From: Dactylosporangium sp. AC04546
GTDB lineage: Bacteria > Actinomycetota > Actinomycetes > Mycobacteriales > Micromonosporaceae
Reading direction: 5' to 3'
DNA length: 64,000 bases
Assembly (NCBI RefSeq): GCF_022095675.1
Contig: NZ_JAHYSG010000065.1
Coordinates: forward strand, 1-64,000
Part shown: positions 1 through 64,000 of the stretch, in pieces
Position numbering within the stretch: the stretch's first letter is position 1
How the letters are laid out: every line of letters begins with the position of its first letter
Program-made: the position numbers and the translations under genes
Notes under the pieces: model-generated
The model's database searches: none
The model's input: the letters and a program-made list of their open reading frames with translations, nothing else
Told to the model about the DNA's origin: nothing

Positions 1-876
1 GTGCTGTACGTCGGGCGGGCGACGCAGCTGCGCAGCCGGGTCGGGTCGTACTGGTCGGATCTCGGGGACCGGCGGCACCTCGTGCGCATGGTGGCCGCCG
101 TCGCCGCCGTGGAGGCGCTGGTGTGCGACTCCGTCCACGAGGCCGCGTGGCTGGAGCGCAACGTCCTGGAACACCGCAAGCCCCGCTGGAACCGGATCCG
201 CGGCGGGACGGAGACTCCCGTTTACCTCGGGCTGTCCGGCAGCAGCACCGCGCCCGGGCTGCGACTGTCGTACGACGCGGGCGAGTTCGGGCCGTACCTC
301 GGCAGCCAGCGGGTCCGGCTGGCGCTGTCCGGGCTGCACCGGATCCGGCCGCTGCAGTACACCGGAAGCCGCCTCACCGGCGCCGAGCGGGACTTCGCCG
401 AGAAGCGCGGCGTGACGGCCGCCGATCGGGAAGCGCTCGCCGCCGACCTGGCCGCGATCCTCGCCCGCGACCCCGAGGCGGTCGGCCGGGCCCGCGCCGA
501 CCTGACGGCCCTGCGCGACCGGGCGGCGGCGACGCTCGCCTTCGAGGTGGCCGGGCAGGTCCAGGAGGAGCTGGAGGCGCTGGACTGGGTCACCGCCCCA
601 CAGCGGGCGACGAGCCTCGAGCCGGACGACTTCACAGCCGCCGGATGGTCCGGGGGTGTGCTCCTGACGTTGACGGTACGGGCCGGGCGCATCATCGACT
701 GGACCCAGCGCGCCTGCGGGGAGCGGGCCGCGGCGCCGCACCTGGCGGCGACCCCGCCCGGCTGGACCGGCTACGTCCAGCGCAACGCGGAGCTGGCGGC
801 GGCGCTCACCACGGCGGGTGCCGGCACCGCAGTCGTGCCTCGGCGTCGGTCCGCTCCCACGGCCGTGCCTCGATGA
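1..876 (+). CDS. GIY-YIG nuclease / UvrC-like protein, 5' end cut off by window edge
   Basis: The visible part begins in the middle of a GIY-YIG nuclease domain: the LYVGRA stretch followed by LRSRVGSYW is the second half of the usual GIY-YIG opening, so the true start lies left of the window. A UVR-type helical segment (LAFEVAGQVQEELEALDW, about residues 179-196 of the visible part) follows. The domains resemble the N-terminal half of UvrC, or the C-terminal half of actinobacterial DnaQ-exonuclease/UvrC fusions; the missing 5' part would decide between these. The C-terminal 120 residues do not show the UvrC RNase H-like or HhH domains. Its 3' end overlaps the convergent GNAT gene by 71 bp. 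Confidence 0.75.
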   Translation: MLYVGRATQLRSRVGSYWSDLGDRRHLVRMVAAVAAVEALVCDSVHEAAWLERNVLEHRKPRWNRIRGGTETPVYLGLSGSSTAPGLRLSYDAGEFGPYLGSQRVRLALSGLHRIRPLQYTGSRLTGAERDFAEKRGVTAADREALAADLAAILARDPEAVGRARADLTALRDRAAATLAFEVAGQVQEELEALDWVTAPQRATSLEPDDFTAAGWSGGVLLTLTVRAGRIIDWTQRACGERAAAPHLAATPPGWTGYVQRNAELAAALTTAGAGTAVVPRRRSAPTAVPR

Positions 877-1339
877 CCCGCCCGCTCGGCAGCGTGAACA
901 GCGCCGGCGCGCCCACGGCGCCGAACCCGCAGCCGCTGAGGCATCGGGCCGCCGCCTCGTCGCCGTCCGCGCTGCCGGCGTGCAGCCGCGCGATGCCCAG
1001 GTGCCGGTGCGCGATCGCGCAGACCAGCGCGAGCGACTCCGCGCCGTAGCCGCGGCGCCGCCACGGCGCGCCGACCGTCACGCTGACGACGTGCTCGCCG
1101 GCGTCGCGCCACAGCGTCACGACCGAGACGATCCGCCCGGTCTCCGTGTCGTGCCCCAGGAACAGCGCGCGGTCCTCGTGCCACAGCAGCGGGTCGGACC
1201 CGTCCGGCTCGTCGCCGAGGTCGCGCGGCTGGACGCCGACCCACCGGCGGGCCTCCTCGTCGAGGGTGTCCCAGTGCGCCACCAGCTCCCGCCGGCGGGC
1301 CACCACCAGCCGCAGCCTCGCGGTCTCGATGCTGTGCAC
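806..1339 (-). CDS. GNAT-family N-acetyltransferase (RimJ/RimL-like)
   Basis: The protein begins HSIETARLRL, the standard opening of RimJ/RimL-type GNAT enzymes, and has the acetyl-CoA loop APWRRRGYGAESL in the second half followed by the HLGIARLHAGS strand typical of the fold. It should transfer an acetyl group from acetyl-CoA to an unidentified amine or protein N-terminus in the cytoplasm. I place the start at the GTG at 1339 because a GGGGG-type ribosome site lies just upstream and the family opening begins there; an in-frame GTG at 1390 is possible. The 3' end overlaps the convergent nuclease gene. Confidence 0.8.
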   Translation of the reverse strand: MHSIETARLRLVVARRRELVAHWDTLDEEARRWVGVQPRDLGDEPDGSDPLLWHEDRALFLGHDTETGRIVSVVTLWRDAGEHVVSVTVGAPWRRRGYGAESLALVCAIAHRHLGIARLHAGSADGDEAAARCLSGCGFGAVGAPALFTLPSGRVIEARPWERTDAEARLRCRHPPW

Positions 1340-1400
1340 CGCCCCCAGCGGGCACGTCAGCCCGGCCACGCCCGTGCCACCGAACAACACGGGCGCAACG

Positions 1401-2483
1401 CTATCCCGCCGCCCGGGCGAGCTCCGCGGGGGTGTGCTCGACGCCGCCGCACCACACGCGGGTGACCGCGCGGGTCGAGCCGAGGTCGGCGATCGGGTCG
1501 CCGTCGACGAGGACCAGGTCGGCCCGCAGGCCGGGCCGGATCACCCCGCGGTCGGTCAGCCCGAACCGCTCGGCCGGCCGCGAGGTCGCCGCCCGCAGCG
1601 CCTCGGCGGGGCTCAGGCCGGCGGCGGCGAGCAGCTCCAGCTCGCGGTGTAGGGCCTCGCCGAACGGCGGGTTGGCCCACACGCCGGGCGTGGTGTTCGC
1701 GTCGGTACCGGCGATGATCGGCACGCCGGCCCGGTGCGCGACGGCGACGCTCTCCTCGGCGGCCTCGTACCGGGCGGGCCACCCCGGGCCCGCCGCCACC
1801 ACGCCGGCCATCATGCCGAGCGTCGGGATCATCGCCCGGCCGTCGGCCGCCATCCGGGCCGCGGTGTCGTCGTCGAGCGGGCGGTCGAGCGGCGCGTGGG
1901 TGAGCACGTCGACGCCGGCCCGCAGTGCCATCTGGTACGCCTCGATCGACATCGCGTGCGCGACGACGAGCTTGCGGTGCCGGTGCGCGGCGGCCGTGAT
2001 CGCGTCGAGGGTGGCCTGGTCGTGGCTGGGCTCCGGGTTGCCGACGATGATCTTGATGTAGTCGGCGCCCTCGGCCAGCCGCCCCGCGACGAAGCCGTCC
2101 GCGTCCTGGACGCCGCGGACCAGGTGGTCGCGCAGGAACGGGATGTGCTCGTGCATGCCGCCGGGGGCGGCCGCGATCACGCCGGCCGTGCGCACGTCGG
2201 TCAGGCCGCGGGTGTACCGCAGGGCGTCGAACCGGTCCATCGGCCCGTTGCCCATGTCGAGCGCCGTGGTCACCCCCGCGCGTACCAGCCGGTCGAGCGA
2301 CTCGCGGCCGTCGAGGTGCACGTGGGCGTCGATCAGGCCGGGCAGGGCGGCCGCGCCGGCGCCGTCGATGACGCGGTCTCCCTCGGTACCGCTGCCGAAC
2401 CGGTCGCCGTCGACCACGACACTGCCGGGTGGGCGCAGTCCGTGGCCGTCGAAGACCCGGACGTTGACGATGAGCGTCCTCAT
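1401..2483 (-). CDS. amidohydrolase (imidazolonepropionase-like metal-dependent hydrolase)
   Basis: A 360-residue TIM-barrel amidohydrolase. The metal motif DAHVHLDG (about residue 52), the segment DYIKIIVGN carrying the usual carboxylated lysine, VVAHAMS and VLTHAP histidines, and IIAGTDANT with the catalytic aspartate are all in order, so the protein looks active. The short N-terminal and C-terminal beta segments form the composite domain of this superfamily. The family hydrolyses cyclic amides or dipeptide-like substrates; the exact substrate cannot be read from sequence. It is transcribed divergently from a ROK-family protein 64 bp away, which could regulate it. Confidence 0.85.
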   Translation of the reverse strand: MRTLIVNVRVFDGHGLRPPGSVVVDGDRFGSGTEGDRVIDGAGAAALPGLIDAHVHLDGRESLDRLVRAGVTTALDMGNGPMDRFDALRYTRGLTDVRTAGVIAAAPGGMHEHIPFLRDHLVRGVQDADGFVAGRLAEGADYIKIIVGNPEPSHDQATLDAITAAAHRHRKLVVAHAMSIEAYQMALRAGVDVLTHAPLDRPLDDDTAARMAADGRAMIPTLGMMAGVVAAGPGWPARYEAAEESVAVAHRAGVPIIAGTDANTTPGVWANPPFGEALHRELELLAAAGLSPAEALRAATSRPAERFGLTDRGVIRPGLRADLVLVDGDPIADLGSTRAVTRVWCGGVEHTPAELARAAG

Positions 2484-2547
2484 CCGGCCAAGGTGCCCAG
2501 AACTCTCGGGTTCATGGCCCGCTGCCGGTTCTGGGTATCGTTACGCA

Positions 2548-3756
2548 ATGCCAGAGCTGGAGGACATCCGCCGGCGGAACCTGGGCAACCTGCTCCGCCA
2601 TGTCCACCTCGACGGCGCCCTGTCCCGCACCGAGCTGGCCGAGCGCACGGGCCTCAACCGCAGCACGATCATGGGCCTGATCGCCGAACTCACCGCGGCG
2701 GGCCTGGTCCGCGAGGAACTGCCGGTCGGCACGGGCCGCGCCGGGCGCCCGTCGCTGGTCGTCCGCCCGGAGACGGACCGCGTGTACGTCCTGGCCTTCG
2801 ACGTGGCCGTCGACCGCCTGCTCGCCGCCCGCGTCGGCCTGGGCGGCACGGTCCTGGAGCGCCTGGAGGCCGTCCGCCCGCGGGCCGGCGCCGACCTGTC
2901 CTCGGTCGTGGGGGTGCTGGCCGGCTTCGGCAAGCGCCTGCACGCCACGGCCCCTCCCGGCACCGTCTGCGCGGGCGTCGGCGCCTCGTACTGCGGGATG
3001 ATCCGCCCCGGGGACGGCATGGTCCGCTACGGCCCCGACATGGGCTGGGTCGACCAGGCGTTCGGCGCCGAGCTGGGCCGCCGCCTGGGCCTGGGCCTGC
3101 CGGTGGCGGTCGGCAACGAGGCCCACCTGGGCGCCCGGGCCGAGCAGCTGCGCGGCGCGGGCGTGGGCGCCCAGAACCTGGTCTACCTGCACGGCGACGT
3201 AGGTGTGGGCGGCGGCATCATCGTCCGCGGTGAGCTCCTCGACGGAGAGGCCGGCTACGGCTGCGAGGTGGGCCACATGGTGGTCAACCCGTACGACGGC
3301 CGCCCCTGCATGTGCGGCTCCCGCGGCTGCCTGGAGGCCGAGGTGGGCGAGCGGGCCCTGCTGGACGCGGCCGGCCGCCCGTCGTCCCAGTACGGCTGGC
3401 CGGCGGTCCGCGCCGTGGTCGACGCCGCGGACCGCGGCGAGGAGGCCGCCCAGCACGCGCTGCGGGTGGTGGGAGACTGGCTGGGCATCGGCGTGGCCAA
3501 CATCATCAACCTGTTCAACCCGGGCGTGGTGATCTTCGGCGGCATGCTCCGCGAGGTCTACCTGGGCTCGGCCGACCACGTCCGCCGCCGCATCGCGGAC
3601 CACGTCCTGGCGGTGTCCCGGGAGCGCGTCCGCCTGCGGATCTCGGGGTTGGCCGACGACGCGACGCTGATCGGGGCGGCCGAGCTGGCCTTCGCCGAGC
3701 TCCTCCGCAGCCCGTTGGACACCCTCCCCGCACCGGCCGCCTCCACCCACCCCTGA
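2548..3756 (+). CDS. ROK-family transcriptional regulator / sugar kinase-like protein
   Basis: The N-terminal 80 residues form a winged helix (LSRTELAERTGLNRSTIMGL as recognition region), followed by an actin-like ROK domain. The zinc-binding ROK signature CMCGSRGCLE is complete near residue 255. NagC/Mlc/XylR-type ROK regulators bind sugars or sugar phosphates and repress catabolic genes. Length (402 aa) matches the regulator class. The start is the ATG at 2548, just before the helix-turn-helix, although the frame is open further upstream. The divergent amidohydrolase is a possible target. Whether it phosphorylates sugar is not clear. Confidence 0.88.
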   Translation: MPELEDIRRRNLGNLLRHVHLDGALSRTELAERTGLNRSTIMGLIAELTAAGLVREELPVGTGRAGRPSLVVRPETDRVYVLAFDVAVDRLLAARVGLGGTVLERLEAVRPRAGADLSSVVGVLAGFGKRLHATAPPGTVCAGVGASYCGMIRPGDGMVRYGPDMGWVDQAFGAELGRRLGLGLPVAVGNEAHLGARAEQLRGAGVGAQNLVYLHGDVGVGGGIIVRGELLDGEAGYGCEVGHMVVNPYDGRPCMCGSRGCLEAEVGERALLDAAGRPSSQYGWPAVRAVVDAADRGEEAAQHALRVVGDWLGIGVANIINLFNPGVVIFGGMLREVYLGSADHVRRRIADHVLAVSRERVRLRISGLADDATLIGAAELAFAELLRSPLDTLPAPAASTHP

Positions 3757-3806
3757 CACCCGCCGGCCTCGTCCACCGCGGCGGGACCGTGCACGCCGAC
3801 TTGGAC

Positions 3807-3833
3807 TTCACTGCGGGCCGCGGCGGCCGATAA
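3807..3833 (+). promoter_or_regulatory. candidate FliA-type (motility sigma) promoter
   Basis: TTCA at 3807-3810, a 15-nt spacer, then GCCGATAA at 3826-3833, which equals the classical -10 element of flagellar sigma-28 promoters. The GTG start of the EAL-HDOD gene is only 6 nt after the -10, where the transcript would begin, so the mRNA would be leaderless; no Shine-Dalgarno sequence is present before that GTG, which agrees. The -35 is one base away from the CTCA form I recall for actinobacterial FliA promoters. Confidence 0.45.
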
Positions 3834-3839
3834 CCCGGT

Positions 3840-5039
3840 GTGGACAGCACGCGACCAGTACACATCGGCCGCCAGGCGCTCTACGACGCTCAGGGCCGTG
3901 TCGCCGCGTACGAGCTGTTGTTCCGCGACGGGCCCGCCGCGTCGTACGCCACCAGCCGGGACAGCGCCGCGACCAGCCGGGTGATCGTCGAGGCGTTCAC
4001 CGCGTTCGGGATCGAGGAACTCGTCGGCGACAAGCTGTGCTTCGTGAACGTGACCCGCGAGTTCCTCACCGGCACGCTGCCGCTGCCGTTCCCGCCGGGG
4101 CGGGTGGGGTTGGAGATCACCCGGGACGTGGCCGCCGACGACGAGGTCGAGGCCGGCGTCGCCGCCCTGGCCGAGCAGGGCCACCGGCTGGCGGTCGAGG
4201 GTGCGCGGCTGCTGCGGTACACCCACTTCGTCAAGCTCGACATGCGCGCCGACCCGCAGTCGGTCCGCGACGCGGTCCGGCGCGCCCGCCGGCACCCCCG
4301 GATCCGGCTCGTCGCCGAGCGGGTCGAGACGGACGAGCAGCTCGAGCGGGCCGACCGGCTCGGGTTCCAGCTGTTCCAGGGGCACGCGCTCAGCCGTCCG
4401 CACCTCGTCACCACCCGCGCCCTCACGCCGAGCCGGCTCGCGCGGATGCGGCTGCTGGCCGAGCTGTCGGCCGAGGACGTCCAGCTCGACCGGGCGGTGG
4501 ACGCGATCGAGCGGGACCCGGCGCTCGCGGTGCGCATCCTGCGGGGGGTGAACGCCGCGGCCAACGGCCTGAAGCAGCCCGTCTCGTCGATCTTCCAGGC
4601 GGTGGTACTGCTGGGCATCCCCCAGGTCCGGCAGTGGGCCACGCTCATGGTGGTCGCCGACTTCGCCGGCGGCGACGAGGCCGCGCTCACCGACGCCGTC
4701 GTGCGGGCGCGGATGTGCCAGACGGTCGCCCACCGGCGCGGCGGCGACGCCCAGGCGGCGTTCACCGTCGGCCTGCTGTCCGCGATCGGCGACCTCGTCG
4801 GCGGCCCGGCGAGCGCGCTCACCGAGCAGCTCCCGCTCACCGACGACGTGGCCGCGGCGGTCGCCCACGAGCGCGGCGACCTCGGCGGCGTGCTCGGCGA
4901 CGTCCGGCGCTACCTCGCCGCGGTCACGACGAAGGATCTCGGCGACGACCTGCTCGCCGCGCTGCGCTGGACCAACGCGTCGCTGGCCGAACCGGAGCCG
5001 GCTACCGCCGGTTCGCCGGGCGCAGCTCCCCGCGGCTGA
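3840..5039 (+). CDS. EAL-HDOD signalling protein (YuxH-like), degenerate EAL domain
   Basis: Residues 1-195 form an EAL-type barrel and about 200-385 an HDOD domain (LARMRLLAELS through the INLL-like region). The EAL part is not a working phosphodiesterase: the glutamate motif reads LEITRD, and the DDFG-type metal site is replaced by AVEGARLL. Proteins of this architecture (YuxH, CdgJ-like) act as non-catalytic partners in cyclic-di-GMP and motility signalling. A homologue lies at 11934-13157. The GTG start has no ribosome site but sits directly after a motility-type promoter, suggesting co-expression with chemotaxis genes. The 3' end overlaps the small convergent gene. Confidence 0.85.
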   Translation: MDSTRPVHIGRQALYDAQGRVAAYELLFRDGPAASYATSRDSAATSRVIVEAFTAFGIEELVGDKLCFVNVTREFLTGTLPLPFPPGRVGLEITRDVAADDEVEAGVAALAEQGHRLAVEGARLLRYTHFVKLDMRADPQSVRDAVRRARRHPRIRLVAERVETDEQLERADRLGFQLFQGHALSRPHLVTTRALTPSRLARMRLLAELSAEDVQLDRAVDAIERDPALAVRILRGVNAAANGLKQPVSSIFQAVVLLGIPQVRQWATLMVVADFAGGDEAALTDAVVRARMCQTVAHRRGGDAQAAFTVGLLSAIGDLVGGPASALTEQLPLTDDVAAAVAHERGDLGGVLGDVRRYLAAVTTKDLGDDLLAALRWTNASLAEPEPATAGSPGAAPRG

Positions 5040-5205
5040 CCCCGAGGTACACCCTGTGGGTGCGGTGGTCGATGCGCGCCACCGTGTTCACGTCCAGCCG
5101 CAGGCGGTCACCGTGGCCGTCGGTGACCACGACCTGCCGTCCCTCGTAGCCGGCGCGGCCGACCGCGCCGTCGGTGGCCTCGACCGTGTAGCCGGCCAGG
5201 GTCAT
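5002..5205 (-). CDS. small PRC-barrel-like protein
   Basis: A 67-residue protein starting MTLAGYTVEATDG and containing VGRAGYEGRQVVVTDG and HRVYLGVSRGEL; the pattern of short beta strands ending in a VYLGVS-type strand resembles half of a PRC-barrel. The start at 5205 is preceded by a strong GGAGGT ribosome site; the frame continues upstream but without such a site. PRC-barrels are small adaptor modules of RNA-processing and photosynthetic proteins; the specific role here is unknown. Its 3' end overlaps the EAL-HDOD gene by 38 bp. Confidence 0.6.
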   Translation of the reverse strand: MTLAGYTVEATDGAVGRAGYEGRQVVVTDGHGDRLRLDVNTVARIDHRTHRVYLGVSRGELRPANRR

Positions 5206-5294
5206 CGCGCACCTCCTCACCCTCCGGGGCAACGAGTGGGATACCCGGATCGGTGCGCGAGCATGCAAAGCTGCCCCGGGCGGTGAGTTCCGCT

Positions 5295-6368
5295 ATGTTG
5301 CTCGCCATGCGTGGGTGGCCCATCGGGCTGGCGGCCTGGCTGCTGCTGGTGACGGTCGCGTCGGCGGCCGGCTTCGTCGAGGTGTGGCGGTTCTTCGTGG
5401 AGAGCCTGCACGGCCAGCAGCTCGACTACGTCGCGATCACCGGCAACAGCATCGGCCGCACCCGCATCGAGGGCATCGTCTCCAACACCCTCAACGGCAT
5501 CTCCATCCTGTCGCTGACCGTCGCCACCGGCGTCATCGGCTTCATCGCGCTGGCCCGCCGCCGGGTCGCCCTGGCCGTCGGCGCGGTCCTGCTCATCGGC
5601 GGCGCCAACCTCACCACCCAGCTGCTCAAGGCCCTCATCTACCGCCCCGACCTGGGCGTCGACCCGGACCGGGTGGCCGCCGGCAACAGCCTGCCGAGCG
5701 GCCACACCACGATCGCCGCGTCGGTCGCGGTGGCCTTCGTCCTGGTCCTGCCCGCGCGGGCCCGCCCGGCGGGCGCCCTGGCGGCCGCGGCCTTCGCCGC
5801 CCTGGCCGGCGTGGCGACCCTGTCGGCGGGCTGGCACCGCCCGAGCGACGCGGTGGCCGCCCTGCTGGTCGTCGGCGCCTGGGCCGCGGTGGCGGCCCTG
5901 TTCATCGTGGTCGCCCAGCGCCGCCACGGCGGCGTGGACTACGGCGAGCCGAGCACGTACACGACGATCTTCCTGGGCGTCATCAGCCTGAGCCTGCTGG
6001 CCGGCGCGGCGGCCGCCATGTACGTCACGAACGACGTCCTCGCCGAGGCGGTCGACGACCTGAGCCGCGGCCGCCTGTTCGCGGCTTACGCGGGCGGCGC
6101 CCTGGGCATCGCGGGCACCGCGGGTCTGATGGTGGCGTCGGTCCTGGCCACGGCCCACCGCGTGGTTCCCCAGGTCGTACCGTCACCGCCCGCCCGGCCG
6201 GGGACCACCGCGCCCGCGCCGAAGGCCGAACCACCGACGGTCCGCCTGGGGCCGGGCGCGGCGGAGGAGCCGCCGACGGTGCGGCTCGGCGGTGACGACG
6301 CCACCACCCACCGGCTGACCAGGCCACCGGACGACCCAGACCCGGAACAGACCGTCCGCCTGGACTAG
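5295..6368 (+). CDS. PAP2-family membrane phosphatase
   Basis: Several hydrophobic helices enclose the three-part PAP2 acid phosphatase signature: KALIYRPDL, then PSGHT, then SAGWHRPSD, in correct order and spacing. The enzyme should dephosphorylate a lipid phosphate (phosphatidate or an undecaprenyl-pyrophosphate-like substrate) at the membrane. The C-terminal 80 residues are hydrophilic, Pro/Arg-rich and contain the phrase PPTVRLG twice with related versions, probably an unstructured cytoplasmic tail. Start chosen at ATG 5295; a second ATG at 5307 is equally possible. Confidence 0.85.
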   Translation: MLLAMRGWPIGLAAWLLLVTVASAAGFVEVWRFFVESLHGQQLDYVAITGNSIGRTRIEGIVSNTLNGISILSLTVATGVIGFIALARRRVALAVGAVLLIGGANLTTQLLKALIYRPDLGVDPDRVAAGNSLPSGHTTIAASVAVAFVLVLPARARPAGALAAAAFAALAGVATLSAGWHRPSDAVAALLVVGAWAAVAALFIVVAQRRHGGVDYGEPSTYTTIFLGVISLSLLAGAAAAMYVTNDVLAEAVDDLSRGRLFAAYAGGALGIAGTAGLMVASVLATAHRVVPQVVPSPPARPGTTAPAPKAEPPTVRLGPGAAEEPPTVRLGGDDATTHRLTRPPDDPDPEQTVRLD

Positions 6369-6371
6369 GGC

Positions 6372-7238
6372 TCAGCTCAGGCGGGCCAGCGAGCCGATCT
6401 CCAGCGCGGCCCAGACGGCGCCGTCCGGGCCGATCGTCAGGCCGTGCGGCTCCGAGGCCGGGGTCGGCAGTTCGTGCGCCGTCACCACGCCGTCCGCCGT
6501 GACGTGCCCGATGCGGTTGCCGGCCCACTCGGTGAACCAGCAGCCGCCGCTCGGGTCGGCGACGATCGCGTGCGGCCGCGCGGCCCGGTCGGCGAGCGGG
6601 TACTCGCTGACCTTCCCGTCCGGCGTGATCCGCCCGACCTGCCCCGCGCCGATCTCCACGAACCACACCGCCCCGTCGGCGCCGAGCGTGATGCCCACCG
6701 GGGCCGCACCGGCCGTCGGCAGCGGGAACACCGTGACCGCGCCGTCCGTGGTGACCCGGGCGACCGCGTCGGCCTGGTTGAGCGTGCACCACAGCGCGCC
6801 GTCCGCCCCGGCCGTGATCATCGACGGCATGCTCCCGGGCACCGGCACCTGGAACGTGGTCACCGACCCGTCGGTGCCGAGCCGCCCGACCGCCCCGTCC
6901 TGCAGCGCCGTGAACCAGAGCGCGCCGTCCGGCCCGGTCGCGATGCCGTACGCCTGGGGTACCGCGAAAGCCGAGACCGCGCCGTCGACGGTGATCCGGC
7001 CGATGTGCCCGTCGCTATACCGCGTGAACCACAGCGCGCCGTCGGGCCCGGGCGTGATGACGGCGGCCCGGCCGGCGGGGAAGCGGGTCACCGCGCCTTC
7101 GACGGTCACCCGGCAGACGGCGCCGGCGTGCACGAGCGTGCACCAGAGGGCGCCGTCGGGGCCGGCCGCGATCCCGTACGGCCCCTCGCCCGGCGCGGCG
7201 ATCGTGAACTCCTGCATCTCGGCCCTCCCACTGTTCAT
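6372..7238 (-). CDS. vgb: virginiamycin B lyase (streptogramin B lyase) homologue
   Basis: A 288-residue seven-bladed propeller built from repeats such as GPDGALWFT and VGRIT. Residues equivalent to those I recall as catalytic in Staphylococcus Vgb are present: Tyr21, His223, Glu263, His265 and Glu280, at nearly the same spacing as Tyr18, His228, Glu268, His270 and Glu284. Vgb opens cyclic streptogramin B antibiotics by an elimination at the ester bond. Chromosomal actinobacterial homologues are common and often of unproven activity. The gene is convergent with the PAP2 gene (3 bp apart). Confidence 0.8.
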   Translation of the reverse strand: MNSGRAEMQEFTIAAPGEGPYGIAAGPDGALWCTLVHAGAVCRVTVEGAVTRFPAGRAAVITPGPDGALWFTRYSDGHIGRITVDGAVSAFAVPQAYGIATGPDGALWFTALQDGAVGRLGTDGSVTTFQVPVPGSMPSMITAGADGALWCTLNQADAVARVTTDGAVTVFPLPTAGAAPVGITLGADGAVWFVEIGAGQVGRITPDGKVSEYPLADRAARPHAIVADPSGGCWFTEWAGNRIGHVTADGVVTAHELPTPASEPHGLTIGPDGAVWAALEIGSLARLS

Positions 7239-7298
7239 GCGGCTATTGTCTCGCCGGCGCCGCGCCCGCCGACCCCGACGCGTGGGCGGACCCGGTGG

Positions 7299-8147
7299 CT
7301 ACCCGAGCCCGAGGCGCTGCAGGGCCAGCATGACGAAGCCGCGCGGCGCCCGCTCCCATCCGCACACGGCCGCCGGCAGCGCGGCGTCGGCGTCGTCGAC
7401 GAGCACCGCGAGTGCCGCGTCGGGCAGCGCGTCACCGCGCCGGTAGGCGAGCGCGACCGCCGCCGTGAAGCCGGGCAACAGCTCCCGCAGCCGCGCGTCG
7501 ACGGCCGGGTCGGGGTCGGTCGAGTGCGCGAGCGCCAGGTCCGCGCTGCGCCGCACGTCCACCCGCCCGGCGGGCACCTGAACGAGGGCCCGGGTCGCGG
7601 CGGCCGTCGGCGGGAACCAGGCCAGCAGCGCGGCCGCCCGCGCGGCGACGTCGTCGTCGGGGTCGGCCACCCACCGCACGACCGCGTCGAGGTGCTCGGC
7701 CGTGCGCCGGTAGCTGTCGGCCGCCCACCGCACGGCCGCCCGGTCGCCGATCTCGATGTCCTCGTCCGACCACTCGTCGAGCCCGGCGAACCAGCGCGCC
7801 TCCCCGGCGGTGGCCTCGCGCGCGAAGGCCGCGGCGGCGTCGAACGGCAGCTGGTCGTCGCGCCGGTCGCCGATCGCGACGGCGTCGAGCAGCGCGAGCA
7901 CGCTGCCCCGCTCGGGCGTCGCCGCGTCGTCGACGAGCGCGACCAGCCACGGCACGACGGCCTGGCTGGCCTCCCACCGGGTGCCCTGGTGGTAGACGCT
8001 CGTGGCCAGCGCCTGCCGCGCGTGCAGGCGCTCGCCGGCGTCGGCACTCAGCAGCGACCGCAGGTGCCCCGGCACGTCCTGCGCCGTCCCGTAGGCGTGG
8101 TGCAGCCCCTCCCAGCCGGCTCGATCGACACCGAGGAGCGGATTCAC
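7299..8147 (-). CDS. HEAT-repeat-like protein of unknown function
   Basis: A 282-residue protein, soluble, with alternating helical segments rich in Ala, Asp and Arg: LLSADAGERLHARQALATSVY, VVPWLVALVDD, HLDAVVRWVADPDDDVAARAAALLAWF and VRRSADLALAHSTDPDPAVDARL. The DPD/DPDP turns between helix pairs are typical of HEAT/armadillo repeats. Such proteins usually act as binding scaffolds. No catalytic motif was seen. It stands alone between a convergent fragment and the lyase gene. Confidence 0.7.
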   Translation of the reverse strand: MNPLLGVDRAGWEGLHHAYGTAQDVPGHLRSLLSADAGERLHARQALATSVYHQGTRWEASQAVVPWLVALVDDAATPERGSVLALLDAVAIGDRRDDQLPFDAAAAFAREATAGEARWFAGLDEWSDEDIEIGDRAAVRWAADSYRRTAEHLDAVVRWVADPDDDVAARAAALLAWFPPTAAATRALVQVPAGRVDVRRSADLALAHSTDPDPAVDARLRELLPGFTAAVALAYRRGDALPDAALAVLVDDADAALPAAVCGWERAPRGFVMLALQRLGLG

Positions 8148-8206
8148 GCCGCGACCCTACCGCTATACGCTCCGCCGGTGCGTTTGAAGATCGCTGCGCA
8201 CTCGTC

Positions 8207-8578
8207 GTGACGTCCGACTCCGCCGGTACCACCGAGCAGCACGGCGGCAGCCTGCGCGACGCGATGCGCGGCGACCGGCCGATGGCGATCACCTGCGACA
8301 CGGCCGACAAGGAGCGCTTCGTGTACCAGGACTGCGCGAGCCCGCACAACGCCGAGTACACCGGCTCGGCCGTCGACGGCGGGCAGCCCGAGGTCACCTG
8401 CGCCCGGCTGGTGGCCGAGTACGTCGGGCTCACGCCGGAGGTGCTGCGCACCCGTACCGACCTGCGGGTGCGGTGGCTGGAGATCGACGCCGACCACGTC
8501 GGCTGCCTGGCCGTCGCCGCCGACGAGCCCAAGGTGCTCAGCGCCTCTGTGCGCGGGATCGGGCACGCGCCGCTCTGA
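8207..8578 (+). pseudogene. C-terminal fragment of a septum-formation-domain protein
   Basis: The 123 residues contain one copy of the pattern found in actinobacterial septum-formation-family proteins: a Cys before FVYQDC, then SPHNAEYTG, a downstream Cys in EVTCARL, and DADHVGCLAV near the end. Full-length members carry a transmembrane or lipoprotein N-terminus and usually two such units; neither is present, and no better start exists upstream although the frame stays open to about 8160. I read it as a decayed remnant, or a short cytoplasmic derivative. The start at GTG 8207 is nominal. Confidence 0.5.
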
Positions 8579-8609
8579 CCCGCCGAGCGCGGTGACGTCC
8601 CAGGTGCCG

Positions 8610-8963
8610 TTATCGCGCCAGGAGTACCGCTGCCAGGGCCAGAGCACCGGGGACGGCCTGGACGAACAGGATGCGCCGGCTGGCGGTCGCGGCCCCGTAG
8701 ATCCCGGCGACGATGACGCACCCGAGGAAGAAGGCCTGGAACGGCACGGACCGGTCGATCAGGCCCCACACGAGGCCGGCGGCGAGGAAGCCGTTGTAGA
8801 GGCCCTGGTTGGCGGCGAGGGTCTTGCTCGCCTCGGCGAACTCCGCCGTGGTGCCGAACGCCGCGCGGGTGCGCGGCGCCGTCCACAGGAACATCTCCAG
8901 CACGAGGAAGTAGAGGTGGAGGGCGGCGACGAGCCCGACGAGGACCCCGGCGACAACAGACAC
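8610..8963 (-). CDS. DUF1304 membrane protein
   Basis: A 117-residue integral membrane protein with four hydrophobic helices. The DUF1304 hallmarks HLYFLVLEMFLW near the N-terminus and ANQGLYNGFLAAGLVWG in the middle are clear. The family is widespread and of unknown function. It is a single gene, preceded by no obvious operon partner. Confidence 0.85.
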   Translation of the reverse strand: MSVVAGVLVGLVAALHLYFLVLEMFLWTAPRTRAAFGTTAEFAEASKTLAANQGLYNGFLAAGLVWGLIDRSVPFQAFFLGCVIVAGIYGAATASRRILFVQAVPGALALAAVLLAR

Positions 8964-8999
8964 CGCGACAGCGTAGGGCCTTCGGCGCCGCCCGCGCGA

Positions 9000-9335
9000 T
9001 CAGCTGGTCTGGATGCGGATCACGACGTTCTTGTCGGTGACCTCCTGGACCGTGATGTCGAAGCCCTCGGCCTGCGCCGTGCCGTCGACCGGGACACTCA
9101 CGGTGGTGCCGGCCACATCGAGCTTGACGACGCCGTTGTCCACCCCCACGAGCTTCACGTCGACGCCGAGGACCGAGGACTCGGCCTCGACGCCGCGGTC
9201 GAAGGTGACCGTGCAGGCGCTCGTCGAGCACTCGACGTTGTCAGTGGAGCAGGCGGTCAGCCCGCCCAGGCCAAGAACGATGGCGGCGGTGACCACGGTG
9301 GCTTTGCCGGCGATGCGGCGGGTCAGGGTCGTCAT
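9000..9335 (-). CDS. small secreted lipoprotein
   Basis: Residues 1-28 are a lipoprotein signal peptide with a lipobox ending LTAC (Cys29), followed by 82 residues of beta-rich sequence. The mature part has two further cysteines close together (VECSTSACTV), a likely disulphide. The start at ATG 9335 begins the signal peptide exactly; the open frame runs further upstream without meaning. Function unknown. Confidence 0.75.
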   Translation of the reverse strand: MTTLTRRIAGKATVVTAAIVLGLGGLTACSTDNVECSTSACTVTFDRGVEAESSVLGVDVKLVGVDNGVVKLDVAGTTVSVPVDGTAQAEGFDITVQEVTDKNVVIRIQTS

Positions 9336-9367
9336 GCCGACCGAGTCTAGCTGGCGCGGGCCAGGCC

Positions 9368-10123
9368 CTATTTTGTGTCTGCCAGCAGGAACTCGGCCAG
9401 CACCGGGGCCAGCGCGGCCGGGTCGACGTCGTGCGTCTGCCCGTCGAGCACCAGTTCCCGCGCGCCCGGGATGGCCTGGGCGGCCCGGTGTGCCCCGTCG
9501 CGCAGGCCCTGCGGGCTGGCGCCGCCGCTGACCACCAGCGCGCGCACGTCCGCCGGGCGCCAGTCGCGCAGCACGGCGTCGTCGTACGCGAGCGTGTGCG
9601 CGATCGCCTCCAGCGGCGCCCACCCGGGCGAGCCCCGGAACCCGGCGACGACCTCGGCCGGCATGCCGACCAGCGTCATGAACAGCGCGACGGCGTCGCC
9701 CCTGCGGTTGTCGTCGAGCAGCTCGGTGAGCCGTTTGGTGTAGTCGTCGTCGTGGGTGGCGTGCAGCGGCGGCTCGTACAGCACGATCGCCTTGGCCTTC
9801 TCCGCGGCGAGCATCACGAGCGCGGCGCCCGACGAGAGGCCGAACAGGTAGGCCTCCCCACCGGCCGCGTCGACGATCGCGTGGAGGTCCTCGATTTCAC
9901 GGCGCGGGCTGTACGGCAGGGTGTCGCCGCTCTCGCCCCGCCCGCGCCGGTCGTAGGCGTACACGGTGAAGTGGTCGGTGAGCCGGGCCGCGAGCGGCCG
10001 CATCGGCCCGCCGGCCCGGTAGCACATGGCGCCGTCGACGAGGACGAGCGCGGGCCCGCTGCCGCCGCGCTCGTACGCGATGTTCGTTCCGTCGGCCGAG
10101 GTGACGGTCGGCATGGTGGTCAC
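9368..10123 (-). CDS. alpha/beta hydrolase
   Basis: A 251-residue alpha/beta hydrolase. The nucleophile elbow is GLSSGAAL, the oxyanion region VLVDGAMCYR, the YAYDRRGRGESG strand is typical of the fold, and DGQTHDVD near the end gives the catalytic histidine. The substrate is unknown. The start is the GTG at 10123, overlapping the stop of the SRPBCC gene as GTGA, so it is the third gene of the arsR-SRPBCC-hydrolase operon. Confidence 0.85.
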   Translation of the reverse strand: MTTMPTVTSADGTNIAYERGGSGPALVLVDGAMCYRAGGPMRPLAARLTDHFTVYAYDRRGRGESGDTLPYSPRREIEDLHAIVDAAGGEAYLFGLSSGAALVMLAAEKAKAIVLYEPPLHATHDDDYTKRLTELLDDNRRGDAVALFMTLVGMPAEVVAGFRGSPGWAPLEAIAHTLAYDDAVLRDWRPADVRALVVSGGASPQGLRDGAHRAAQAIPGARELVLDGQTHDVDPAALAPVLAEFLLADTK

Positions 10124-10560
10124 GCTCCGTTCGTGAGTCGCTGCAGGTAGACGTCGAAGCGGTCGAGGCTGGTCTGGAAGCCGGCGCGGGCCGCTGGGGA
10201 GCGGTATTGTTCGGGGACGTTGGTCTGGTGGGTGACGACCTCGGTCCGCCCGTCCTCGAGGTCGACGAACGTGATCGTCGTGGTCATCCCGCCCTCGACG
10301 TCGGGCTCCACCCACGCGAGCCGGTCGGGCCGGCTGATCTCGGTGTAGACGGCCCTCATGGTGTACGTGCCGCCGTCGCTGTCGCTGACCATCGTGGTCT
10401 CGAACCGGCCGCCGGGCCGCAGCTCGACGACAATGTTCTCGACGGGCGTGGTGGTGCCGACGGGCCCCCAGAACTCCGCGAGGTGCTCGGGCGTCGTCAT
10501 GCAGTCGAAGAGCAGGTCCGGTGACGCGCGGTGCACGCGCCGGAAGATGAGCTCACTCAT
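10120..10560 (-). CDS. SRPBCC (AHSA1/START-like) domain protein
   Basis: A 146-residue SRPBCC protein: FRRVHRASPDLLFDCMTTPEHLAEFWGP at the N-terminus, GGRFETTM and a C-terminal helix. These helix-grip proteins bind hydrophobic ligands. Pairing with an ArsR regulator by a 4-bp ATGA overlap is a common actinobacterial arrangement in which the SRPBCC protein is the regulated product. The same pairing occurs at 28093-29069, and a lone SRPBCC gene is at 46701. Confidence 0.88.
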   Translation of the reverse strand: MSELIFRRVHRASPDLLFDCMTTPEHLAEFWGPVGTTTPVENIVVELRPGGRFETTMVSDSDGGTYTMRAVYTEISRPDRLAWVEPDVEGGMTTTITFVDLEDGRTEVVTHQTNVPEQYRSPAARAGFQTSLDRFDVYLQRLTNGA

Positions 10561-10904
10561 GCTGTCGCACCTCGCGCCTTGTTGAGCCGTTCAAGGTGGG
10601 CCTCGAGCCGGTCGTGCCGCTCGGCCCAGACCTGCCGATGCCGCTCGATCCACGACACGGCGGCTTCGAGCCGCTCCCCGTCGAGCGCGCAGGGCCGCGC
10701 CTGCGCACTGCGCGACCGCGAGATGAGCCGCGCCCGTTCGAGCACCTTGAGATGCTTGGAGACGGCCTGCTGCGACATGGCGAACGGCTCGGCGAGCTGC
10801 TGCACGGTGGCATCCCCGTCGGCGAGCCGCTCGAGGATGGCCCGCCGAGTGGGGTCCGCGAGCGCCGCGAACACAAGACTGAGTTCGTCCTCAACCACAA
10901 CCAC
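10557..10904 (-). CDS. ArsR-family winged-helix repressor
   Basis: The core ALADPTRRAILERLADGDATV and MSQQAVSKHLKVLERARLI is the classical ArsR/SmtB winged helix. No metal-binding cysteine motif is visible, so it is probably of the non-metal type paired with SRPBCC proteins. I choose the GTG at 10904, preceded by AGGG about 7 nt upstream and matching the usual start just before the first helix; a TTG at 10940 would put the start inside the inverted repeat at 10936-10953. Confidence 0.85.
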   Translation of the reverse strand: MVVVEDELSLVFAALADPTRRAILERLADGDATVQQLAEPFAMSQQAVSKHLKVLERARLISRSRSAQARPCALDGERLEAAVSWIERHRQVWAERHDRLEAHLERLNKARGATA

Positions 10905-10935
10905 ACGTCGAACCCTATCCACAACCGCCGTGTTG

Positions 10936-10953
10936 CACAACTAGTTGGTTGTG
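10936..10953. promoter_or_regulatory. inverted repeat upstream of arsR, probable operator
   Basis: CACAAC at 10936-10941 and GTTGTG at 10948-10953 form a perfect 6-bp inverted repeat, and a second palindrome CAACTAGTTG lies inside it at 10938-10947. It sits about 30 bp before the preferred arsR start, where a self-repressing ArsR would bind. The CAAC/GTTG core resembles the operators in front of the SRPBCC gene at 46701. Confidence 0.5.
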
Positions 10954-11084
10954 AAACCGGCGGCTCGAGTGGTGTGCCAGCCTGGCCAACGCTCGACGGC
11001 ACCGCCGAACAGCTCCACGAACTCCTCAGCAGCGACGTCGCGGCTGCCGGCTGAAGCCGCACTGTGATCGTTGGGTTGCGGTGT

Positions 11085-11131
11085 GACGTTGGTCGATCTA
11101 CCCGCGCACCGAGGGCAGATCGACCAACGTC
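11085..11131. repeat. dispersed hairpin element, GACGTTGGTCGATC family, copy 1
   Basis: Two perfect 15-bp inverted arms, 11085-11099 and 11117-11131, with a 17-nt loop. The arm GACGTTGGTCGATCT recurs at 24022 and 41520. It lies in the 318-bp gap between the hydrolase stop (11223) and the arsR start (10904). The remainder of this gap shows no convincing gene. Confidence 0.85.
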
Positions 11132-11222
11132 GACTACTGGCCCGACCACTCGCGGGCGCCGGGCGCGGGCGAAGTTCCACGGACCCGGGTCCTGGGAGAT
11201 ACGGAGCCGTGCGGGCCGCGGC

Positions 11223-11918
11223 CTAGCTTGCGGCGGCGGCGGCGATGACGGCGGCCAGGTCCTCCGGGCGGGTGAGCTGGGGCCAGTGGCCGGCCGGGAG
11301 GTCGACGTGGTGGACGGTGCGGATGTGGGCGTACTCGCGGACCGGGGGCAGCCCCTGCTCGATCCAGCCGCGCAGCGTGGCGCTGGTGAAGTCGGTCGAC
11401 ACCGCCGTCACCGGGACGTCGTAGCGGGCCGGGTCGTGCAGGTGCTGGCGGTCGCTCAGGACGCCGGCCGGGGACGGGATCGCCAGGGCGCGCAGGGTCT
11501 CCCGCAGCTGCGGGGTCAGGCCCGCCAGCTCCGACTCGTCGAACGCGGACCAGTCCGGCATCGGGACGTTGCCCGCCTCCGACGGGAAGTCGTCCGCGAT
11601 CGGCTCGCCGTGCGGGGTCGGGAAGCCCCCGACGTAGACGGCGTGGGCGACGCGGGAGGGGCGGGCGTCCAGTGCGGCGTGGGCGATGCCCGCGCCGGCC
11701 GAGTGGCCGACCAGGACCACCGAGGACGAAGCGGCGTCGATCGCTGACACCACGGCCTCGACGTGGTCGTGCAGGGTGATGGCCGTGCGGTCGGCGTCGT
11801 GGGTCATGCCGGGGAGCGTGAGCGGGACGGGGTGGTGGCCGGCCTTCTCCAGGGCGGGGGTCACCCGCTCCCACACGGTGCCGTCCAGCCACAGGCCCGG
11901 GACCAGGATGATGTCCAT
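11223..11918 (-). CDS. alpha/beta hydrolase
   Basis: A 231-residue hydrolase of the short EstE/salicylate-esterase-like type: oxyanion segment ILVPGLWLDGTVW, nucleophile elbow GHSAGAG, and LPAGHWPQLTRPEDLA with the catalytic histidine near the C-terminus. It should be an active cytoplasmic esterase or amidase of unknown substrate. It is not closely related to the hydrolase at 9368. Only 15 bp separate it from the downstream end of the EAL-HDOD gene, so both may be on one transcript. Confidence 0.85.
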   Translation of the reverse strand: MDIILVPGLWLDGTVWERVTPALEKAGHHPVPLTLPGMTHDADRTAITLHDHVEAVVSAIDAASSSVVLVGHSAGAGIAHAALDARPSRVAHAVYVGGFPTPHGEPIADDFPSEAGNVPMPDWSAFDESELAGLTPQLRETLRALAIPSPAGVLSDRQHLHDPARYDVPVTAVSTDFTSATLRGWIEQGLPPVREYAHIRTVHHVDLPAGHWPQLTRPEDLAAVIAAAAAS

Positions 11919-11933
11919 CGGGCCAACCTACCG

Positions 11934-13157
11934 TCAGGGCTCGGCGGGGCGGGGGGCGATGATCTGGCCCGTGTACGCCACCGCGTCCAGGTAGGCGCGG
12001 GCCGTGTCCTCGACCGGGAGCGGGGCGGCCAGCAGCATCGGCAGGTCGGACGCCTCGTAGGCGGCGACCAGGGACAGCAGCTCGCCCAGCGGGCCGGCGC
12101 CGGCGACCAGGGCCTCGGTGACGTCCTGGCTCAGGGACAGGCGGACGGTCAGCGCCGCCGCGGGCTGGCCGAGCAGCTCGGCGACCGAGCTCACCAGGCC
12201 GACCGTGAACGCGGCCTCCGGGGGGAGCGCCATACGCGCGGCGATGTTCTGGCACATGCGGGCGCGGGTGATCGCGGCGGAGAGCTGGTGGGTGCCGGGG
12301 TCGTCGAGGTCGCTGACGAGCATGAGGGTGGCCCAGTCGCGGAGGCGGTCGACGCCGAGGAGCAGGACCGCCTCGTGGACCGAGGACACCTTGACCGGCA
12401 GGCCGAGCGCGTCGGCGTTCGCCGCGGCCGTGAGGCGCAGGGCGAGCGCCGGGTCGCTGGTGACCAGGCCGACCACTCGGGCCAGGGGGATGCTCGGGCC
12501 GACGAGCAGGCTGAGCAGCTCGACGCGGGCCAGGCGGGACGGTGACAGGGCGGCGGCGCTCACCACCTGCGGACGGCCCAGCACGTACCCCTGGAAGTAG
12601 TCGAAGCCCAGCTCGCGCGCCTGGTCGAGCTGGCCGGGGGTCTCCAGGCGTTCGGCGACGAGCTGGAGGTTGTCGTACTTGCGGCACCGCGCGACGGTCT
12701 CGGCGAGCTCGGCGAGCGGGGTGTCGAGCACGTCGATCTTGACGTAGGCGGCGAGTTCGAGCAGCGGCTCGTGGCCGAGGCCGAAGACGTAGTCGTCGAG
12801 GGCGATGCGGTACCCCTGGGCGACCAGGCGGGCGACGGCGGCCACGACCTCCTCGTCGAGGTCGACGGTCTCGAGGATCTCCAGGACGACCTGCTCGTGG
12901 TCGAACGGCAGGGGGAGCTCGCCCACCAGGAACTCGCGGGTCAGGTTGACGAAGCACAGGTGGCGGCCGCACAGCGGCTCGATGCCGATCTCGGTGAAGG
13001 CGGTGATCAGCACCCGGCTGGTGGCGTACGCACCGCGCTTGTCGGCCTCCACCGCGCCGGCGTCACCGCGGAACAGCAGCTCGTAGCCGTGGACGCCGCC
13101 GAGCCGGTCGAAGATCGGCTGGCGGCCGACGTGGACGGCGCCGGAAGGGGGCAACAT
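11934..13157 (-). CDS. EAL-HDOD signalling protein (YuxH-like), second copy
   Basis: Same architecture as the protein at 3840: EAL-like barrel (HVGRQPIFDRLGGVHGYELLFRGD onward) and C-terminal HDOD domain. Here the EAL part is less decayed: the Glu motif reads VVLEILE and an aspartate pair survives in ALDDYVFG, followed by YVKIDVLD. The opening ELLFR in place of EAL is usual for the YuxH group. It may still bind cyclic-di-GMP, whereas the copy at 3840 probably does not. Start at ATG 13157; 407 residues. Confidence 0.87.
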   Translation of the reverse strand: MLPPSGAVHVGRQPIFDRLGGVHGYELLFRGDAGAVEADKRGAYATSRVLITAFTEIGIEPLCGRHLCFVNLTREFLVGELPLPFDHEQVVLEILETVDLDEEVVAAVARLVAQGYRIALDDYVFGLGHEPLLELAAYVKIDVLDTPLAELAETVARCRKYDNLQLVAERLETPGQLDQARELGFDYFQGYVLGRPQVVSAAALSPSRLARVELLSLLVGPSIPLARVVGLVTSDPALALRLTAAANADALGLPVKVSSVHEAVLLLGVDRLRDWATLMLVSDLDDPGTHQLSAAITRARMCQNIAARMALPPEAAFTVGLVSSVAELLGQPAAALTVRLSLSQDVTEALVAGAGPLGELLSLVAAYEASDLPMLLAAPLPVEDTARAYLDAVAYTGQIIAPRPAEP

Positions 13158-13197
13158 ACCGCACTCATCGACTCGGCGGTCGCGACAATGAGCAATT

Positions 13198-13860
13198 CTA
13201 TGCGGTACCGGCGAGCGCGTGGATCTTCCAGCCGAGGTCGGGGAAGCCGGCCGCGACGGCGACGTGCGCGCTGGCGACGTTGGCCGGGTCGTGCAGGTAC
13301 AGGGCGACGGCGTCGCCCGCCACGATCCGCCGGGCGGCCCGGGCGACCAGGCGGCGGGCCAGGCCCCGGCCGCGGGCACGCTCCTCGGTGCCGACCGAGA
13401 TCTCCACGCCGGTCGGGTCGTGCGGCTTGAGCCCGACACCGGCCAGGTAGCTGCCGTCCTCGTCGCGGGCCACCAGGACCTCGCCCGGGAAGGGCCGCAG
13501 CCAGTCGGGCAGGCCCGGGCCGTCGGAGGGCTCCCACTCCCCCGCGTCGGGCAGCCCGGCAGTGGGCGCGTCGGACCAGCGGAAGACGCCGGTGAAGAAG
13601 CGGTGCCCGGGCCGGTCGAGCAGGGCGGGCAGCCGGTCGGCCAGCGCCCCGGCGCCGGCCGTGGCGATCAGCTCGGACACGGCCTCGACCCGCCCGGGCG
13701 GGACGGACAGCACGCCGTTTCCGGCGGCGTCGGTCACCCCGATGGCGAGCTGCTCGCCGCCGTCCCAGCGCGGCTTCTCCCGGGCCGCGTGCCCGACCAC
13801 GACCAGACCGCGGGGCGAGGGCCAGCTCCCGAGCCACGTCCGCAGAAACGACTCCAGCAC
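13198..13860 (-). CDS. GNAT-family N-acetyltransferase
   Basis: The C-terminal half carries the acetyl-CoA loop TEERARGRGLARRLVARAAR and the VASAHVAVAAGFPDLGW segment that closes GNAT domains. The N-terminal 110 residues look like a variable extra domain. The substrate is unknown. It ends 40 bp from the EAL-HDOD start and could be upstream on the same transcript. Confidence 0.75.
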   Translation of the reverse strand: MLESFLRTWLGSWPSPRGLVVVGHAAREKPRWDGGEQLAIGVTDAAGNGVLSVPPGRVEAVSELIATAGAGALADRLPALLDRPGHRFFTGVFRWSDAPTAGLPDAGEWEPSDGPGLPDWLRPFPGEVLVARDEDGSYLAGVGLKPHDPTGVEISVGTEERARGRGLARRLVARAARRIVAGDAVALYLHDPANVASAHVAVAAGFPDLGWKIHALAGTA

Positions 13861-13901
13861 CCGTCGATCCTAGCCGCGCGGTTTCGAAAGGTATCGCGGC
13901 C

Positions 13902-13946
13902 GCGGCGCCGACAAATCCGGGCAAACACGGATCATATCGGCGCCGC
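13902..13946. terminator. hairpin behind the snapalysin gene
   Basis: GCGGCGCCGA at 13902-13911 pairs with TCGGCGCCGC at 13937-13946, and inside this ATCCG (13915-13919) pairs with CGGAT (13928-13932), giving an interrupted 15-bp stem. It follows the stop codon of the protease gene transcribed leftward and precedes the GNAT gene. No U-run is present, as usual in high-GC actinobacteria. Confidence 0.5.
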
Positions 13947-13986
13947 AACCGCAAGATCGGCACGGAAAGTGACACGGAATGCGCGG

Positions 13987-14514
13987 CTAGAAGACGGTTG
14001 CGGGGACGGGAGCGGCCGCGGCCGCCGAGGCGAAGTTGCGCTGGACGGCGGAGGCCTCCGCGGCGCTGGGGGTGGCGTTGGCACAGGAGACCGGCGCACT
14101 GCTGCCCGACATCAGGTCACTGCAGAGGCCGGTGCGGTTGTCCGGCAGGCCGAGGATGTGCCCGAACTCGTGGGTCGCGATGCGCAGGACGGAGTAGCCG
14201 TCGTTCACCGCCTCCCGGCCCATCACCCAGCGGCCGTTGCCGAGCGAGGTCGGGTAGGTGCGGGGCCAGCCGTTGTCGGCGGTGACCCGGATGTTCGGGG
14301 TGCGCCCGGCCGGGACGGGGACCAGCCGGACGTTCGTGACGCGGCCGTTCCACAGGGTGGCGGCCTGGTTGACCACGGACACGAACTCCTGGGCCTGGCT
14401 CGCGTCGTAGTAGAGGGTGCGGGTGGCGGCGAACGCCGGGCCGGCGGTGGTGAGCTGGACGCCCAGCAGTGCGGCGACGGCGAGCAGGGCGGCGGCGAGT
14501 CTACGTCTGACCAT
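13987..14514 (-). CDS. snpA: snapalysin-type secreted metalloprotease (M7)
   Basis: A Sec signal peptide (cleavage after AFA, about residue 29) precedes a 146-residue mature domain. The extended zinc motif HEFGHILGLPD (His115, Glu116, His119, Asp125) is the snapalysin form in which Asp replaces the third His, and SDLMSG supplies the Met-turn. Two cysteines (131 and 144) flank it, as in snapalysin. Family members are small neutral milk-hydrolysing endoproteases of Streptomyces. No LysR-type snpR neighbour is present. The gene is divergent from the GGDEF-EAL gene. Confidence 0.9.
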   Translation of the reverse strand: MVRRRLAAALLAVAALLGVQLTTAGPAFAATRTLYYDASQAQEFVSVVNQAATLWNGRVTNVRLVPVPAGRTPNIRVTADNGWPRTYPTSLGNGRWVMGREAVNDGYSVLRIATHEFGHILGLPDNRTGLCSDLMSGSSAPVSCANATPSAAEASAVQRNFASAAAAAPVPATVF

Positions 14515-14605
14515 GGCCGTACCGTACGAGACATCGTTGTCCTTCGATACATTCTGCTCCGGTCATACCGCTCAGGTCGGGCGTCGCCGCCACGATGAAT
14601 GCGGT

Positions 14606-16504
14606 GTGCGACGACTCCTGCGGATGCTGCCGAGCGGCCGGCCGCTGCCCGAGCGCGACTGGCGCGTGCGGCACGGCGCCATCCTGTGGATCGTCGCCGC
14701 CCATGCGCTGGGCCTGTTCCTGTACGGGCTGGCGCGCGGCTACCCGGTGACCCATGCGCTCGCCGACGTGCTGCCGCTGGTCGGCGCCCTGGCCGTGGCC
14801 GGGCCGGCGACGTTCTCCCGCAAGGTCCGGGCCGCCGCGGCGACGCTGGGGCTGATGGCGTCCTCGGCCATCCTGGTGCACCTGGGGCACGGGATGACCG
14901 AGATGCACTTCCACTTCTTCGTGATGCTCGTGGTCATCACGTTCTACATGGACTGGCACACGTTCTTGCTGGCGGCCGCGTTCGTGCTGGTCGAGCACGC
15001 GGTGGTCGGCGTGATCGCGCCGCAGGTCGTCTACAACCACGCCGACGCGTGGGCGCACCCGGTGCGCTTCGCGCTCATCCACGCGCTGTTCGTGAGCGGG
15101 GCGGCGGTGGCCGCGATCGTCAACTGGCGGTTCGCGGACCGGGCGCAGAACGCGGAGCGGGAGATCGCCGAGCGGCTCGCGTACGAGGCCGGGCACGACG
15201 CGCTGACCGGCGTGCTGAACCGGCGCGAGTTCGACCGCCGCCTGGCCGCGACGCTGGCCCGGCCGATCCCGCCGGAGGGGCACGCGCTGTGCTTCCTGGA
15301 CCTGGACCGGTTCAAGATCGTGAACGACAGCTGCGGCCACGCCGCGGGCGACGCGCTGCTGTGCCAGGTGACCGAGCTGATCGCCGCCGAGCTCACCGAC
15401 GGCGACGTGTTCGCCCGGGTGGGCGGGGACGAGTTCGTGGTACTGCAGACGAACCGCGCCGTCGAGGAGGCCACCGCGGTCGCCGAGCGGATCCGCCAGC
15501 GGGTGGCCGCGCACCGGTTCCCGCGCAACGGGCGGGTGTTCTCGGTGGGGCTGAGCATCGGCGTGGTGCCGATCACGACGGACGGCACCGGCGGACCGGA
15601 CGCGATGCGCGCGGCCGACCTGGCCTGTTACGCGGCGAAGAACCAGGGCCGCAACCGGGTGCACGTCGTGTCGGCGGGCGACGAGCGGCTGGACCGGCAG
15701 CGGGACCAGGCGCAGTGGGCCGAGCGGGTGATGAGCGCGGTCCACGACGACAACCTGGTGCTGTACTACCAGCCGATCGTCCCGATCGCCGCGCACGGCG
15801 GGAGCACGTTCGGGGAGCTGCTGGTGCGGATGCGCGGCGACGACGGCCAGCTCATCGGGCCGGGTGCGTTCCTGCCGGCGGCGGAGCGGTACAACCTGGT
15901 CACCTCGATCGACCGCTGGGTCATCGGTGCCGCGATCCGGCGCCTGGCCGAGCGGTACCGGGCCGGCGCGCCCGGCGACGAGACGTTCTCGATCAACGTC
16001 TCGGGCGGGTCGCTCGGCGACGAGGCGCTGCTGGCGTTCATCCGGGAGCGGCTGACGCGGTACCGCATCCCGCCGCGCGCGTTGTGCTTCGAGGTCACCG
16101 AGACGGTCGCGATCGGCGATCTCGGGCAGGCGGTCGCGTTCATCACCGAGCTGCGCGGGCTGGGCTGCCGGTTCGCGCTGGACGACTTCGGCAGCGGCCT
16201 GTCGGGGTTCACGTACCTCAAGCAGCTCCCGGTCGACCTGGTGAAGATCGACGGCGCGTTCGTGCGGGGGATCACGACCGACTCGGTCGACCGCGCGATG
16301 GTCGAGTCGGTGAACCGGATCAGCCACGAGATGGGCCTGCGGACGGTCGCCGAGTTCGTCGAGGACGCCGCGGTGCTCGACGAGCTGCGGGTGATCGGGG
16401 TCGACTACGCCCAGGGGTTCGGCACCGGTGTGCCGGTCCCGTTCGACGACTGGCTGGTGGCGAACCCGCCGCACCCGGCGGCCGCGCTGGCGACCCTGCC
16501 GTAG
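14606..16504 (+). CDS. membrane GGDEF-EAL protein (cyclic-di-GMP synthesis/breakdown)
   Basis: About 170 N-terminal residues form several membrane helices with the histidine-rich stretch HGMTEMHFHFFVM, known from a family of membrane sensors fused to GGDEF domains and chemoreceptors. A GGDEF domain with intact signature RVGGDEF follows, with FLDLDRFKIVND before it. The C-terminal EAL domain keeps the substrate residues NVSGGSL, FEVTET, DDFGSG and VKIDG, while the EAL motif reads ELLVR. Both activities are possible. The start could be GTG 14606 or ATG 14624; neither has a clear ribosome site. Confidence 0.88.
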   Translation: MRRLLRMLPSGRPLPERDWRVRHGAILWIVAAHALGLFLYGLARGYPVTHALADVLPLVGALAVAGPATFSRKVRAAAATLGLMASSAILVHLGHGMTEMHFHFFVMLVVITFYMDWHTFLLAAAFVLVEHAVVGVIAPQVVYNHADAWAHPVRFALIHALFVSGAAVAAIVNWRFADRAQNAEREIAERLAYEAGHDALTGVLNRREFDRRLAATLARPIPPEGHALCFLDLDRFKIVNDSCGHAAGDALLCQVTELIAAELTDGDVFARVGGDEFVVLQTNRAVEEATAVAERIRQRVAAHRFPRNGRVFSVGLSIGVVPITTDGTGGPDAMRAADLACYAAKNQGRNRVHVVSAGDERLDRQRDQAQWAERVMSAVHDDNLVLYYQPIVPIAAHGGSTFGELLVRMRGDDGQLIGPGAFLPAAERYNLVTSIDRWVIGAAIRRLAERYRAGAPGDETFSINVSGGSLGDEALLAFIRERLTRYRIPPRALCFEVTETVAIGDLGQAVAFITELRGLGCRFALDDFGSGLSGFTYLKQLPVDLVKIDGAFVRGITTDSVDRAMVESVNRISHEMGLRTVAEFVEDAAVLDELRVIGVDYAQGFGTGVPVPFDDWLVANPPHPAAALATLP

Positions 16505-16588
16505 AAACCTACAGTGCCGGGCGCCGGCGCCGATCAGCCTGTTGTCCGAGGTTTCTCTCAGGGTCTCTCCCAGAGGCAGGCATGACCG

Positions 16589-17083
16589 GTGAGCATCAGC
16601 ACTGAGGCGGGCCGCTTCCTGACCTTCTCGCTCAACGGCGAGGCGTACGCGCTCGACATCTTCCACGTCACCGAGATCATCGAGTACCGCCAGCTGACGG
16701 CCGTCCCGATGGCCCCGGACTTCGTGCGCGGGGTGATCAACCTGCGGGGGCGCGCGGTGCCCGTGATCGACCTGGGGATCCGCTTCGGCCAGGGCCCGAC
16801 CGTGGTGGGGCGGCGGACCAGCATCATCATCGTGCACAACGGCGACTCGGACATCGGCATCCTGGTCGACATCGTCAACAAGGTCGTCGGGTTCGGCGCC
16901 GCGGACGTGGAGCCGACACCGAGCTTCGGCACCGGCATCCAGCCCGAGTTCATCAGCGGCATGGCGCGGCGGGAGAACGACTTCATCATCGTGCTCGACC
17001 TGGAGCGGGTCCTGTCCCCGGTCGACGTCGCCGAGCTGTCCCGACCCGCCGGGTCGGCCGAGCCGTCCGACGAGAGCCAGTGA
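16589..17083 (+). CDS. cheW: chemotaxis coupling protein CheW
   Basis: A single CheW SH3-like double-barrel domain: FLTFSLNGEAYALDI, the VPMAPDFVRGVINLRG loop that contacts receptor and CheA, and DIGILVDIVNKVV. It links the chemoreceptor to CheA. First gene of an eight-gene operon; the next start overlaps its stop as GTGA. A possible motility-type -10 (GCCGATCA, 16529-16536) lies about 53 bp upstream, but its -35 is poor. Confidence 0.95.
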   Translation: MSISTEAGRFLTFSLNGEAYALDIFHVTEIIEYRQLTAVPMAPDFVRGVINLRGRAVPVIDLGIRFGQGPTVVGRRTSIIIVHNGDSDIGILVDIVNKVVGFGAADVEPTPSFGTGIQPEFISGMARRENDFIIVLDLERVLSPVDVAELSRPAGSAEPSDESQ

Positions 17084-17922
17084 CGGGCTCGCTCGACGCC
17101 CCGCCGGAGATCAGCGGACAGGAGTTCGCGGCGATCTCGACCCTGCTGTACCAGCGCACCGGCATCCGGCTGGCGGCCGGTAAGGAGACGCTCGTCATGG
17201 GCCGCCTGGGCCGGCGGCTACGCCAGCTCGGGGTGGACACCTACGCCGACTACGTGCGGCTGCTGCTCCGGCCCGGCGGCGAGGAGGTACGCCAGGCGAT
17301 CGACCTGCTGACCACGAACGAGACGTCGTTCTTCCGGGAGCCGCCGCACTTCGACTACCTGCGGGAGGTCATCGTGCCGGGGCACGCGTCGGCGCACCGG
17401 ATCTTCCGGCTGTGGAGCGCCGCCAGCTCCAGCGGCGAGGAGGCCTACACGGCGGCGATGGTGCTGGCCGAGACCCCGCCCGCGGGGTCGTTCGAGATCG
17501 TCGGCACCGACGTCTCGACGCGGATCGTCGCCGGTGCGCGGCGCGGGCTGTACCCGATCGAGGCGGCGGCGCGGATCCCGATGCCGCTGCTGCGCAAGTA
17601 CTGGCTGAAGGGCCGCGACGAGTACGCCGGGCTGATGGCGGCGGGCAGCACGCTGCGGGAGCGGGTCAGCTTCCTGCACGCGAACCTGCTCGACGACCTG
17701 GCCGACCTGGGCCGGTTCGACGTGATCCTGCTGCGCAACGTGATGATCTACTTCGACCAGCCCACGAAGGCGTCGCTCATCCGCCGGCTCCAGGACATGT
17801 TGTACCCCGGGGGGCACCTCATCGTCAGCCTGTCGGAGTCGCTCAACGCCGTCCCGTCGCGGCTGCGCATGGTGCGCCCGTCCATCTACCGGCTGCCTTC
17901 CGTGGACGGCGCCGATGGCTGA
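17080..17922 (+). CDS. cheR: chemoreceptor methyltransferase CheR
   Basis: The N-terminal helical domain (EISGQEFAAISTLLYQRTGI) precedes a SAM-dependent methyltransferase domain with LLTTNETSFFREP, WSAASSSGEEAYTAAM and FDVILLRNVMIYF. It methylates glutamates on chemoreceptors, the adaptation step opposed by CheB. 280 aa, normal length. It overlaps cheW by 4 bp and cheD by 8 bp. Confidence 0.95.
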   Translation: MTGSLDAPPEISGQEFAAISTLLYQRTGIRLAAGKETLVMGRLGRRLRQLGVDTYADYVRLLLRPGGEEVRQAIDLLTTNETSFFREPPHFDYLREVIVPGHASAHRIFRLWSAASSSGEEAYTAAMVLAETPPAGSFEIVGTDVSTRIVAGARRGLYPIEAAARIPMPLLRKYWLKGRDEYAGLMAAGSTLRERVSFLHANLLDDLADLGRFDVILLRNVMIYFDQPTKASLIRRLQDMLYPGGHLIVSLSESLNAVPSRLRMVRPSIYRLPSVDGADG

Positions 17923-18358
17923 CGTGTTCCTGCACCCGGGCGGGTTCCATTTCGCCGGCGCCGGCACCCGGATCGCGACGCTGCTCGGCTCGTGTGTCAC
18001 GGTCACGCTGTGGCACCCGGGGTTGCGCATCGGCGGGATGTGCCACTACCTGCTGCCGGGCCCGGGGCCGGACGGGCGCTATGCCGGCGGCGCGTTCGAG
18101 CTGTTCCTAAGTGAGCTGGCGCGGACCGGGACGCGGCCGGCGCAGTACCAGGCGAAGCTCTTCGGCGGCGGCGCGCAGCTGGCCGGCGACGGGGTGGGCC
18201 GGGCCAACGTGGCGGCCGGGCTGCGGCTGCTCGACCGGCACGGCTTCGCACTGGTGGCCCACGACGTGGCCGGGACGGGCGCGCGGCGGCTGTGGTTCGA
18301 CCTGGCCACGGGCGAGGTCTGGGTCCGCTCGTCGATGGTCGAGGACGCGGCCTCATGA
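17915..18358 (+). CDS. cheD: chemoreceptor glutamine deamidase CheD
   Basis: Catalytic Cys27 in LLGSCV and His44 in GGMCHYLLP are in the positions known from Thermotoga CheD; the KLFGGGAQ segment is also conserved. CheD converts receptor glutamines to glutamates and can be sequestered by CheC; no cheC was seen in the window. 147 aa. It overlaps cheB by the ATGA junction at 18355-18358. Confidence 0.93.
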
Positions 18359-19371
18359 TCCGGACCATCGTCGTCGACGACTCCGCCGTGGTGCGGCAGG
18401 TGCTGACCGCGCGGCTGTCGGCGGAGCCGGGCATCGCGGTGACCGGCGCCGCGTCCGACCCGATCTTCGCGATGCGGCTGATGCAGCGGGAGTGGCCGGA
18501 CGTGCTCGTGGTCGACATCGAGATGCCCCGCATGGACGGCATCACGTTCGTCAGGCAGGTGATGGCGATCCGGCCGACGCCGATCGTCGTCTGCTCCACG
18601 CTGGTCGGCCCGGGCGCGCGGGCCACCATGGACGCGCTCGCCGCGGGTGCGGTGAGCGCGGTGCCGAAGCCGACGACCGGGCTGAAGCAGTACCTCGAGG
18701 ACGACACCGGCAACATCGTGGCCGCGGTGCGGGCGGCGGCGTCGGGGCGGGCCCGGCGCAGCGAACCGCCGCCGCCCCGGCTGGCTCCCGTTGTCGCGGG
18801 ATCCTGTGAGCGGCGGCTCGTGGCGATCGGCACGTCCACAGGCGGCACGCAGGCCCTGGAGCGGGTGCTGACCGCGCTGCCCGGCGGGGCTCCCGCCATG
18901 GTCGTCGTGCAGCACATGCCGGAGCGGTTCACGGCCGCGTTCGCCGAGCGGATGGACCGGCTGTGCGCGGTGACGGTGCGGGAGGCCGCCGACGGCGACC
19001 GGCTCGCCGACGGCCTGGTCCTGGTCGCCCCGGGCGGGCGGCACCTGGAGGTGGCGCGCGACGGGCCGGGGTACCGCGTGCGGGTCTTCGACGGCCCGCC
19101 GGTGAACCGGCACCGCCCGTCGGTGGACGTGCTGTTCCGGTCGGTCGCGAAGGTGGCCGGGAAGCGGGCGCTCGGCATCATCATGACCGGGATGGGCGAC
19201 GACGGCGCCCGGGGCCTGCTGGAGATGCGGCAGGCGGGGGCCGCGACGGTGGCGCAGGACGAGGCGACGTGCGTCGTGCACGGCATGCCGAAGGAGGCGG
19301 TGAAGCTCGGCGCGGTCGAGCGTGAGGTGCCGCTCCCAGCGATAGCAGAGGTGATCCGCGGTCATGGCTGA
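18355..19371 (+). CDS. cheB: chemotaxis methylesterase/response regulator CheB
   Basis: Receiver domain with Asp8, Asp9 and phospho-acceptor Asp54 ([11 protein letters not shown]), a linker of about 30 residues, then the methylesterase with Ser161 in GTSTGG, His187 in VQHMPE and Asp282 in GMGDDG. These match the catalytic triad of enterobacterial CheB almost position for position. It removes methyl groups from receptor glutamates under CheA control. Start by ATGA overlap with cheD. Confidence 0.95.
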
Positions 19372-20386
19372 GGTGTTGTCCATCGTCGTCGCGCTGCTGG
19401 CCGGTGTGGCCGGCGGTTATCTGCTCGGCCGGCGGCGTCCTGCCGCTGCCGTCGAGGATCTGCGGCCGTCCTCCGACGACTTCCGGCGGGGCGTCGGGGA
19501 GTTCGCCGGGGCGGTGGCGCCGGTGTGGTCGGCGCAGATCGGGTCGTCGCGGGCCCAGATGGAGTCGGCGATCGGCGCTGTCACCCGCAAGTTCAGCGAC
19601 ATCGTCACCGATCTCGACGACGTGCTGCGGTCGTCGGCGTCGGTGACCGGGGGTACCGGATCCTTCTCGGAGGGCCGGGAACGCCTCGGCAACGTGGTGA
19701 CGACGCTCGACAACGCGCTGCGGGCCAAGCACCAGGCGGTGCACGACCTCACCCGGCTCGCCGGGCTGAACGATGACCTGAAGCAGATGACGGGCGAGGT
19801 CGCGCAGATCGCCGCGCAGACCAACCTGCTCGCCCTGAACGCGTCGATCGAGGCGGCCCGGGTCGGCAAGGCGGGCGCCGGCTTCGGCGTGGTCGCGCTG
19901 GAGGTGCGCCAGCTCGCGGACCGTTCGCTGGAGACGAGCGTGCAGATGGCCGACAAGGTGGGCGGGATCGGCTCGGCGATCGAGTCGGTGCTGGCCGGCG
20001 CCGCGGGCGACGCCGAACGCGAGAGCGTGGCGGTGGCCCGGGCGAACACCGACGTGCAGGAGGTCATCGACGAGCTGGTGGCGATCGTCGACCGGTCGCG
20101 TGAGTCGTCGCGGCGGCTGGAGACGGCGGCGGTGAGCATCCGGTCGGGCATCTCCGACGCCATCGTGAACCTGCAGTTCCAGGACCGGGTCGGGCAGGTC
20201 CTGCAGCACCTGGAGGACAACATCCAGCGGATGCCCGCGCACGTGGCCTCGGCGCCGGCGTCCGGGCCGCAGGCGCGGCCGCTGCTCGACGAGCTCGAGC
20301 AGACGTACACGATGCACGGCGAGCGCGACGCGCACCACGGCGGCACCGTCGCCGCGCCGCCGTCGTCGGAGATCACTTTCTTCTAG
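19364..20386 (+). CDS. chemoreceptor-like signalling protein with one N-terminal membrane anchor
   Basis: A single hydrophobic segment (residues 3-21) and then a long coiled-coil, with no ligand-binding domain. The hairpin tip reads [23 protein letters not shown], the conserved MCP CheA/CheW contact region, but the rest of the signalling domain is short and the C-terminus ends in a [13 protein letters not shown] segment. Lack of a periplasmic domain suggests internal sensing or structural support of receptor arrays. It sits inside the che operon, overlapping cheB by 8 bp. Confidence 0.85.
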
Positions 20387-20401
20387 TCACTGGAGGGCAG
20401 C

Positions 20402-20770
20402 ATGTCCAAGACCGTTCTCGTCGTCGACGACTCGGCCTCCGTCCGGCAGGTCGTCGCGATCGCGCTGAAGGGCGCCGGCTACGACGTCATCGACGCCGTC
20501 GACGGCCAGGACGCGCTGCGCAAGCTCGACGGCCAGCGGGTCCACCTGGTCATCTCCGACGTCAACATGCCGAACATGGACGGCATCACGCTGGTGGGCG
20601 AGATCCGCAAGCAGGCCGCGTACCGGTTCACGCCGATCATCATGCTGACCACCGAGTCGCAGGAGGAGAAGAAGCGGCAGGCCCAGGCGGCGGGCGCGAA
20701 GGCGTGGGTGACGAAGCCGTTCCAGCCGGCGCAGATGCTCGCCGCCGTGTCGAAGCTGATCGCGCCGTGA
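20402..20770 (+). CDS. cheY: CheY-type single-domain response regulator
   Basis: 122-residue receiver domain with Asp9, Asp10, phospho-acceptor Asp53 (ISDVNMPNMDG), the switch threonines in MLTTES and conserved Lys105 in TKPF. As an isolated receiver beside cheA it is the expected motor output regulator. A GGAGGG ribosome site lies just before the ATG at 20402. Confidence 0.93.
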   Translation: MSKTVLVVDDSASVRQVVAIALKGAGYDVIDAVDGQDALRKLDGQRVHLVISDVNMPNMDGITLVGEIRKQAAYRFTPIIMLTTESQEEKKRQAQAAGAKAWVTKPFQPAQMLAAVSKLIAP

Positions 20771-21042
20771 CCGCCGTCTCGCTGTCCCTGGACGGGGAGC
20801 TCACCGTCATCAACGCCGCCGAGCAGCACGAGCGCCTCCTGCGGGCCCTCGACGGCTCCCGGTTGGACGTCAGCCTGGCGGGTGTCACCGACCTCGACAC
20901 GGCGGGGCTGCAGGTGCTGCTGTTCTTGTCCCGCGAGGCCGCGCGGCGATCCGTCCCGGTGTCCTTCGCCGGCCACAGCCCGGCGGTACTGGAGGTGCTG
21001 CGTCTCGTCGGCCTCTCGCCTTCGCTCGAGGTGGACACGTGA
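20767..21042 (+). CDS. STAS-domain protein of the chemotaxis operon
   Basis: A 91-residue STAS domain with the motif VTDLDTAGLQVLLFL. The position that is a phosphorylatable serine in anti-sigma-factor antagonists is threonine here (DTAG), a form common in STAS proteins encoded next to cheA. Start GTG 20767 overlaps the cheY stop, and its stop overlaps cheA, so all three are translationally coupled. Its partner kinase or target is unknown. Confidence 0.85.
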   Translation: MTAVSLSLDGELTVINAAEQHERLLRALDGSRLDVSLAGVTDLDTAGLQVLLFLSREAARRSVPVSFAGHSPAVLEVLRLVGLSPSLEVDT

Positions 21043-23132
21043 ACGACGATGACATCCGCGACGCGCTCGAAACGTTCATCACCGAGGCGCGCGAGCTGAC
21101 CCAGGACTTCGAGGAGGGGCTGCTCGAGCTGGAGTCGGCGCCCGACGACCCGGAGGCGATCAACTCGCTGTTCCGGGCGATGCACACGCTGAAGGGCTCG
21201 GCCGGCCTGTTCGGGCTGCGCCACCTGGTGTCGTTCACGCACGTGCTGGAGTCGGTTCTCGACCAGCTGCGGGCGGGCACGCTGCACGTGACGCCCGCGC
21301 TGGTGAGCGCGCTGCTGCCCTGCGCCGACCACATCACGGCGCTGGTCGACGGTGTGGCGACGGGTCGCATGTCGCCCACGCCTGCCGAGGACGAGGTGAG
21401 CGCGCGCCTCCTAGCACCCTTCTCGTCAGGTATGGTCGATTCTGGGGGCCCCCCGGAGATTGCCGTTTCAGGCAATCCCCGCACCTGGCTGCTCAGCCTC
21501 TGGTTCGGGCCCGACTGCCTGCGCAACGGCATGGATCCGTTGTCGTTTCTGCGGTACCTCACAACGCTGGGCACGGTCGTGCGGGTCATCACGGTCCCCG
21601 ACGCGCTGCCGCCGGCCGACGAGGCGGATCCGGAGTCCTGCTACCTGGGCTTCGAGGTGGAGTACGTCAGCGAGGCCTCGAAGGCCGACATCGAGAGCGT
21701 CTTCGAGTTCGTCCGTGACGAGAGCACGATCCGCATCCTGCCGGCCGACGACGCGATCGCGTTGATCGAGTCGCTGCCGGAGAACGACCGCATCGGCGAC
21801 CTGCTGCGCCGCGGCGGCGTGGTCACCGACCTGGAGCTGGCGCGGGCGCTGCGGATCCAGCACGAGGCGGGTCCGCTCGGCAAGCCGCTGGGCGAGATCC
21901 TGGTCGCCGAGCAGATGGTGCAGCAGCCGGTGGTAGAGGCGGCGCTGGGCCGGCAGCGCAAGGTCGCCGACGGCCGCCCGCAGGACAACCAGACGATCCG
22001 GGTGTTCGCCTCGCGCCTGGACAAGCTCATCGACCTCGTCGGGGAGCTGGTCATCGCGCAGGCCGGCGTCGGCTCGGCCGACGGCCTGTCGGAGGTGCAG
22101 CAGCACGTGCTGCGCCTGGTCGAGGAGGTCCGCCATACGGCCCTGTCGCTGCGCATGGTCCCGATCGGCACCACGCTGCGCCGCTTCGAGCGGGTGGTCC
22201 GCGACGTGTGCCTGGACCTGGACAAGGAGGTCGACCTGGTCATCACGGGCGGCGAGGCGGAGATGGACAAGGCCCTGGTCGAGCGCATCGGCGACCCGCT
22301 GATGCACCTGGTCCGCAACGCCCTCGACCATGGCATCGAGCCTCGCGCCGAACGCGAGCGGCTCGGCAAGCCGGCCCGCGGCAGCCTGCGCCTCCATGCG
22401 TTCCACGACGCCGGCAGCATCGTCATCGAGGTCTCGGACGACGGCCGGGGCCTGAACCGCGACAGGATCCTGGCCAAGGCCGTCGACCGCGGCCTGGTGG
22501 CGCCGTCGGCGACGCTGGGCGACCCCGAGGTGTACGCCCTGATCTTCGAGCCTGGCTTCTCCACGGCCGACGCGGTCTCGAACCTGTCCGGCCGCGGCGT
22601 GGGCATGGATGTGGTCCGCGGCGCGATCACGGCGCTGCGGGGCAGCATCGACGTGCAGACGGCGCCGGGCGCGGGCACGACGATCCAGATCCGGTTGCCG
22701 CTGACGCTGGCCATCATCGACGGCTTCCTGGTCGGGGCCGGGGACTCGTGCTTCATCATTCCGCTGGACCGGGTGACGGAGTGCGTCGAGCTCCCGCCGT
22801 CGGCCGCGGGCCGGTCGTTGCTGCACCTGCGGGACGAGGCGCTGCCGTTCGTCCGCCTGCGTCAGGCCTTCGGTATCCCTGGGGCTCCGAGCCGCCGCCA
22901 GAGTGTCGTGGTGATCGAGCACTCAGGGCAGCGCGCGGGCATCGTGGTGGATCACCTCCTTGGGCAGTCGCAGACGGTGATCAAGCCGCTGGGTCCGCTC
23001 TTCAAGGACGTCCGGTGGGTGAGCGGCTCTACGATCCTCGGCAGCGGGGATGTGGCCCTGATCCTGGACATCGATGCGTTGATGGCTCAGTACATCGCCC
23101 GGGACCGCCAGCGCAGGCTGGTCCCGGCTTAG
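21039..23132 (+). CDS. cheA: chemotaxis histidine kinase CheA with inserted MshEN-like segment
   Basis: The HPt domain carries the phospho-acceptor His49 in MHTLKGSAG. A P2-like region (WLLSLWFGPDCLRNG) is followed at about residues 250-305 by two LGELL/LGEIL helices of the GspE N-terminal (MshEN) type, LLRRGGVVTDLELARALR and LGEILVAEQMVQQ. Then come the dimerisation helix (FASRLDKLIDLVGELVIAQ), the ATPase with LVRNALDHGIEP, DDGRGL and GRGVGMDVV, and a C-terminal CheW-like domain. It phosphorylates CheY and CheB. Last gene of the operon; 697 aa. Confidence 0.95.
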   Translation: MNDDDIRDALETFITEARELTQDFEEGLLELESAPDDPEAINSLFRAMHTLKGSAGLFGLRHLVSFTHVLESVLDQLRAGTLHVTPALVSALLPCADHITALVDGVATGRMSPTPAEDEVSARLLAPFSSGMVDSGGPPEIAVSGNPRTWLLSLWFGPDCLRNGMDPLSFLRYLTTLGTVVRVITVPDALPPADEADPESCYLGFEVEYVSEASKADIESVFEFVRDESTIRILPADDAIALIESLPENDRIGDLLRRGGVVTDLELARALRIQHEAGPLGKPLGEILVAEQMVQQPVVEAALGRQRKVADGRPQDNQTIRVFASRLDKLIDLVGELVIAQAGVGSADGLSEVQQHVLRLVEEVRHTALSLRMVPIGTTLRRFERVVRDVCLDLDKEVDLVITGGEAEMDKALVERIGDPLMHLVRNALDHGIEPRAERERLGKPARGSLRLHAFHDAGSIVIEVSDDGRGLNRDRILAKAVDRGLVAPSATLGDPEVYALIFEPGFSTADAVSNLSGRGVGMDVVRGAITALRGSIDVQTAPGAGTTIQIRLPLTLAIIDGFLVGAGDSCFIIPLDRVTECVELPPSAAGRSLLHLRDEALPFVRLRQAFGIPGAPSRRQSVVVIEHSGQRAGIVVDHLLGQSQTVIKPLGPLFKDVRWVSGSTILGSGDVALILDIDALMAQYIARDRQRRLVPA

Positions 23133-23171
23133 GCGCCGTGCTCGTCGGCTGGTCGGTTTCCCCGGCCGCGC

Positions 23172-23227
23172 CATGATCCAGGGAAGCTTGTGGCTGTCAT
23201 GGCAGCCACAAGTTTCCCTGGATCATG
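23172..23227. repeat. 56-nt dispersed hairpin, CATGATC family, copy 1 (behind cheA)
   Basis: 25-nt arms 23172-23196 and 23203-23227 with one mismatch, and the 6-nt loop TCATGG. Ends are CATGATC/GATCATG and the apex is GGCTG...CAGCC. It starts 40 bp after the cheA stop and could terminate the che operon. Copies of identical length are at 23287 and 53265. Confidence 0.88.
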
Positions 23228-23286
23228 AGCCTGGGCCGGCCACTCTCCTGTGGGCGCCGCCTGGTCGGTGTCTCGGGCTACGACGC

Positions 23287-23342
23287 CATGATCGATGGCG
23301 AGTTCTGGTTGTCATGGCAGCCAGAACTCACCATCGATCATG
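23287..23342. repeat. 56-nt dispersed hairpin, CATGATC family, copy 2
   Basis: Arms 23287-23311 and 23318-23342 pair over 25 nt with two mismatches; the loop TCATGG is identical to copy 1. The middle of the stem has a different sequence from copy 1 but still pairs, so the structure rather than the sequence is kept. It lies 59 bp after copy 1 in the non-coding block behind cheA. Confidence 0.88.
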
Positions 23343-23377
23343 GGCCGGCCGACGACGCCTGCGTGGCGACGCCGGTC

Positions 23378-23971
23378 GGTCGGTCGACCGACCAAGGCGC
23401 CCGCCGCGGGCATCGGCTGCGGGGGCTGGCCGGGCTGCGGTGGCGCGAAGCCCGGCAGGCAACTCGGTCGGTCGATCGACCGAACTTCGCTCGGTCGGTC
23501 GATCGACCGGACATACGTGAGCACGCTTCGGCCGGCCGGCCGATCGATCGAGCAAACGCGAGCACGCGTCGGTCGGTCGGTCGACCGACCGCGCGATCGA
23601 CGCTTCGGGCATTCAGCAGCGCCTCGAAGCCAGCCAGGCGCAGGCAGTCGCCGCAGTCGGTCGATCGACCGACCGACCGACCGCACGATCGACGCTTCGC
23701 GCAGTCAGCCGGCCTCGAAGCCAGCCATGCGCAGGCAGTCGGCCGCGTTCGGTCGATCGACCGACCGCACGATCGACGCTTCGCGCAGACGACCGCACCC
23801 TCGAAGCCAGCCCAGACGCAGGCAGTCGGCGGTGTCGGCAAACCGCCGGGCGCCGACGACCCGGATCGCGAACCACATAACGTGCTCGCGCGCCCTCCGC
23901 CGGCCCGGCCTCGGCCAACGCGTCGACCGGACGAACGAAGGCGCGGGCAGCTTTAGGTCGGTCGACCGACC
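23378..23971. repeat. cluster of GGTCGGTCGACCGACC / TCGGTCGATCGACCGA palindromes
   Basis: Seven perfect palindromes of 14-16 bp lie at 23378, 23468, 23496, 23575, 23657, 23749 and 23956 (16, 16, 14, 16, 16, 16 and 16 bp long). Two centre types alternate: GTCGAC and GATC. Most centres are 80-92 bp apart. The block lies between convergent cheA and the MCP gene. Open frames run through it on all strands only because the repeat lacks stop codons; none has a recognisable product. This is the main content of the 990-bp gap 23133-24122. Confidence 0.88.
23591..23833. repeat. about 80-92 bp imperfect tandem repeat, three units, inside the palindrome cluster
   Basis: Between palindromes the sequence itself repeats: each unit contains GATCGACGCTTCG, then CTCGAAGCCAGCC, then GCAGGCAGTCG. 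The units run about 23591-23656, 23673-23748 and 23765-23833, separated by the palindromes. Because the intervals are repeated, they are not CRISPR spacers. Confidence 0.8.
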
Positions 23972-24021
23972 GACGGTTCACACCCCCGCCGCCCGCCAGC
24001 CGTGCGCGCGGCCATCTAGCA

Positions 24022-24083
24022 AGACGTTGGTCGATCTACCCGCGTTCCGCGCGATCAACTGAAAGGTAGATCGACCAACGTCT
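24022..24083. repeat. dispersed hairpin element, GACGTTGGTCGATC family, copy 2
   Basis: Perfect 19-bp inverted arms at 24022-24040 and 24065-24083 with a 24-nt loop. The arm AGACGTTGGTCGATCTACC extends the version at 11085. It lies 39 bp from the stop codon of the leftward MCP gene and may serve as its terminator. Confidence 0.88.
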
Positions 24084-24122
24084 ACAGCCACCGTGCCGTT
24101 CCACCGTAGGCGGGCAGCGCGG

Positions 24123-25844
24123 TCAGAAGCGGTCGAACTTCGACTCGTCGATGTCAGGAACCGATACCTCCGCTGTGCGGGCGGTGCCGGCGTACGCCGG
24201 GGCCGGACGACGGCCGCCGCGCCCAGCCGAGCTGCGCGACTGGCCGCCGCGGGACACCTCGCCGAAGGCGCTGCGGTTCGACGGGCGCCGCAGGCCCGAG
24301 TCGCCCGTGTTGAAGAACGTCATCAGATCCTGCAGCTGGTGCGTCTGAGCGGCCATCTCCTCGGCAGTCGCCGCCAGTTCCTCGCTAGAGGAGGCCGTCT
24401 GCTCGGTCACCTTGCCGATCTGGGTCATCGCGATGTTGATCTGGCGGACCCCGGTCGCCTGTTCGTTGCTGGAGGCGGCGATCTCCTGCACCAGGTCCGA
24501 GGTACGCGTGATGCTCGGAATGATCTTCCCCAGCAGGTCGCCGGCGCGCTCGGCCGTCTGGACGCTGCCCGCGGCCAGCTCGCTGATCTCCTGGGCGGCG
24601 ATCTGGCTGCGTTCGGCGAGTTTGCCGACCTCCGTCGCCACGACCGCGAAGCCCTTGCCGTGCTCGCCGGCCCGGGCCGCCTCGATCGTCGCGTTGAGCG
24701 CCAGCATGTTCGTCTGGAAGGCGATGTCGTCGATGATCCCGATCTTGCTCGTGATCTGCTTCATCGCGTCGACGGTGCGCTGGACGGCGGCACCGCCCTC
24801 GTGGGCCTCCGTGGCGGCCTGGCCGGCGATGCCCTCCGTCGTCGTCGCGTTGTCGCTGTTCTGGCTGATACTCGCGGTCATCTGCTCCATCGACGCGGTG
24901 GTCTCCTCCACGCTCGCCGCCTGCTCGGTGGCGGCCTGGGAGAGGCTCTGCGACGCGCCGCTGATCTGGTTCGAGGCGTTGGCGAGCTGGTGTGCCGCCT
25001 CGATCACCGTGCGGACCGTCTCGGTCAGGCGGTCCAGGGCGCTGTTCAGCGCGATGCCCATCCGGCCGACCTCGTCGCGGCTCGTCACGCCGAGGCGCTG
25101 ATCGAGGCGGCCGTCGGCGAGGCCGGAGAGCACGGTGACCGTCTCCTTCAGCGGGCGCGACACCGCCCGCACGACCACGGTGACCATGGAGAACGTGATG
25201 AGGACGGCCAGCAGGGTCAGGCCGAGCAGCAGCACCTGCGCGGTGTTGTACTCCGATGCCGACGCGTCCAGCGCGTTGCGAGCCTCGCCGTTCTCCCGGT
25301 CGACCAGCTTGGCCAGCGCGCCGGAGATCTGTTCGGCGACCGGGTCGACCTCGTCGCGGCTGATCCGGTTGTACTCCGCGTAGTCGCGCGCGGTCGCCGC
25401 CGGGATCGACTTGCCGGTGAGGATCCGCTGGTAGGACGCGAACGCGGTGGAGAACGCGTCGCGGTCGGCCTTGCCGGTGGCGTCGGTGCTGAGGCCGGTG
25501 AAGCTCTTCCAGCTCTGCTCCAGGCCGGCGATCGCGTCCTGGACGAGCTGGGTCGACCGGGTCGCGTCGGCGTCGCTCTGCGCCAGGGCGAGGCCGCGCA
25601 TCTGGAAGCGGATCTCCTTGTAGTCCAGCGCGACGTCGTCGAGCAGCTGCACCGAGCGCAGATTCTGGTGGTACAGCTGGGACAGCCGGTCCTGGCTGTT
25701 GCCGAGGTACAGCAGCCCGATCGCTCCGACGGCCGCGAGCAGCACGCACACCACGATGGCGACCACCCGCAGCTTCCACGCGACGGACAGGTCCCGGAAG
25801 GCGGAGGTGAAGGAACGGCGGCTCGGCATCGTTGCTGTGCTCAT
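24123..25844 (-). CDS. methyl-accepting chemotaxis protein
   Basis: Two membrane helices (about 27-47 and 202-224) enclose a helical-bundle ligand domain of the four-helix MCP type. A HAMP domain ([20 protein letters not shown]) and a full signalling domain follow, with hairpin tip [26 protein letters not shown]. The last 80 residues are Gly/Ser/Arg-rich and end in FDRF without the pentapeptide tether used by CheR in enterobacteria. It senses an unknown ligand and signals through CheW/CheA of the facing operon. Start ATG 25844. Confidence 0.93.
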
Positions 25845-25882
25845 CGTGGCAAGGCCCCCCGTGCGACGGTTCTCGCCCACAC

Positions 25883-25910
25883 CCATCGGACCCGCCCAGG
25901 AAAGTCTGAG
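25883..25910 (-). promoter_or_regulatory. candidate FliA-type promoter of the MCP gene
   Basis: On the minus strand CTCA (25907-25910) is followed after 16 nt by TCCGATGG (25883-25890), close to the motility sigma consensus CTCA/TAAA-N15-GCCGATAA. It would give a leader of about 30 nt before the ATG at 25844. Compare the closer match at 3807-3833. Confidence 0.35.
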
Positions 25911-25911
25911 G

Positions 25912-26538
25912 TTAAGCCGGGGGCAGGTTCACCGCGATCTCCTCACCGAGCGTGGCGCCGAGCTGCAGCGGCAGGTCGTCGCCGCTCCAGAACTTGCCCG
26001 GGTCGTACCAGTTCGCCCGTTTGCCGCCGGGCAGCAGGCCCATCGCCTCGTAGGTGACGGCCACCACCTCGGCGCAGTAGGCGGTCTCCAGCGAGGCGTC
26101 GCTGTGCTGCCGCAGGTTGGGCAGCCGGCCCTGGAACCACCGGCCGGCGAGCCGCGCGGTGGAGGGGAACGGCGTGCCGTCGAGGCGCGCGACCGTCCGC
26201 AGTACCGCATCCTCCATCGCCGGATTCACCTCGAAGTGCAGCTGGCGCAGCCAGGCGCGCTGGCCGTAGCGGCGGCCCCAGACCAGCACGGCGTCACGCA
26301 GGTCGTGCAGCTGCACACCGCGGTGATGGGTCCCCGTCCACCGGTCGGGCAGCGACTTGCCCAGCTCCGCGTGCCACATGAGCGGTGGCATGTCATCGAG
26401 TACCACGGCCATGCCGACATGGTTGACCGGACTGTTCGTCAGGGTCTGGATCGCGCGGTCGGCGGTCGAACGGCCGCGGAACACCCACAGGTCACCGGTG
26501 CGGGTCATCCGCACGGCTTCGTCGAGATCGACGCTCAC
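25912..26538 (-). CDS. YiiX/YebB-like permuted NlpC/P60 hydrolase
   Basis: [20 protein letters not shown] followed by NHVGMAV (His40) and later [17 protein letters not shown] (Cys155) is the His-before-Cys order of circularly permuted NlpC/P60 (YiiX-type) papain-like enzymes. These act on amide or thioester bonds of lipids or peptides. No signal peptide or membrane segment is seen. 208 aa. Substrate unknown. The gene ends 67 bp upstream of the MCP start. Confidence 0.75.
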
Positions 26539-26558
26539 CGCCGTTAGCCTAGGTGCTC

Positions 26559-26765
26559 ATGAAGGCGAAGTGGTGGAAGGTGCTCGGCCTGGCGGGTGTC
26601 GTCGGCGTGGCGGCGACCGGGGCGCTGGTGGTGCGGGCGGAGCGGCGGCGCCGGGCGTACACGCCCGAGGAGATCCGCGCCAGGCTGCAGGAGCGGCACA
26701 GCATCGCACAGAGCGGGACGAGTCGCGGCTCACGTACCAGTGATCCCGATGGTCACTTAGGGTAG
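26559..26765 (+). CDS. small single-pass membrane protein
   Basis: 68 residues with one hydrophobic helix (VLGLAGVVGVAATGALVV) followed by a charged tail beginning RAERRRRAYTPEEIRARLQERH. This N-in anchor plus basic tail is common in small actinobacterial proteins of unknown role. An in-frame GTG at 26553 is an alternative start. It ends 5 bp before serA and may be co-transcribed. Confidence 0.6.
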   Translation: MKAKWWKVLGLAGVVGVAATGALVVRAERRRRAYTPEEIRARLQERHSIAQSGTSRGSRTSDPDGHLG

Positions 26766-26770
26766 GTAAT

Positions 26771-27997
26771 GTGCAGTCACTGACATCCCAGGCCGACCCC
26801 GTGCGGGTCCTGTTCCTCGAAAACATCCACCCGGTCGCGGTCGAGCGGATGCGATCCGAGGGATACCAGGTTGAGACCATCGGGCGCGCGCTCGACGAGG
26901 ACGAGCTGATCGCCAAGCTCGACGGGGTCCACCTGCTGGGCATCCGGTCCAAGACGCAGGTCACCGCGGCCGCGCTGGCTCAGGCGCCGCAGCTGCGCGC
27001 GATCGGCGCGTTCTGCATCGGCACCGACCAGATCGACCTGCGCTCCGCGGCCGAGACCGGCATCGCGGTGTTCAACGCGCCCTTCTCCAACACGCGCAGT
27101 GTCGTCGAGCTCGCCGTCGCCGAGATCATCGCGCTCACCCGCCGGCTCACCGAGAAGAACGCCGGCATGCACAACGGCGTCTGGGACAAGGACGCCGAGG
27201 GCAGCCACGAGGTGCGCGGCCGGTCCATCGGCATCGTCGGCTACGGCAACATCGGCACGCAGCTGTCCGTGCTCGCCGAGAACCTGGGTCTGCGGGTGTA
27301 CTTCTACGACACCGCCGACAAGCTCGCGCTCGGCAACGCCCAGCGCTGCGACAGCCTCGACGAGCTGCTGGAGCGCTCCGACATCGTCACCCTGCACGTC
27401 GACGGGCGCCCGGGCAACAGCGGCTTCTTCGGCGAGGAGCAGTTCGCCAGGATGCGCCCGCGCAGCATCTTCCTCAACCTGAGCCGCGGCTTCGTGATCG
27501 ACCACGACGCGCTGCGCCGCCACCTCGACAACGGGCACCTCGCCGGTGCGGCCGTCGACGTGTTCCCGAAGGAGCCGAAGGGCAAGGGCGACGAGTTCCA
27601 GTCGGCCCTGCGCGGCCTGCCCAACGTCATCCTGACCCCGCACATCGGCGGGTCGACGGAGGAGGCCCAGTCCGACATCGGCTCGTTCGTCGCCGAGAAG
27701 CTGCACAAGTACGTGGCGGAGGGCTCCACGACGCTCAGCGTCAACCTGCCGTCGCTCAACCTGCAGCAGGCCCCCGGCACGCACCGCATCGCCCTGCTGC
27801 ACCACAACGTGCCGGGTGTGCTCGCCGACGTCAACAGCATCCTGGCCGGCCACAAGGTCAACGTGGAGGGCCAGATCCTGGCCACCCGCGGCGAGTACGG
27901 CTACCTGCTCGCCGACATCGCGATCGACTACCCGGACGAGATCCTGGCCCAGCTCAGCGGCATGGCCACGACGGTCCAGCTCCGCGTGCTGTCCTAG
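26771..27997 (+). CDS. serA: D-3-phosphoglycerate dehydrogenase, short (E. coli-type) with ACT domain
   Basis: 408 aa with the NAD-binding motif GYGNIGTQ, catalytic arginine in NLSRGFVID, glutamate in DVFPKEP and histidine in LTPHIGGST. The C-terminal ACT domain (HHNVPGVLADVNSILAGHKVNV) gives serine feedback control. It catalyses the first step of serine synthesis. Most actinobacteria use the longer form of about 530 residues with an extra ASB domain; this short form resembles E. coli SerA and may be a second enzyme. Start GTG 26771. Confidence 0.92.
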   Translation: MQSLTSQADPVRVLFLENIHPVAVERMRSEGYQVETIGRALDEDELIAKLDGVHLLGIRSKTQVTAAALAQAPQLRAIGAFCIGTDQIDLRSAAETGIAVFNAPFSNTRSVVELAVAEIIALTRRLTEKNAGMHNGVWDKDAEGSHEVRGRSIGIVGYGNIGTQLSVLAENLGLRVYFYDTADKLALGNAQRCDSLDELLERSDIVTLHVDGRPGNSGFFGEEQFARMRPRSIFLNLSRGFVIDHDALRRHLDNGHLAGAAVDVFPKEPKGKGDEFQSALRGLPNVILTPHIGGSTEEAQSDIGSFVAEKLHKYVAEGSTTLSVNLPSLNLQQAPGTHRIALLHHNVPGVLADVNSILAGHKVNVEGQILATRGEYGYLLADIAIDYPDEILAQLSGMATTVQLRVLS

Positions 27998-28009
27998 GAC
28001 CGCCAAGTC

Positions 28010-28091
28010 CGCGTCGATCTTGGAGTTGTGGCGCCGGCAATCTCCCGGCTTGCCCGACTCTGTCAGGCACCACAACTCCAAGATCGACGCG
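28010..28091. terminator. long hairpin between convergent serA and SRPBCC gene
   Basis: Perfect 22-bp arms, 28010-28031 and 28070-28091, around a 38-nt middle part that can pair a little further (GCC with GGC). It fills the gap between the serA stop (27997) and the stop of the leftward SRPBCC gene (28093), so it suits a bidirectional terminator. Sequence differs from the two dispersed hairpin families but also carries GTCGATC. Confidence 0.75.
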
Positions 28092-28092
28092 T

Positions 28093-28713
28093 TCAGGACG
28101 CTGCGTCCGGGGCGAACTGGCCCATCGACGCCTCCACGGCCGCCTCCACCTCGGCCTCCGTCGCCGTGCCCGACTCGCGGGCCACAGCCGCCCAGGCGTG
28201 CACCGACTGGCGGGCGAACTCCTGGCCCTCCGCCGTGGCGGCGAAGGCGAGGGGGTCGCCGTCGAACTCGCCGTGGAGGTGCCGGGCCAGGGCCATGAGC
28301 GCCCCGTCCCACCCGGGCCCGACGTAGAGCGCCCCGGCGCCGCCGCCGGCGATCTCGATCGGGACCGTGTGCTCCAGCTCCAGCAGCGCGCGGTCGCCGT
28401 CGGCACTGAGGCGGACCGTCACGATGCTCGTCGGGCCGCCGAACGTGACCTTCAGCCGCGAAGGCGGCGAGCACTCCAGGATGTCGCCGCCCGCGTTGCC
28501 CTCCAGCTGGAAGCTGCCCCCGGCCCGCAGGTCCCCGCTGATCGGCATCAGCCAGCGTGCGATGCGGGACGGGTCGGTGATCGCGTCCCACACGTCGGGA
28601 ACGTCGGCGTCGTACGAGCGGCGCAGCCGCACCGCGACCGTCTCCCCGCTCGCCGACGGCAGCCGGCTGACCTCGCGGTGAATGGCCTTCAGGTGCCCGG
28701 CGATGTCCATCAT
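28093..28713 (-). CDS. SRPBCC domain protein (AHSA1-like)
   Basis: SYDADVPDVWDAITDPSRIARWLMP, then SGDLRAGGSFQLEGN and ELEHTVP are the SRPBCC/AHSA1 landmarks. An added N-terminal helix and C-terminal helical tail bring it to 206 aa. Coupled by an ATGA overlap to the ArsR gene before it. Ligand unknown. Confidence 0.87.
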   Translation of the reverse strand: MMDIAGHLKAIHREVSRLPSASGETVAVRLRRSYDADVPDVWDAITDPSRIARWLMPISGDLRAGGSFQLEGNAGGDILECSPPSRLKVTFGGPTSIVTVRLSADGDRALLELEHTVPIEIAGGGAGALYVGPGWDGALMALARHLHGEFDGDPLAFAATAEGQEFARQSVHAWAAVARESGTATEAEVEAAVEASMGQFAPDAAS

Positions 28714-29069
28714 GGGTCGTCTCCCCTCGTCTCGTTGCCACGGATCCGGCGCGCACGCCTGCCCCGGGCCAGCTCGGTGGCCAGGGCGTCGAGGTGCTGG
28801 TCCCAGGTCCGGCGGAACCGGTCCAGCCACGCGTCCACCTCGCGCAGCGGCGCGGCGTCGACGGCGTAGAGCCGCCGGGCCCCGTCCACCCGCACCGTGG
28901 CGAAGCCGTGCTCGCGGAGCACCTTGAGGTGCTGTGAGACGGCGGGCTGGGAGATCCGGAACTCCTCCTGCACGACGGCGCTGATCGCCCCGGAGGCCTG
29001 CTCGCCGTCGGCGAGCAGCTCCAGGATGCGCCGCCGCACGGGGTCCCCGAGGACGTCGAACGCGTGCAC
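28710..29069 (-). CDS. ArsR-family winged-helix repressor
   Basis: FDVLGDPVRRRILELLADG opens the winged helix and ISQPAVSQHLKVLREHGFATV is the recognition region; VDGARRLYAVDAAPLREVDAWL follows as in regulators paired with SRPBCC genes. No Cys metal site. The start is GTG 29069, 10 bp after the stop of the DUF2306 gene; the AT-rich step TTATATAA just upstream is unusual for this genome and could be a promoter or operator element. Confidence 0.87.
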   Translation of the reverse strand: MHAFDVLGDPVRRRILELLADGEQASGAISAVVQEEFRISQPAVSQHLKVLREHGFATVRVDGARRLYAVDAAPLREVDAWLDRFRRTWDQHLDALATELARGRRARRIRGNETRGDDP

Positions 29070-29079
29070 AAGTCGCAGC

Positions 29080-29718
29080 TTATATAAGTCGACGCTTAAT
29101 TGATAGCTCCGCGACGACGATGTTGATGAACCAGCCGGCGAACATGCACCAGGCCCGCGCGTCGGCGTCCGGCGCGCCGGCGAAGGCCGTGTAGAAGCCG
29201 TGCGTGAACGCCTGCGTGCCGGCGCCCATGGCGAGCGCGTACGCACGGATCATCCACGCCCGGTGCGTGCGCACGTCACGCCGCCGGATCGCGGCGAAGC
29301 CGGCGACGATCGCACCGGCCATCACTCCGCCGACGACCAGCCGCTGGATGTTCGTGAACGTGTTGTCGGAGTCCGGCAGCTGATAGAAGAGCGTCATCCA
29401 GATCCCGGACAGCGCGACGGCCAGCCCGGCCGGCACGAGCACCCGGCCGGTGAGCCGGTGCCAGCGCGGGCGGCGCCGGCGCAGCCCCGGATGGAACTGG
29501 AACGCGCCCAGGATGCTGTAGAGCGTGGCGCCCACGATGTGCACCACGACCGGCACCGGCATGTCGTGGAACCGCGCGTTGTCCGGGGTGACCTCGGTCC
29601 CGGCGGCGAGCGTGCCCACCCGGAACGCCCCGGCGATGACCGGGATCGCCGCGAGCGCGAGCAGTCCCGCGGGGACGAGCCAGTCCGGGCGTCTCCTCAC
29701 TGCTGTCGTCATGCTCAT
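29080..29718 (-). CDS. DUF2306 membrane protein
   Basis: Seven or so hydrophobic segments with the DUF2306 pattern: HIVGATLYSILGAFQF, then RRRPRWHRLTGRVLVPAGL with conserved His-Arg, then RRRDVRTHRAWMIRAYAL. The conserved histidines suggest haem or quinone contact as in cytochrome b561-like folds, but this is not shown. It is the first gene of DUF2306-arsR-SRPBCC. Start ATG 29718. Confidence 0.85.
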   Translation of the reverse strand: MSMTTAVRRRPDWLVPAGLLALAAIPVIAGAFRVGTLAAGTEVTPDNARFHDMPVPVVVHIVGATLYSILGAFQFHPGLRRRRPRWHRLTGRVLVPAGLAVALSGIWMTLFYQLPDSDNTFTNIQRLVVGGVMAGAIVAGFAAIRRRDVRTHRAWMIRAYALAMGAGTQAFTHGFYTAFAGAPDADARAWCMFAGWFINIVVAELSIKRRLI

Positions 29719-29777
29719 GATGATTCGGGGGTTCCGGCGGTACCACATCGGCCCGCGAGCGGCGGGAAACTAGGCCC

Positions 29778-30458
29778 TCAGAACGAGCCGCCACTGTACT
29801 TTTGCGGCCGCACACGGTCGGTCTCGTAGGCCCACATCGCGATCTCGACCCGGTTCCGCGCCCCGATCTTGTTCATCAGGCTGGCGACGTGGGTCTTGAC
29901 GGTACTGAGCGTGATGCGCAGCTCCTGGGCGATCTCGGCGTTGGTGCGCCCCTGGGCGAGCGCCCCCACGACCTGCTCCTCCCGGTCGGTGAGCGGCTCG
30001 ATCGGCTGCCGGGTCGGCTGCACCGGTCCGGCCGCGGCGAACGCCCGCAGCAGCCGGGTGGTGACGCTGGGCGCGATGAGCGCGTCGCCGCCGGCCGCCG
30101 CGTGCACGGCCTGCACGAGCAGGGCGGGCCCGGCATCCTTGAGCAGGAACCCGCGCGCCCCGGCCCGCAGCGCCGCGTACACGTACTCGTCGAGGTCGAA
30201 CGTGGTGATGACGACGACCGCGAGCGGGTCGGCGACCTGCGGCCCGGCGAGCGCCCGGGTCGCCTCGATGCCGTCGAGACCGGGCATGCGGATGTCGAGC
30301 AGGCACACATCGGGCCGCTCCCGCCGGGCCAGCTCAACCGCCCGCCGCCCGTCACCGGCCTCGGCGACGACCTCGATGCCCGGCTGCGCGTTGAGGATCA
30401 TGGTAAGCCCGGTCCGGACGATCTCCTGGTCGTCGGCCACGAGCACGCGCACCGTCAC
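29778..30458 (-). CDS. NarL/LuxR-family response regulator
   Basis: Receiver domain with Asp9, Asp10 and phospho-acceptor in CLLDIRMPGLDG, followed by a LuxR-type helix-turn-helix: LTDREEQVVGALAQGRTNAEIAQEL and TVKTHVASLMNKIGARNRVE. It overlaps the stop/start of the upstream histidine kinase by 4 bp, so the two form a two-component system. Targets unknown; the DUF2306-arsR operon follows downstream in the same direction. Confidence 0.93.
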   Translation of the reverse strand: MTVRVLVADDQEIVRTGLTMILNAQPGIEVVAEAGDGRRAVELARRERPDVCLLDIRMPGLDGIEATRALAGPQVADPLAVVVITTFDLDEYVYAALRAGARGFLLKDAGPALLVQAVHAAAGGDALIAPSVTTRLLRAFAAAGPVQPTRQPIEPLTDREEQVVGALAQGRTNAEIAQELRITLSTVKTHVASLMNKIGARNRVEIAMWAYETDRVRPQKYSGGSF

Positions 30459-31957
30459 GCGACCGCCCCGCCACCGCTGGCAACCCGCCCGCCGAACGGC
30501 GGCGCCGCGGCCACCTCAGCGGTCGCGCCGGCAACCCGCCCGTGGAACGGCAACACCCCGGCCACCTCGGCCGTCGCGCCAGCGACCCGCCCATCGAGCG
30601 GCAAGGCCGCAGCCGGCGCACCGGCAGCGCGGTCGGGGTGACTGCTGGCCGCGGTCACGGTCGCGCCCGCAACCCGGCCGTCGAACGGCAGCACCCCGGC
30701 CACGTCGGCCGTCGCGCCGGTGAGCCGGCCGTCGAACGGCAGCACCGCGGCCACCGTCCAGCCCCGGCCGGGGGCCGGTCCGGCCTCGCAGGTTCCCCCG
30801 AGCAGCACGGCCCGCTCCCGCATCCCGATGAGGCCGTAACCAGGCCGGATCATCGTGCCGCCCTCCCCCTCGCCCGGCCGGGCCTCGCCGTCGTCGGTCA
30901 CGCGCAGCCGGACCGCCCTGTCGTCGGCGGCGACCCGCACCTCGATCCGGGTGGCGTGCCGCGCGTGCCGCCGGGCGTTGGTGACCGACTCCTGGGCCAG
31001 CCGGTACACCGCGCTGCCGACCGCCGCCGGCACCTGCCCGACCGCGCCGTCGATCCGCACCTCCACGGCCGGCGCCACGACCGGCGCCGGGTCGGCGAGC
31101 CGCTCGATGTCGGCGATACCCCCGGCAAGAGCTCCGGCCGAAGCGCCGACCGAAGCGCCAACGGACGCGCCAACCGACGCGCCAACCGACGCGCCGGACG
31201 AGAATCCGTCCGTGGCGCCGGCCGGCGGAGCGTCCGGCTCCACGCCGCGCAGGAGCCGCACGATGGCCCGCATCTCGTCGAGTGCCTTCGCCGCCTCCGC
31301 CTCGATCACCTTCAGGGCGTCCACCGCCGCGCCCGGGGTGAGCTCCTCGGTGACGATGCCCGCCTGGGCCCGGATGCGCATCGCCGAGACGTGGTGGGCC
31401 ACCGTGTCGTGCAGGTCGCGCGCCAGGCGCTCCCGCTCCAGCAGCCGGACCTGCTCGAACTCCCGGTGGCGGGCCCGGGCGCGGAACCGCAGCGCCAGGC
31501 CGAGTGCCGAGGCCGCCCCCAGGACGGCGAAGCCCTCCAGCACCTCGCCGCCGCCCACGTCGCCGACGAGCACCGTCGCAATGATCTTGGCCGTGATGAT
31601 CGCCGAGCCGGTCACGGCCTCCGCGCCGGAGCCCCAGCGGAACAACGCGTAGGGCAGCAGCACCAGGAACGACAGCGCCAGCATGTCCGGTGGGGACCCG
31701 CTGGTCAGCAGGGCCGCCACCCCGCAGGCCGGGAACGCCACGGCGACCGGCAGCAGGGGGTGCGAGCGCCGCACCAGCAGCAGGGGCACCAGGCCCAGCG
31801 CGAGGCCGAGGCTCACCCACCGCCACGGCACGCCCGGGCGGAAGGCCGCCTCGAGCACCGCGAAGAGCGCGAACCCGGCGACGAGCGCCCAGTCCGGCCG
31901 CCCGCGCGGCGGCGCGCCGCCGGCCCGCGGCTCGCTCCAGACCGCCCGGAGAAACAT
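30455..31957 (-). CDS. HisKA_3-type sensor histidine kinase with tandem-repeat C-terminus
   Basis: Several N-terminal membrane helices, then RLARDLHDTVAHHVSAM with the phospho-accepting His, and an HATPase domain ending GYGLIGMRERAVLLGGTCEAG...AAVLPF, the normal end of this family. Two low-complexity additions are unusual: a VGAS run (about 252-272) between the dimerisation and ATPase domains, and 96 extra C-terminal residues built from a 17-residue repeat. It should phosphorylate the overlapping NarL-type regulator. Confidence 0.9.
   Translation of the reverse strand: MFLRAVWSEPRAGGAPPRGRPDWALVAGFALFAVLEAAFRPGVPWRWVSLGLALGLVPLLLVRRSHPLLPVAVAFPACGVAALLTSGSPPDMLALSFLVLLPYALFRWGSGAEAVTGSAIITAKIIATVLVGDVGGGEVLEGFAVLGAASALGLALRFRARARHREFEQVRLLERERLARDLHDTVAHHVSAMRIRAQAGIVTEELTPGAAVDALKVIEAEAAKALDEMRAIVRLLRGVEPDAPPAGATDGFSSGASVGASVGASVGASVGASAGALAGGIADIERLADPAPVVAPAVEVRIDGAVGQVPAAVGSAVYRLAQESVTNARRHARHATRIEVRVAADDRAVRLRVTDDGEARPGEGEGGTMIRPGYGLIGMRERAVLLGGTCEAGPAPGRGWTVAAVLPFDGRLTGATADVAGVLPFDGRVAGATVTAASSHPDRAAGAPAAALPLDGRVAGATAEVAGVLPFHGRVAGATAEVAAAPPFGGRVASGGGAVA
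30458..30745 (-). repeat. 51-bp tandem repeat forming the histidine kinase C-terminus
   Basis: Residues 405-500 consist of five units of the type LPFDGRVAGATAEVAG: LPFDGRLTGATADVAG, LPFDGRVAGATVTAA (with a 12-residue insertion), LPLDGRVAGATAEVAG, LPFHGRVAGATAEVAA and PPFGGRVAS. The unit is 51 bp. The first unit coincides with the natural end of the kinase, so the array probably arose by replication slippage that duplicated the last codons. Confidence 0.85.
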
Positions 31958-31991
31958 GGATCGATGGTATGACTCCGGCGGGCGGCTCAGA

Positions 31992-32822
31992 TCAGTCCAA
32001 AGTACGAGTCACCGCGTCCACGAGCGTCGCCGCCTGGCGGTGGCCGGCCCGGGCCGAGGCCGCCCGGCGGGCCGGGTCGAGCGCGTTGCGGCCCATCGCG
32101 GCGCGCGACCCGGGGTCGGGGGTGACGACGAGGGACCGGACGTCGGGGCCCAGCGCGGCGATCTCCACGGCGACGCGGCCGGAGCGGCGGATGCCGCCGG
32201 TGATCGGGGCCAGCACGATCACCCGGTCGTAGCCGGCGGCGAGGTGGACGTGGGCGGGCGAGCGGACGCCGCCGTCCATGTACCGCCGCCCGTCGATGGT
32301 GACCGCCGGCCAGACGATCGGCACGGCGCAGCTCGCCGCGACGGCCGAGACGAGGTCGACGCCCGAGGCGGCGTCGAAGACCACCTCCTCGCCGGTCTCC
32401 GCGTCGACGGCGGTGACCCGCAGCCGGGGCGGGTCGGGCCAGGCGTGCACGGGCAGCCGGCCGGCGATGACCGCGCGCCGCTCCTGCTCGGGAACCGTTG
32501 TGGCGCGCAGGGCCAGGTGACCCAGGTGGGCGAGGGCGGCGCGGTCGGAGCGGTGGACGGCCGCCGCGGCGTAGCGCAGGAGCACTCCGGGGCCCATCGC
32601 CGCCGCCAGCTCGCCGGTCGGCGGCGCGAGCTGCCTGGAGTACAACTCCTGCAACGAAAGGCCGGAGGTGATCTGGGCGCCGACCACCGCGCCCGCTGAG
32701 GTGCCGACGACGAGCCCGGCGTCGCGCAGGTCGAGGCCGGCCTCGGCCAGCCCGGTGAGGACGCCCGTCTCCCACGCGACGCCGACCACGCCGCCACCGC
32801 CGAGCACTAAAGCCGTTGCCAT
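31992..32822 (-). CDS. patatin-like phospholipase
   Basis: [18 protein letters not shown] is the oxyanion glycine-rich start, GTSAGA holds the nucleophile Ser42, and [10 protein letters not shown] gives the Asp of the Ser-Asp dyad. 276 aa, the size of bacterial RssA-type patatins. It should hydrolyse acyl esters of lipids. The ATG at 32822 begins directly before the glycine-rich loop; the divergent RNase Z gene starts 18 bp away. Confidence 0.9.
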
Positions 32823-32840
32823 GCGCGAGAAGATATCGGG

Positions 32841-33752
32841 GTGCGCGAACTTGTGGTACTGGGCACCGCCAGCCAGGTCCCGACCCGGACCCGCAACCAC
32901 AACGGGTACTTCCTGGCGTGGGACGGCGAGGGGATCCTGTTCGACCCGGGCGACGGCACCCAGCGGCAGATGGCGCACGCTGGGGTGGCGGCCTCCGACG
33001 TCACCCGGATCTGCATCACGCACTTCCACGGCGACCACTGCCTGGGGCTGCCGGGGGTGATCCAGCGACTGTCCCTGGACCGCGCGCCCCAGCCGGTGCC
33101 GGTGCACTTTCCGTTCGAGGGTCTGCAGTACTTCGAGCGCCTCCGCCACGCGTCGAGCTTCTACGACGCCGTGGACCTGCGGCCCGATCCGCTCACCGAT
33201 GAGTATGTCGCCATGAAAGCGGACAAAGTACAGCTGGAGGCGCGGCGGCTGGACCACGGCATACCGACGTACGGCTACCGGCTGGTCGAGCCCGACGGCC
33301 GGCGCATGCTCCCCGACCGGCTGCGCGAGCACGGCATCGCGGGGCCCGCGGTCGGCGAGCTGCGGCGGACCGGCCGTCTGGAGCGTGACGGCAGGATGGT
33401 GACGCTGGAGGAGGTGAGCGAGCCGCGCCCCGGGCAGCGGTTCGCGTTCGTGATGGACACCCGGCTGTGCGCAGCCGTCGCCGAGCTGGCCGACGGGGCC
33501 GACCTGCTGGTGATCGAGTCCACGTACCTCGACGCGGAGCGGGACCTGGCCGAGGCGCACGGCCACCTCACCGCCGGGCAGGCGGCGGCCGTGGCCGCGG
33601 AGTGCGGGGTGCGCACGCTCGTGCTCACCCACTTCTCGCAGCGCTACGACGACCCGGACGCGTTCCGCCGGGAGGCCGAGGCGCGGTTCGACGGCGAGGT
33701 CGTGGTGGCGGAGGACCTGACCCGCGTGCGCGTGCCGGCCCGCCGTCCCTGA
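32841..33752 (+). CDS. rnz: ribonuclease Z
   Basis: Metallo-beta-lactamase-fold endonuclease that trims tRNA 3' ends. The zinc motif THFHGDH (His61, His63, Asp65, His66) is intact, with FVMDTRLC supplying the bridging Asp and [12 protein letters not shown] the last His and conserved RNase Z box. 303 aa, the short bacterial form. The exosite arm characteristic of tRNase Z lies around residues 145-190. Confidence 0.9.
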
Positions 33753-33781
33753 TCATCCGACCAGGAACCTCGCCGCCCGAA

Positions 33782-34078
33782 TCAGTCGCATTCCCGGCAG
33801 ATCGGCGCGCCGTTCTTCTCCCGGGCCAGCTGGCTGCGGTGGTGAACCAGGAAACAGCTGGAGCAGCGGAACTCGTCGCCGCGCATCGGCACGACGGGCA
33901 CGGTCAGCTCTTCGTCGGGCAGCTCCGCGCCCGGTAGCTCGAAGCCTGAGTCGTTGTCGTCGACGTCGACGAGCGGCGACTGCGCTGTAGCCCGGCGGGC
34001 GGTGAGCTCTTCGAGGCTGTCCTCGGCGAGATCGCCGGCCGGGTGGCGAGGCGCGTCGTAGTCGGTACTGATGGCCAT
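33782..34078 (-). CDS. DUF4193 small zinc-ribbon-like protein
   Basis: 98 residues: acidic N-terminal half, then FRCSSCFLVHHRSQLA and ICRECD, giving a CxxC...CxxC zinc knuckle at the very C-terminus, the DUF4193 signature of actinobacteria. Often assumed to interact with the transcription or translation apparatus; not proven. Start ATG 34078 has GAGAGGG about 9 nt upstream; a GTG at 34087 is in frame. Confidence 0.85.
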   Translation of the reverse strand: MAISTDYDAPRHPAGDLAEDSLEELTARRATAQSPLVDVDDNDSGFELPGAELPDEELTVPVVPMRGDEFRCSSCFLVHHRSQLAREKNGAPICRECD

Positions 34079-34220
34079 GGCGTTCACCCTCTCTCGGTGA
34101 CTTGGTTGTGTAACGAACGCCGTCGGGCCCGGATGTGTTCCCGACCGACATGAATGAATTGCATGTGGTCCAGCTCACGTCACGCAGCGCCGATTTTGTC
34201 TACTGTGGACATATCAACAG

Positions 34221-34234
34221 CGTTGGCGCCAACG
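34221..34234. promoter_or_regulatory. 14-bp perfect palindrome CGTTGGCGCCAACG
   Basis: Perfect palindrome between the stop of the flavoprotein gene (34238, leftward) and the upstream region of DUF4193. It could be a terminator stem or an operator. The neighbouring stretch 34190-34220 is relatively AT-rich and promoter-like for the DUF4193 gene. Nothing else is seen in this 159-bp gap. Confidence 0.4.
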
Positions 34235-34237
34235 AGG

Positions 34238-35206
34238 CTACCTCGCGCCGTCCCCGCTTCGCGGACTTTTCGAAAACCCGGTGTCGCACAGTCTGTCCGC
34301 CGCCGCCCGGCCGGACAGGAAGGCGGCCTCCACGCGGGGCCGGCCGAACCCGTCGCCGGCCAGGAGTACCCCGTCCACCAGGGCAAACTGGGCGTCCGAC
34401 GGCCGGGCCGGCCGCGACTCGGGCCAGCACCGCACGGCGACCGGCGCCGCGGGGTCCGGCAGGTGCAGCACCTCCCGGACGGCCGCCTCGACGTCAGCGA
34501 CCGCGTCCTCCCGCGCGTAGGCCGGGGTGCTGTGGGCGACCAGGACCGGCGCCCGGTCCCCGCGGCGGTCCCCGTCGTCGCAGACGGTCACCAGCACCGG
34601 GTGGTCGTTGACGAAGGCGCCGGCGAAGTCGGGCCAGCTGCGGGACGGGTAGCGCAGCGCGACCGCGAGGCACGGCCGCCAGTCCTGCGCCTCGGCGACC
34701 GCCCGGGCCGGCGGGTGGACGGCGGCGGCCTGCGGTGCCGGCATCGCCAGCACCACCCGGTCGCCCAGCCCGGCTGGTAGGTCCAGAGCCGACAGGCCCC
34801 GACCGGAATGAGCGAGGTCGCGGACGGCGACCCCGTAGCGGACCGGCAGGTCGGCGGCCAGGTCCGCGGCGAGCGAGCCCAGCCCGCCGGGGGCGCACCA
34901 GCGCACCGGCCCGGGGGCCTCCGGGGCGTGCGGGCTCTCGCCGTACACCTCGAAATGCCCCGTCCACGGCCGGACGAGGCCCCGCCGCTGCCAGCCGTCC
35001 ACCACGGCACGGAAGGCGGGGTCGCTCACGGTGAAGTAGGCGGCGCCGAGGTCGACCGGCCGGCCGTCGGCCGCCGGGCTGGCCAGGCGGCCACCCGGGA
35101 CCGCGCCGCGCTCCAGCACGCGGACGTCCACGCCGCGGTCGATCAGGACACGCGCACAGGCGAGCCCCGCGATCCCGGCTCCGACCACCACTACGCTGCT
35201 CGTCAT
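34238..35206 (-). CDS. renalase-like FAD-dependent amine oxidoreductase
   Basis: The dinucleotide motif VVVGAGIAGLACARVL starts at residue 5, and LERGAVPGGRLAS follows as in renalase-type flavoproteins. DLGAAYFTVSDPAF is the second hallmark and LLAGDGFGRPRVEAAFLSG the C-terminal FAD contact. 322 aa. Family enzymes oxidise NAD(P)H isomers or amines; the substrate here is open. Its ATG shares a CATG with the ATG of the divergent gene at 35205. Confidence 0.85.
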   Translation of the reverse strand: MTSSVVVVGAGIAGLACARVLIDRGVDVRVLERGAVPGGRLASPAADGRPVDLGAAYFTVSDPAFRAVVDGWQRRGLVRPWTGHFEVYGESPHAPEAPGPVRWCAPGGLGSLAADLAADLPVRYGVAVRDLAHSGRGLSALDLPAGLGDRVVLAMPAPQAAAVHPPARAVAEAQDWRPCLAVALRYPSRSWPDFAGAFVNDHPVLVTVCDDGDRRGDRAPVLVAHSTPAYAREDAVADVEAAVREVLHLPDPAAPVAVRCWPESRPARPSDAQFALVDGVLLAGDGFGRPRVEAAFLSGRAAADRLCDTGFSKSPRSGDGAR

Positions 35207-37628
35207 GAACCTCCCCGAACGGGCTCGCGTCGTTGTCGTCGGCGGCGGGGTGATCGGCACCTCGGTCGCCTACCACCTGGCGCGGCAGGGCGTCTCCGAC
35301 GTGGTGCTGCTGGAGCGCGACCGGCTCACGGCCGGCACCACCTGGCACGCGGCGGGCCTGATGGTCACGTTCGGCTCGCTGTCGGAGACCTCGACGCGGA
35401 TGCGACAGTACACGCGCGACCTGTACGCCGGTCTGGAATCCGAGACCGGTCTCTCGACCGGGCTACGCCAGTGCGGGTTCATCGAGCTGGCGACCGACGA
35501 GGACCGGCTGGAGGAGTACCGCCGGGTGGCCGCGTTCAACCGCCACTGCGGCGTCGACGTGCACGAGATCTCCCCCGCCGAGGTCCGCGCCCTGTTCCCC
35601 CTCGCCCGGACCGACGACGTGCTGGCCGGCTTCTACGTCGCCGAGGACGGCCGGGCCAACCCGGTCGACGTGACGATGTCGCTGGCCAAGGGCGCCCGGA
35701 TGCGCGGCGTGCGGGTCCTGGAGGGGGTGCCGGTCACCGGCGTCCTGCGTAAAGGCGACACGGTCACCGGGGTGCGCACCCCGTTCGGTGACATCGAGGC
35801 CGAGACCGTCGTCAACTGCGCCGGCATGTGGGCCCGGCAGCTCGGCGAGCAGGCCGGGGTGAGCATCCCGCTGCAGGCCGCCGAGCACTACTACCTCATC
35901 ACCGAGCCGATCGACGGGGTGAGCGCCGACCTGCCGGTGCTGGAGGACCCGGGCGCGTACGGGTACTTCCGGGAGGAGACCGGCGGCCTCATGGTCGGCC
36001 TGTTCGAGGGCGCGGCCGCGCCGTGGAGCGTCGACCGGGTGCCCGACGACTTCTCCTTCGGCACGCTCCCGCCGGACTGGGACCGGATGGCGCCCTACCT
36101 GGAGGCGGCGATGGCCCGCATCCCGGTGACCGCCACGGCCGGCGTCCGCACGTTCTTCTGCGGCCCGGAGAGCTTCACCCCGGACCTCGCGCCGATCTTC
36201 GGCGAGTCCCCCGAGCTGCGCAACTACTTCGTCGCCGCCGGCCTCAACTCGATCGGCATCCTGACCGGCGGCGGGATCGGCCGGGCCCTGGCGCACTGGA
36301 TCGCCGAGGGCCGGCCCGACGTCGACGTCACCGGCATGCACATCGACCGCCTCCGGCCCTACCAGGGCAACCGCCGCTACCGGGCGGAGCGGACGGTCGA
36401 GGCGCTCGGCATGGTGTACCAGGCCCACTACCCGAACCGGGCGATGCGCTCGGCCCGTGACGCCAAGCGGTCGCCGCTGCACGACCGCCTCGCGGTCCAC
36501 CGGCCCTACCTGCGCGACGTCTCCGGCTGGGAGATGCCGGACGTGTACGGCTTCACCGGGCCGCTCACCCCGACGTGGGGGCGCCCGGAGTACTTCGAGC
36601 AGTGGGCCGCCGAGCACCGGGCCGCGCGCGAGGGCGTGATCCTCATGGACATGTCCTTCATGGCGAAGTTCCTGGTCCAGGGCCGCGACGCCGCCGGCGT
36701 GCTGGAGGAGCTGTCGGCGAACCGGGTCGGCACGATGGGCACGGTCACCTACACCCAGTGGCTCAACGAGGGCGGCACGATCGAGGCCGACCTGACCGTG
36801 ACCCGCCTCGACGAGGACCGCTTCTGGGTCGTCGCGTCCGACACCGCGCACCGGCACGTCGAGGCCCGGCTGCGCCGGCACGCGGGCGCCCGGCACGCGT
36901 TCGTCACCGACGTCACCTCCGGCTGGGCCCAGCTCAACGTGCAGGGCCCCGGGTCGCGCGACCTGCTCGCGGCCGTCTCGCCGTCCGACCTGTCGTTCCC
37001 GTTCCGCGGCGCGGCGGAGATCGAGATCGGCTACGCGCGGGTGCTGTGCCTGCGCATCACCTACGTGGGCGAGCTGGGCTACGAGCTGTATGTGCCGGCC
37101 GAGCAGGCCGTCCACGTCTACGACACGCTCGTCGAGGCCGGGGCGTCCGCAGGTCTGCGCCACGCCGGGCTCAAGGCGCTCGCCAGCCTGCGGATGGAGA
37201 AGGGGTACCGCGACTACGGCCACGACATCGACAACACCGACGGCGTGCTGGAGGCCGGCCTGGGGTTCGCGGTGGCGCTGGACAAGCCGGCGTTCGTCGG
37301 CCGCGACGCCGTGCTCGCCCGCAAGGCCGCCGGCCCGCTCACCCAGCGGCTGGTCCAGGTGCTGGTCACCGACCCCAAGGCGCTGCTGTACCACGGGGAG
37401 GTCGTCCGCCGGGACGGCCGCGACGTGGGCTACGTGCGGGCCGCGTCCTACGGGCACACGCTCGGCGGCGCGGTCGGCCTGGCGATGCTGGCCACCGGCG
37501 GCGAGCCGCTCGACCAGGAGTGGCTCGACGGCGGCGAGCTGACCGTCGAGGTGGCCGGCTCCGTGTACCCGGCCCGGGCCTCGCTGCGGCCGCTCTACGA
37601 CCCCACCAGCGCGAGGGTCCGCGCCTGA
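35205..37628 (+). CDS. dimethylglycine/sarcosine dehydrogenase-like FAD-GcvT fusion protein
   Basis: Residues 7-390 form a DAO-type FAD domain (VVVVGGGVIGTSVAYHLA, and the WHAAGL segment used for covalent flavin in this family). Residues 430-800 are a GcvT/aminomethyltransferase-fold domain binding tetrahydrofolate, with ITYVGELGYELYVP. The two-domain order is that of dimethylglycine dehydrogenase and sarcosine dehydrogenase, which demethylate glycine derivatives and pass the one-carbon unit to folate. 807 aa, normal size. No choline or betaine genes are next to it. Confidence 0.88.
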   Translation: MNLPERARVVVVGGGVIGTSVAYHLARQGVSDVVLLERDRLTAGTTWHAAGLMVTFGSLSETSTRMRQYTRDLYAGLESETGLSTGLRQCGFIELATDEDRLEEYRRVAAFNRHCGVDVHEISPAEVRALFPLARTDDVLAGFYVAEDGRANPVDVTMSLAKGARMRGVRVLEGVPVTGVLRKGDTVTGVRTPFGDIEAETVVNCAGMWARQLGEQAGVSIPLQAAEHYYLITEPIDGVSADLPVLEDPGAYGYFREETGGLMVGLFEGAAAPWSVDRVPDDFSFGTLPPDWDRMAPYLEAAMARIPVTATAGVRTFFCGPESFTPDLAPIFGESPELRNYFVAAGLNSIGILTGGGIGRALAHWIAEGRPDVDVTGMHIDRLRPYQGNRRYRAERTVEALGMVYQAHYPNRAMRSARDAKRSPLHDRLAVHRPYLRDVSGWEMPDVYGFTGPLTPTWGRPEYFEQWAAEHRAAREGVILMDMSFMAKFLVQGRDAAGVLEELSANRVGTMGTVTYTQWLNEGGTIEADLTVTRLDEDRFWVVASDTAHRHVEARLRRHAGARHAFVTDVTSGWAQLNVQGPGSRDLLAAVSPSDLSFPFRGAAEIEIGYARVLCLRITYVGELGYELYVPAEQAVHVYDTLVEAGASAGLRHAGLKALASLRMEKGYRDYGHDIDNTDGVLEAGLGFAVALDKPAFVGRDAVLARKAAGPLTQRLVQVLVTDPKALLYHGEVVRRDGRDVGYVRAASYGHTLGGAVGLAMLATGGEPLDQEWLDGGELTVEVAGSVYPARASLRPLYDPTSARVRA

Positions 37629-37648
37629 CGCGGCCCCCGTTTCGCCGC

Positions 37649-38143
37649 TCAGCCGAGGAGCTTGAACGCCAGGGTCGTCGACCACCTGTGCATGTCGGGC
37701 TCGACGGCCGGGTCGGTCTCGTAGAGCTCCAGCCGGCACGCCCACCGCTCGCCGCTCGGGGTGTCGACCTTGTCGAACACCAGGCCCTGCGCGTCGGCCC
37801 AGGCCAGCAGCTCGCCGGTCACGCCGAGCAGCTCGTCGGGGTGCCCGACGTGCGTCACCGTGAGGTACCGCCCGGCGGGCAGCACGCCGGCGTGCACCGG
37901 CCCCTCCCCGGGCACCGGCACGGCGAGCGGCACGCCGACCTCGACCTCCAGCAGGTTGTCCATGTCGATGACGTCGTACTTGAAGAACGGCGCACCGGCG
38001 GGCTCGGCGCCCCGGACGGTGAGAAAGGCGAACACGTCGCTCATGCGGTCGGCCACCTTGCCCAGCTCGTGCATCGGGACGGCACCGCCGATGCCGACGT
38101 AGGGCTGGGATTCGCGTTCGATGATCGTCGGGTTCACAGCCAT
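37649..38143 (-). CDS. GyrI-like small-molecule-binding protein
   Basis: A 164-residue protein with IIERESQPYVGI at the start, FKYDVIDMDNLLEVEVGVPL in the middle and a C-terminal WACRLELYETDP, the beta pattern of GyrI/AraC effector-binding domains. Stand-alone versions bind or hydrolyse hydrophobic toxins. The start at 38143 has a GGGGGAT ribosome site directly upstream; ATG 38152 lacks one. It lies 13 bp after the VanW gene and is probably co-transcribed. Confidence 0.75.
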   Translation of the reverse strand: MAVNPTIIERESQPYVGIGGAVPMHELGKVADRMSDVFAFLTVRGAEPAGAPFFKYDVIDMDNLLEVEVGVPLAVPVPGEGPVHAGVLPAGRYLTVTHVGHPDELLGVTGELLAWADAQGLVFDKVDTPSGERWACRLELYETDPAVEPDMHRWSTTLAFKLLG

Positions 38144-38156
38144 ATCCCCCATGCTG

Positions 38157-39866
38157 TCACGGGGTCGCCGCCGGCGGCGGCCCGCAGACGAAGTGCGGCT
38201 CCGGGTCGTAGCGCCAGGCGAACCGATCCCGCCGGACCTCCCTGCCGCCCTGCTTGACGATCCGGAACGCCTCCTGGTGGAAGCCGGGCAGACCGTCGGT
38301 CGGGTTGCAGTCGGGCTCCTGGAGGTACACCGTCTGCGGCTGGACCACCTTGGTGCGTGGGCCGTACTCGGTGGTGACCTCGTAGCGCCGGGTGCCGTAG
38401 AGCGTCACGGTGACCGAGGTGTCGGTCGTCGCCGTGTCGACCAGGATCCCGGTCGGGCCGTCGTTGCGGAACCGCAGGTCGAGCTGCTTGTAGACGACGG
38501 TCGCCTCGATGACCGCCGGGTAGCGGTCGAAGTAGTAGCTGTGCGGATGGTGCTCGACGTCCTGCAGCCCGGCGTAGTAGGCGGCGTTGAACAGCGTCGT
38601 CGCGACCTGGGAGACCCCGCCGCCCGGCGAGTTCTTGATCTTCCCGTCTTCGATGCCGGGTGCGTCGACGTAGCCCTTGGCCCGGCTGCGCTCGCCGACG
38701 TGGTCGTTGAGGCTGAACGTCTCGCCCGGCCGGACCAGCGCGCCGCGCAGCGCCTCGGCCATCGTGCGGATGTTCACCACGCGCGGCTGCCCGGCGGCGA
38801 ACTTCGTGGTGAACGCCGAGACCTGCTCGGCGATCCCGAGCCGGCCGAGCTCGGCCGCGGTGGTCCTGGCGGTGGCCGGGACGAGGTTCGTCTGCACCCG
38901 CCGGGGCGTCGCCGTGCCGCGCAGCGCGGCGAGGATCGGGCCGGGGCTGAGGTCGACCTGCCGGCCGTCCTGCTCGCGCTTGATGACGGGCTTGCCGTCG
39001 GCGATCTGGAACGTCGCGTCGGTGGCCGGAACCTCGACCTTGCCCAGGTTCGTCCGCATCGCCTGCCGCAGGGCGGCCGCGTCGACGGTCGCCTCGATGC
39101 GGCCCTCGTCGTCGGACTCCATGCGCAGGGCGGCGGCGATCGCGGTGGCCGGGACGGTCACGTCGCCGCGGGGCGTGACGAGCACGAGCGGCGCGGCGAC
39201 CGCGGGCGTGGCGAGTTCGGCGACGAGCCGGTCGACGTCGGCGCGGCTGGAGCGCGGCACCAGGTCGACGACCGGGAACTCGATCGGCCGGCCGCGCAGC
39301 CAGCCCCGCTCGGCGATGCCCGCGACGGCGGCGCGGTCGAGGCCGCGGCCGCTGACCGGGTACACCGCGACGGGGTGCTGGCGTTCGAACCGCACGGCCG
39401 GCATGACCGGGGCGTCGCCCTGCGCGCCGAGGTGCACCATGAGCGCGTCGTAGAGCCTCGGCCCGTCGACGCGGATCACCGGCTCGACGCTGACGCCGCC
39501 GCGCAGCCACCGGAACGGCCCGGGCGAGGCCTCGGCGGCCCGCTCGACGGTGGCGTCGACGTCGAGGGCCAGCCCGACCGCGGCCGGTTCGATGATCGCC
39601 TGTTCGGTACCGACGCGGACGTCGACCGGACCGTCGGTGTCCATGGCGCGCAGCCGGGCCGCCGCCTCCTCGCGGGACATCCCGCCGAGGTCGACGCCGA
39701 GCACGTGGACGCCCCGGTCGACGTCGGCGGCGTACGTGCTGACGGCGGCCAGGCCCGGGATGACGACGAGCAGCGTGACGGCGATCACCAGGCGCCGCCG
39801 GCGCCGCGCCCGCGCCCGGCGCACGACCGGCGGGACGACGGGACGCGTGCGGACCTCGATTGCCAT
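38157..39866 (-). CDS. VanW-family membrane-anchored protein
   Basis: An Arg-rich N-terminus and one membrane helix (about 25-46), then a peptidoglycan-binding-type domain (HVLGVDLGGMSREEAAARL), a repeat of similar sequence, and the VanW domain: RPGETFSLNDHVGERS, ASGIEDGKIKN-like loop and GGGVSQVATTLFNAAYYAGL. VanW is found in some glycopeptide-resistance clusters but its function is unknown; no vanHAX genes are here. Probably acts outside the membrane on the cell wall. 569 aa. Confidence 0.9.
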   Translation of the reverse strand: MAIEVRTRPVVPPVVRRARARRRRRLVIAVTLLVVIPGLAAVSTYAADVDRGVHVLGVDLGGMSREEAAARLRAMDTDGPVDVRVGTEQAIIEPAAVGLALDVDATVERAAEASPGPFRWLRGGVSVEPVIRVDGPRLYDALMVHLGAQGDAPVMPAVRFERQHPVAVYPVSGRGLDRAAVAGIAERGWLRGRPIEFPVVDLVPRSSRADVDRLVAELATPAVAAPLVLVTPRGDVTVPATAIAAALRMESDDEGRIEATVDAAALRQAMRTNLGKVEVPATDATFQIADGKPVIKREQDGRQVDLSPGPILAALRGTATPRRVQTNLVPATARTTAAELGRLGIAEQVSAFTTKFAAGQPRVVNIRTMAEALRGALVRPGETFSLNDHVGERSRAKGYVDAPGIEDGKIKNSPGGGVSQVATTLFNAAYYAGLQDVEHHPHSYYFDRYPAVIEATVVYKQLDLRFRNDGPTGILVDTATTDTSVTVTLYGTRRYEVTTEYGPRTKVVQPQTVYLQEPDCNPTDGLPGFHQEAFRIVKQGGREVRRDRFAWRYDPEPHFVCGPPPAATP

Positions 39867-40021
39867 GTCGCTACCGTGCCCGATCCATACCCTTTCACGC
39901 GGAAAGTCGGCATCAATGTCCCCCTACGTGTCACCGCGAATCCTGTCCGTCAACCACAGGAGTGGGGGATGTGCCGTCTCGGGCGGCCGGGAACGACACT
40001 GACGAGGGTCGCTGGCAGGAT

Positions 40022-40858
40022 GTGAGGGTGCGTCAGTTCCGGACGTTGGCCATGCGCGTTCGCTCTCCCGAGGCGAGCGCGGCGCTGGCGCACGCCGCCG
40101 AGCGGATCGGCCTGCCGGTGGCGCAGCTGCCCGGCGACCCGGCCGAGGTGACCGGGTTACGCTCCGCCGACGGCGTCGCCTGGCGGGCCGCCGGCGGGTA
40201 TCTCACCACGCTCATCGCCGCCGGCGCCGACATCCGGCTCTACGGCGCGAGCCCGCAGTGGTTCGCCAACCTGCCGCGCGACGTCACCGGCCGGGACGTC
40301 CGCCTGGTCAGCGTGGGCGAGGCGCCCGACCTGGTCGGCTCGCGGCCGGCGGTGGCGAAGCTGGCCGACGAGAAGCACCCGGCGTTCTCGGCGGCCTGGG
40401 TGCGCAACGCCGACGACCTGCGCAACCGGCTGCGCACGGCCCGGCTGCCGGCCGACAGCACGCTCATCATCATGGATCACTGGCTGGACCTGGCCTCGGA
40501 GTACCGCGTCTTCACCCTCGGCCGGCAGCCGGTCGGCTGGTCGCCGTACCTGGTCGAGGGCGAGGAGTGGAGCCCGTCGCTGCGCACCCACCGGGCGTCG
40601 TGGCACGACGAGGCGGCCGCGTTCGTCGCGATGATGCTCGCCGAGCTGCCCGACGACGACGTGCCGCCGACCGCGGTCATCGACGTCGGGCGCACCGACG
40701 ACGGCCGGTTCGCCGTCCTCGAGGTCAACAACGTGTGGAGCTCGGGCCTGTACAGCTGCGACCCCGACGGCGTCCTGCGCGCGGTGCTCTCGGCGAACGA
40801 CCCGGACTGCGCGGCACGCTGGCGCTGGCAGCCGGTCCCGGTGCTCGGGTCGTTCTGA
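40022..40858 (+). CDS. ATP-grasp-type protein (R2K/DUF4343-like)
   Basis: 278 residues. STLIIMDHWLDLASEYRVFTLGRQPVGWSPY and PTAVIDVGRTDDGRFAVLEVNNVWSSGLY match the C-terminal half of ATP-grasp ligases, where the Asp and Glu-x-Asn bind Mg-ATP. It is only 5 bp before a phosphoribosyltransferase gene, a pairing suggestive of a small biosynthetic or modification operon. Start GTG 40022 or GTG 40028. Confidence 0.7.
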   Translation: MRVRQFRTLAMRVRSPEASAALAHAAERIGLPVAQLPGDPAEVTGLRSADGVAWRAAGGYLTTLIAAGADIRLYGASPQWFANLPRDVTGRDVRLVSVGEAPDLVGSRPAVAKLADEKHPAFSAAWVRNADDLRNRLRTARLPADSTLIIMDHWLDLASEYRVFTLGRQPVGWSPYLVEGEEWSPSLRTHRASWHDEAAAFVAMMLAELPDDDVPPTAVIDVGRTDDGRFAVLEVNNVWSSGLYSCDPDGVLRAVLSANDPDCAARWRWQPVPVLGSF

Positions 40859-40863
40859 ACCGC

Positions 40864-41400
40864 ATGGCCTCGCTCATCGACCGGCTGAAGATCGGCTTCC
40901 ACTGGCGCGGCGACGGCGAGGTGGCCTTCGCCGACGTCACCGAGTGGTGGCGCGACCCGGTCGTCCTGCGCGACCTCCCGCCCGCCCTGGCCGCCCTGGT
41001 GCCCGGCGAGCCCACGGTCGTCATCGGCCCGGCGAGCCGCGGCACCCTGCTCGGCGCGCTCGTCGCCGCCCACCTCGGCGTCGGCCTGGTCGAGCTGCGC
41101 AAGAACGACCGCGTGGCCGAGCACGCCCCGGAGTTCCTGACCCACCAGCTGCCGCGGTCGTACCACGAGGGCGGCGCCCGGCTGAGCTTCCGCCGCGCGC
41201 TGATCCGCCCGGCCGACCGCGTCCTCTGCGTCGACGACTGGATCGAGACGGGCGCCCAGGCCCTCGCCGCCCGCTCGCTGGTGACCTCGATCGGCGCGGC
41301 GTGGCTCGGCACCGCGTGCGTGGTGAGCGACCTCCCGGCCGGCGCCCCGGCGGCCGGCGAGCTCGGCCTGCGGTGGCTCCTGCACGCCGACGAGCTCTGA
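40864..41400 (+). CDS. phosphoribosyltransferase-fold protein
   Basis: The PRPP motif VLCVDDWIETGAQ is clear, preceded by VVIGPASRGTLLGALVAAHLGVGLVELRKND, as in adenine phosphoribosyltransferase-like enzymes. 178 aa. The base or acceptor is unknown. Coupled to the ATP-grasp gene, so both may act on the same product. Confidence 0.8.
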   Translation: MASLIDRLKIGFHWRGDGEVAFADVTEWWRDPVVLRDLPPALAALVPGEPTVVIGPASRGTLLGALVAAHLGVGLVELRKNDRVAEHAPEFLTHQLPRSYHEGGARLSFRRALIRPADRVLCVDDWIETGAQALAARSLVTSIGAAWLGTACVVSDLPAGAPAAGELGLRWLLHADEL

Positions 41401-41519
41401 GCCCTCCCTCGCACGGGGGAGGCGGGTGGCTCGCGCGCGGGAACCGCTGAGGATCGATGGCCCATAGCGTCGGCAGCATGGCTACCGAGGTTCGCCTCCC
41501 GCACTCCCGCTCCTGGACA

Positions 41520-41579
41520 GACGTTGGTCGATCCACCCTCAGTTCGATCGTGCTGCGTGCGGGTGGATCGACCGACGTC
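41520..41579. repeat. dispersed hairpin element, GACGTTGGTCGATC family, copy 3
   Basis: 19-nt arms 41520-41538 and 41561-41579 with one mismatch and a 22-nt loop. Compared with copy 2 the arm has C for T at position 15 of the GACGTTGGTCGATCT core, and the partner arm has changed in step, so pairing is kept. It lies in the 197-bp gap before the UbiA gene, ending 18 bp from its start. Confidence 0.85.
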
Positions 41580-41597
41580 GTAGCGGTCGTCCACCTC

Positions 41598-42434
41598 ATG
41601 CGGCCGTGGTTCTGGCCGCTCGGCTGGGGCGGCGCCTACCTCGGCGCCGTGCTCGCCACCGGCACCCTCTTCCCGCCCGTCACGCCCGGCGCCGTCGCCC
41701 TCGCGTTCGTGCTCGGGCCGCTCGTGTGGGGGGCGGTGCTCGCGGTCAACGACCGGTACGACCTGGAGACCGACCGTCGCAACCCGCGCAAGGCCACCGC
41801 ACCGCTGGTCACCGGGGCCCTCGACGCGGCGGCGCTGACCCGCTGGGCGCGCCGGCTCACGATCGCGGCCCTCGCGGGTGCCGCCCTCGGCGGCTGGCAG
41901 CTCTTCACCGGGACGGCGCTCGTGCTGCTGCTCGGCTGGCTGTACAGCGCCCCGCCCTGGCGCCTGAAGGGCCGCGCCGGGTGGGACGTGACGGTCAACG
42001 CCCTGGCCGTCGGGGTGCTCGGCCCGCTGTCGGGCTGGTCGCTGTACCGCCCGTTCACCGAGTACCCGCTCGTCATGGTCGCGCTCGGCCTGCTGCTCGG
42101 CGCGGCGCTGTACCTGCCGACCACGGTGATCGACGTCGAGGCCGACCGGGCGGCCGGCGACGTGACGTCGGCGGTCCGCTGGAGCCCGCCCGCCTGCCAC
42201 CGCTTCGGCGTCGCGCTGTGGACGGCGGCGGTGCTCCTGTGGCTGGCCTGCTGCCACCTGGGCGTCCTGACCGTCCGGGACGCGTGGCCACTGCAGGATG
42301 CGGCGGCTCCGGTACTGCTGGTGCTGTACACGGTGCTCGCCTCCCGCCCGTCGATCGCCCGGATGGCGGTGGTGTCGGCGGCGTTCGCTGTGCCCGCCGC
42401 CGACTTCCTCCTCGCGTACGTCGCCACGCACTGA
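41598..42434 (+). CDS. UbiA-family prenyltransferase
   Basis: Seven to nine membrane helices with the two aspartate motifs of the UbiA superfamily: NDRYDLETD (first, binds prenyl diphosphate via Mg) and DVEADRAAGD (second). The protein is nearest in pattern to chlorophyll-synthase/menaquinone-type members. Acceptor unknown. I start at ATG 41598; the frame is open back to ATG 41478 through the hairpin element, and residues VVAVVHL just before the start look native, so the element may have disturbed the original 5' end. Confidence 0.83.
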   Translation: MRPWFWPLGWGGAYLGAVLATGTLFPPVTPGAVALAFVLGPLVWGAVLAVNDRYDLETDRRNPRKATAPLVTGALDAAALTRWARRLTIAALAGAALGGWQLFTGTALVLLLGWLYSAPPWRLKGRAGWDVTVNALAVGVLGPLSGWSLYRPFTEYPLVMVALGLLLGAALYLPTTVIDVEADRAAGDVTSAVRWSPPACHRFGVALWTAAVLLWLACCHLGVLTVRDAWPLQDAAAPVLLVLYTVLASRPSIARMAVVSAAFAVPAADFLLAYVATH

Positions 42435-42527
42435 CCGGCGGCCCCCGTTGAACTTGCCTCCGGTCACGTGCCGAAAGTCTGTCAACGCGCTCGTCGCGGC
42501 GGCTAGAGCCGCGGGGCCATCCGGGAC

Positions 42528-42543
42528 GCTGGGACGTCCCAGC
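42528..42543. promoter_or_regulatory. 16-bp perfect palindrome upstream of the HTH-glycosidase gene
   Basis: GCTGGGACGTCCCAGC is a perfect 16-bp palindrome about 100 bp before the ATG at 42645, in a 210-bp gap with no gene. It is suited as an operator, perhaps for the helix-turn-helix of the following gene itself. A weaker stem, GCGGCT/AGCCGC, lies just before it. Confidence 0.45.
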
Positions 42544-42644
42544 CATCCCCACCAGGGCAAACACGGGTGGGACGGGACGACGTTCATGCCGTGCCGGTAC
42601 GATGCGGTCCCGGCCACGCCGCGACCCCGGGAGAGAAGACGGCG

Positions 42645-44489
42645 ATGCACCACCCACACGGAGACCTCGCCGCGCTCCTGACCGCATTGAAGGACCGCAG
42701 CGGCTACAGCTACGCGTGGCTGGGCCGCAAAATCAACGCGAGCAAGTCGGCGGTGCACCGCTACATCGCCGGCCAGGCCGTCCCCCACGACTTCGGCACG
42801 GTGGAGCGCCTGGCGAAGGCCTGCGGCGCGACCCCGGCCGAGCTGGACCGCCTGTACGCCCTGTGGACCGCCGCCCTCCGCGACCCGGCCGTCCCCACGG
42901 AGCGCACCTCGTCCCCACCAGGCACCGAGACCGGCCAGGCCGCACTACTCACCGCGGCGGCCACCGCGACTCCCGCACCGGCCGCTCCCACACCTGCCTC
43001 GGCCACCGCGACTCCCGCACCGACCTCGCCCGCGCCGGCCGCTTCCTCAACCACCCCCGCTCGCCTCGCACCGGATTTATCCCCCAGCAGCGACATTTCG
43101 GAAATGCCCGGTTCAATTGGCGACCGGAAGCGCTCCGCCGCGGGCGGCCGAGGGTGGCGGTGGTCGTGGCGGGCGTACACCGCGGCGGCCGCCGGGCTCG
43201 TGGTGCTCGCCGCCGCCGTGGTCACGGCCGTGCTGGTCGGGCAGGCGCCCGGGCAGCAGGGAAGCGCCGGGGCCACCGGGGAGCCGCAGTGGATCAGCGG
43301 GCCCAGTTGGACGTTGCCGCCTACCCGGGTGTCCAGCGCGTTCTTCGGGGTCACCATCAACACCCCCACGGGGCACATGCCGGGCTTCCCGATCGGGGCG
43401 TTACGGCTCTGGGACAGCGAGACCCGGTGGGCGCAGATCCAGCCGGCCAGGGGCGAGTTCGACTGGGCCACGCTCGACCGGCTCGTCGGCGGGGCCGAGG
43501 CCGCCGGGCTGCCCGTGCTCTTCGTGGCCGGGGGCACGCCCAGCTGGGCGGCGCCCGAGGGGAAGCGGTCCGTGTACCCGGAGAACGCGCGGTCGGCGCC
43601 GCCCGACGACCTCGGCGACTGGGACGCGTTCGTGCGGGCGCTCACCCAGCGGTACCGGGGAAGAATCGAGGCCTATGAGATCTGGGCCTTCGCCAATGAT
43701 GCCCGCCTATTCTCCGGCTCCGTCGAGACGCTCGTCGAGATGACCGAGCGGGCCAGCGCGATCATCCGGGCCGCCGACCCGCTCGCCACCGTGGTCTGCC
43801 CGGGGATGGGCAACCTGTGGAGTCCCGAGGCGCAGCAGGTGATGCGGCGCTTCGCGCAGCTCGGCGGGTATCGGCACTGCAACGTCGCCGGGATCAAGCT
43901 GCACCAGCGCACGGCCGAGGACCCGCCGGAGACGATGCTCGAGCTCACCGGGAACGTCGACCGGATCTTCGACGATGCCGGGATCAACCCGCCGCTGTGG
44001 AACACCGGCACGACGTACGCCATCCCGCTGCAAGGGTCGCTCGCCGAGCCGAAGGCGCGCAACTACGCCGTGCGGTTCTTCCTCGTCGGCCTGTTCGCGC
44101 GCAACGTGCACCTCGACCGGATGTACTTCTACAACTGGGGCGGCACCAAGATCCCCATTGTGCTCCAGGCGGACGGCGGGGCGCCGACCGCCGCCGGGCT
44201 CGCGGTGGCGCAGCTGCAGCGGTGGCTGGCCACGGCCGAGATCCGGGCCTGCGGGCACGGGCCCGCCGTCGGGCTGCCGGTCAACGCCTGGCAGTGCGAG
44301 TTCACCGTCGACACTCCCCTGGGCCGGCGCCGGGCGGTCATCCGCTGGACGCACGCCGGCACCGCGACGATGACCGCCGACGCGGGCGTCGTCGAGCTGC
44401 TCCGCCTCGACGGCACGACCACCGCGCTGCGCCAGGGCGGCGAGCTGGCCCTTACTGAGGAGCCGGTGCTGATCCGCTTCGACGCGTGA
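42645..44489 (+). CDS. HTH domain - TM helix - TIM-barrel glycosidase-fold fusion
   Basis: Residues 10-75 form an XRE/Cro helix-turn-helix (YSYAWLGRKINASKSAVHRY), 85-150 a Pro/Ala/Thr linker, 178-199 a membrane helix, and 215-600 an extracellular GH39/GH5-like barrel (FDWATLDRLVGGAEAAGLPVLFVAGGTPSW). In GH39 enzymes the acid/base Glu lies in a WNExN motif; here the same place reads WAFAND (residues 347-352), so the expected Glu is Phe349. The DNA-binding part would be cytoplasmic and the barrel outside, suggesting a one-piece sensor. The start has GAGAGAAG upstream. Confidence 0.8.
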   Translation: MHHPHGDLAALLTALKDRSGYSYAWLGRKINASKSAVHRYIAGQAVPHDFGTVERLAKACGATPAELDRLYALWTAALRDPAVPTERTSSPPGTETGQAALLTAAATATPAPAAPTPASATATPAPTSPAPAASSTTPARLAPDLSPSSDISEMPGSIGDRKRSAAGGRGWRWSWRAYTAAAAGLVVLAAAVVTAVLVGQAPGQQGSAGATGEPQWISGPSWTLPPTRVSSAFFGVTINTPTGHMPGFPIGALRLWDSETRWAQIQPARGEFDWATLDRLVGGAEAAGLPVLFVAGGTPSWAAPEGKRSVYPENARSAPPDDLGDWDAFVRALTQRYRGRIEAYEIWAFANDARLFSGSVETLVEMTERASAIIRAADPLATVVCPGMGNLWSPEAQQVMRRFAQLGGYRHCNVAGIKLHQRTAEDPPETMLELTGNVDRIFDDAGINPPLWNTGTTYAIPLQGSLAEPKARNYAVRFFLVGLFARNVHLDRMYFYNWGGTKIPIVLQADGGAPTAAGLAVAQLQRWLATAEIRACGHGPAVGLPVNAWQCEFTVDTPLGRRRAVIRWTHAGTATMTADAGVVELLRLDGTTTALRQGGELALTEEPVLIRFDA

Positions 44490-44871
44490 CGTCGGTGGCC
44501 ACCAGCTCGACCTCGAAGCCGTCGCGGTCCTCGAGATAGCCGGCGCAGTGCTCCGGGCCGCCCGCGAACGGGTGCTTGTCGGCGAAGAGCAGCCGCCAGC
44601 CGTGCGCGGGCGCCTCCGCGACGAGCGCGTCGAGCCTGGGGCGATCGGCAACCCAGAACGCCAGGTGGTTCAGGCCTGGGCGCATGCGGTCGTGCGCGTC
44701 GGCCGAGAGCGCGGGTGAGCGCTCCAGGACGACGTACGTGGGGCCGTGCCGCCAGCTGCGGCCGGCGGGCCAGTCCTGGAACGGCTCGTAGCCCAGCTCG
44801 GTCAGCAGCCAGCCCCAGGACGCGACGGCACGCTCCAGGTCGGGCACCCAGAGCTCGACGTGGTGCAGCAC
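44452..44871 (-). CDS. VOC/glyoxalase-fold protein
   Basis: LHHVELWVPDLERAVASWGWLL at the start and GYLEDRDGFEVELVA near the end are the two halves of a vicinal-oxygen-chelate domain, with metal ligands likely His4, His67-region (LNHLAFWVAD) and Glu in FEVEL. 139 aa. Dioxygenase, isomerase and antibiotic-binding functions are all known for such proteins. Its 3' end overlaps the HTH-glycosidase gene by 38 bp; it follows the Sua5-like gene by 6 bp. Confidence 0.85.
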   Translation of the reverse strand: MLHHVELWVPDLERAVASWGWLLTELGYEPFQDWPAGRSWRHGPTYVVLERSPALSADAHDRMRPGLNHLAFWVADRPRLDALVAEAPAHGWRLLFADKHPFAGGPEHCAGYLEDRDGFEVELVATDVTRRSGSAPAPQ

Positions 44872-44877
44872 CGCCCG

Positions 44878-45495
44878 CTACTCGAAGCGGGCCGGGTCGC
44901 CGGCGCCCACGCGCAGGATCTCCGGCTCGTCGCCGGACAGGTCGACGACGGTGGTGGGCTCCACGCCGCACTCGCCGTCGACGACCGCGTCGACCTGATG
45001 GTCGAGCAGCTCCTTGATCTCCCAGCCCTGGGTCATCGGCTCGTCCTGGCCGGGCAGCATCAGCGTGCTCGACAGCAGGGGCTCGCCCAGCTCGGCGAGC
45101 AGCGCCTGGGTGACCGTGTGCTGCGGGATCCGGACCCCGACGGTGCGCTTCTTGGGGTGCAACAGCCGCCGTGGCACCTCGGGGCTGGCCGGCAGGATGA
45201 ACGTGTAGCTGCCCGGCGTGGACGCCTTCACCAGGCGGAACACCGAGTTGCTGATCTGCACGAACTGGCCCATCTGGGCGAAGTCCGCGCACATGAGGGT
45301 GAAGTGGTGCCGGTCGTCCAGCTTGCGGATGTCCCGGATGCGATCCAGCCCGGGCCGGCTGCCCAGCTGGCAGCCGAGCGCGTAGCAGGAGTCCGTCGGG
45401 TAGGCGATCAGCCCGTCGTCCCGCAGCAGCGCGACGATCTGCTGCAGCAGCCGCGACTGGGGGTTGTCGGGGTGAACGTCGAGGTACCTGGCCAC
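44878..45495 (-). CDS. Sua5/YciO/YrdC-family protein (YciO-like)
   Basis: LIAYPTDSCYALGCQLGS, KLDDRHHFTLMCADFAQ and SYTFILPASPEVPRRLLHPKKRTVGVRIP are the Sua5/YrdC domain motifs; the overall form is that of YciO. YrdC/Sua5 makes threonylcarbamoyl-AMP for tRNA t6A; YciO is a related enzyme of less certain role. No Sua5 C-terminal domain is present. 205 aa. Divergent from the SnoaL-like gene 28 bp away. Confidence 0.87.
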   Translation of the reverse strand: MARYLDVHPDNPQSRLLQQIVALLRDDGLIAYPTDSCYALGCQLGSRPGLDRIRDIRKLDDRHHFTLMCADFAQMGQFVQISNSVFRLVKASTPGSYTFILPASPEVPRRLLHPKKRTVGVRIPQHTVTQALLAELGEPLLSSTLMLPGQDEPMTQGWEIKELLDHQVDAVVDGECGVEPTTVVDLSGDEPEILRVGAGDPARFE

Positions 45496-45523
45496 CGCAC
45501 CAGCCTACGTGTAGGAATAGCCC

Positions 45524-45877
45524 ATGACGGATCTGGAGGCGGTGACCCAGTGGGTGGACGGCTACGTCCGCGCCTGGAACAGCAACGACCCGGTGGAGAT
45601 CGGCGACCTGTTCGCCGAGGACGCGGCCTACTACACGGCGCCGTTCCAGGACCCGTGGCGCGGCCGGGAGGCGATCGTGGCCGGCTGGCTCGCCCACCGC
45701 GACCGGCCGGGCGAGGCGTCGTTCGCCTGGTTCCCGATGATCGTCGGCCCGGACCTGAGCATCGTGCAGGGCACGACGGTGTACCCCACCGAGACCTACA
45801 GCAACCTGTGGCTGATCCGGCTGGACGGGGTCGGGCAGTGCCGCGAGTTCACCGAGTGGTGGATGCCGCACTCGTGA
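45524..45877 (+). CDS. SnoaL/NTF2-like protein
   Basis: A 117-residue NTF2-fold protein: AVTQWVDGYVRAWNSNDPVEIGDLFAEDAAYYTAPF and WRGREAIVAGWLAHRD, ending in a beta strand REFTEWWMPHS. Such cone-shaped domains bind small hydrophobic ligands. Function unknown. The 3' end overlaps the convergent membrane protein gene by 29 bp. Confidence 0.83.
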   Translation: MTDLEAVTQWVDGYVRAWNSNDPVEIGDLFAEDAAYYTAPFQDPWRGREAIVAGWLAHRDRPGEASFAWFPMIVGPDLSIVQGTTVYPTETYSNLWLIRLDGVGQCREFTEWWMPHS

Positions 45878-46553
45878 CCGCGTGGTCCGGCCCGCGCAGC
45901 CGGAGCCACACGATGAGCACGTAGGCGAGCAGCAGCGCCAGCGCCGCGATCCGGAACGCGGCGAACGCCACCGACGCGCTGTTCGCGTCCAGTACCGCGG
46001 CGCTGAACGCGGCCCGGTCGGACGGATCGGGCAGGTCGTGGCGCATGTCGATGAGCACGAAGACCAGCAGCGGGACGAGCGCGACCCGCCAGGCCAGGTA
46101 CGTCCAGTGGCGCAGGATCACCCGCCGGTCGTGACCGAGCCGGCCGGCCACCCGCCCGATCGTGCTGATCCAGAGGATGAGCACGATGAGGAACGCCCAG
46201 AGCCCGGTGCGCAGGCCCTCCCCCAGCTCGTGGACGAGCTCGAACACCCGGTCGGCGTCGGGGCCGTCGAGCGCGTCGGGATCGTCCGGGTAGCGGGCGA
46301 CGAGCGCGCTCTCCCGCCGCAGCGCGACGATCTGCACGACCAGCGTCGCCATGTGCCCGACGGTCGCCACGACGAGCAGCCAGGTGAACGCCTGCCACCA
46401 CCACGGCGAGCGCTGCGCCGGCGGGGGTCCTTCGACGAGCGCCGCGACGGCCGCGGCCGACGGCACCCCACCGTGCGTCACACAGAGCGGACCGTCCGTG
46501 CCCAGTGGGGCCGGGTATCCAGTAGCTCCGCACCGCACGCATGGGTTCGCCAC
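45849..46553 (-). CDS. DUF4328-like membrane protein with N-terminal Cys motif
   Basis: An N-terminal zinc-ribbon-like half (CVRCGATGYPAPLG...LCVTHGG) is followed by four membrane helices with WISTIGRVAGRLGHDRRVILRHWTYLAWRVALVP between them, the loop typical of DUF4328 proteins. 234 aa. Function unknown. Confidence 0.7.
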   Translation of the reverse strand: MANPCVRCGATGYPAPLGTDGPLCVTHGGVPSAAAVAALVEGPPPAQRSPWWWQAFTWLLVVATVGHMATLVVQIVALRRESALVARYPDDPDALDGPDADRVFELVHELGEGLRTGLWAFLIVLILWISTIGRVAGRLGHDRRVILRHWTYLAWRVALVPLLVFVLIDMRHDLPDPSDRAAFSAAVLDANSASVAFAAFRIAALALLLAYVLIVWLRLRGPDHAVTSAASTTR

Positions 46554-46621
46554 AAGCTCGGCAGCCTAGCCCACGTTCCCGCCCACCGCCCGCCCCCGAA
46601 CGGCCAGTTCGACCCGTTCAC

Positions 46622-46681
46622 GCAACCAGTGGTTGCACATTGCCCGGCGGGCGTTGTAGGTTTTGCGCAACCGAAGGTTGC
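46622..46681. promoter_or_regulatory. twin operator/promoter of the SRPBCC gene
   Basis: Two perfect inverted repeats, GCAACC-AGT-GGTTGC (46622-46636) and GCAACC-GAA-GGTTGC (46667-46681), lie 45 bp apart centre to centre. Between them TTGCAC (46633-46638) and TAGGTT (46657-46662) are 18 bp apart and form a plausible promoter, so the -35 lies in the first repeat and the start of transcription in the second. GAAGGAG at 46687 is the ribosome site. A dimeric repressor binding both would shut the promoter. Confidence 0.65.
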
Positions 46682-46700
46682 ATAACGAAGGAGTCAGAAC

Positions 46701-47144
46701 ATGGTCGACATCCTGCATCGGGTCGGTTGCGTCGCCCCGCTGGACGACGTGTACCGGGCGGTGACGACGATCGAGGGGCTCGCCGGGTGGTGGACCACGG
46801 ACACGGTCGGCAAGAGCGAGGTCGGAGGACAGCTGGCGTTCCGCTTCGGGGAGGCCGGCGGCTTCGACATGGAGATCCTGGACCTCGACCCGGCGGGCCA
46901 CGTGCGCTGGCGGGTCACCGACGGTCCGGCGGAGTGGATCGGCACCGAGATCGACTGGCGCCTGGAGCGGCGCGGCGAGTACACGATCGTGCTGTTCAAG
47001 CACGAGGGCTGGCGTGAGCCGGTCGAGTTCATGCACCACTGCAGCACCAGGTGGGCGACGTTCCTGCTGAGCCTGAAGGAGCTGACCGAGCAGGGCCGCG
47101 GCCGCCCGTACCCGGAGCAGGTCGACATCAGCGACTGGACGTGA
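46701..47144 (+). CDS. SRPBCC domain protein
   Basis: 147 residues: DILHRVGCVAPLDDVYRAVTTIEGLAGWWTTD, GGQLAFRFGEAGGFDMEI and a C-terminal helix FMHHCSTRWATFLLSLKEL, a typical AHSA1/SRPBCC protein. Unlike the two other such genes in the window it has no ArsR gene beside it; its operators suggest that the repressor is encoded elsewhere. Confidence 0.87.
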   Translation: MVDILHRVGCVAPLDDVYRAVTTIEGLAGWWTTDTVGKSEVGGQLAFRFGEAGGFDMEILDLDPAGHVRWRVTDGPAEWIGTEIDWRLERRGEYTIVLFKHEGWREPVEFMHHCSTRWATFLLSLKELTEQGRGRPYPEQVDISDWT

Positions 47145-47160
47145 CCGACGGGCGCGTCGC

Positions 47161-48684
47161 TCAGTAGCCCTTCCACTCCTCCCGGGCGTACTGCAGAATC
47201 CGCGGGTCCATGAGGGTCGACGGCGGGACGTCCACGCGGCGGCGGTCGGCCGGGAAGACCTGAGCGGCGCGCAGCACGTCCGGGTCCAGGAAGCGCAGCG
47301 GGGCGGGCGGGTCCACGCTCATCGCGGGCGGGTTCGGCGACGCCGAGGCCAGGAAGAAGCCCCAGTCGCCGAACGACGGCACGTCCACGTGGTACGGGAC
47401 CGTCGCGAAGCCCGCCTCCGCGAGCGACGCGCCCACACACCAGTAGGAGCGCTGGGCGAAGTACGGCGAGCCGGACTGCACGACGATCCGGCCGCCGGGC
47501 GCCAGCGCCTTGCGCACCATCGCGTAGAACTCGACCGAGTACAGCTTCGCGGTGGCGGTCTCGTCCGGGTCGGGCATGTCCACGATGATCGCGTCGAACT
47601 GGGGCGTCTCGTCCCGCAGCCACGCGAACGCGTCCGTGTTCAGCAGGCGTACCCGGGGGTCAGCGAACGCATCGGCGTTGAGCTTGTGCAGACGGGGGTC
47701 GGTGCGGGCGAGATCGATGACGGCCGGGTCCAGCTCAACCTCGGTGACGGTGGCGACGTCGGGGTACTTCAACACCTCCCGCAGCGCCAACCCGTCACCG
47801 CCGCCGAGGATGAGCACGGACCGCCGGGGGCCGGCGAGCACCGGGTGCACCAGGGCCTCGTGGTAGCGGTACTCGTCGCGCGAGGCGAACTGGAGATCGC
47901 CGTTGAGGAACAGCCGCACGTCGGACCCGTCCAGCGACTGGGTCAGGACGATCTCCTGGTACCGGCTGTGGGTGGCGAAGACGACCGGGTCGGCGTACAG
48001 CTCCTGGCGGGCGGTCACCTCGAAGCGCTGCGACAGCGCGAACGACGCCCCGAGCACGGCCAGCACCGCGAGCGCGGCGGCGCTCAGCGACACCGTCGAG
48101 CGGCGCACCAGGTCGCGGCGGAACACGGTGAACACGACGAGCAGGCCGACGACCGCGTTCACCACGCCGACGACGAGCGCGCCGCGCAGCTGGCCGAAGA
48201 CCGGCAGCAGCAGGAACGGGAACGCCAGGCCGCCCAGCAGGGCGCCGATGTAGTCGGCGGCGAACAGGTCGGCGACGGCGCTGCCGGCGTCCTGCTGCCG
48301 GATGCGCTGCAGCAGGACCATGAGCAGCGGAATCTCGGCGCCGATGAGCATGCCGAGCAGCAGCGCCATGGCGACCAGCGCCGGGGCGTACAGGTCCAGC
48401 CAGGCGAACGCGGCGTACAGCACGAGCACCGACAGGCCGCCGAACAGGGCCAGCAGCAGCTCGATCGCGGCGAACGCGACGAGGGCGTGCTTCTGCAGCG
48501 GCTTCGCGGCGAGCGCGCCGATGCCCATCGCGAAGACCATCACGCCGAGCACGATCGACGCCTGCGCGGCGGTGTCGCCGATGAGGTAGCTGCCGAGGGC
48601 GACCAGGGCGAGCTCGTACACCAGGCCGCAGGCCGCGCACACGAACACCGCCAGCAGGACCGCCGTCCGCCGGAACCGCGTCAC
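47161..48684 (-). CDS. membrane-bound spermidine synthase-like aminopropyltransferase
   Basis: The N-terminal 220 residues form about seven membrane helices (LLAVFVCAACGLVYELALVALGS and following), the C-terminal 280 a spermidine synthase fold: YQEIVLT, LFLNGDLQFASRDEYRYHEALVHP, LILGGGDGLALREVLKY and DAIIVDMPDPD. It may transfer an aminopropyl group from decarboxylated SAM to an amine at the membrane. Last gene of a six-gene operon; its GTG start overlaps the previous stop. 507 aa. Confidence 0.88.
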   Translation of the reverse strand: MTRFRRTAVLLAVFVCAACGLVYELALVALGSYLIGDTAAQASIVLGVMVFAMGIGALAAKPLQKHALVAFAAIELLLALFGGLSVLVLYAAFAWLDLYAPALVAMALLLGMLIGAEIPLLMVLLQRIRQQDAGSAVADLFAADYIGALLGGLAFPFLLLPVFGQLRGALVVGVVNAVVGLLVVFTVFRRDLVRRSTVSLSAAALAVLAVLGASFALSQRFEVTARQELYADPVVFATHSRYQEIVLTQSLDGSDVRLFLNGDLQFASRDEYRYHEALVHPVLAGPRRSVLILGGGDGLALREVLKYPDVATVTEVELDPAVIDLARTDPRLHKLNADAFADPRVRLLNTDAFAWLRDETPQFDAIIVDMPDPDETATAKLYSVEFYAMVRKALAPGGRIVVQSGSPYFAQRSYWCVGASLAEAGFATVPYHVDVPSFGDWGFFLASASPNPPAMSVDPPAPLRFLDPDVLRAAQVFPADRRRVDVPPSTLMDPRILQYAREEWKGY

Positions 48685-49853
48685 GGCTGCGGCGCCTGCG
48701 GTTTCGGTGGCGTCTCCCCGGCGGCTTCGGTCGCGGTGGCGTCGGTCGCCACGATCGCCACGGTCGGCGCGTCGTCCGCTGCGGCCCATGCCGGCGCAGC
48801 CTCAGTCGAAGCCTCCGCGCCCGCGCCCGCCGCGCCCGTAGCCGCCGCAGTCGTTCCCGCCGCGGCCGAAGCCGCCGCGTCCGTTCCCGCCGCAACCGTT
48901 CCCGCCGCAACCGTTCCCGCCGCGTCCGTGGAAGTGGAAGCCGACGCGGCCTCGGCCACGGTCTGGGCGGCGGCTGCCTGCGCCGCCGCGGCCTGGGCCG
49001 ACGCCGCCTTGGCCCGCTGGGCCGCCGCCGCGCTCGATCCGCGCTTGCGGGGCGGACCGCCCTTGCCCGGCCGGGCCGCCTTCCCGGTCGGCGCCACCTT
49101 CGCGGCGGCGGCCGGCGTCGTCTTGGCGGCCGGCGTGGCGAACGGGTCGGTCTCCTCGCCGCGCTTGAACCGCCGCGACGAGCGGATCCCGAAGATCAGC
49201 GTGACCAGCGCCCCGAGCAGCAGCACGCTCGACACGAGCACCAGCACCCAGCGGTCGCGCCAGAAGTCGCTGCCGGTGCTCGGCAGCGGCGCCACGGAGC
49301 CGGTCGCGGTGGGCTCCGGCACGGCGCCGCTCACGATGCCGGCCTGCTGCGCGATGAGCGGCAAAGCCTCGGCCGCGCCGAGGATCGCCTGGCTCGGGTC
49401 GTCGAGTAGCTGCTTGGTCCCGACGCCGACCTGGTCGAGCGCCGCGCTGTCGAGGCGCGTCGGAGCGTCGACGTTGGTGACGAACGTGTAGTACGCGTAG
49501 TCCTCGGAGTCGCTGCTGTCCGAGTAGTAGTAATACGTCCCGCGGACCACGATGTACTTCGCGCAGCTCGTCGGGTCCTCGTTGGCGCGCTTGCCGGCGC
49601 CGAGGTTGGAGCCGGCGCTGATCTCGGTCGACGAGGCGTAGAGCTGCCAGCCGTAGCACACGCCGTGGGCCTTCGCGGCCCGGTCGAGGCCGGCGACCAC
49701 GGAGGCCGCGTCGATGCTCGACGGCGGCGTCACCGCCTCGTCGTCGCCCGACGAGGAGAAGAACGCGGCCACGCAGATGCCGACGACGACCACGCCGACC
49801 ACCCAGACGGCGTTGATGACCTTGCTGTTGTCGGTCTTCGCGGCGGCAGCCAT
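48681..49853 (-). CDS. two-TM protein with Ala-rich C-terminal tail (operon protein)
   Basis: Residues 12-32 are a membrane helix, 33-175 an extracytoplasmic domain with two cysteines (AHGVCYGWQL, TSCAKYIVV) and a Tyr/Ser-rich stretch GTYYYYSDSSDSEDYAYYTF, then a second membrane helix (VLVLVSSVLLLGALVTLIFG). The last 160 residues are almost only Ala, Thr, Gly, Pro and Lys, probably disordered. No family recognised. TGATG coupling to the DUF350 gene upstream and GTGA to the aminopropyltransferase downstream tie it to the operon. Confidence 0.75.
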   Translation of the reverse strand: MAAAAKTDNSKVINAVWVVGVVVVGICVAAFFSSSGDDEAVTPPSSIDAASVVAGLDRAAKAHGVCYGWQLYASSTEISAGSNLGAGKRANEDPTSCAKYIVVRGTYYYYSDSSDSEDYAYYTFVTNVDAPTRLDSAALDQVGVGTKQLLDDPSQAILGAAEALPLIAQQAGIVSGAVPEPTATGSVAPLPSTGSDFWRDRWVLVLVSSVLLLGALVTLIFGIRSSRRFKRGEETDPFATPAAKTTPAAAAKVAPTGKAARPGKGGPPRKRGSSAAAAQRAKAASAQAAAAQAAAAQTVAEAASASTSTDAAGTVAAGTVAAGTDAAASAAAGTTAAATGAAGAGAEASTEAAPAWAAADDAPTVAIVATDATATEAAGETPPKPQAPQP

Positions 49854-50275
49854 CAGAGGATCGCCGCGGCGATGATGGCACCGACGGCCAGGTGGACGGC
49901 GGCGGTGATCCACACGGCCGGATGGGACTCCGGGTGGACCAGCAGCGCGCCGAGCTTCCCGGGCGTGGCCATGTCGACGACGATGAACGCGACGGTCATC
50001 ACCAGCAGGCCGACCAGCCCGTAGCCGACCGTGGAGGCGATGCCCTTCACGAAGTCGCCGTCGCTGGCCACGATCGCGGTCACGGTGATCGCGCCGACGG
50101 CGACCAGGTTCGATGCCAGCAGGATCGCCGCGTTGGCGTTGCGGTCGGTCCAGATGAGCTGGCGCAGCGAGCCGGGCGTCGCGACGTCGACGAGCACCGC
50201 ACCGATGGCCATGAGCACGATGCCGATCGCGGCGTAGCCGAGGGTGATCGCGAGGTCGGTGACGAGTTCGAGCAT
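49853..50275 (-). CDS. DUF350 membrane protein
   Basis: Two repeats of a two-helix unit: TLGYAAIGIVLMAIGAVLVDVATPG and TVGYGLVGLLVMTVAFIVVDMATPG, each ending in the D-xATPG signature of DUF350. 140 aa, four membrane helices. The E. coli relative YjfL lies in an operon with a glutathionylspermidine synthetase-like enzyme, so association with polyamine-type enzymes is a recurring theme. Confidence 0.9.
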   Translation of the reverse strand: MLELVTDLAITLGYAAIGIVLMAIGAVLVDVATPGSLRQLIWTDRNANAAILLASNLVAVGAITVTAIVASDGDFVKGIASTVGYGLVGLLVMTVAFIVVDMATPGKLGALLVHPESHPAVWITAAVHLAVGAIIAAAIL

Positions 50276-50280
50276 GTCGA

Positions 50281-50709
50281 CTACTTTCCGCTGCCGGGGC
50301 CGCCACCGCGGCCGCTGTTGCCGTCGCCGCGCCCGACCCAGCCGCTCCCGCCGACGGTGCCGGCGTAGCGGCTGTACGACGTGCGCAGAGCCTCGACCAG
50401 GATCAGCGTCCCGGTGCCGTTCGGCTTCAGGACGACGGAGTCCTTGGAGTACCGCAGGTAGATCCCGGTCGCGTCGGCGTACTGCCCGGCGGGCGACCAG
50501 GCGCCCGTGATCTCGTTGGCGACGCGCGTCGGGGACTTGCCGCTGGTGTACGCGCGGGCGTCCGTGCCGATGTCGCGGGTGGTCGCCCGCTGGTAGTGGT
50601 TCGACACGTACGCGCGCGGCGAGAAGCTGCCGGAGAACACCGTGATGCCGCCGATGAGCAGGCCCACGGCGCCCAGGCAGGCCGCCATGACGTACCAGAT
50701 CCGTCTCAC
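50281..50709 (-). CDS. DUF4247 membrane-anchored protein
   Basis: One N-terminal membrane helix (WYVMAACLGAVGLLIGGITVF), then the DUF4247 region: FSPRAYVSNHYQRATTRDIGTDARAYTSGKSP, IYLRYSKDSVVL and a Gly/Arg/Ser-rich tail. 142 aa, extracytoplasmic domain. Its GTG start overlaps the stop of the DUF2617 gene. Confidence 0.87.
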   Translation of the reverse strand: MRRIWYVMAACLGAVGLLIGGITVFSGSFSPRAYVSNHYQRATTRDIGTDARAYTSGKSPTRVANEITGAWSPAGQYADATGIYLRYSKDSVVLKPNGTGTLILVEALRTSYSRYAGTVGGSGWVGRGDGNSGRGGGPGSGK

Positions 50710-51188
50710 GCTGACGTCACCACCGTCTCCGTCGTCACGAGCTCCCCGGTCTGCGGGTAGGCGTGGGCCGTCCACCAGGCGGCGCCGCCCGGCACGGCCC
50801 GCGCGGCGAGCACGGTCAGCGCGTCGCGGGCCCCCGGGAAGGCACCGGCGAGCGCGTGCGCCTCGTCCTCGGCCCGGCGGCGCAGATCCGCGCACGCACT
50901 CGCGAAGTCACCGGCGTCAAGCGTGCAGACCGAGGCGCTGAAGGTGTACCCGGGGCGCGCGAACGACGCGGGCAGGCCGGCCGGCAGCGCGGGCAGGCAG
51001 GCGACCGTCTCGTCGACGTCGCGGAACCGCACCTGGTGCGACGCGCCGAGCAGCCGCAGCACGACCGCCTCGCCGCCCGGCAGCGGCACGGTCAGCGTGC
51101 GCAGCGCGGGCTGCGGCGGCAGGCCGAGCGCGAAGCGCAGGTCGGCCGCGGTCGTGTCGATGTACGGCGTGTCGAGCGTGACGAGCAC
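50706..51188 (-). CDS. DUF2617 protein
   Basis: 160 residues, cytoplasmic. VTLDTPYIDTTAADLRFALGLPP at the start, RLLGASHQVRFRD in the middle and RRRAEDEAHALAGAFPGARDALTVLAARA near the end follow the DUF2617 pattern. Function unknown; the family is encoded almost always beside DUF4178/DUF4247/DUF350 genes in actinobacteria, as far as I recall. Starts at GTG 51188, one base after the DUF4178 stop. Confidence 0.85.
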   Translation of the reverse strand: MLVTLDTPYIDTTAADLRFALGLPPQPALRTLTVPLPGGEAVVLRLLGASHQVRFRDVDETVACLPALPAGLPASFARPGYTFSASVCTLDAGDFASACADLRRRAEDEAHALAGAFPGARDALTVLAARAVPGGAAWWTAHAYPQTGELVTTETVVTSA

Positions 51189-51189
51189 G

Positions 51190-51807
51190 TCAGCCGCCCT
51201 GCGCCCACACGCGGACCTCCGAGCGCAGCAGCGTCTCGCCCCGGCCGACCTCCCACTTGTCGGCCTCGCCCGGGCCGGCGTAGGACTCGAACGACAGCAG
51301 CGCGCCGTCGCTCGACTCGTAGTCCGCGTACTTCGCGGTGCCCGTGGCCGCCAGCCCGGTGGTACCACTGGAGGCGAATTTGGCTTTTCCGGACTCGTCC
51401 TTCGAGTAGCGCCGGCCGTCGAAGTCGATGGTCGCCGGGCCCGGCGTCACGGTCGCCGAGGGCACCTCGTGCCACAGCGACAGCTCCAGGTCGGGGTCTT
51501 CCTCGACGCTCAGCCACACCTTGCGGCCGCCGGTCGAGTCGTCGAGCAGGTGCTCTGCCCAGCCCCACGACTGCTCCGTGTAGTGCAGGGTGCCACGCAC
51601 CGTGTACGTCGTGCCGCGAATCTCGACGAGGTCGCCCGCCTTGAGTTTGCGGGGGTCGCCGCGCAGCACGTCCTCGCCGGCGTCGCGGAACGGGTCCTGC
51701 GGTCCCGCCGGTGCGGGCGCCGCCGGTTTGCGGTTGCGCAGCAGCACGACGACGAGCACCGCGACGACGGCGAGCAGCACGACGACGAGGATTACCAGGC
51801 CGGTCAC
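51190..51807 (-). CDS. DUF4178 membrane-anchored protein
   Basis: N-terminal membrane helix (VILVVVLLAVVAVLVVVLL), Pro/Ala linker, then one DUF4178 domain: LKAGDLVEIRGTTYTVRGTLHYTEQSWGWAEHLLDD and KVWLSVEEDPDLELSLWHEV. 205 aa. First gene of the operon, with a GAGGA ribosome site before GTG 51807. The beta-rich domain may bind a modified peptide or lipid; that is inference. Confidence 0.87.
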   Translation of the reverse strand: MTGLVILVVVLLAVVAVLVVVLLRNRKPAAPAPAGPQDPFRDAGEDVLRGDPRKLKAGDLVEIRGTTYTVRGTLHYTEQSWGWAEHLLDDSTGGRKVWLSVEEDPDLELSLWHEVPSATVTPGPATIDFDGRRYSKDESGKAKFASSGTTGLAATGTAKYADYESSDGALLSFESYAGPGEADKWEVGRGETLLRSEVRVWAQGG

Positions 51808-51951
51808 AGGGGGTCCTCACAGGCTCGGGAGATCCAATCTGGCCGCCGAGGGTAGCAAGCCCGCGCACGTTCATGGCAGAGCCGCGCGGGATTCGGTCAG
51901 GTTTCGGGCAACGGCGGTCCGTTCCGAGCGCCGGATGCCTAGGTTTGATCA

Positions 51952-53256
51952 GTGGTTGACACCCAGCAGCGGGCGGACGAGCTCGTCGACGTCCTGGTCA
52001 CCGAGTTCGGCGACCTCATGGCCCTCGACCCGGCCGCGTTCCGCCGGAAGTTCCGCAAGATGGCCGCCTCTCCGTTCGCGTTCTACCGCGGCAGCGCGTG
52101 CGTGTACTACGCCGACCTGCACACCCAGGCCGACCCGTTCCTCGACGAGCGGACGTCGCGGGTGTGGATCCACGGCGACCTGCACGCCGAGAACTTCGGC
52201 ACCTACCTGAACTCGGCCGGCATCCTCGTCTTCAACGTCAACGACTTCGACGAGGCGTACGTCGGCCCGTTCACCTGGGACCTCAAGCGGTTCGCGGCGA
52301 GCATCGCGCTCATCGGCTACGCGAAGGCGCTCTCCGACGCCGTCATCGGTGACCTCGTGACGGGCTATGCGCGCACATACGTGCAGGAGCTGCGCGCGAT
52401 CGCCGCCGGCGGTGAAGAGGCGATCGGCTCGCTGACCCTGGACACCACCGACGGGGTGCTGCGCGACGTGCTGCAGCGGGCCCGCCTGAACACCCGGGTC
52501 GGCCTGCTCGACGAGCAGACGGTGATCGAGGACTACGACCGCCGGTTCATGATGTCCGACGGCGTCTACCAGGTCGACGAGGCGATGCGCGCCGACGTCG
52601 AGGCCGCGTTCGCCGACTACCTCCCGACGCTGCCGACCCTGGACGCCGCGCGCCCCGAGCAGTACAAGATCAAGGACATCGTCATGCGGAAGGGCGTCGG
52701 CATCGGCTCGGCCGGCCTGCCCTCCTACAACGTCCTGCTGGAGGGCCACACCCAGGCCCTGGAGAACGACGTCATCATCTACATGAAGCAGGGCCAGACC
52801 CCGGCGGTGTCACGCTGGATCGACGACCCGCAGGTCAAGGGATACTTCAAGCACCAGGGCCACCGCACCAGCGAGTCGCAGCGTGCCCTGCAGGCCCACG
52901 CGGACATCTGGGCCGGTCACACCGTCCTTCGCGGGGTGGGCCAGGTGGTGGCGGAGGTCTCGCCGTACGCGGCGGACCTGGACTGGAGCGACGTCAACGA
53001 GCTCCCGGACCTCTCGAGCGTGACGAACTACCTGGGCCGCGCGACGGCCCGCATGCACTCGGTCGCCGACGACGAGTCGAGCCACGACCTGGTCGACTTC
53101 TCGACGGAGGAGGCGATCGTGGCCGCCATCGACCGCGACGAGCCCGCCTTCACGGCGTCGCTGGTGGAGTTCGCACACGAGTACGGCGCCCGCGCCCGCG
53201 CGGACCACCAGATCTTCGTCGACCTGTTCCGCAACGGAAAGCTCCCGGGCCTGTAG
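51952..53256 (+). CDS. DUF2252 protein (kinase-like fold)
   Basis: Typical DUF2252: FAFYRGSACVYYADL near residue 45, WIHGDLHAENFGTY, and VFNVNDFDEAYVGPFTWDLKRFAAS, which correspond to the catalytic HGDxHxxN and DFD motifs of APH-like kinases. C-terminal part QALQAHADIWAGHTV follows the family. 434 aa. The phosphorylated substrate is unknown. Divergent from the DUF4178 operon, 144 bp away; no further element is seen in that gap. Confidence 0.9.
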   Translation: MVDTQQRADELVDVLVTEFGDLMALDPAAFRRKFRKMAASPFAFYRGSACVYYADLHTQADPFLDERTSRVWIHGDLHAENFGTYLNSAGILVFNVNDFDEAYVGPFTWDLKRFAASIALIGYAKALSDAVIGDLVTGYARTYVQELRAIAAGGEEAIGSLTLDTTDGVLRDVLQRARLNTRVGLLDEQTVIEDYDRRFMMSDGVYQVDEAMRADVEAAFADYLPTLPTLDAARPEQYKIKDIVMRKGVGIGSAGLPSYNVLLEGHTQALENDVIIYMKQGQTPAVSRWIDDPQVKGYFKHQGHRTSESQRALQAHADIWAGHTVLRGVGQVVAEVSPYAADLDWSDVNELPDLSSVTNYLGRATARMHSVADDESSHDLVDFSTEEAIVAAIDRDEPAFTASLVEFAHEYGARARADHQIFVDLFRNGKLPGL

Positions 53257-53264
53257 GGCCCGCC

Positions 53265-53320
53265 CATGATCGTGGGAAACATCCGGTTGCCCTGACAGCC
53301 AGATGTTTCCCACGATCATG
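53265..53320. repeat. 56-nt dispersed hairpin, CATGATC family, copy 3
   Basis: Arms 53265-53289 and 53296-53320, 25 nt with two mismatches, loop CCCTGA. Ends CATGATC/GATCATG and apex GGTTG...CAGCC match the copies at 23172 and 23287 while the stem middle differs. It almost fills the 78-bp gap between the convergent DUF2252 and argG stops, so it may terminate both. Confidence 0.88.
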
Positions 53321-53334
53321 AAGGACCCGGGCGG

Positions 53335-55428
<2,094 letters not shown>

Positions 55429-55439
<11 letters not shown>

Positions 55440-56286
55440 CGAGCGCGCCGGCGAAGGCGGCCACCGCCGGGTGGGTCGCGGTTCCGGCGCGGTACGCCAG
55501 GCGGGTTCGGCGGCGGGTCGGCAGCGGCGTGAGCACCACGCCCGCCGGGAGTGGGTCCGCCGCCAGCTCGGGCACGAGCGCCACGCCCTGCCCCGCGGCG
55601 ACGAACGCCAGGACCGTCGCGAAATCGTCGGCGTGGTGCCGGGCCCGGGGCGTGAAGCCGGCCGCCTCGCAGACCCGGATCGTCATCGCGTGGCACAGCG
55701 TGCCGGGGGTCGACAGGATCCACTGGTGGTCGCGGCACGCCGGCAGGGTCAGCGGCGCCAGCGCGGCGACGAAGATGGTCTCGTCGCGCAGCGGTGCGGT
55801 CTCCAGCGACGGGTCCGGCTCGATGGGCACCAGGTCGTAGTCGTGCACCAGGGCGACGTCCAGCGTGCCGTCGCGCAGCTTCGGCGGTACCGCTGCCGGA
55901 TCAAGCTCTTCGACAGACAGCTCCAGGCCCGGATGCGCCGACGCCACGGCGACCAGGGCCGGCGGCAGCAGGGTGCGCATCGCGGTCGGGAACGCGCCGA
56001 TCCGCAGGGGGCCGGTGAGGCCGGTGCGGGTGGCGGCCACAGCCGCGGTCGCCCGCTCCAGCGCGGCCAGGACCTCCTCGGCGTGCGCCACCAGCACGCG
56101 GCCGGCCGGGGTCAGCTCGACGCGCCGGCCGGTCCGGGCCAGCAGGGCCGCGCCGGCCTCGCGCTCCAGCGCCGCGAGCTGCTGCGAAACGGCGGACGGC
56201 GTGTAGGCGTTGGCGGTGGCGACGGCGGCGATCGTGCCGCGGTGGGCAAGCTCGCGCAGCAGGCGGAGCTTCCGGACGTCGAGCAT
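55429..56286 (-). CDS. LysR-family transcriptional regulator
   Basis: Helix-turn-helix AVATANAYTPSAVSQQLAALEREAGAALLARTGRRVELT followed by a periplasmic-binding-like effector domain (PLRIGAFPTAMRTLLPPALVAV, GLELSVEELDP). 285 aa. Divergent from the dihydrodipicolinate-synthase-like gene, 70 bp apart, which it most likely controls. Confidence 0.92.
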
Positions 56287-56356
56287 CAGTTCAGCTTATG
56301 CTCGACGGTACCAACGTGAAATGGAATTGACGCTCGGCGCCCGGCAGGCTGGTGGC

Positions 56357-57226
56357 ATGGATGGCATCTATGTCCCGTTGATCACGCCCTTCGATACTTC
56401 CGGTTCGGTCGATCTCGATGCCCTGCACGAGCTCGCCGGCTCGCTGCTCGCGGACGGCGTCGCCGGGTTCGTCGCGCTGGGCACGACCGGCGAGCCGGCC
56501 ACGCTGTCCGAGGCCGAGCGCGACGAGGTGGTGGCCGTCTGCGCGAAGCTGGGGGCGCCGCTGATCGTCGGGGCCGGCGGGTCCGGCACCGCCGCGACGG
56601 TCGAGGCGCTCCGGCGGCTGCCGTCCGGCGTCACGGCGATGGTGATGGTGCCGCCGTACCTCAGGCCCGGCCCCGCGGGCGTGCTGGCCCACTTCCGCGC
56701 GGTCGCGGCGGCGTCGCCGGTGCCGGTCGTCGTCTATCACGTGCCGTACCGCACCGGGCAGGCCCTGGACCTGTCGACGCTGCTCGAGATCGCCGCGATC
56801 CCCGGCGTGGCCGGCATGAAACTGTCCGACGGCCCGATCTCCGGCGACACCGTCGAGCTGCTCGGCGCGGTCCCCGCCGGCTTCCCGGTGCTGGGCGGGG
56901 ACGACGCGGTGATCTCGCCGCTGCTGGCGCTGGGCGCCGCCGGCGGGATCCTGGCGTCGGCGCACATCGATACCGCGGCATTCGTCGAGCTGTATGCCGC
57001 CTGGAGCGCCGGCGACGTCGCCCGCGCGCGGCCGCTCGGGCGCCGGCTGGCCGGGCTGTCCCGCGCGCTCTTCGCCGAGCCGAACCCGGCCGTGATCAAG
57101 GCGGTGCTGCACGCGGAGGGGCGGATCGCGTCGCCGGCGGTGCGCCTGCCGCTGCTGCCGGCCTCGCCGGAGGCACTCGCGGCAGTGGCACGTTTCCGGG
57201 ATTTGAACCGGCCCGGCCGCTCCTAA
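56357..57226 (+). CDS. dihydrodipicolinate synthase/N-acetylneuraminate lyase family aldolase
   Basis: 289-residue TIM barrel: YVPLITPFDTSGSVDLDAL, FVALGTTGEPATLSEAER, VVVYHVPYRTG with the proton-relay Tyr, and GVAGMKLSDG with the Schiff-base Lys. The class I aldolase machinery is complete. DapA of lysine synthesis is possible, but the LysR partner and the absence of other lysine genes favour a catabolic or secondary aldolase. Start ATG 56357; ATG 56321 is in frame. Confidence 0.87.
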   Translation: MDGIYVPLITPFDTSGSVDLDALHELAGSLLADGVAGFVALGTTGEPATLSEAERDEVVAVCAKLGAPLIVGAGGSGTAATVEALRRLPSGVTAMVMVPPYLRPGPAGVLAHFRAVAAASPVPVVVYHVPYRTGQALDLSTLLEIAAIPGVAGMKLSDGPISGDTVELLGAVPAGFPVLGGDDAVISPLLALGAAGGILASAHIDTAAFVELYAAWSAGDVARARPLGRRLAGLSRALFAEPNPAVIKAVLHAEGRIASPAVRLPLLPASPEALAAVARFRDLNRPGRS

Positions 57227-57227
57227 C

Positions 57228-57259
57228 GTTGGTGTCATCGCAGGGAGCGATACACCAAC
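57228..57259. terminator. strong stem-loop between the dapA-like gene and the acidic-protein gene
   Basis: GTTGGTGT-ATCGC (57228-57241, with one bulged C) pairs with GCGAT-ACACCAAC (57247-57259) around the loop AGGGA, a 13-bp stem. It begins 2 bp after the stop codon and ends 18 bp before the next start codon, so it may end the first transcript or control entry into the second gene. Confidence 0.6.
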
Positions 57260-57277
57260 CAAGTCCAGGGGGACGAG

Positions 57278-57679
57278 ATGAGCGACCACTACGACGGCGG
57301 CGCCGACTACGAGCACTACGAGGCCGGCGAGGACCACCAGGCGCTCGACCAGCTGCACCAGGAGCACGCGGCCGAGCAGGACTACGCCAGCAACTTCAAC
57401 GTCTACGAGCAGGACACCGAGTCCGCCGAGTCCACCGACTTCCAGCAGGGCCACGCCGTGCAGTACGACAGCCCGGACGGCACGCACTACGAGGAGCAGG
57501 ACTTCACCAACTACAGCAACGACTCGTACGACTCGAACCACGTCTTCGCGGCCGAGGGCTCCGAGTCCTACCACGCGGAGCAGTACGACGAGCTCGACGC
57601 GCTCAAGGCCCGCTTCGACTCGGCCTTCGTCGAGGGCACCGAGTACCACGGCGGCGGCTACGAGATCGCGGCCAAGTAG
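57278..57679 (+). CDS. acidic Tyr-rich small protein, paralogue 1
   Basis: 133 residues, very rich in Asp, Glu, Tyr, His, Gln and Ser, with few hydrophobic residues. Key phrases: NFNVYEQDTESAESTDFQQG, HVFAAEGSES and ELDALKARFDSAFVEGTEY. The same phrases recur in the protein at 62491-62856, so these are paralogues of one small family. No signal peptide, membrane helix or known domain. The ribosome site AGGGGG is strong. Possibly a disordered, highly expressed protein; function unknown. Confidence 0.8.
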   Translation: MSDHYDGGADYEHYEAGEDHQALDQLHQEHAAEQDYASNFNVYEQDTESAESTDFQQGHAVQYDSPDGTHYEEQDFTNYSNDSYDSNHVFAAEGSESYHAEQYDELDALKARFDSAFVEGTEYHGGGYEIAAK

Positions 57680-57718
57680 GGCTCTCCCAGCAGCATCCCA
57701 CCCCTGGCGTACGGCCGG

Positions 57719-58156
57719 TCACCCGCGCGGTGACCGGCCTTCGCCGTCCTGGCCCTCCTCCTCGCGGCGGCGCAGCTCCTCCTCGCGCCGGCGCAGGTCG
57801 GCCTCCCACTTGCTGAACATCTCCTCGTCGTCGCGCCGGCCCTTGGCGAGGCCCCGCAGGAACTCGGGGTCGTCGTCCGGCGCGACCGAGCGGCTGGGCC
57901 GGGTCGCCTCGGGGAACCCGCCGCCCGCCCGCCACTCGGCGCCGCGCCGTGCCACGGCGCGCTGGGGGCGGCCCGCGACGAACCAGACGATCGCGCCGAC
58001 CGGCGAGAACAGCAGGATGATGAACACCCAGGCGATCTTGGGCAGGTTGCGGATCTCGTCCTCGTCCGTCGACAGGCAGTCGATGAGCGCGACGACGAGC
58101 AGCGCGAGGTTGACCAGGAAGAGTAGTCCGTAGAGGCGCACCACGCGCCACATCAT
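57719..58156 (-). CDS. PLDc_N-domain membrane protein
   Basis: Two membrane helices (LYGLLFLVNLALLVVALIDC and IAWVFIILLFSPVGAIVWFVAG) with NLPKIAW between them are the PLDc_N module. A basic/acidic tail ends in EADLRRREEELRRREEE, a short charged helix. 145 aa. The start could also be ATG 58213, which overlaps the upstream stop; the sequence around both starts is duplicated (CATGCCGGACGCG at 58154 and 58211). Confidence 0.8.
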   Translation of the reverse strand: MMWRVVRLYGLLFLVNLALLVVALIDCLSTDEDEIRNLPKIAWVFIILLFSPVGAIVWFVAGRPQRAVARRGAEWRAGGGFPEATRPSRSVAPDDDPEFLRGLAKGRRDDEEMFSKWEADLRRREEELRRREEEGQDGEGRSPRG

Positions 58157-58209
58157 GCCGGACGCGCCCGCTTCTGTCCGCCCCTGGTGCACTCCAGCTT
58201 CCCGGAGGC

Positions 58210-59478
58210 TCATGCCGGACGCGGTCGCTCCTGTCCGGCCCGGTCTCCTCCGGTGGCCCGCAGGCTTCGGCCGACCTCGGCCGCCGCGTGCCTGGCGGCG
58301 TCCGTGACCTCGGCCCGGCGCAGGTCGGGCAGCACCGCGGTCAACGCGTCGACCCAGGCGAGCTCGGGCCGCACATGCCAGCGCCGGACCGCCTGGAGCG
58401 GCTTGGCGGCCTCCCGCAGCGCGCCGACCCGCTCGGCGGCGAGGCCGGGATCGTTGCCCTTGATCGCCCGCAGCGCCTCGGCGGCCCGCTTCCGCACGAC
58501 CGCTCCGGTGCGGACGGGCACGAGCAGCGCCGCCGGAAGGACCGCGCAGAGCGCCCCGGCGACGACCGCGGCGAGCCGCCCGGCGAGCAGCGCGTGCGGA
58601 TCGGCGACCCCGAGCAGCTGGTACAGCAGCGCGAGCGCGGCGGTGACACTCGCGGCCCACCAGGCGTAGCCGTAGTCGCGCAGCACGGCGCCGGCAGCGA
58701 GGACCGCGAGCAGCAGCCCGACGGTGAGGGTCCGGTTCGCGCCGACGGCGCCGGCGAGGAGCGTGGCGGCGACGGTACCGCCCACGGCCCCGACCGTCCG
58801 GTGGATGCCCTTGAGGATCGCGTCACCGCGCGACCGGGCGGCGGCCCCGACGGTGTAGGCACTGATGACGGTCCACGCCCAGTGATCGCCGAAGACCGAT
58901 TGCCCGACGAGGAAGGCGGCCGCGAGCGCGACACCGGCCTGCACCCCGCGCGCGAGGTGCACCCGCGCCGGCACTCCAGCGGCGGGCTCCTGCCGGACGG
59001 GCCGATCTCTGCGAACCATCAGCCCAACCGTCAGCACGTACGCGTCCGCGACCAGGACCGCCAGGGTCGCCCACAGCAGCGTCCGCAGCGGGTGGGCGCC
59101 CGGCGCAACGGGCGCGATCAGCATCCCGATCAGCGGCAGGACCAGCGCCCGGCCCACCGTCGCCGCCGCCCGCCCCAGCGCCCGGGCCGCCGTCGCCAGC
59201 GCCACGGCCAGCACGAAGAAGCAGTCCCCGGCCAGGTGCGACGCCCCGAACAGCACGGCGAACACCGCCACCGTCAGCGATCCGGCCGGAACCAGCAGCA
59301 ACCGCCGCGCGTCGGTGTGGGGTGACCGGCCACCCATGAGGGCCACCGCCGCGCCCAGGACCACCACTCCGAGGCTCGCGAACGGCGCCAGCGTCGCGAC
59401 CGTCGCCACCACGGGCAGCAACCCGACAGCCGCCCGCCTCGCGCGCGGACCAGTCGTCGCCGGGAAGATACTACGCAC
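58210..59478 (-). CDS. FUSC-family membrane protein (aromatic acid exporter-like)
   Basis: Two blocks of membrane helices with the FUSC consensus in the second: VHLARGVQAGVALAAAFLVGQSVFGDHWAWTVISAYTVGAAARSRGDAILKGIHRTVGAVGGTVAATLLAG. Such proteins export aromatic or hydrophobic acids. I prefer GTG 59478, because TTGACC (59509-59514) and GATTAT (59486-59491) with 17-bp spacing would start transcription there; TTG 59514 is the alternative. Divergent from a MarR gene that may control it. Confidence 0.85.
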   Translation of the reverse strand: MRSIFPATTGPRARRAAVGLLPVVATVATLAPFASLGVVVLGAAVALMGGRSPHTDARRLLLVPAGSLTVAVFAVLFGASHLAGDCFFVLAVALATAARALGRAAATVGRALVLPLIGMLIAPVAPGAHPLRTLLWATLAVLVADAYVLTVGLMVRRDRPVRQEPAAGVPARVHLARGVQAGVALAAAFLVGQSVFGDHWAWTVISAYTVGAAARSRGDAILKGIHRTVGAVGGTVAATLLAGAVGANRTLTVGLLLAVLAAGAVLRDYGYAWWAASVTAALALLYQLLGVADPHALLAGRLAAVVAGALCAVLPAALLVPVRTGAVVRKRAAEALRAIKGNDPGLAAERVGALREAAKPLQAVRRWHVRPELAWVDALTAVLPDLRRAEVTDAARHAAAEVGRSLRATGGDRAGQERPRPA

Positions 59479-59567
59479 CTGCTGAATAATCCGCTCGGCC
59501 CGGACGGCGGTCAAGGGGTCCGTATAGTGAGGCGATCGACGATCCCGAGCTGGCGGCCGCCCGGGCC

Positions 59568-59966
59568 GTGCGGCGGGCCACGCAGCGGCTCTCGCGGCGG
59601 CTTCAGGCGCAGCGCGCCCCCGAAGGGCTCAGCCTGACCAAGATCAGCCTGCTCGGGCACCTCGCGCGGCGCGGGCCCATGGCCGCCGGGGCGCTTGCCG
59701 CGGCTGACCGGCTGCAGCCACAGTCCGTCACCCGCGTGCTCGCCGAACTGGAGCAGGCCGGGCACATCGAGCGCGTCGCCAACCCGGCCGACCGGCGGCA
59801 GCGGGTGTTTTCGATCAGCGCCGCCGGGCGGGCGGCGCTGCGCGAGGACATGCGGTGGCGCGACGAGTGGCTGGCCGCGGCCATGCGCGCCGGGCTGAGC
59901 GACGCGGAGCGCGAGCTGATCGCGGCGGCGGCTACGGTACTGGAGCGGCTGGCCGACTCAGAGTGA
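59568..59966 (+). CDS. MarR-family transcriptional regulator
   Basis: LSLTKISLLGHLARRGPMAAGALAAADRLQPQSVTRVLAELEQAGHIERVANPADRRQRVFSISAAGRAAL is a complete MarR winged helix with wing DRRQR. The start is uncertain: GTG 59568 is the first start codon, yet the preceding in-frame residues ELAAARA look like part of the native first helix. TATAGT at 59523-59528 is a likely -10. Expected target: the FUSC exporter. Confidence 0.85.
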   Translation: MRRATQRLSRRLQAQRAPEGLSLTKISLLGHLARRGPMAAGALAAADRLQPQSVTRVLAELEQAGHIERVANPADRRQRVFSISAAGRAALREDMRWRDEWLAAAMRAGLSDAERELIAAAATVLERLADSE

Positions 59967-60560
59967 GCGCGCCTCGGCGCCGATCGTCGTGTCGGTGCCG
60001 TGGCCGGTGTGCACGACCGTGTCCGCGGGCAGCGTCAGCAGCCGGGTGCGGATCGAGTTGAGAATCGTGGGCTTGTCCGAAAATGATCGGCCTGTCGCGC
60101 CCGGCCCGCCCTGGAACAGGGTGTCGCCGGTGAAGACCACGCGGAGCGACGGCGCGTAGAAGCAGACGGCTCCGGGGCTGTGGCCGGGCGTGTGCAGTAC
60201 CGTCAGGACCACCCCGCCCGCGGTGAGCTCCTGACCGTCCGTGAGGTGCGTGTCCGGCTCCAGGTCCGGGTACTTCATGTGCCACAGCACCAGGTCGTCG
60301 GCGTGCAGCAGGATCGGCGCGCCGGTGCGCAGGGCGAGGTCGGGGGCCGCGTCGATGTGGTCGTCGTGGCCGTGCGTGCAGGCGATCGCCACGACCCGCC
60401 GGTGGCCGACGGCGTGCAGGATCGCGTCCGCGTCGTGGGCGGCGTCGATCACGACCACCTCGTCGTCGTCGCCGACGATCCACACGTTGTTGTCGACGTC
60501 GAAGGTCTCCCCGTCGAGCGAGAACGTCCCCGACGTGACCACCCGGTCGATGCGCGCCAT
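59958..60560 (-). CDS. metallo-beta-lactamase-fold hydrolase (glyoxalase II-like)
   Basis: THGHDDH gives the zinc motif HxHxDH; HTPGHSPGAVCFY the next His, FTGDTLFQGGPG the bridging Asp and HTGHGTDT the last His. NNVWIVGDDDEVVVIDAAHD is the opening strand pair of glyoxalase II-like enzymes. In mycothiol-containing bacteria such a gene is often linked to formaldehyde detoxification, but no partner dehydrogenase is adjacent here. 200 aa. The 3' ends of this gene and marR overlap by 9 bp. Confidence 0.9.
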   Translation of the reverse strand: MARIDRVVTSGTFSLDGETFDVDNNVWIVGDDDEVVVIDAAHDADAILHAVGHRRVVAIACTHGHDDHIDAAPDLALRTGAPILLHADDLVLWHMKYPDLEPDTHLTDGQELTAGGVVLTVLHTPGHSPGAVCFYAPSLRVVFTGDTLFQGGPGATGRSFSDKPTILNSIRTRLLTLPADTVVHTGHGTDTTIGAEARSL

Positions 60561-60593
60561 AGCCTTACCGTATGCGCTCCGCCCGCTCGGCGC

Positions 60594-60812
60594 TCACCCT
60601 TCGAGAGCGGCACGCCGGCGCCGCACGTACGGCAGCGCGAACATGTACAGCCCGGTGCCGAGCAGCAGCCCGAGCGGCAGCAGCGGCGTGAGCGTGAGCC
60701 AGATCGCCGGCTCCTCCTGCACGACCACGACGGCGGTGACGAGCACGACGCTCAGCGTGAACGCGATCGACGTCCAGCGGTGGAACTGCCTGATGCCCTT
60801 GCTCCAGTTCAT
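60594..60812 (-). CDS. small two-TM membrane protein
   Basis: 72 residues, starting MNWSKGIRQFHRWTSIAFTL, with two membrane helices and a basic C-terminal end RRRRAALEG. The start at 60812 has a GGGAGG site 6 nt upstream; the longer frame has none. The RQFHRWTSIAFT opening resembles small actinobacterial transmembrane proteins related to PepSY-associated TM helices. Function unknown. Lies 33 bp after the metallo-hydrolase gene start. Confidence 0.75.
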   Translation of the reverse strand: MNWSKGIRQFHRWTSIAFTLSVVLVTAVVVVQEEPAIWLTLTPLLPLGLLLGTGLYMFALPYVRRRRAALEG

Positions 60813-60943
60813 GGCTGACCTCCCTCGGTACCCCCCGGCGACCTGCCGGGCGGAACGTTCGGAAGCCACGCTAGGCGCGCGTCAGGCCCGCCCGCTTCTC
60901 GAAACCTGCGCGCCTTCGGGGTGACGCCGGCGCGGGCGCGGCC

Positions 60944-61225
60944 TCATCGCCGGCCTCCGTGCGGGGAAGCCGTTCGTCGTGTCGTCGCGCGGCGGAAGGC
61001 TGCGCGTTCCTGTTCGGTGCTGCCGCCCCAGATGCCGTGGCGTTCGCCGGCCGTGATGGCGTGGCGCGCGCAGGGGCGGCGCACCGGGCAGGTCGCCCAG
61101 AAGGACTGGGCCCGGGTCACCGCCAGGCGGTCGTCCGGGTCCGGGTAGAACCAGGTCACGTCCAGGCCGCGGCAGGCCGCCAGGTCCCGCCACCCGTCCT
61201 GCGAAGATCGGCAGACAAAGCGCAT
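60944..61225 (-). CDS. WhiB-family protein lacking one cluster cysteine
   Basis: 93 residues with the WhiB frame: first cysteine in DLAACRGLD (Cys18), FWATCPVRRPCARHA (Cys46, Cys52) and the turn GERHGIWGGSTEQER, then a basic tail. The canonical pattern is C-Xn-CxxC-x5-C; the first Cys of the CxxC pair is Trp43 here (FWATC). Cys5 near the start might substitute. WhiB proteins hold a [4Fe-4S] cluster and bind the sigma factor; this one may have an altered or no cluster. Start ATG 61225. Confidence 0.85.
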   Translation of the reverse strand: MRFVCRSSQDGWRDLAACRGLDVTWFYPDPDDRLAVTRAQSFWATCPVRRPCARHAITAGERHGIWGGSTEQERAAFRRATTRRTASPHGGRR

Positions 61226-61371
61226 GCGGCGCACGCTACTGACCGGACATGCGCGCGACATCAGTACTTTTACTGCGGGTGCGGTCCGGGTGCCGGGTCG
61301 GAGCGGGGCGGTGCGAGCGGTCAGGGTGACGCCCGGCACGCCGAACCAAGAGCGACGCCGGCCACGCCCCG

Positions 61372-61583
61372 ATGCGCTGGTCGCCGCCGAACGGCTACCC
61401 GGACGTCGCCGCGGCGTGGGCGGCCCTGTCGGGCTTCCTGATCCGCTGGAACGCGCACCTGAACGACCACCTCAACGAGCTGGCCCTGGCGCTCGAGGCG
61501 TTCGCGACCGCGGCGTCGGCTCGCTCGCGCAGGTGTTCCCGGGCGTCAGCCCGGCCGGATATGGGCTGGTCACAGCTCGGTAG
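61372..61583 (+). pseudogene. possible frameshifted remnant of a small helical protein
   Basis: Frame 61372 reads MRWSPPNGYPDVAAAWAALSG and an amphipathic helix (LNDHLNELALALEAFATAAS); after about 61510 the sense moves to the neighbouring frame, GSLAQVFPGVSPAGYGLVTAR, which stops at 61583. Joined by one frameshift this would be a protein of about 70 residues. It may equally be chance in GC-rich DNA. The rest of the 376-bp gap 61226-61601 shows nothing. Confidence 0.25.
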
Positions 61584-61601
61584 GGCTGCTGTAATCGGCC
61601 G

Positions 61602-62498
61602 ATGGCGCGCATCGGCTGGGACGACCTTCCCGACCAGGTCCGGCACGGCGTCGAGGACATCCTCGGCGCCCCGGTGGCGTCCGCGGTCTCCCAGCCGGGC
61701 GGCTTCTCCCCCGGTACCGCTGACCGCGTGACAACACGGGCCGGCTCCCGCGCCTTCGTGAAGGCCGTCGGCGCCGCCCTCAACGAGGTGAGCCCGGTGA
61801 TGCATCGGGCCGAGGCCCGGGTGACGGCGGCGCTGCCCGCGTCGACGCCGACCCCGCGACTGCTCGGCTTCTACGACGACGGCGACTGGGTGGCGCTGGT
61901 CTTCGAGGACGTCGACGGCCGGCCGCCGCACGTGCCGTGGCGGCCCGACGAGCTGGAAGCGGCCCTGGAGGCACTGCGCCGCCTGCCGGTGCCGGTGACC
62001 GGCCTGCCGCCGCTGGCGTCACAGATCGCCTTCGACGGCTGGCGCAACCTCAAAGCCGACCGGGCGCGCGGCCTGGACCCCTGGGCGGCGGCACGGCTGG
62101 ACGAGCTGGCCGCCTGGGCCGACCGCGGGACGGCGGCCCTGGCCGGCACCTCGCTCGTGCACGGCGACCTGCGCTCCGACAACCTGCTCATCCGGGCCGA
62201 CGGCTCGGTGGTGGTGGTCGACTGGCCGTTCGGCTCGGCCGGCCCGCCGTGGTTCGACACGCTGTCGCTGATCCTCAACGTCCGCCTCTACGGCGGCACA
62301 CTCCCGGACTCCGTGCTGGACTCGTTCGCACCGGACCCTGACGACGTGACCGGCTGTGTGGCGGGCCTGGCCGCGTTCTTCACCGACCGGGCCCGCCTGC
62401 CCGCTCCCCCTGCCCTGCCGACCCTGCGCCGCTTCCAGCACGACCAGTCGGTGGTCATGCTGGAGTGGCTCCGCGAGCGGCTGCACAGGGCTACTTGA
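61602..62498 (+). CDS. APH-family phosphotransferase (kinase-like fold)
   Basis: Aminoglycoside-phosphotransferase-type domain: HGDLRSDNLLIRADGSVVVVDWPFGSAGPPWFDTLSL contains the catalytic HGDxxxxN and D-W/D-F-like motif (VDWPF). The N-lobe has TTRAGSRAFVKAV with the ATP Lys. 298 aa. Substrate unknown; antibiotic resistance, fructosamine or sugar phosphorylation are all possible. Its 3' end overlaps the acidic paralogue by 8 bp. Confidence 0.87.
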   Translation: MARIGWDDLPDQVRHGVEDILGAPVASAVSQPGGFSPGTADRVTTRAGSRAFVKAVGAALNEVSPVMHRAEARVTAALPASTPTPRLLGFYDDGDWVALVFEDVDGRPPHVPWRPDELEAALEALRRLPVPVTGLPPLASQIAFDGWRNLKADRARGLDPWAAARLDELAAWADRGTAALAGTSLVHGDLRSDNLLIRADGSVVVVDWPFGSAGPPWFDTLSLILNVRLYGGTLPDSVLDSFAPDPDDVTGCVAGLAAFFTDRARLPAPPALPTLRRFQHDQSVVMLEWLRERLHRAT

Positions 62499-62856
62499 CC
62501 GAGTACTCGGTGCCGGTGGCGAACGCACTGTCGAACTGGGCGCGCAGGGCGTCGAACTCGCTCCAGTCGGCGACGTGCGCCGACTCGCTGCCCTCGGCGG
62601 CGAAGACGTGCTCGGTGGCGTACTCGTCGTGGCTGTAGCTGACGTAGTCGGTGGACTCGTAGTGGGCGCCGTTCGGGTCGGTGTACTCGACGTGGCGGCC
62701 CTGCTCGAAGTCGGTGGACTCGGCCGAGGTGTGGTCCTGCTCGTAGACGGCGAAGTCGCTGTTGTAGTCGGCCTCGCTGGCGGAGGCCTCGTGCAGCTGC
62801 TCGACCTCGCCGCTCTCGGCGCCGGTCGCGTACTGGCCGTATTCGATGTCGCTCAT
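62491..62856 (-). CDS. acidic Tyr-rich small protein, paralogue 2
   Basis: 121 residues, closely similar in plan to the protein at 57278: DFAVYEQDHTSAESTDFEQG, HVFAAEGSES and EFDALRAQFDSAFATGTEY. Asp, Glu, Tyr, Ser and Ala dominate; no membrane segment or known domain. Strong AGGAGGAAG ribosome site before ATG 62856. Conservation between paralogues is highest in three blocks, so these are probably the functional parts. Confidence 0.8.
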   Translation of the reverse strand: MSDIEYGQYATGAESGEVEQLHEASASEADYNSDFAVYEQDHTSAESTDFEQGRHVEYTDPNGAHYESTDYVSYSHDEYATEHVFAAEGSESAHVADWSEFDALRAQFDSAFATGTEYSVK

Positions 62857-62937
62857 GTCTTCCTCCTGGGAATCTCGTGTGTTGACAACGAAATTACGGC
62901 CGCCGCCGCGGCGGCGAATCCCGGAAGCGTGCCAGCG

Positions 62938-63807
62938 TCAGCGCTCCAGCGTCGTGCCGGTCGCGACCGCGCCGAGCTTGTCGGGGTTGGCCACGTTGTG
63001 GATCTCGCGGATGCGGCCCTCGTCGTCGAGGTCGAAGGTCACCGTGGCGATCACGCGGCCCGCGCCCGTGAAGACGATGCCCGGGGCGCCGTTCAGCTCG
63101 ACCAGGTCGGCGCGCATGTCGGCGGGGTCGACGCCCTCGTACGGGCGGGTGGCGACCGCCGCGAACCAGGTCGCCACGTGCTCGGCGCCGACCACCGGGC
63201 GCAGGGCCTGGCGGACCTTGCCGCCGCCGTCCGTCCACAGTGTCACGTCCGGGGCGAGCAGCTCCATCAACGCGTTGAGATCGCCGCCCGTCGACGCGGC
63301 GAAGAACCGCTCGGTCACCTCGCGGTGGCGGGTACGCGTCGCCGGGTACCGGGGCCGGCGGGTCCGCACGTGCTCGCGGGCCCGGTGGGCCGCCTGGCGG
63401 ACGGTGTCCTCGGAGCGCTCGACGGCCGACGCGATCTCGCCGTAGCCGAACCCGAACGCCTCCTTCAGCACGAAGACCGCCCGCTCCAGCGGGCTGAGCT
63501 GCTCCAGTACCACGAGCAGGGCCATCGACACCGAGTCCGCGTCGACGGCCTCCGTGGTCGGCACCGGCTCCGGCAGCCACGGGCCGACGTAGGTCTCCCG
63601 CCGCGCCTGCGCCGAGCGCAGCCGGTCCATGGCCAGGTTCGACACGATCCGCACCAGGTACGAGCGCGGGTCGGCGACCTGCGAGCGGTCCGCCGACGAC
63701 CAGCGCAGCCAGGCGTCCTGCACCGCGTCCTCGGCGTCGGCCGCCGAGCCGAGGACGCGGTACGCCACCGAGAACAGCAGGTTCCGGTGCTCATCGAAGA
63801 CACTCAC
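62938..63807 (-). CDS. sigJ: SigJ-like ECF sigma factor with SnoaL-type C-terminal domain
   Basis: Sigma-70 region 2 (LLFSVAYRVLGSAADAEDAVQDAWLRW), region 4 (PLERAVFVLKEAFGFGYGEIASAVERSEDTVRQAAHRAREHV), then a NTF2/SnoaL domain of about 110 residues (VTERFFAASTGGDLNALMELLAPDVTLWTDGGGK). This is the ECF41/SigJ architecture, in which the C-terminal domain controls the sigma part without a separate anti-sigma factor. 289 aa. GTG 63807 overlaps the stop of the gene before it. Confidence 0.92.
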   Translation of the reverse strand: MSVFDEHRNLLFSVAYRVLGSAADAEDAVQDAWLRWSSADRSQVADPRSYLVRIVSNLAMDRLRSAQARRETYVGPWLPEPVPTTEAVDADSVSMALLVVLEQLSPLERAVFVLKEAFGFGYGEIASAVERSEDTVRQAAHRAREHVRTRRPRYPATRTRHREVTERFFAASTGGDLNALMELLAPDVTLWTDGGGKVRQALRPVVGAEHVATWFAAVATRPYEGVDPADMRADLVELNGAPGIVFTGAGRVIATVTFDLDDEGRIREIHNVANPDKLGAVATGTTLER

Positions 63808-64000
63808 CGGGTGTACTTCCCGCCGCGGCGCCAGGCGAACATTCCCGACGCGGGCAGCTTGTAGGTGCGGGCGAACCCGGGCCACGGTGACGCGCTCACC
63901 GTCTCCTTGTACCAGGCCGCGCGGCGGCCCGTGAGGTACATCCGCCGCGGGCTCCCGTCGGGGTGGGTGAACTGCACCACCGCGTCGCCCCGCCCCAGGC
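63804..64000 (-). CDS. C-terminal part of a protein running off the right window edge
   Basis: An open frame of 64 codons from the window edge to the stop at 63804-63806, reading GRGDAVVQFTHPDGSPRR and WYKETVSASPWPGFARTYKL, ending FAWRRGKYTR. Its stop overlaps the sigJ GTG (GTGA), so the two are translationally coupled. Not recognised; no start is inside the window. Coupling to an ECF41-type sigma gene suggests an oxidoreductase or other partner, as often found, but this is only a guess. Confidence 0.6.
   Translation of the reverse strand, partial: LGRGDAVVQFTHPDGSPRRMYLTGRRAAWYKETVSASPWPGFARTYKLPASGMFAWRRGGKYTR

What the first reader, a model, noticed from the sequence alone, without database searches (positions are those of the whole stretch)
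47161..51807. Envelope/polyamine-type operon: DUF4178-DUF2617-DUF4247-DUF350-Ala-rich TM protein-membrane aminopropyltransferase
Six genes are joined by overlaps or gaps of at most 5 bp. Four encode families without known function, one has no recognised family, and the only enzyme is a seven-TM spermidine synthase homologue. Five of the six products are membrane-anchored. DUF350 proteins elsewhere accompany glutathionylspermidine-type enzymes, so a membrane-localised polyamine conjugation or peptide-tagging system is a reasonable hypothesis.
Basis: partly seen in the sequence, partly recalled or inferred. Interest (0 to 1): 0.78.

Follow-up and report, generated by a model that had tools for sequence, protein, structure and literature searches.

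The report
Actinobacterial operon hiding a missing decarboxylase
A six-gene membrane operon found in many actinobacteria appears to contain, in a protein of unknown function, the missing enzyme that makes the building block its membrane transferase needs, possibly to decorate an exported protein rather than to make ordinary polyamines.

The parts
51190..51807 (-). DUF4178 protein, one N-terminal TM helix
   Evidence: PF13785 E 3.1e-37; hydropathy; in 36 of 59 loci
50706..51188 (-). DUF2617 protein, proposed AdoMet decarboxylase (no TM segment, 160 aa)
   Evidence: PF10936 E 1.1e-47; AF2 model of this protein pLDDT 96.4, of a haloarchaeal homologue 93.6; AdoMetDC structures rank first for the latter, tied with unrelated folds for the former; in 56 of 59 loci
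51036..51041 (-). Ser50-His51 of DUF2617: proposed pyruvoyl-forming Ser
   Evidence: 208 of 208 sequences each; HHalign puts it on the ESH motif of class 1b AdoMetDC as a second, weak hit (E 0.044 at best); VIA aligns model residue 51 with human residue 69, the first residue of those chains
50997..50999 (-). Cys64 of DUF2617: proposed catalytic Cys
   Evidence: 207 of 208
50814..50816 (-). Thr125 of DUF2617, counterpart of a catalytic Ser (human Ser229, role recalled)
   Evidence: 208 of 208; alignments
50763..50765 (-). His142 of DUF2617, counterpart of human His243 / class 1b His of HT[WY]PE
   Evidence: 208 of 208; alignments
50281..50709 (-). DUF4247 protein, N-terminal TM/signal segment
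   Evidence: PF14042 E 2.8e-21; hydropathy; in 30 of 59 loci
50284..50310 (-). C-terminal tail RGGGPGSGK of DUF4247, candidate acceptor (terminal Lys)
   Evidence: a tail of this kind in all 41 loci that are not of the reduced Streptomyces type, window included
49853..50275 (-). DUF350 membrane protein (YjfL family)
   Evidence: PF03994 E 1.3e-23; in 40 of 59 loci
48681..49853 (-). gene 5: two-TM protein, domain between them with conserved CYGW, Ala-rich C-terminal tail
   Evidence: no Pfam family; homologues; in 4 of 59 loci
47161..48684 (-). multi-TM domain fused to a spermidine-synthase-like domain
   Evidence: NF002956 700 bits; PF01564; residues; seven segments in the family average, eight windows in the single sequence

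Best explanation
This is a membrane aminopropylation system. DUF2617 is a divergent, compact AdoMet decarboxylase made of two fused AdoMetDC-like halves. By inference it cleaves itself at the invariant Ser50 to form a pyruvoyl group and makes decarboxylated AdoMet in the cytosol. The membrane-fused spermidine-synthase-like protein uses this donor to aminopropylate something other than free putrescine. The likeliest acceptor is the C-terminal lysine of the Gly-rich tail on the operon's DUF4247 protein. Positive-inside counting suggests that the transferase domain lies outside the membrane; if so, the TM part, perhaps with DUF350, must pass the donor across. Shown by computation: gene content, phyletic pattern, fold of a haloarchaeal member, conserved residues, conserved tail. 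Inferred: decarboxylase activity, transfer, acceptor, sidedness.
Confidence: 0.72

Rival explanations
1. DUF2617 has the AdoMetDC fold but is not a decarboxylase: an AdoMet/dcAdoMet-binding regulator or prozyme-like partner, and the fusion takes AdoMet itself (methyl or aminocarboxypropyl transfer).
For: Glu before Ser is mostly absent (17 of 208); no PF02675 enzyme in 47 of 53 fusion genomes, so the fusion might not need dcAdoMet.
Against: Ser, Cys, Thr and His of the presumed active site are essentially invariant, unusual for a pseudo-enzyme; 7 of 9 fusion loci of other bacterial phyla have a Pfam-type speD nearby; the fusion keeps the Asp residues recalled to hold the dcAdoMet amine.
Confidence: 0.15
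2. An ordinary spermidine pathway: DUF2617 makes dcAdoMet and the fusion makes free spermidine from putrescine.
For: The fusion is modelled by NCBIfam as polyamine aminopropyltransferase; Rv2601 is called spermidine synthase, and de novo spermine synthesis in Streptomyces and Mycobacterium is cited (passage); low spermidine and spermine were reported in S. coelicolor on complex medium (passage).
Against: Mycolicibacterium smegmatis is reported to contain no detectable polyamines (passage in PMC8503589); absence of spermidine and failed complementation by such fusions are recalled from Li 2019 (not held); it leaves the membrane fusion, DUF350 and the tail unexplained.
Confidence: 0.1
3. An envelope-stress scaffold of the PspA type in which polyamine chemistry is secondary.
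For: Ravi 2024 ties related operons to PspA; two PspA homologues exist elsewhere in the genome.
Against: No PspA hit among the six products; the pair kept in the reduced loci is DUF2617 + fusion, the two proposed enzymes.
Confidence: 0.1

Closest known systems
AdoMet decarboxylase (SpeD; PF02675 class 1, PF01536 class 2)
   Same: Fold of the haloarchaeal DUF2617 model, Ser/Cys/Thr-for-Ser/His set, gene partner of an aminopropyltransferase homologue
   Different: No Pfam hit, about 160 aa with two halves, Glu before Ser mostly replaced by Ala or Ser, in the class sample always with the membrane fusion
7TM-spermidine synthase operons (Ravi 2024, PMC11237479, passages read; Li 2019, title seen in reference lists, abstract recalled)
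   Same: Same DUF4178, DUF350, DUF2617, DUF4247 and fusion genes
   Different: [quoted passage not shown] gene 5 is not named there
E. coli yjfLMC and ygiBC (DUF1190 protein beside an annotated peptide-spermidine ligase; DUF350 in yjf)
   Same: A protein with a Gly-rich C-terminus next to a polyamine-type enzyme
   Different: Those proteins end in -GG (a carboxyl for an ATP-grasp ligase); here the end is -K (an amine for an aminopropyltransferase), and none of the six products has an ATP-grasp hit
Hypusine and microcin C aminopropyl modification (recalled)
   Same: An aminopropyl or related group put on a protein or peptide
   Different: Different enzymes and, as proposed here, a C-terminal lysine

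Membership tests
AdoMet decarboxylase superfamily (for DUF2617) | Fold, tested on a haloarchaeal DUF2617 model | tested here: met
   [not shown]
AdoMet decarboxylase superfamily (for DUF2617) | Fold, tested on the window's own protein | tested here: inconclusive
   [not shown]
AdoMet decarboxylase superfamily (for DUF2617) | Invariant Ser that becomes the pyruvoyl group | tested here: met
   208 of 208, on the ESH Ser in HHalign; conversion itself untested
AdoMet decarboxylase superfamily (for DUF2617) | Catalytic Cys, Ser/Thr and His | tested here: met
   C64 207, T125 208, H142 208 of 208
AdoMet decarboxylase, known class 1 or 2 | Hit to PF02675 or PF01536 | tested here: not met
   44 actinobacterial members and 2 haloarchaeal: none; so filed as a separate, related family
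AdoMet decarboxylase, known class 1 or 2 | Glu immediately before the cleaved Ser | tested here: not met
   Glu in 17 of 208
AdoMet decarboxylase superfamily (for DUF2617) | Self-cleavage and AdoMet decarboxylation | not testable with these tools
   needs bench work
Aminopropyltransferase (for the fusion) | Spermine_synth domain | tested here: met
   PF01564 5.1e-36, NF002956 700 bits
Aminopropyltransferase (for the fusion) | GGGDG and DxxDP acidic residues | tested here: met
   D297 57, D369 57, D372 54 of 58 rows (L103 left out)
Aminopropyltransferase (for the fusion) | Transfers aminopropyl to putrescine | not testable with these tools
   Failed complementation by related fusions is recalled only
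Polyamine-type operon variants of Ravi 2024 | Fusion, DUF350, DUF4178, DUF2617, DUF4247 together | tested here: met
ATP-grasp peptide-spermidine ligase operon | ATP-grasp ligase gene in the operon | tested here: not met
   No such domain among the six products

The most novel reading that the evidence does not exclude
The operon carries out a new protein modification: outside the membrane, a membrane-fused aminopropyltransferase fed by a third class of AdoMet decarboxylase puts aminopropyl groups on the C-terminal lysine of a Gly-rich tail (typically RGGG[PS]GxGK) of an exported protein, mirroring the E. coli ligases whose presumed partner proteins end in -GG.
Probability: 0.33. Interest if true: 0.93.

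Novelty: new variant of a known kind. Interest (0 to 1): 0.8.

Why it matters
In this survey 47 of 53 fusion-bearing Actinomycetes genomes, and H. volcanii among the controls, have an aminopropyltransferase homologue but no Pfam-recognised source of its donor. Naming DUF2617 as that source turns an unexplained gene pair into a testable two-enzyme pathway. The conserved Lys tail gives a concrete acceptor to look for by mass spectrometry and would give DUF4247 and perhaps DUF350 a place in one mechanism. The same families are in C. glutamicum (controls) and mycobacteria.

Tried and rejected
Polyamine synthesis with an ordinary speD: rejected for most genomes, as PF02675 is found in 6 of 53 fusion genomes and not in the window's genome. 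Eukaryotic-type AdoMetDC PF01536: 0 of 56, but the control rang nowhere, so inconclusive.

Direct search of the DUF2617 profile against PDB sequences: no match at E 10. DUF2617 against plasmids by tblastn with the window protein: no match, although haloarchaeal plasmids do carry it; that query is too distant. Foldseek alone gave nothing below E 0.001 for either model.

Gene 5: 14 and 12 proteins found (the first scored only the candidates sharing most words), Dactylosporangium or Micromonospora where a source names them, plus one locus outside the class (L076).

The 18 Streptomyces-type loci were searched for a Lys-tail protein: none; conserved frames around one of them were listed and suggested no acceptor, but were not annotated. 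Haloarchaeal loci: 1 of 5003 frames fits the tail pattern, not next to the fusion. In the nine other bacterial loci a loose filter (terminal Lys, at least 5 of the last 12 residues G, S or P) gave 18 frames; I picked 7 by a hydrophobic or lipoprotein-like segment and position near DUF350, fusion or speD, the other 11 being background; L128 and L205 had no candidate. In L126 both the candidate and the AdoMet_dc hit are on the strand opposite to the fusion.

Literature: 10 searches. DUF2617 occurs in 3 papers of the held library; the passages read do not call it AdoMetDC. Li 2019 is not held. Pederick 2023 (YgiC/YjfC ligase) was seen only as a title in reference lists and through one citing passage.

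Left out before counts: L103 (fusion in two frames) from the fusion alignments; L067 (DUF2617 hit in two pieces) and 11 of the other 54 loci from A1 to limit redundancy (44 rows with the window); only the 120 listed of 1052 DUF2617 proteins found were used; L200 (two pieces) and three plasmid loci that recur among the genome loci from the 208-sequence set; 13 AdoMet_dc loci whose motif regex failed and two repeats from the class 1b profile (22 gathered, 20 used). Of the 62 plasmid records with a fusion-domain match nine bacterial (H1, H3, H5-H9, H11, H12) and eight haloarchaeal ones were fetched. The tail regex was written after seeing the DUF4247 tails, so its counts are descriptive. The topology script split the segments into ten overlapping cores, which I merged to seven by eye.
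Full report
Observation. The six genes exist as described on the minus strand, with junctions of 1, -4, 5, -1 and -4 bp. Families: DUF4178, DUF2617, DUF4247, DUF350, none, Spermine_synth; the last is NF002956 at 700 bits. Only DUF2617 lacks a membrane segment. Gene 5's closest named homologues are from Dactylosporangium, so the host is probably a Dactylosporangium-like actinomycete (inference).

Prior knowledge. Ravi et al. 2024 (PMC11237479; [quoted passage not shown] they also mention an AdoMet decarboxylase in related operons. Li et al. 2019 (not held; recalled) reported a polyamine-independent role for AdoMetDC in genomes with such fusions. The operon as such is therefore not new.

Conservation. 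Fusion loci of 52 other class genomes (3 with two copies) and 3 genomes from elsewhere in the phylum, 58 stretches, plus the window, were scanned with profiles seeded from the window. DUF2617 is in 56 of 59, DUF350 in 40, DUF4178 in 36, DUF4247 in 30, gene 5 in 4. Eighteen loci, all from one unnamed genus (g7) that I take to be Streptomyces, hold only DUF2617 and the fusion; three genomes of that genus (G123, G337, G373) have such a pair and also a second locus with DUF2617, DUF4247, DUF350 and fusion but no DUF4178 hit.

The missing decarboxylase. The window's genome (completeness 99.75, contamination 11.54) has no PF02675 match, while 8 of 14 control genomes ring. In the same 196 sampled Actinomycetes genomes the fusion is over cut-off in 53, PF02675 matches in 7, 6 of them with the fusion, and DUF2617 matches in 50, all with the fusion. 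The 3 fusion genomes without DUF2617 (G049, G214, G299) are all among the 6 with PF02675; by hand, the hypergeometric chance is 20/23426, about 0.0009. They represent only two genera; counted by genus (2 of 18 lack DUF2617, 4 of 18 have PF02675) it is 6/153, about 0.04. Against strict exclusion, G023, G182 and G397 carry both. In the 246-genome phylum set PF02675 is in 28; the three fusion genomes from outside the class (G154, G244, G117) are not among them and have DUF2617 next to the fusion. Among the controls, C. glutamicum and Haloferax volcanii ring for DUF2617 and not for PF02675.

Other phyla. Nine bacterial loci outside actinobacteria (L125-L128, L203-L207, from 62 plasmid-collection records with a match) were scanned: AdoMet_dc within the fetched 6-8 kb in 7, DUF2617 in 0. 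In L126 the AdoMet_dc hit is on the opposite strand; L204 shows neither and L205 has only a short fusion frame. In Novosphingobium the annotated order is SPFH, DUF4178, DUF4178, small peptide, DUF350, fusion, FAD oxidoreductase, speD. In haloarchaea, of 40 loci found with a DUF2617 profile, 39 have the fusion directly upstream, the other is cut by the contig end, and none of these stretches (at most 10.5 kb, not whole genomes) shows an AdoMet_dc hit.

In 208 sequences (164 actinobacterial, 44 haloarchaeal) S50, H51, E60, A123, T125, H142 and Y144 are in 208, C64 and P145 in 207. Haloarchaeal members read IG[ESNA]SH...C and YETYHTYPE; class 1b AdoMetDC reads ESH...HT[WY]PE...TC in most rows. 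HHalign aligns the C half (F.P.A.T...YETYHTYPE) to F.PHGV[ST]...HTWPE with E 3.6e-5, and as second hit, E 0.044, the SH...C of the N half to ESH...TCG. Controls, run on the earlier 8-sequence haloarchaeal set with score 32.2: 0 of 150 column shuffles reach it (highest 19.6), reversed profile 15.4, five other families at most 20.1; a single human class 2 sequence, a known relative, scores 20.9. The actinobacterial set alone is not significant (E 0.066); the combined set gives E 0.0011. No DUF2617 member scanned hits Pfam AdoMetDC and the residue before Ser is Glu in only 17 of 208. I therefore call DUF2617 a separate family related to AdoMetDC, most like class 2 in that the N half carries Ser and Cys and the C half Thr and His. 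Catalytic roles of human Ser68, Cys82, Ser229 and His243 are recalled; PDB entry 1MSV is titled the S68A processing mutant and the 1JL0 sequence has Ala at 243.

The transferase. In 58 fusion rows (L103 left out) Q243 is in 58, D297 57, D319 58, D351 58, D369 57, D372 54; the donor-site acids (roles recalled) are kept. The family-averaged hydropathy reads as seven segments after merging overlapping cores by eye; Lys/Arg per sequence is 2.2, 2.7, 2.7 and 3.5 in the N-terminus and in the loops I count as 2, 4 and 6, while the other loops are so short that they hold almost no residues; this predicts N-in, C-out. Against it, a single-sequence scan of the window's fusion counts eight windows. Haloarchaeal fusions give a weaker pattern, as their loops are acidic too, and have two Cys in the transferase domain in all 39 rows. 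Sidedness is inference.

The tail. All 30 DUF4247 proteins end in a Gly-rich stretch and terminal Lys. In the 11 loci with DUF350 but no DUF4247 hit the same RGGG[PST]..GK end occurs: 10 on small, by eye lipoprotein-like proteins just before DUF350, and in L103 on a frame of unclear start between DUF2617 and fusion. With a loose pattern, 43 of 11639 stop-ended frames match in the 58 loci: at least one in 40 of 40 loci that are not of the reduced type (DUF350 was detected in 39 of these 40), and in the window, 0 in the 18 reduced loci, 0 of 1260 frames of AdoMet_dc loci, 1 of 5003 haloarchaeal frames. In other bacteria a one-TM or lipoprotein-like protein with a G/S/P-rich, Lys-ending tail lies near DUF350, fusion or speD in 7 of 9 loci, Ensifer even with GGGPESGK; these 7 were picked from 18 frames passing a loose filter. 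E. coli YjfM and YgiB, beside annotated peptide-spermidine ligases, end in -GG. The end of the tail thus fits the chemistry of the neighbouring enzyme, but DUF350 rather than the transferase could be what reads it, since tail and DUF350 are lost together in the reduced loci.

Function. M. smegmatis is reported to lack polyamines (PMC8503589 passage), while a mycobacterial DUF2617 is in the protein list, so free spermidine is not an obvious product. Against this, polyamines are reported in S. coelicolor (PMC9397018 passage) and de novo spermine in Streptomyces and Mycobacterium is cited (PMC11841054 passage). Rv2599 (DUF4247) is reported with an N-terminal signal/TM, silent in log phase, moderately expressed in stationary phase, and binding matrix proteins in vitro (PMC3726780 passages). 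The acceptor hypothesis is a lead, not a result.

Noticed in passing
own genome G000:C63:28543-29361 (L208 6529-7416): A second, tandem-DUF350 reading frame elsewhere in the same genome.
   Followed up: partly
L211 9388-10026, L212 1745-2416: E. coli YjfM and YgiB, neighbours of annotated peptide-spermidine ligases, end in -WGG and -MGG, suggesting a C-terminal carboxyl acceptor.
   Followed up: partly
haloarchaeal loci such as L161 988-1680: A lipoprotein-like gene (annotated Tat-type in L157) sits before the fusion, with a recurring internal Gly/Arg/Lys-rich stretch (such as AKGKGGGGGRG..GRG.GGY..APRT), a possible alternative acceptor.
   Followed up: no
window 48681-49853; L067, L088, L076: Gene 5 family (CYGW motif, two TM) lies between DUF350 and fusion in the window and two genomes of its family, but between DUF4247 and DUF350 in a genome outside the class.
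   Followed up: partly
own genome G000:C121:26391-27107 and C28:31221-31901: Two PspA homologues outside the window.
   Followed up: no
window 51952-53256: Divergently transcribed DUF2252 gene next to the operon.
   Followed up: no
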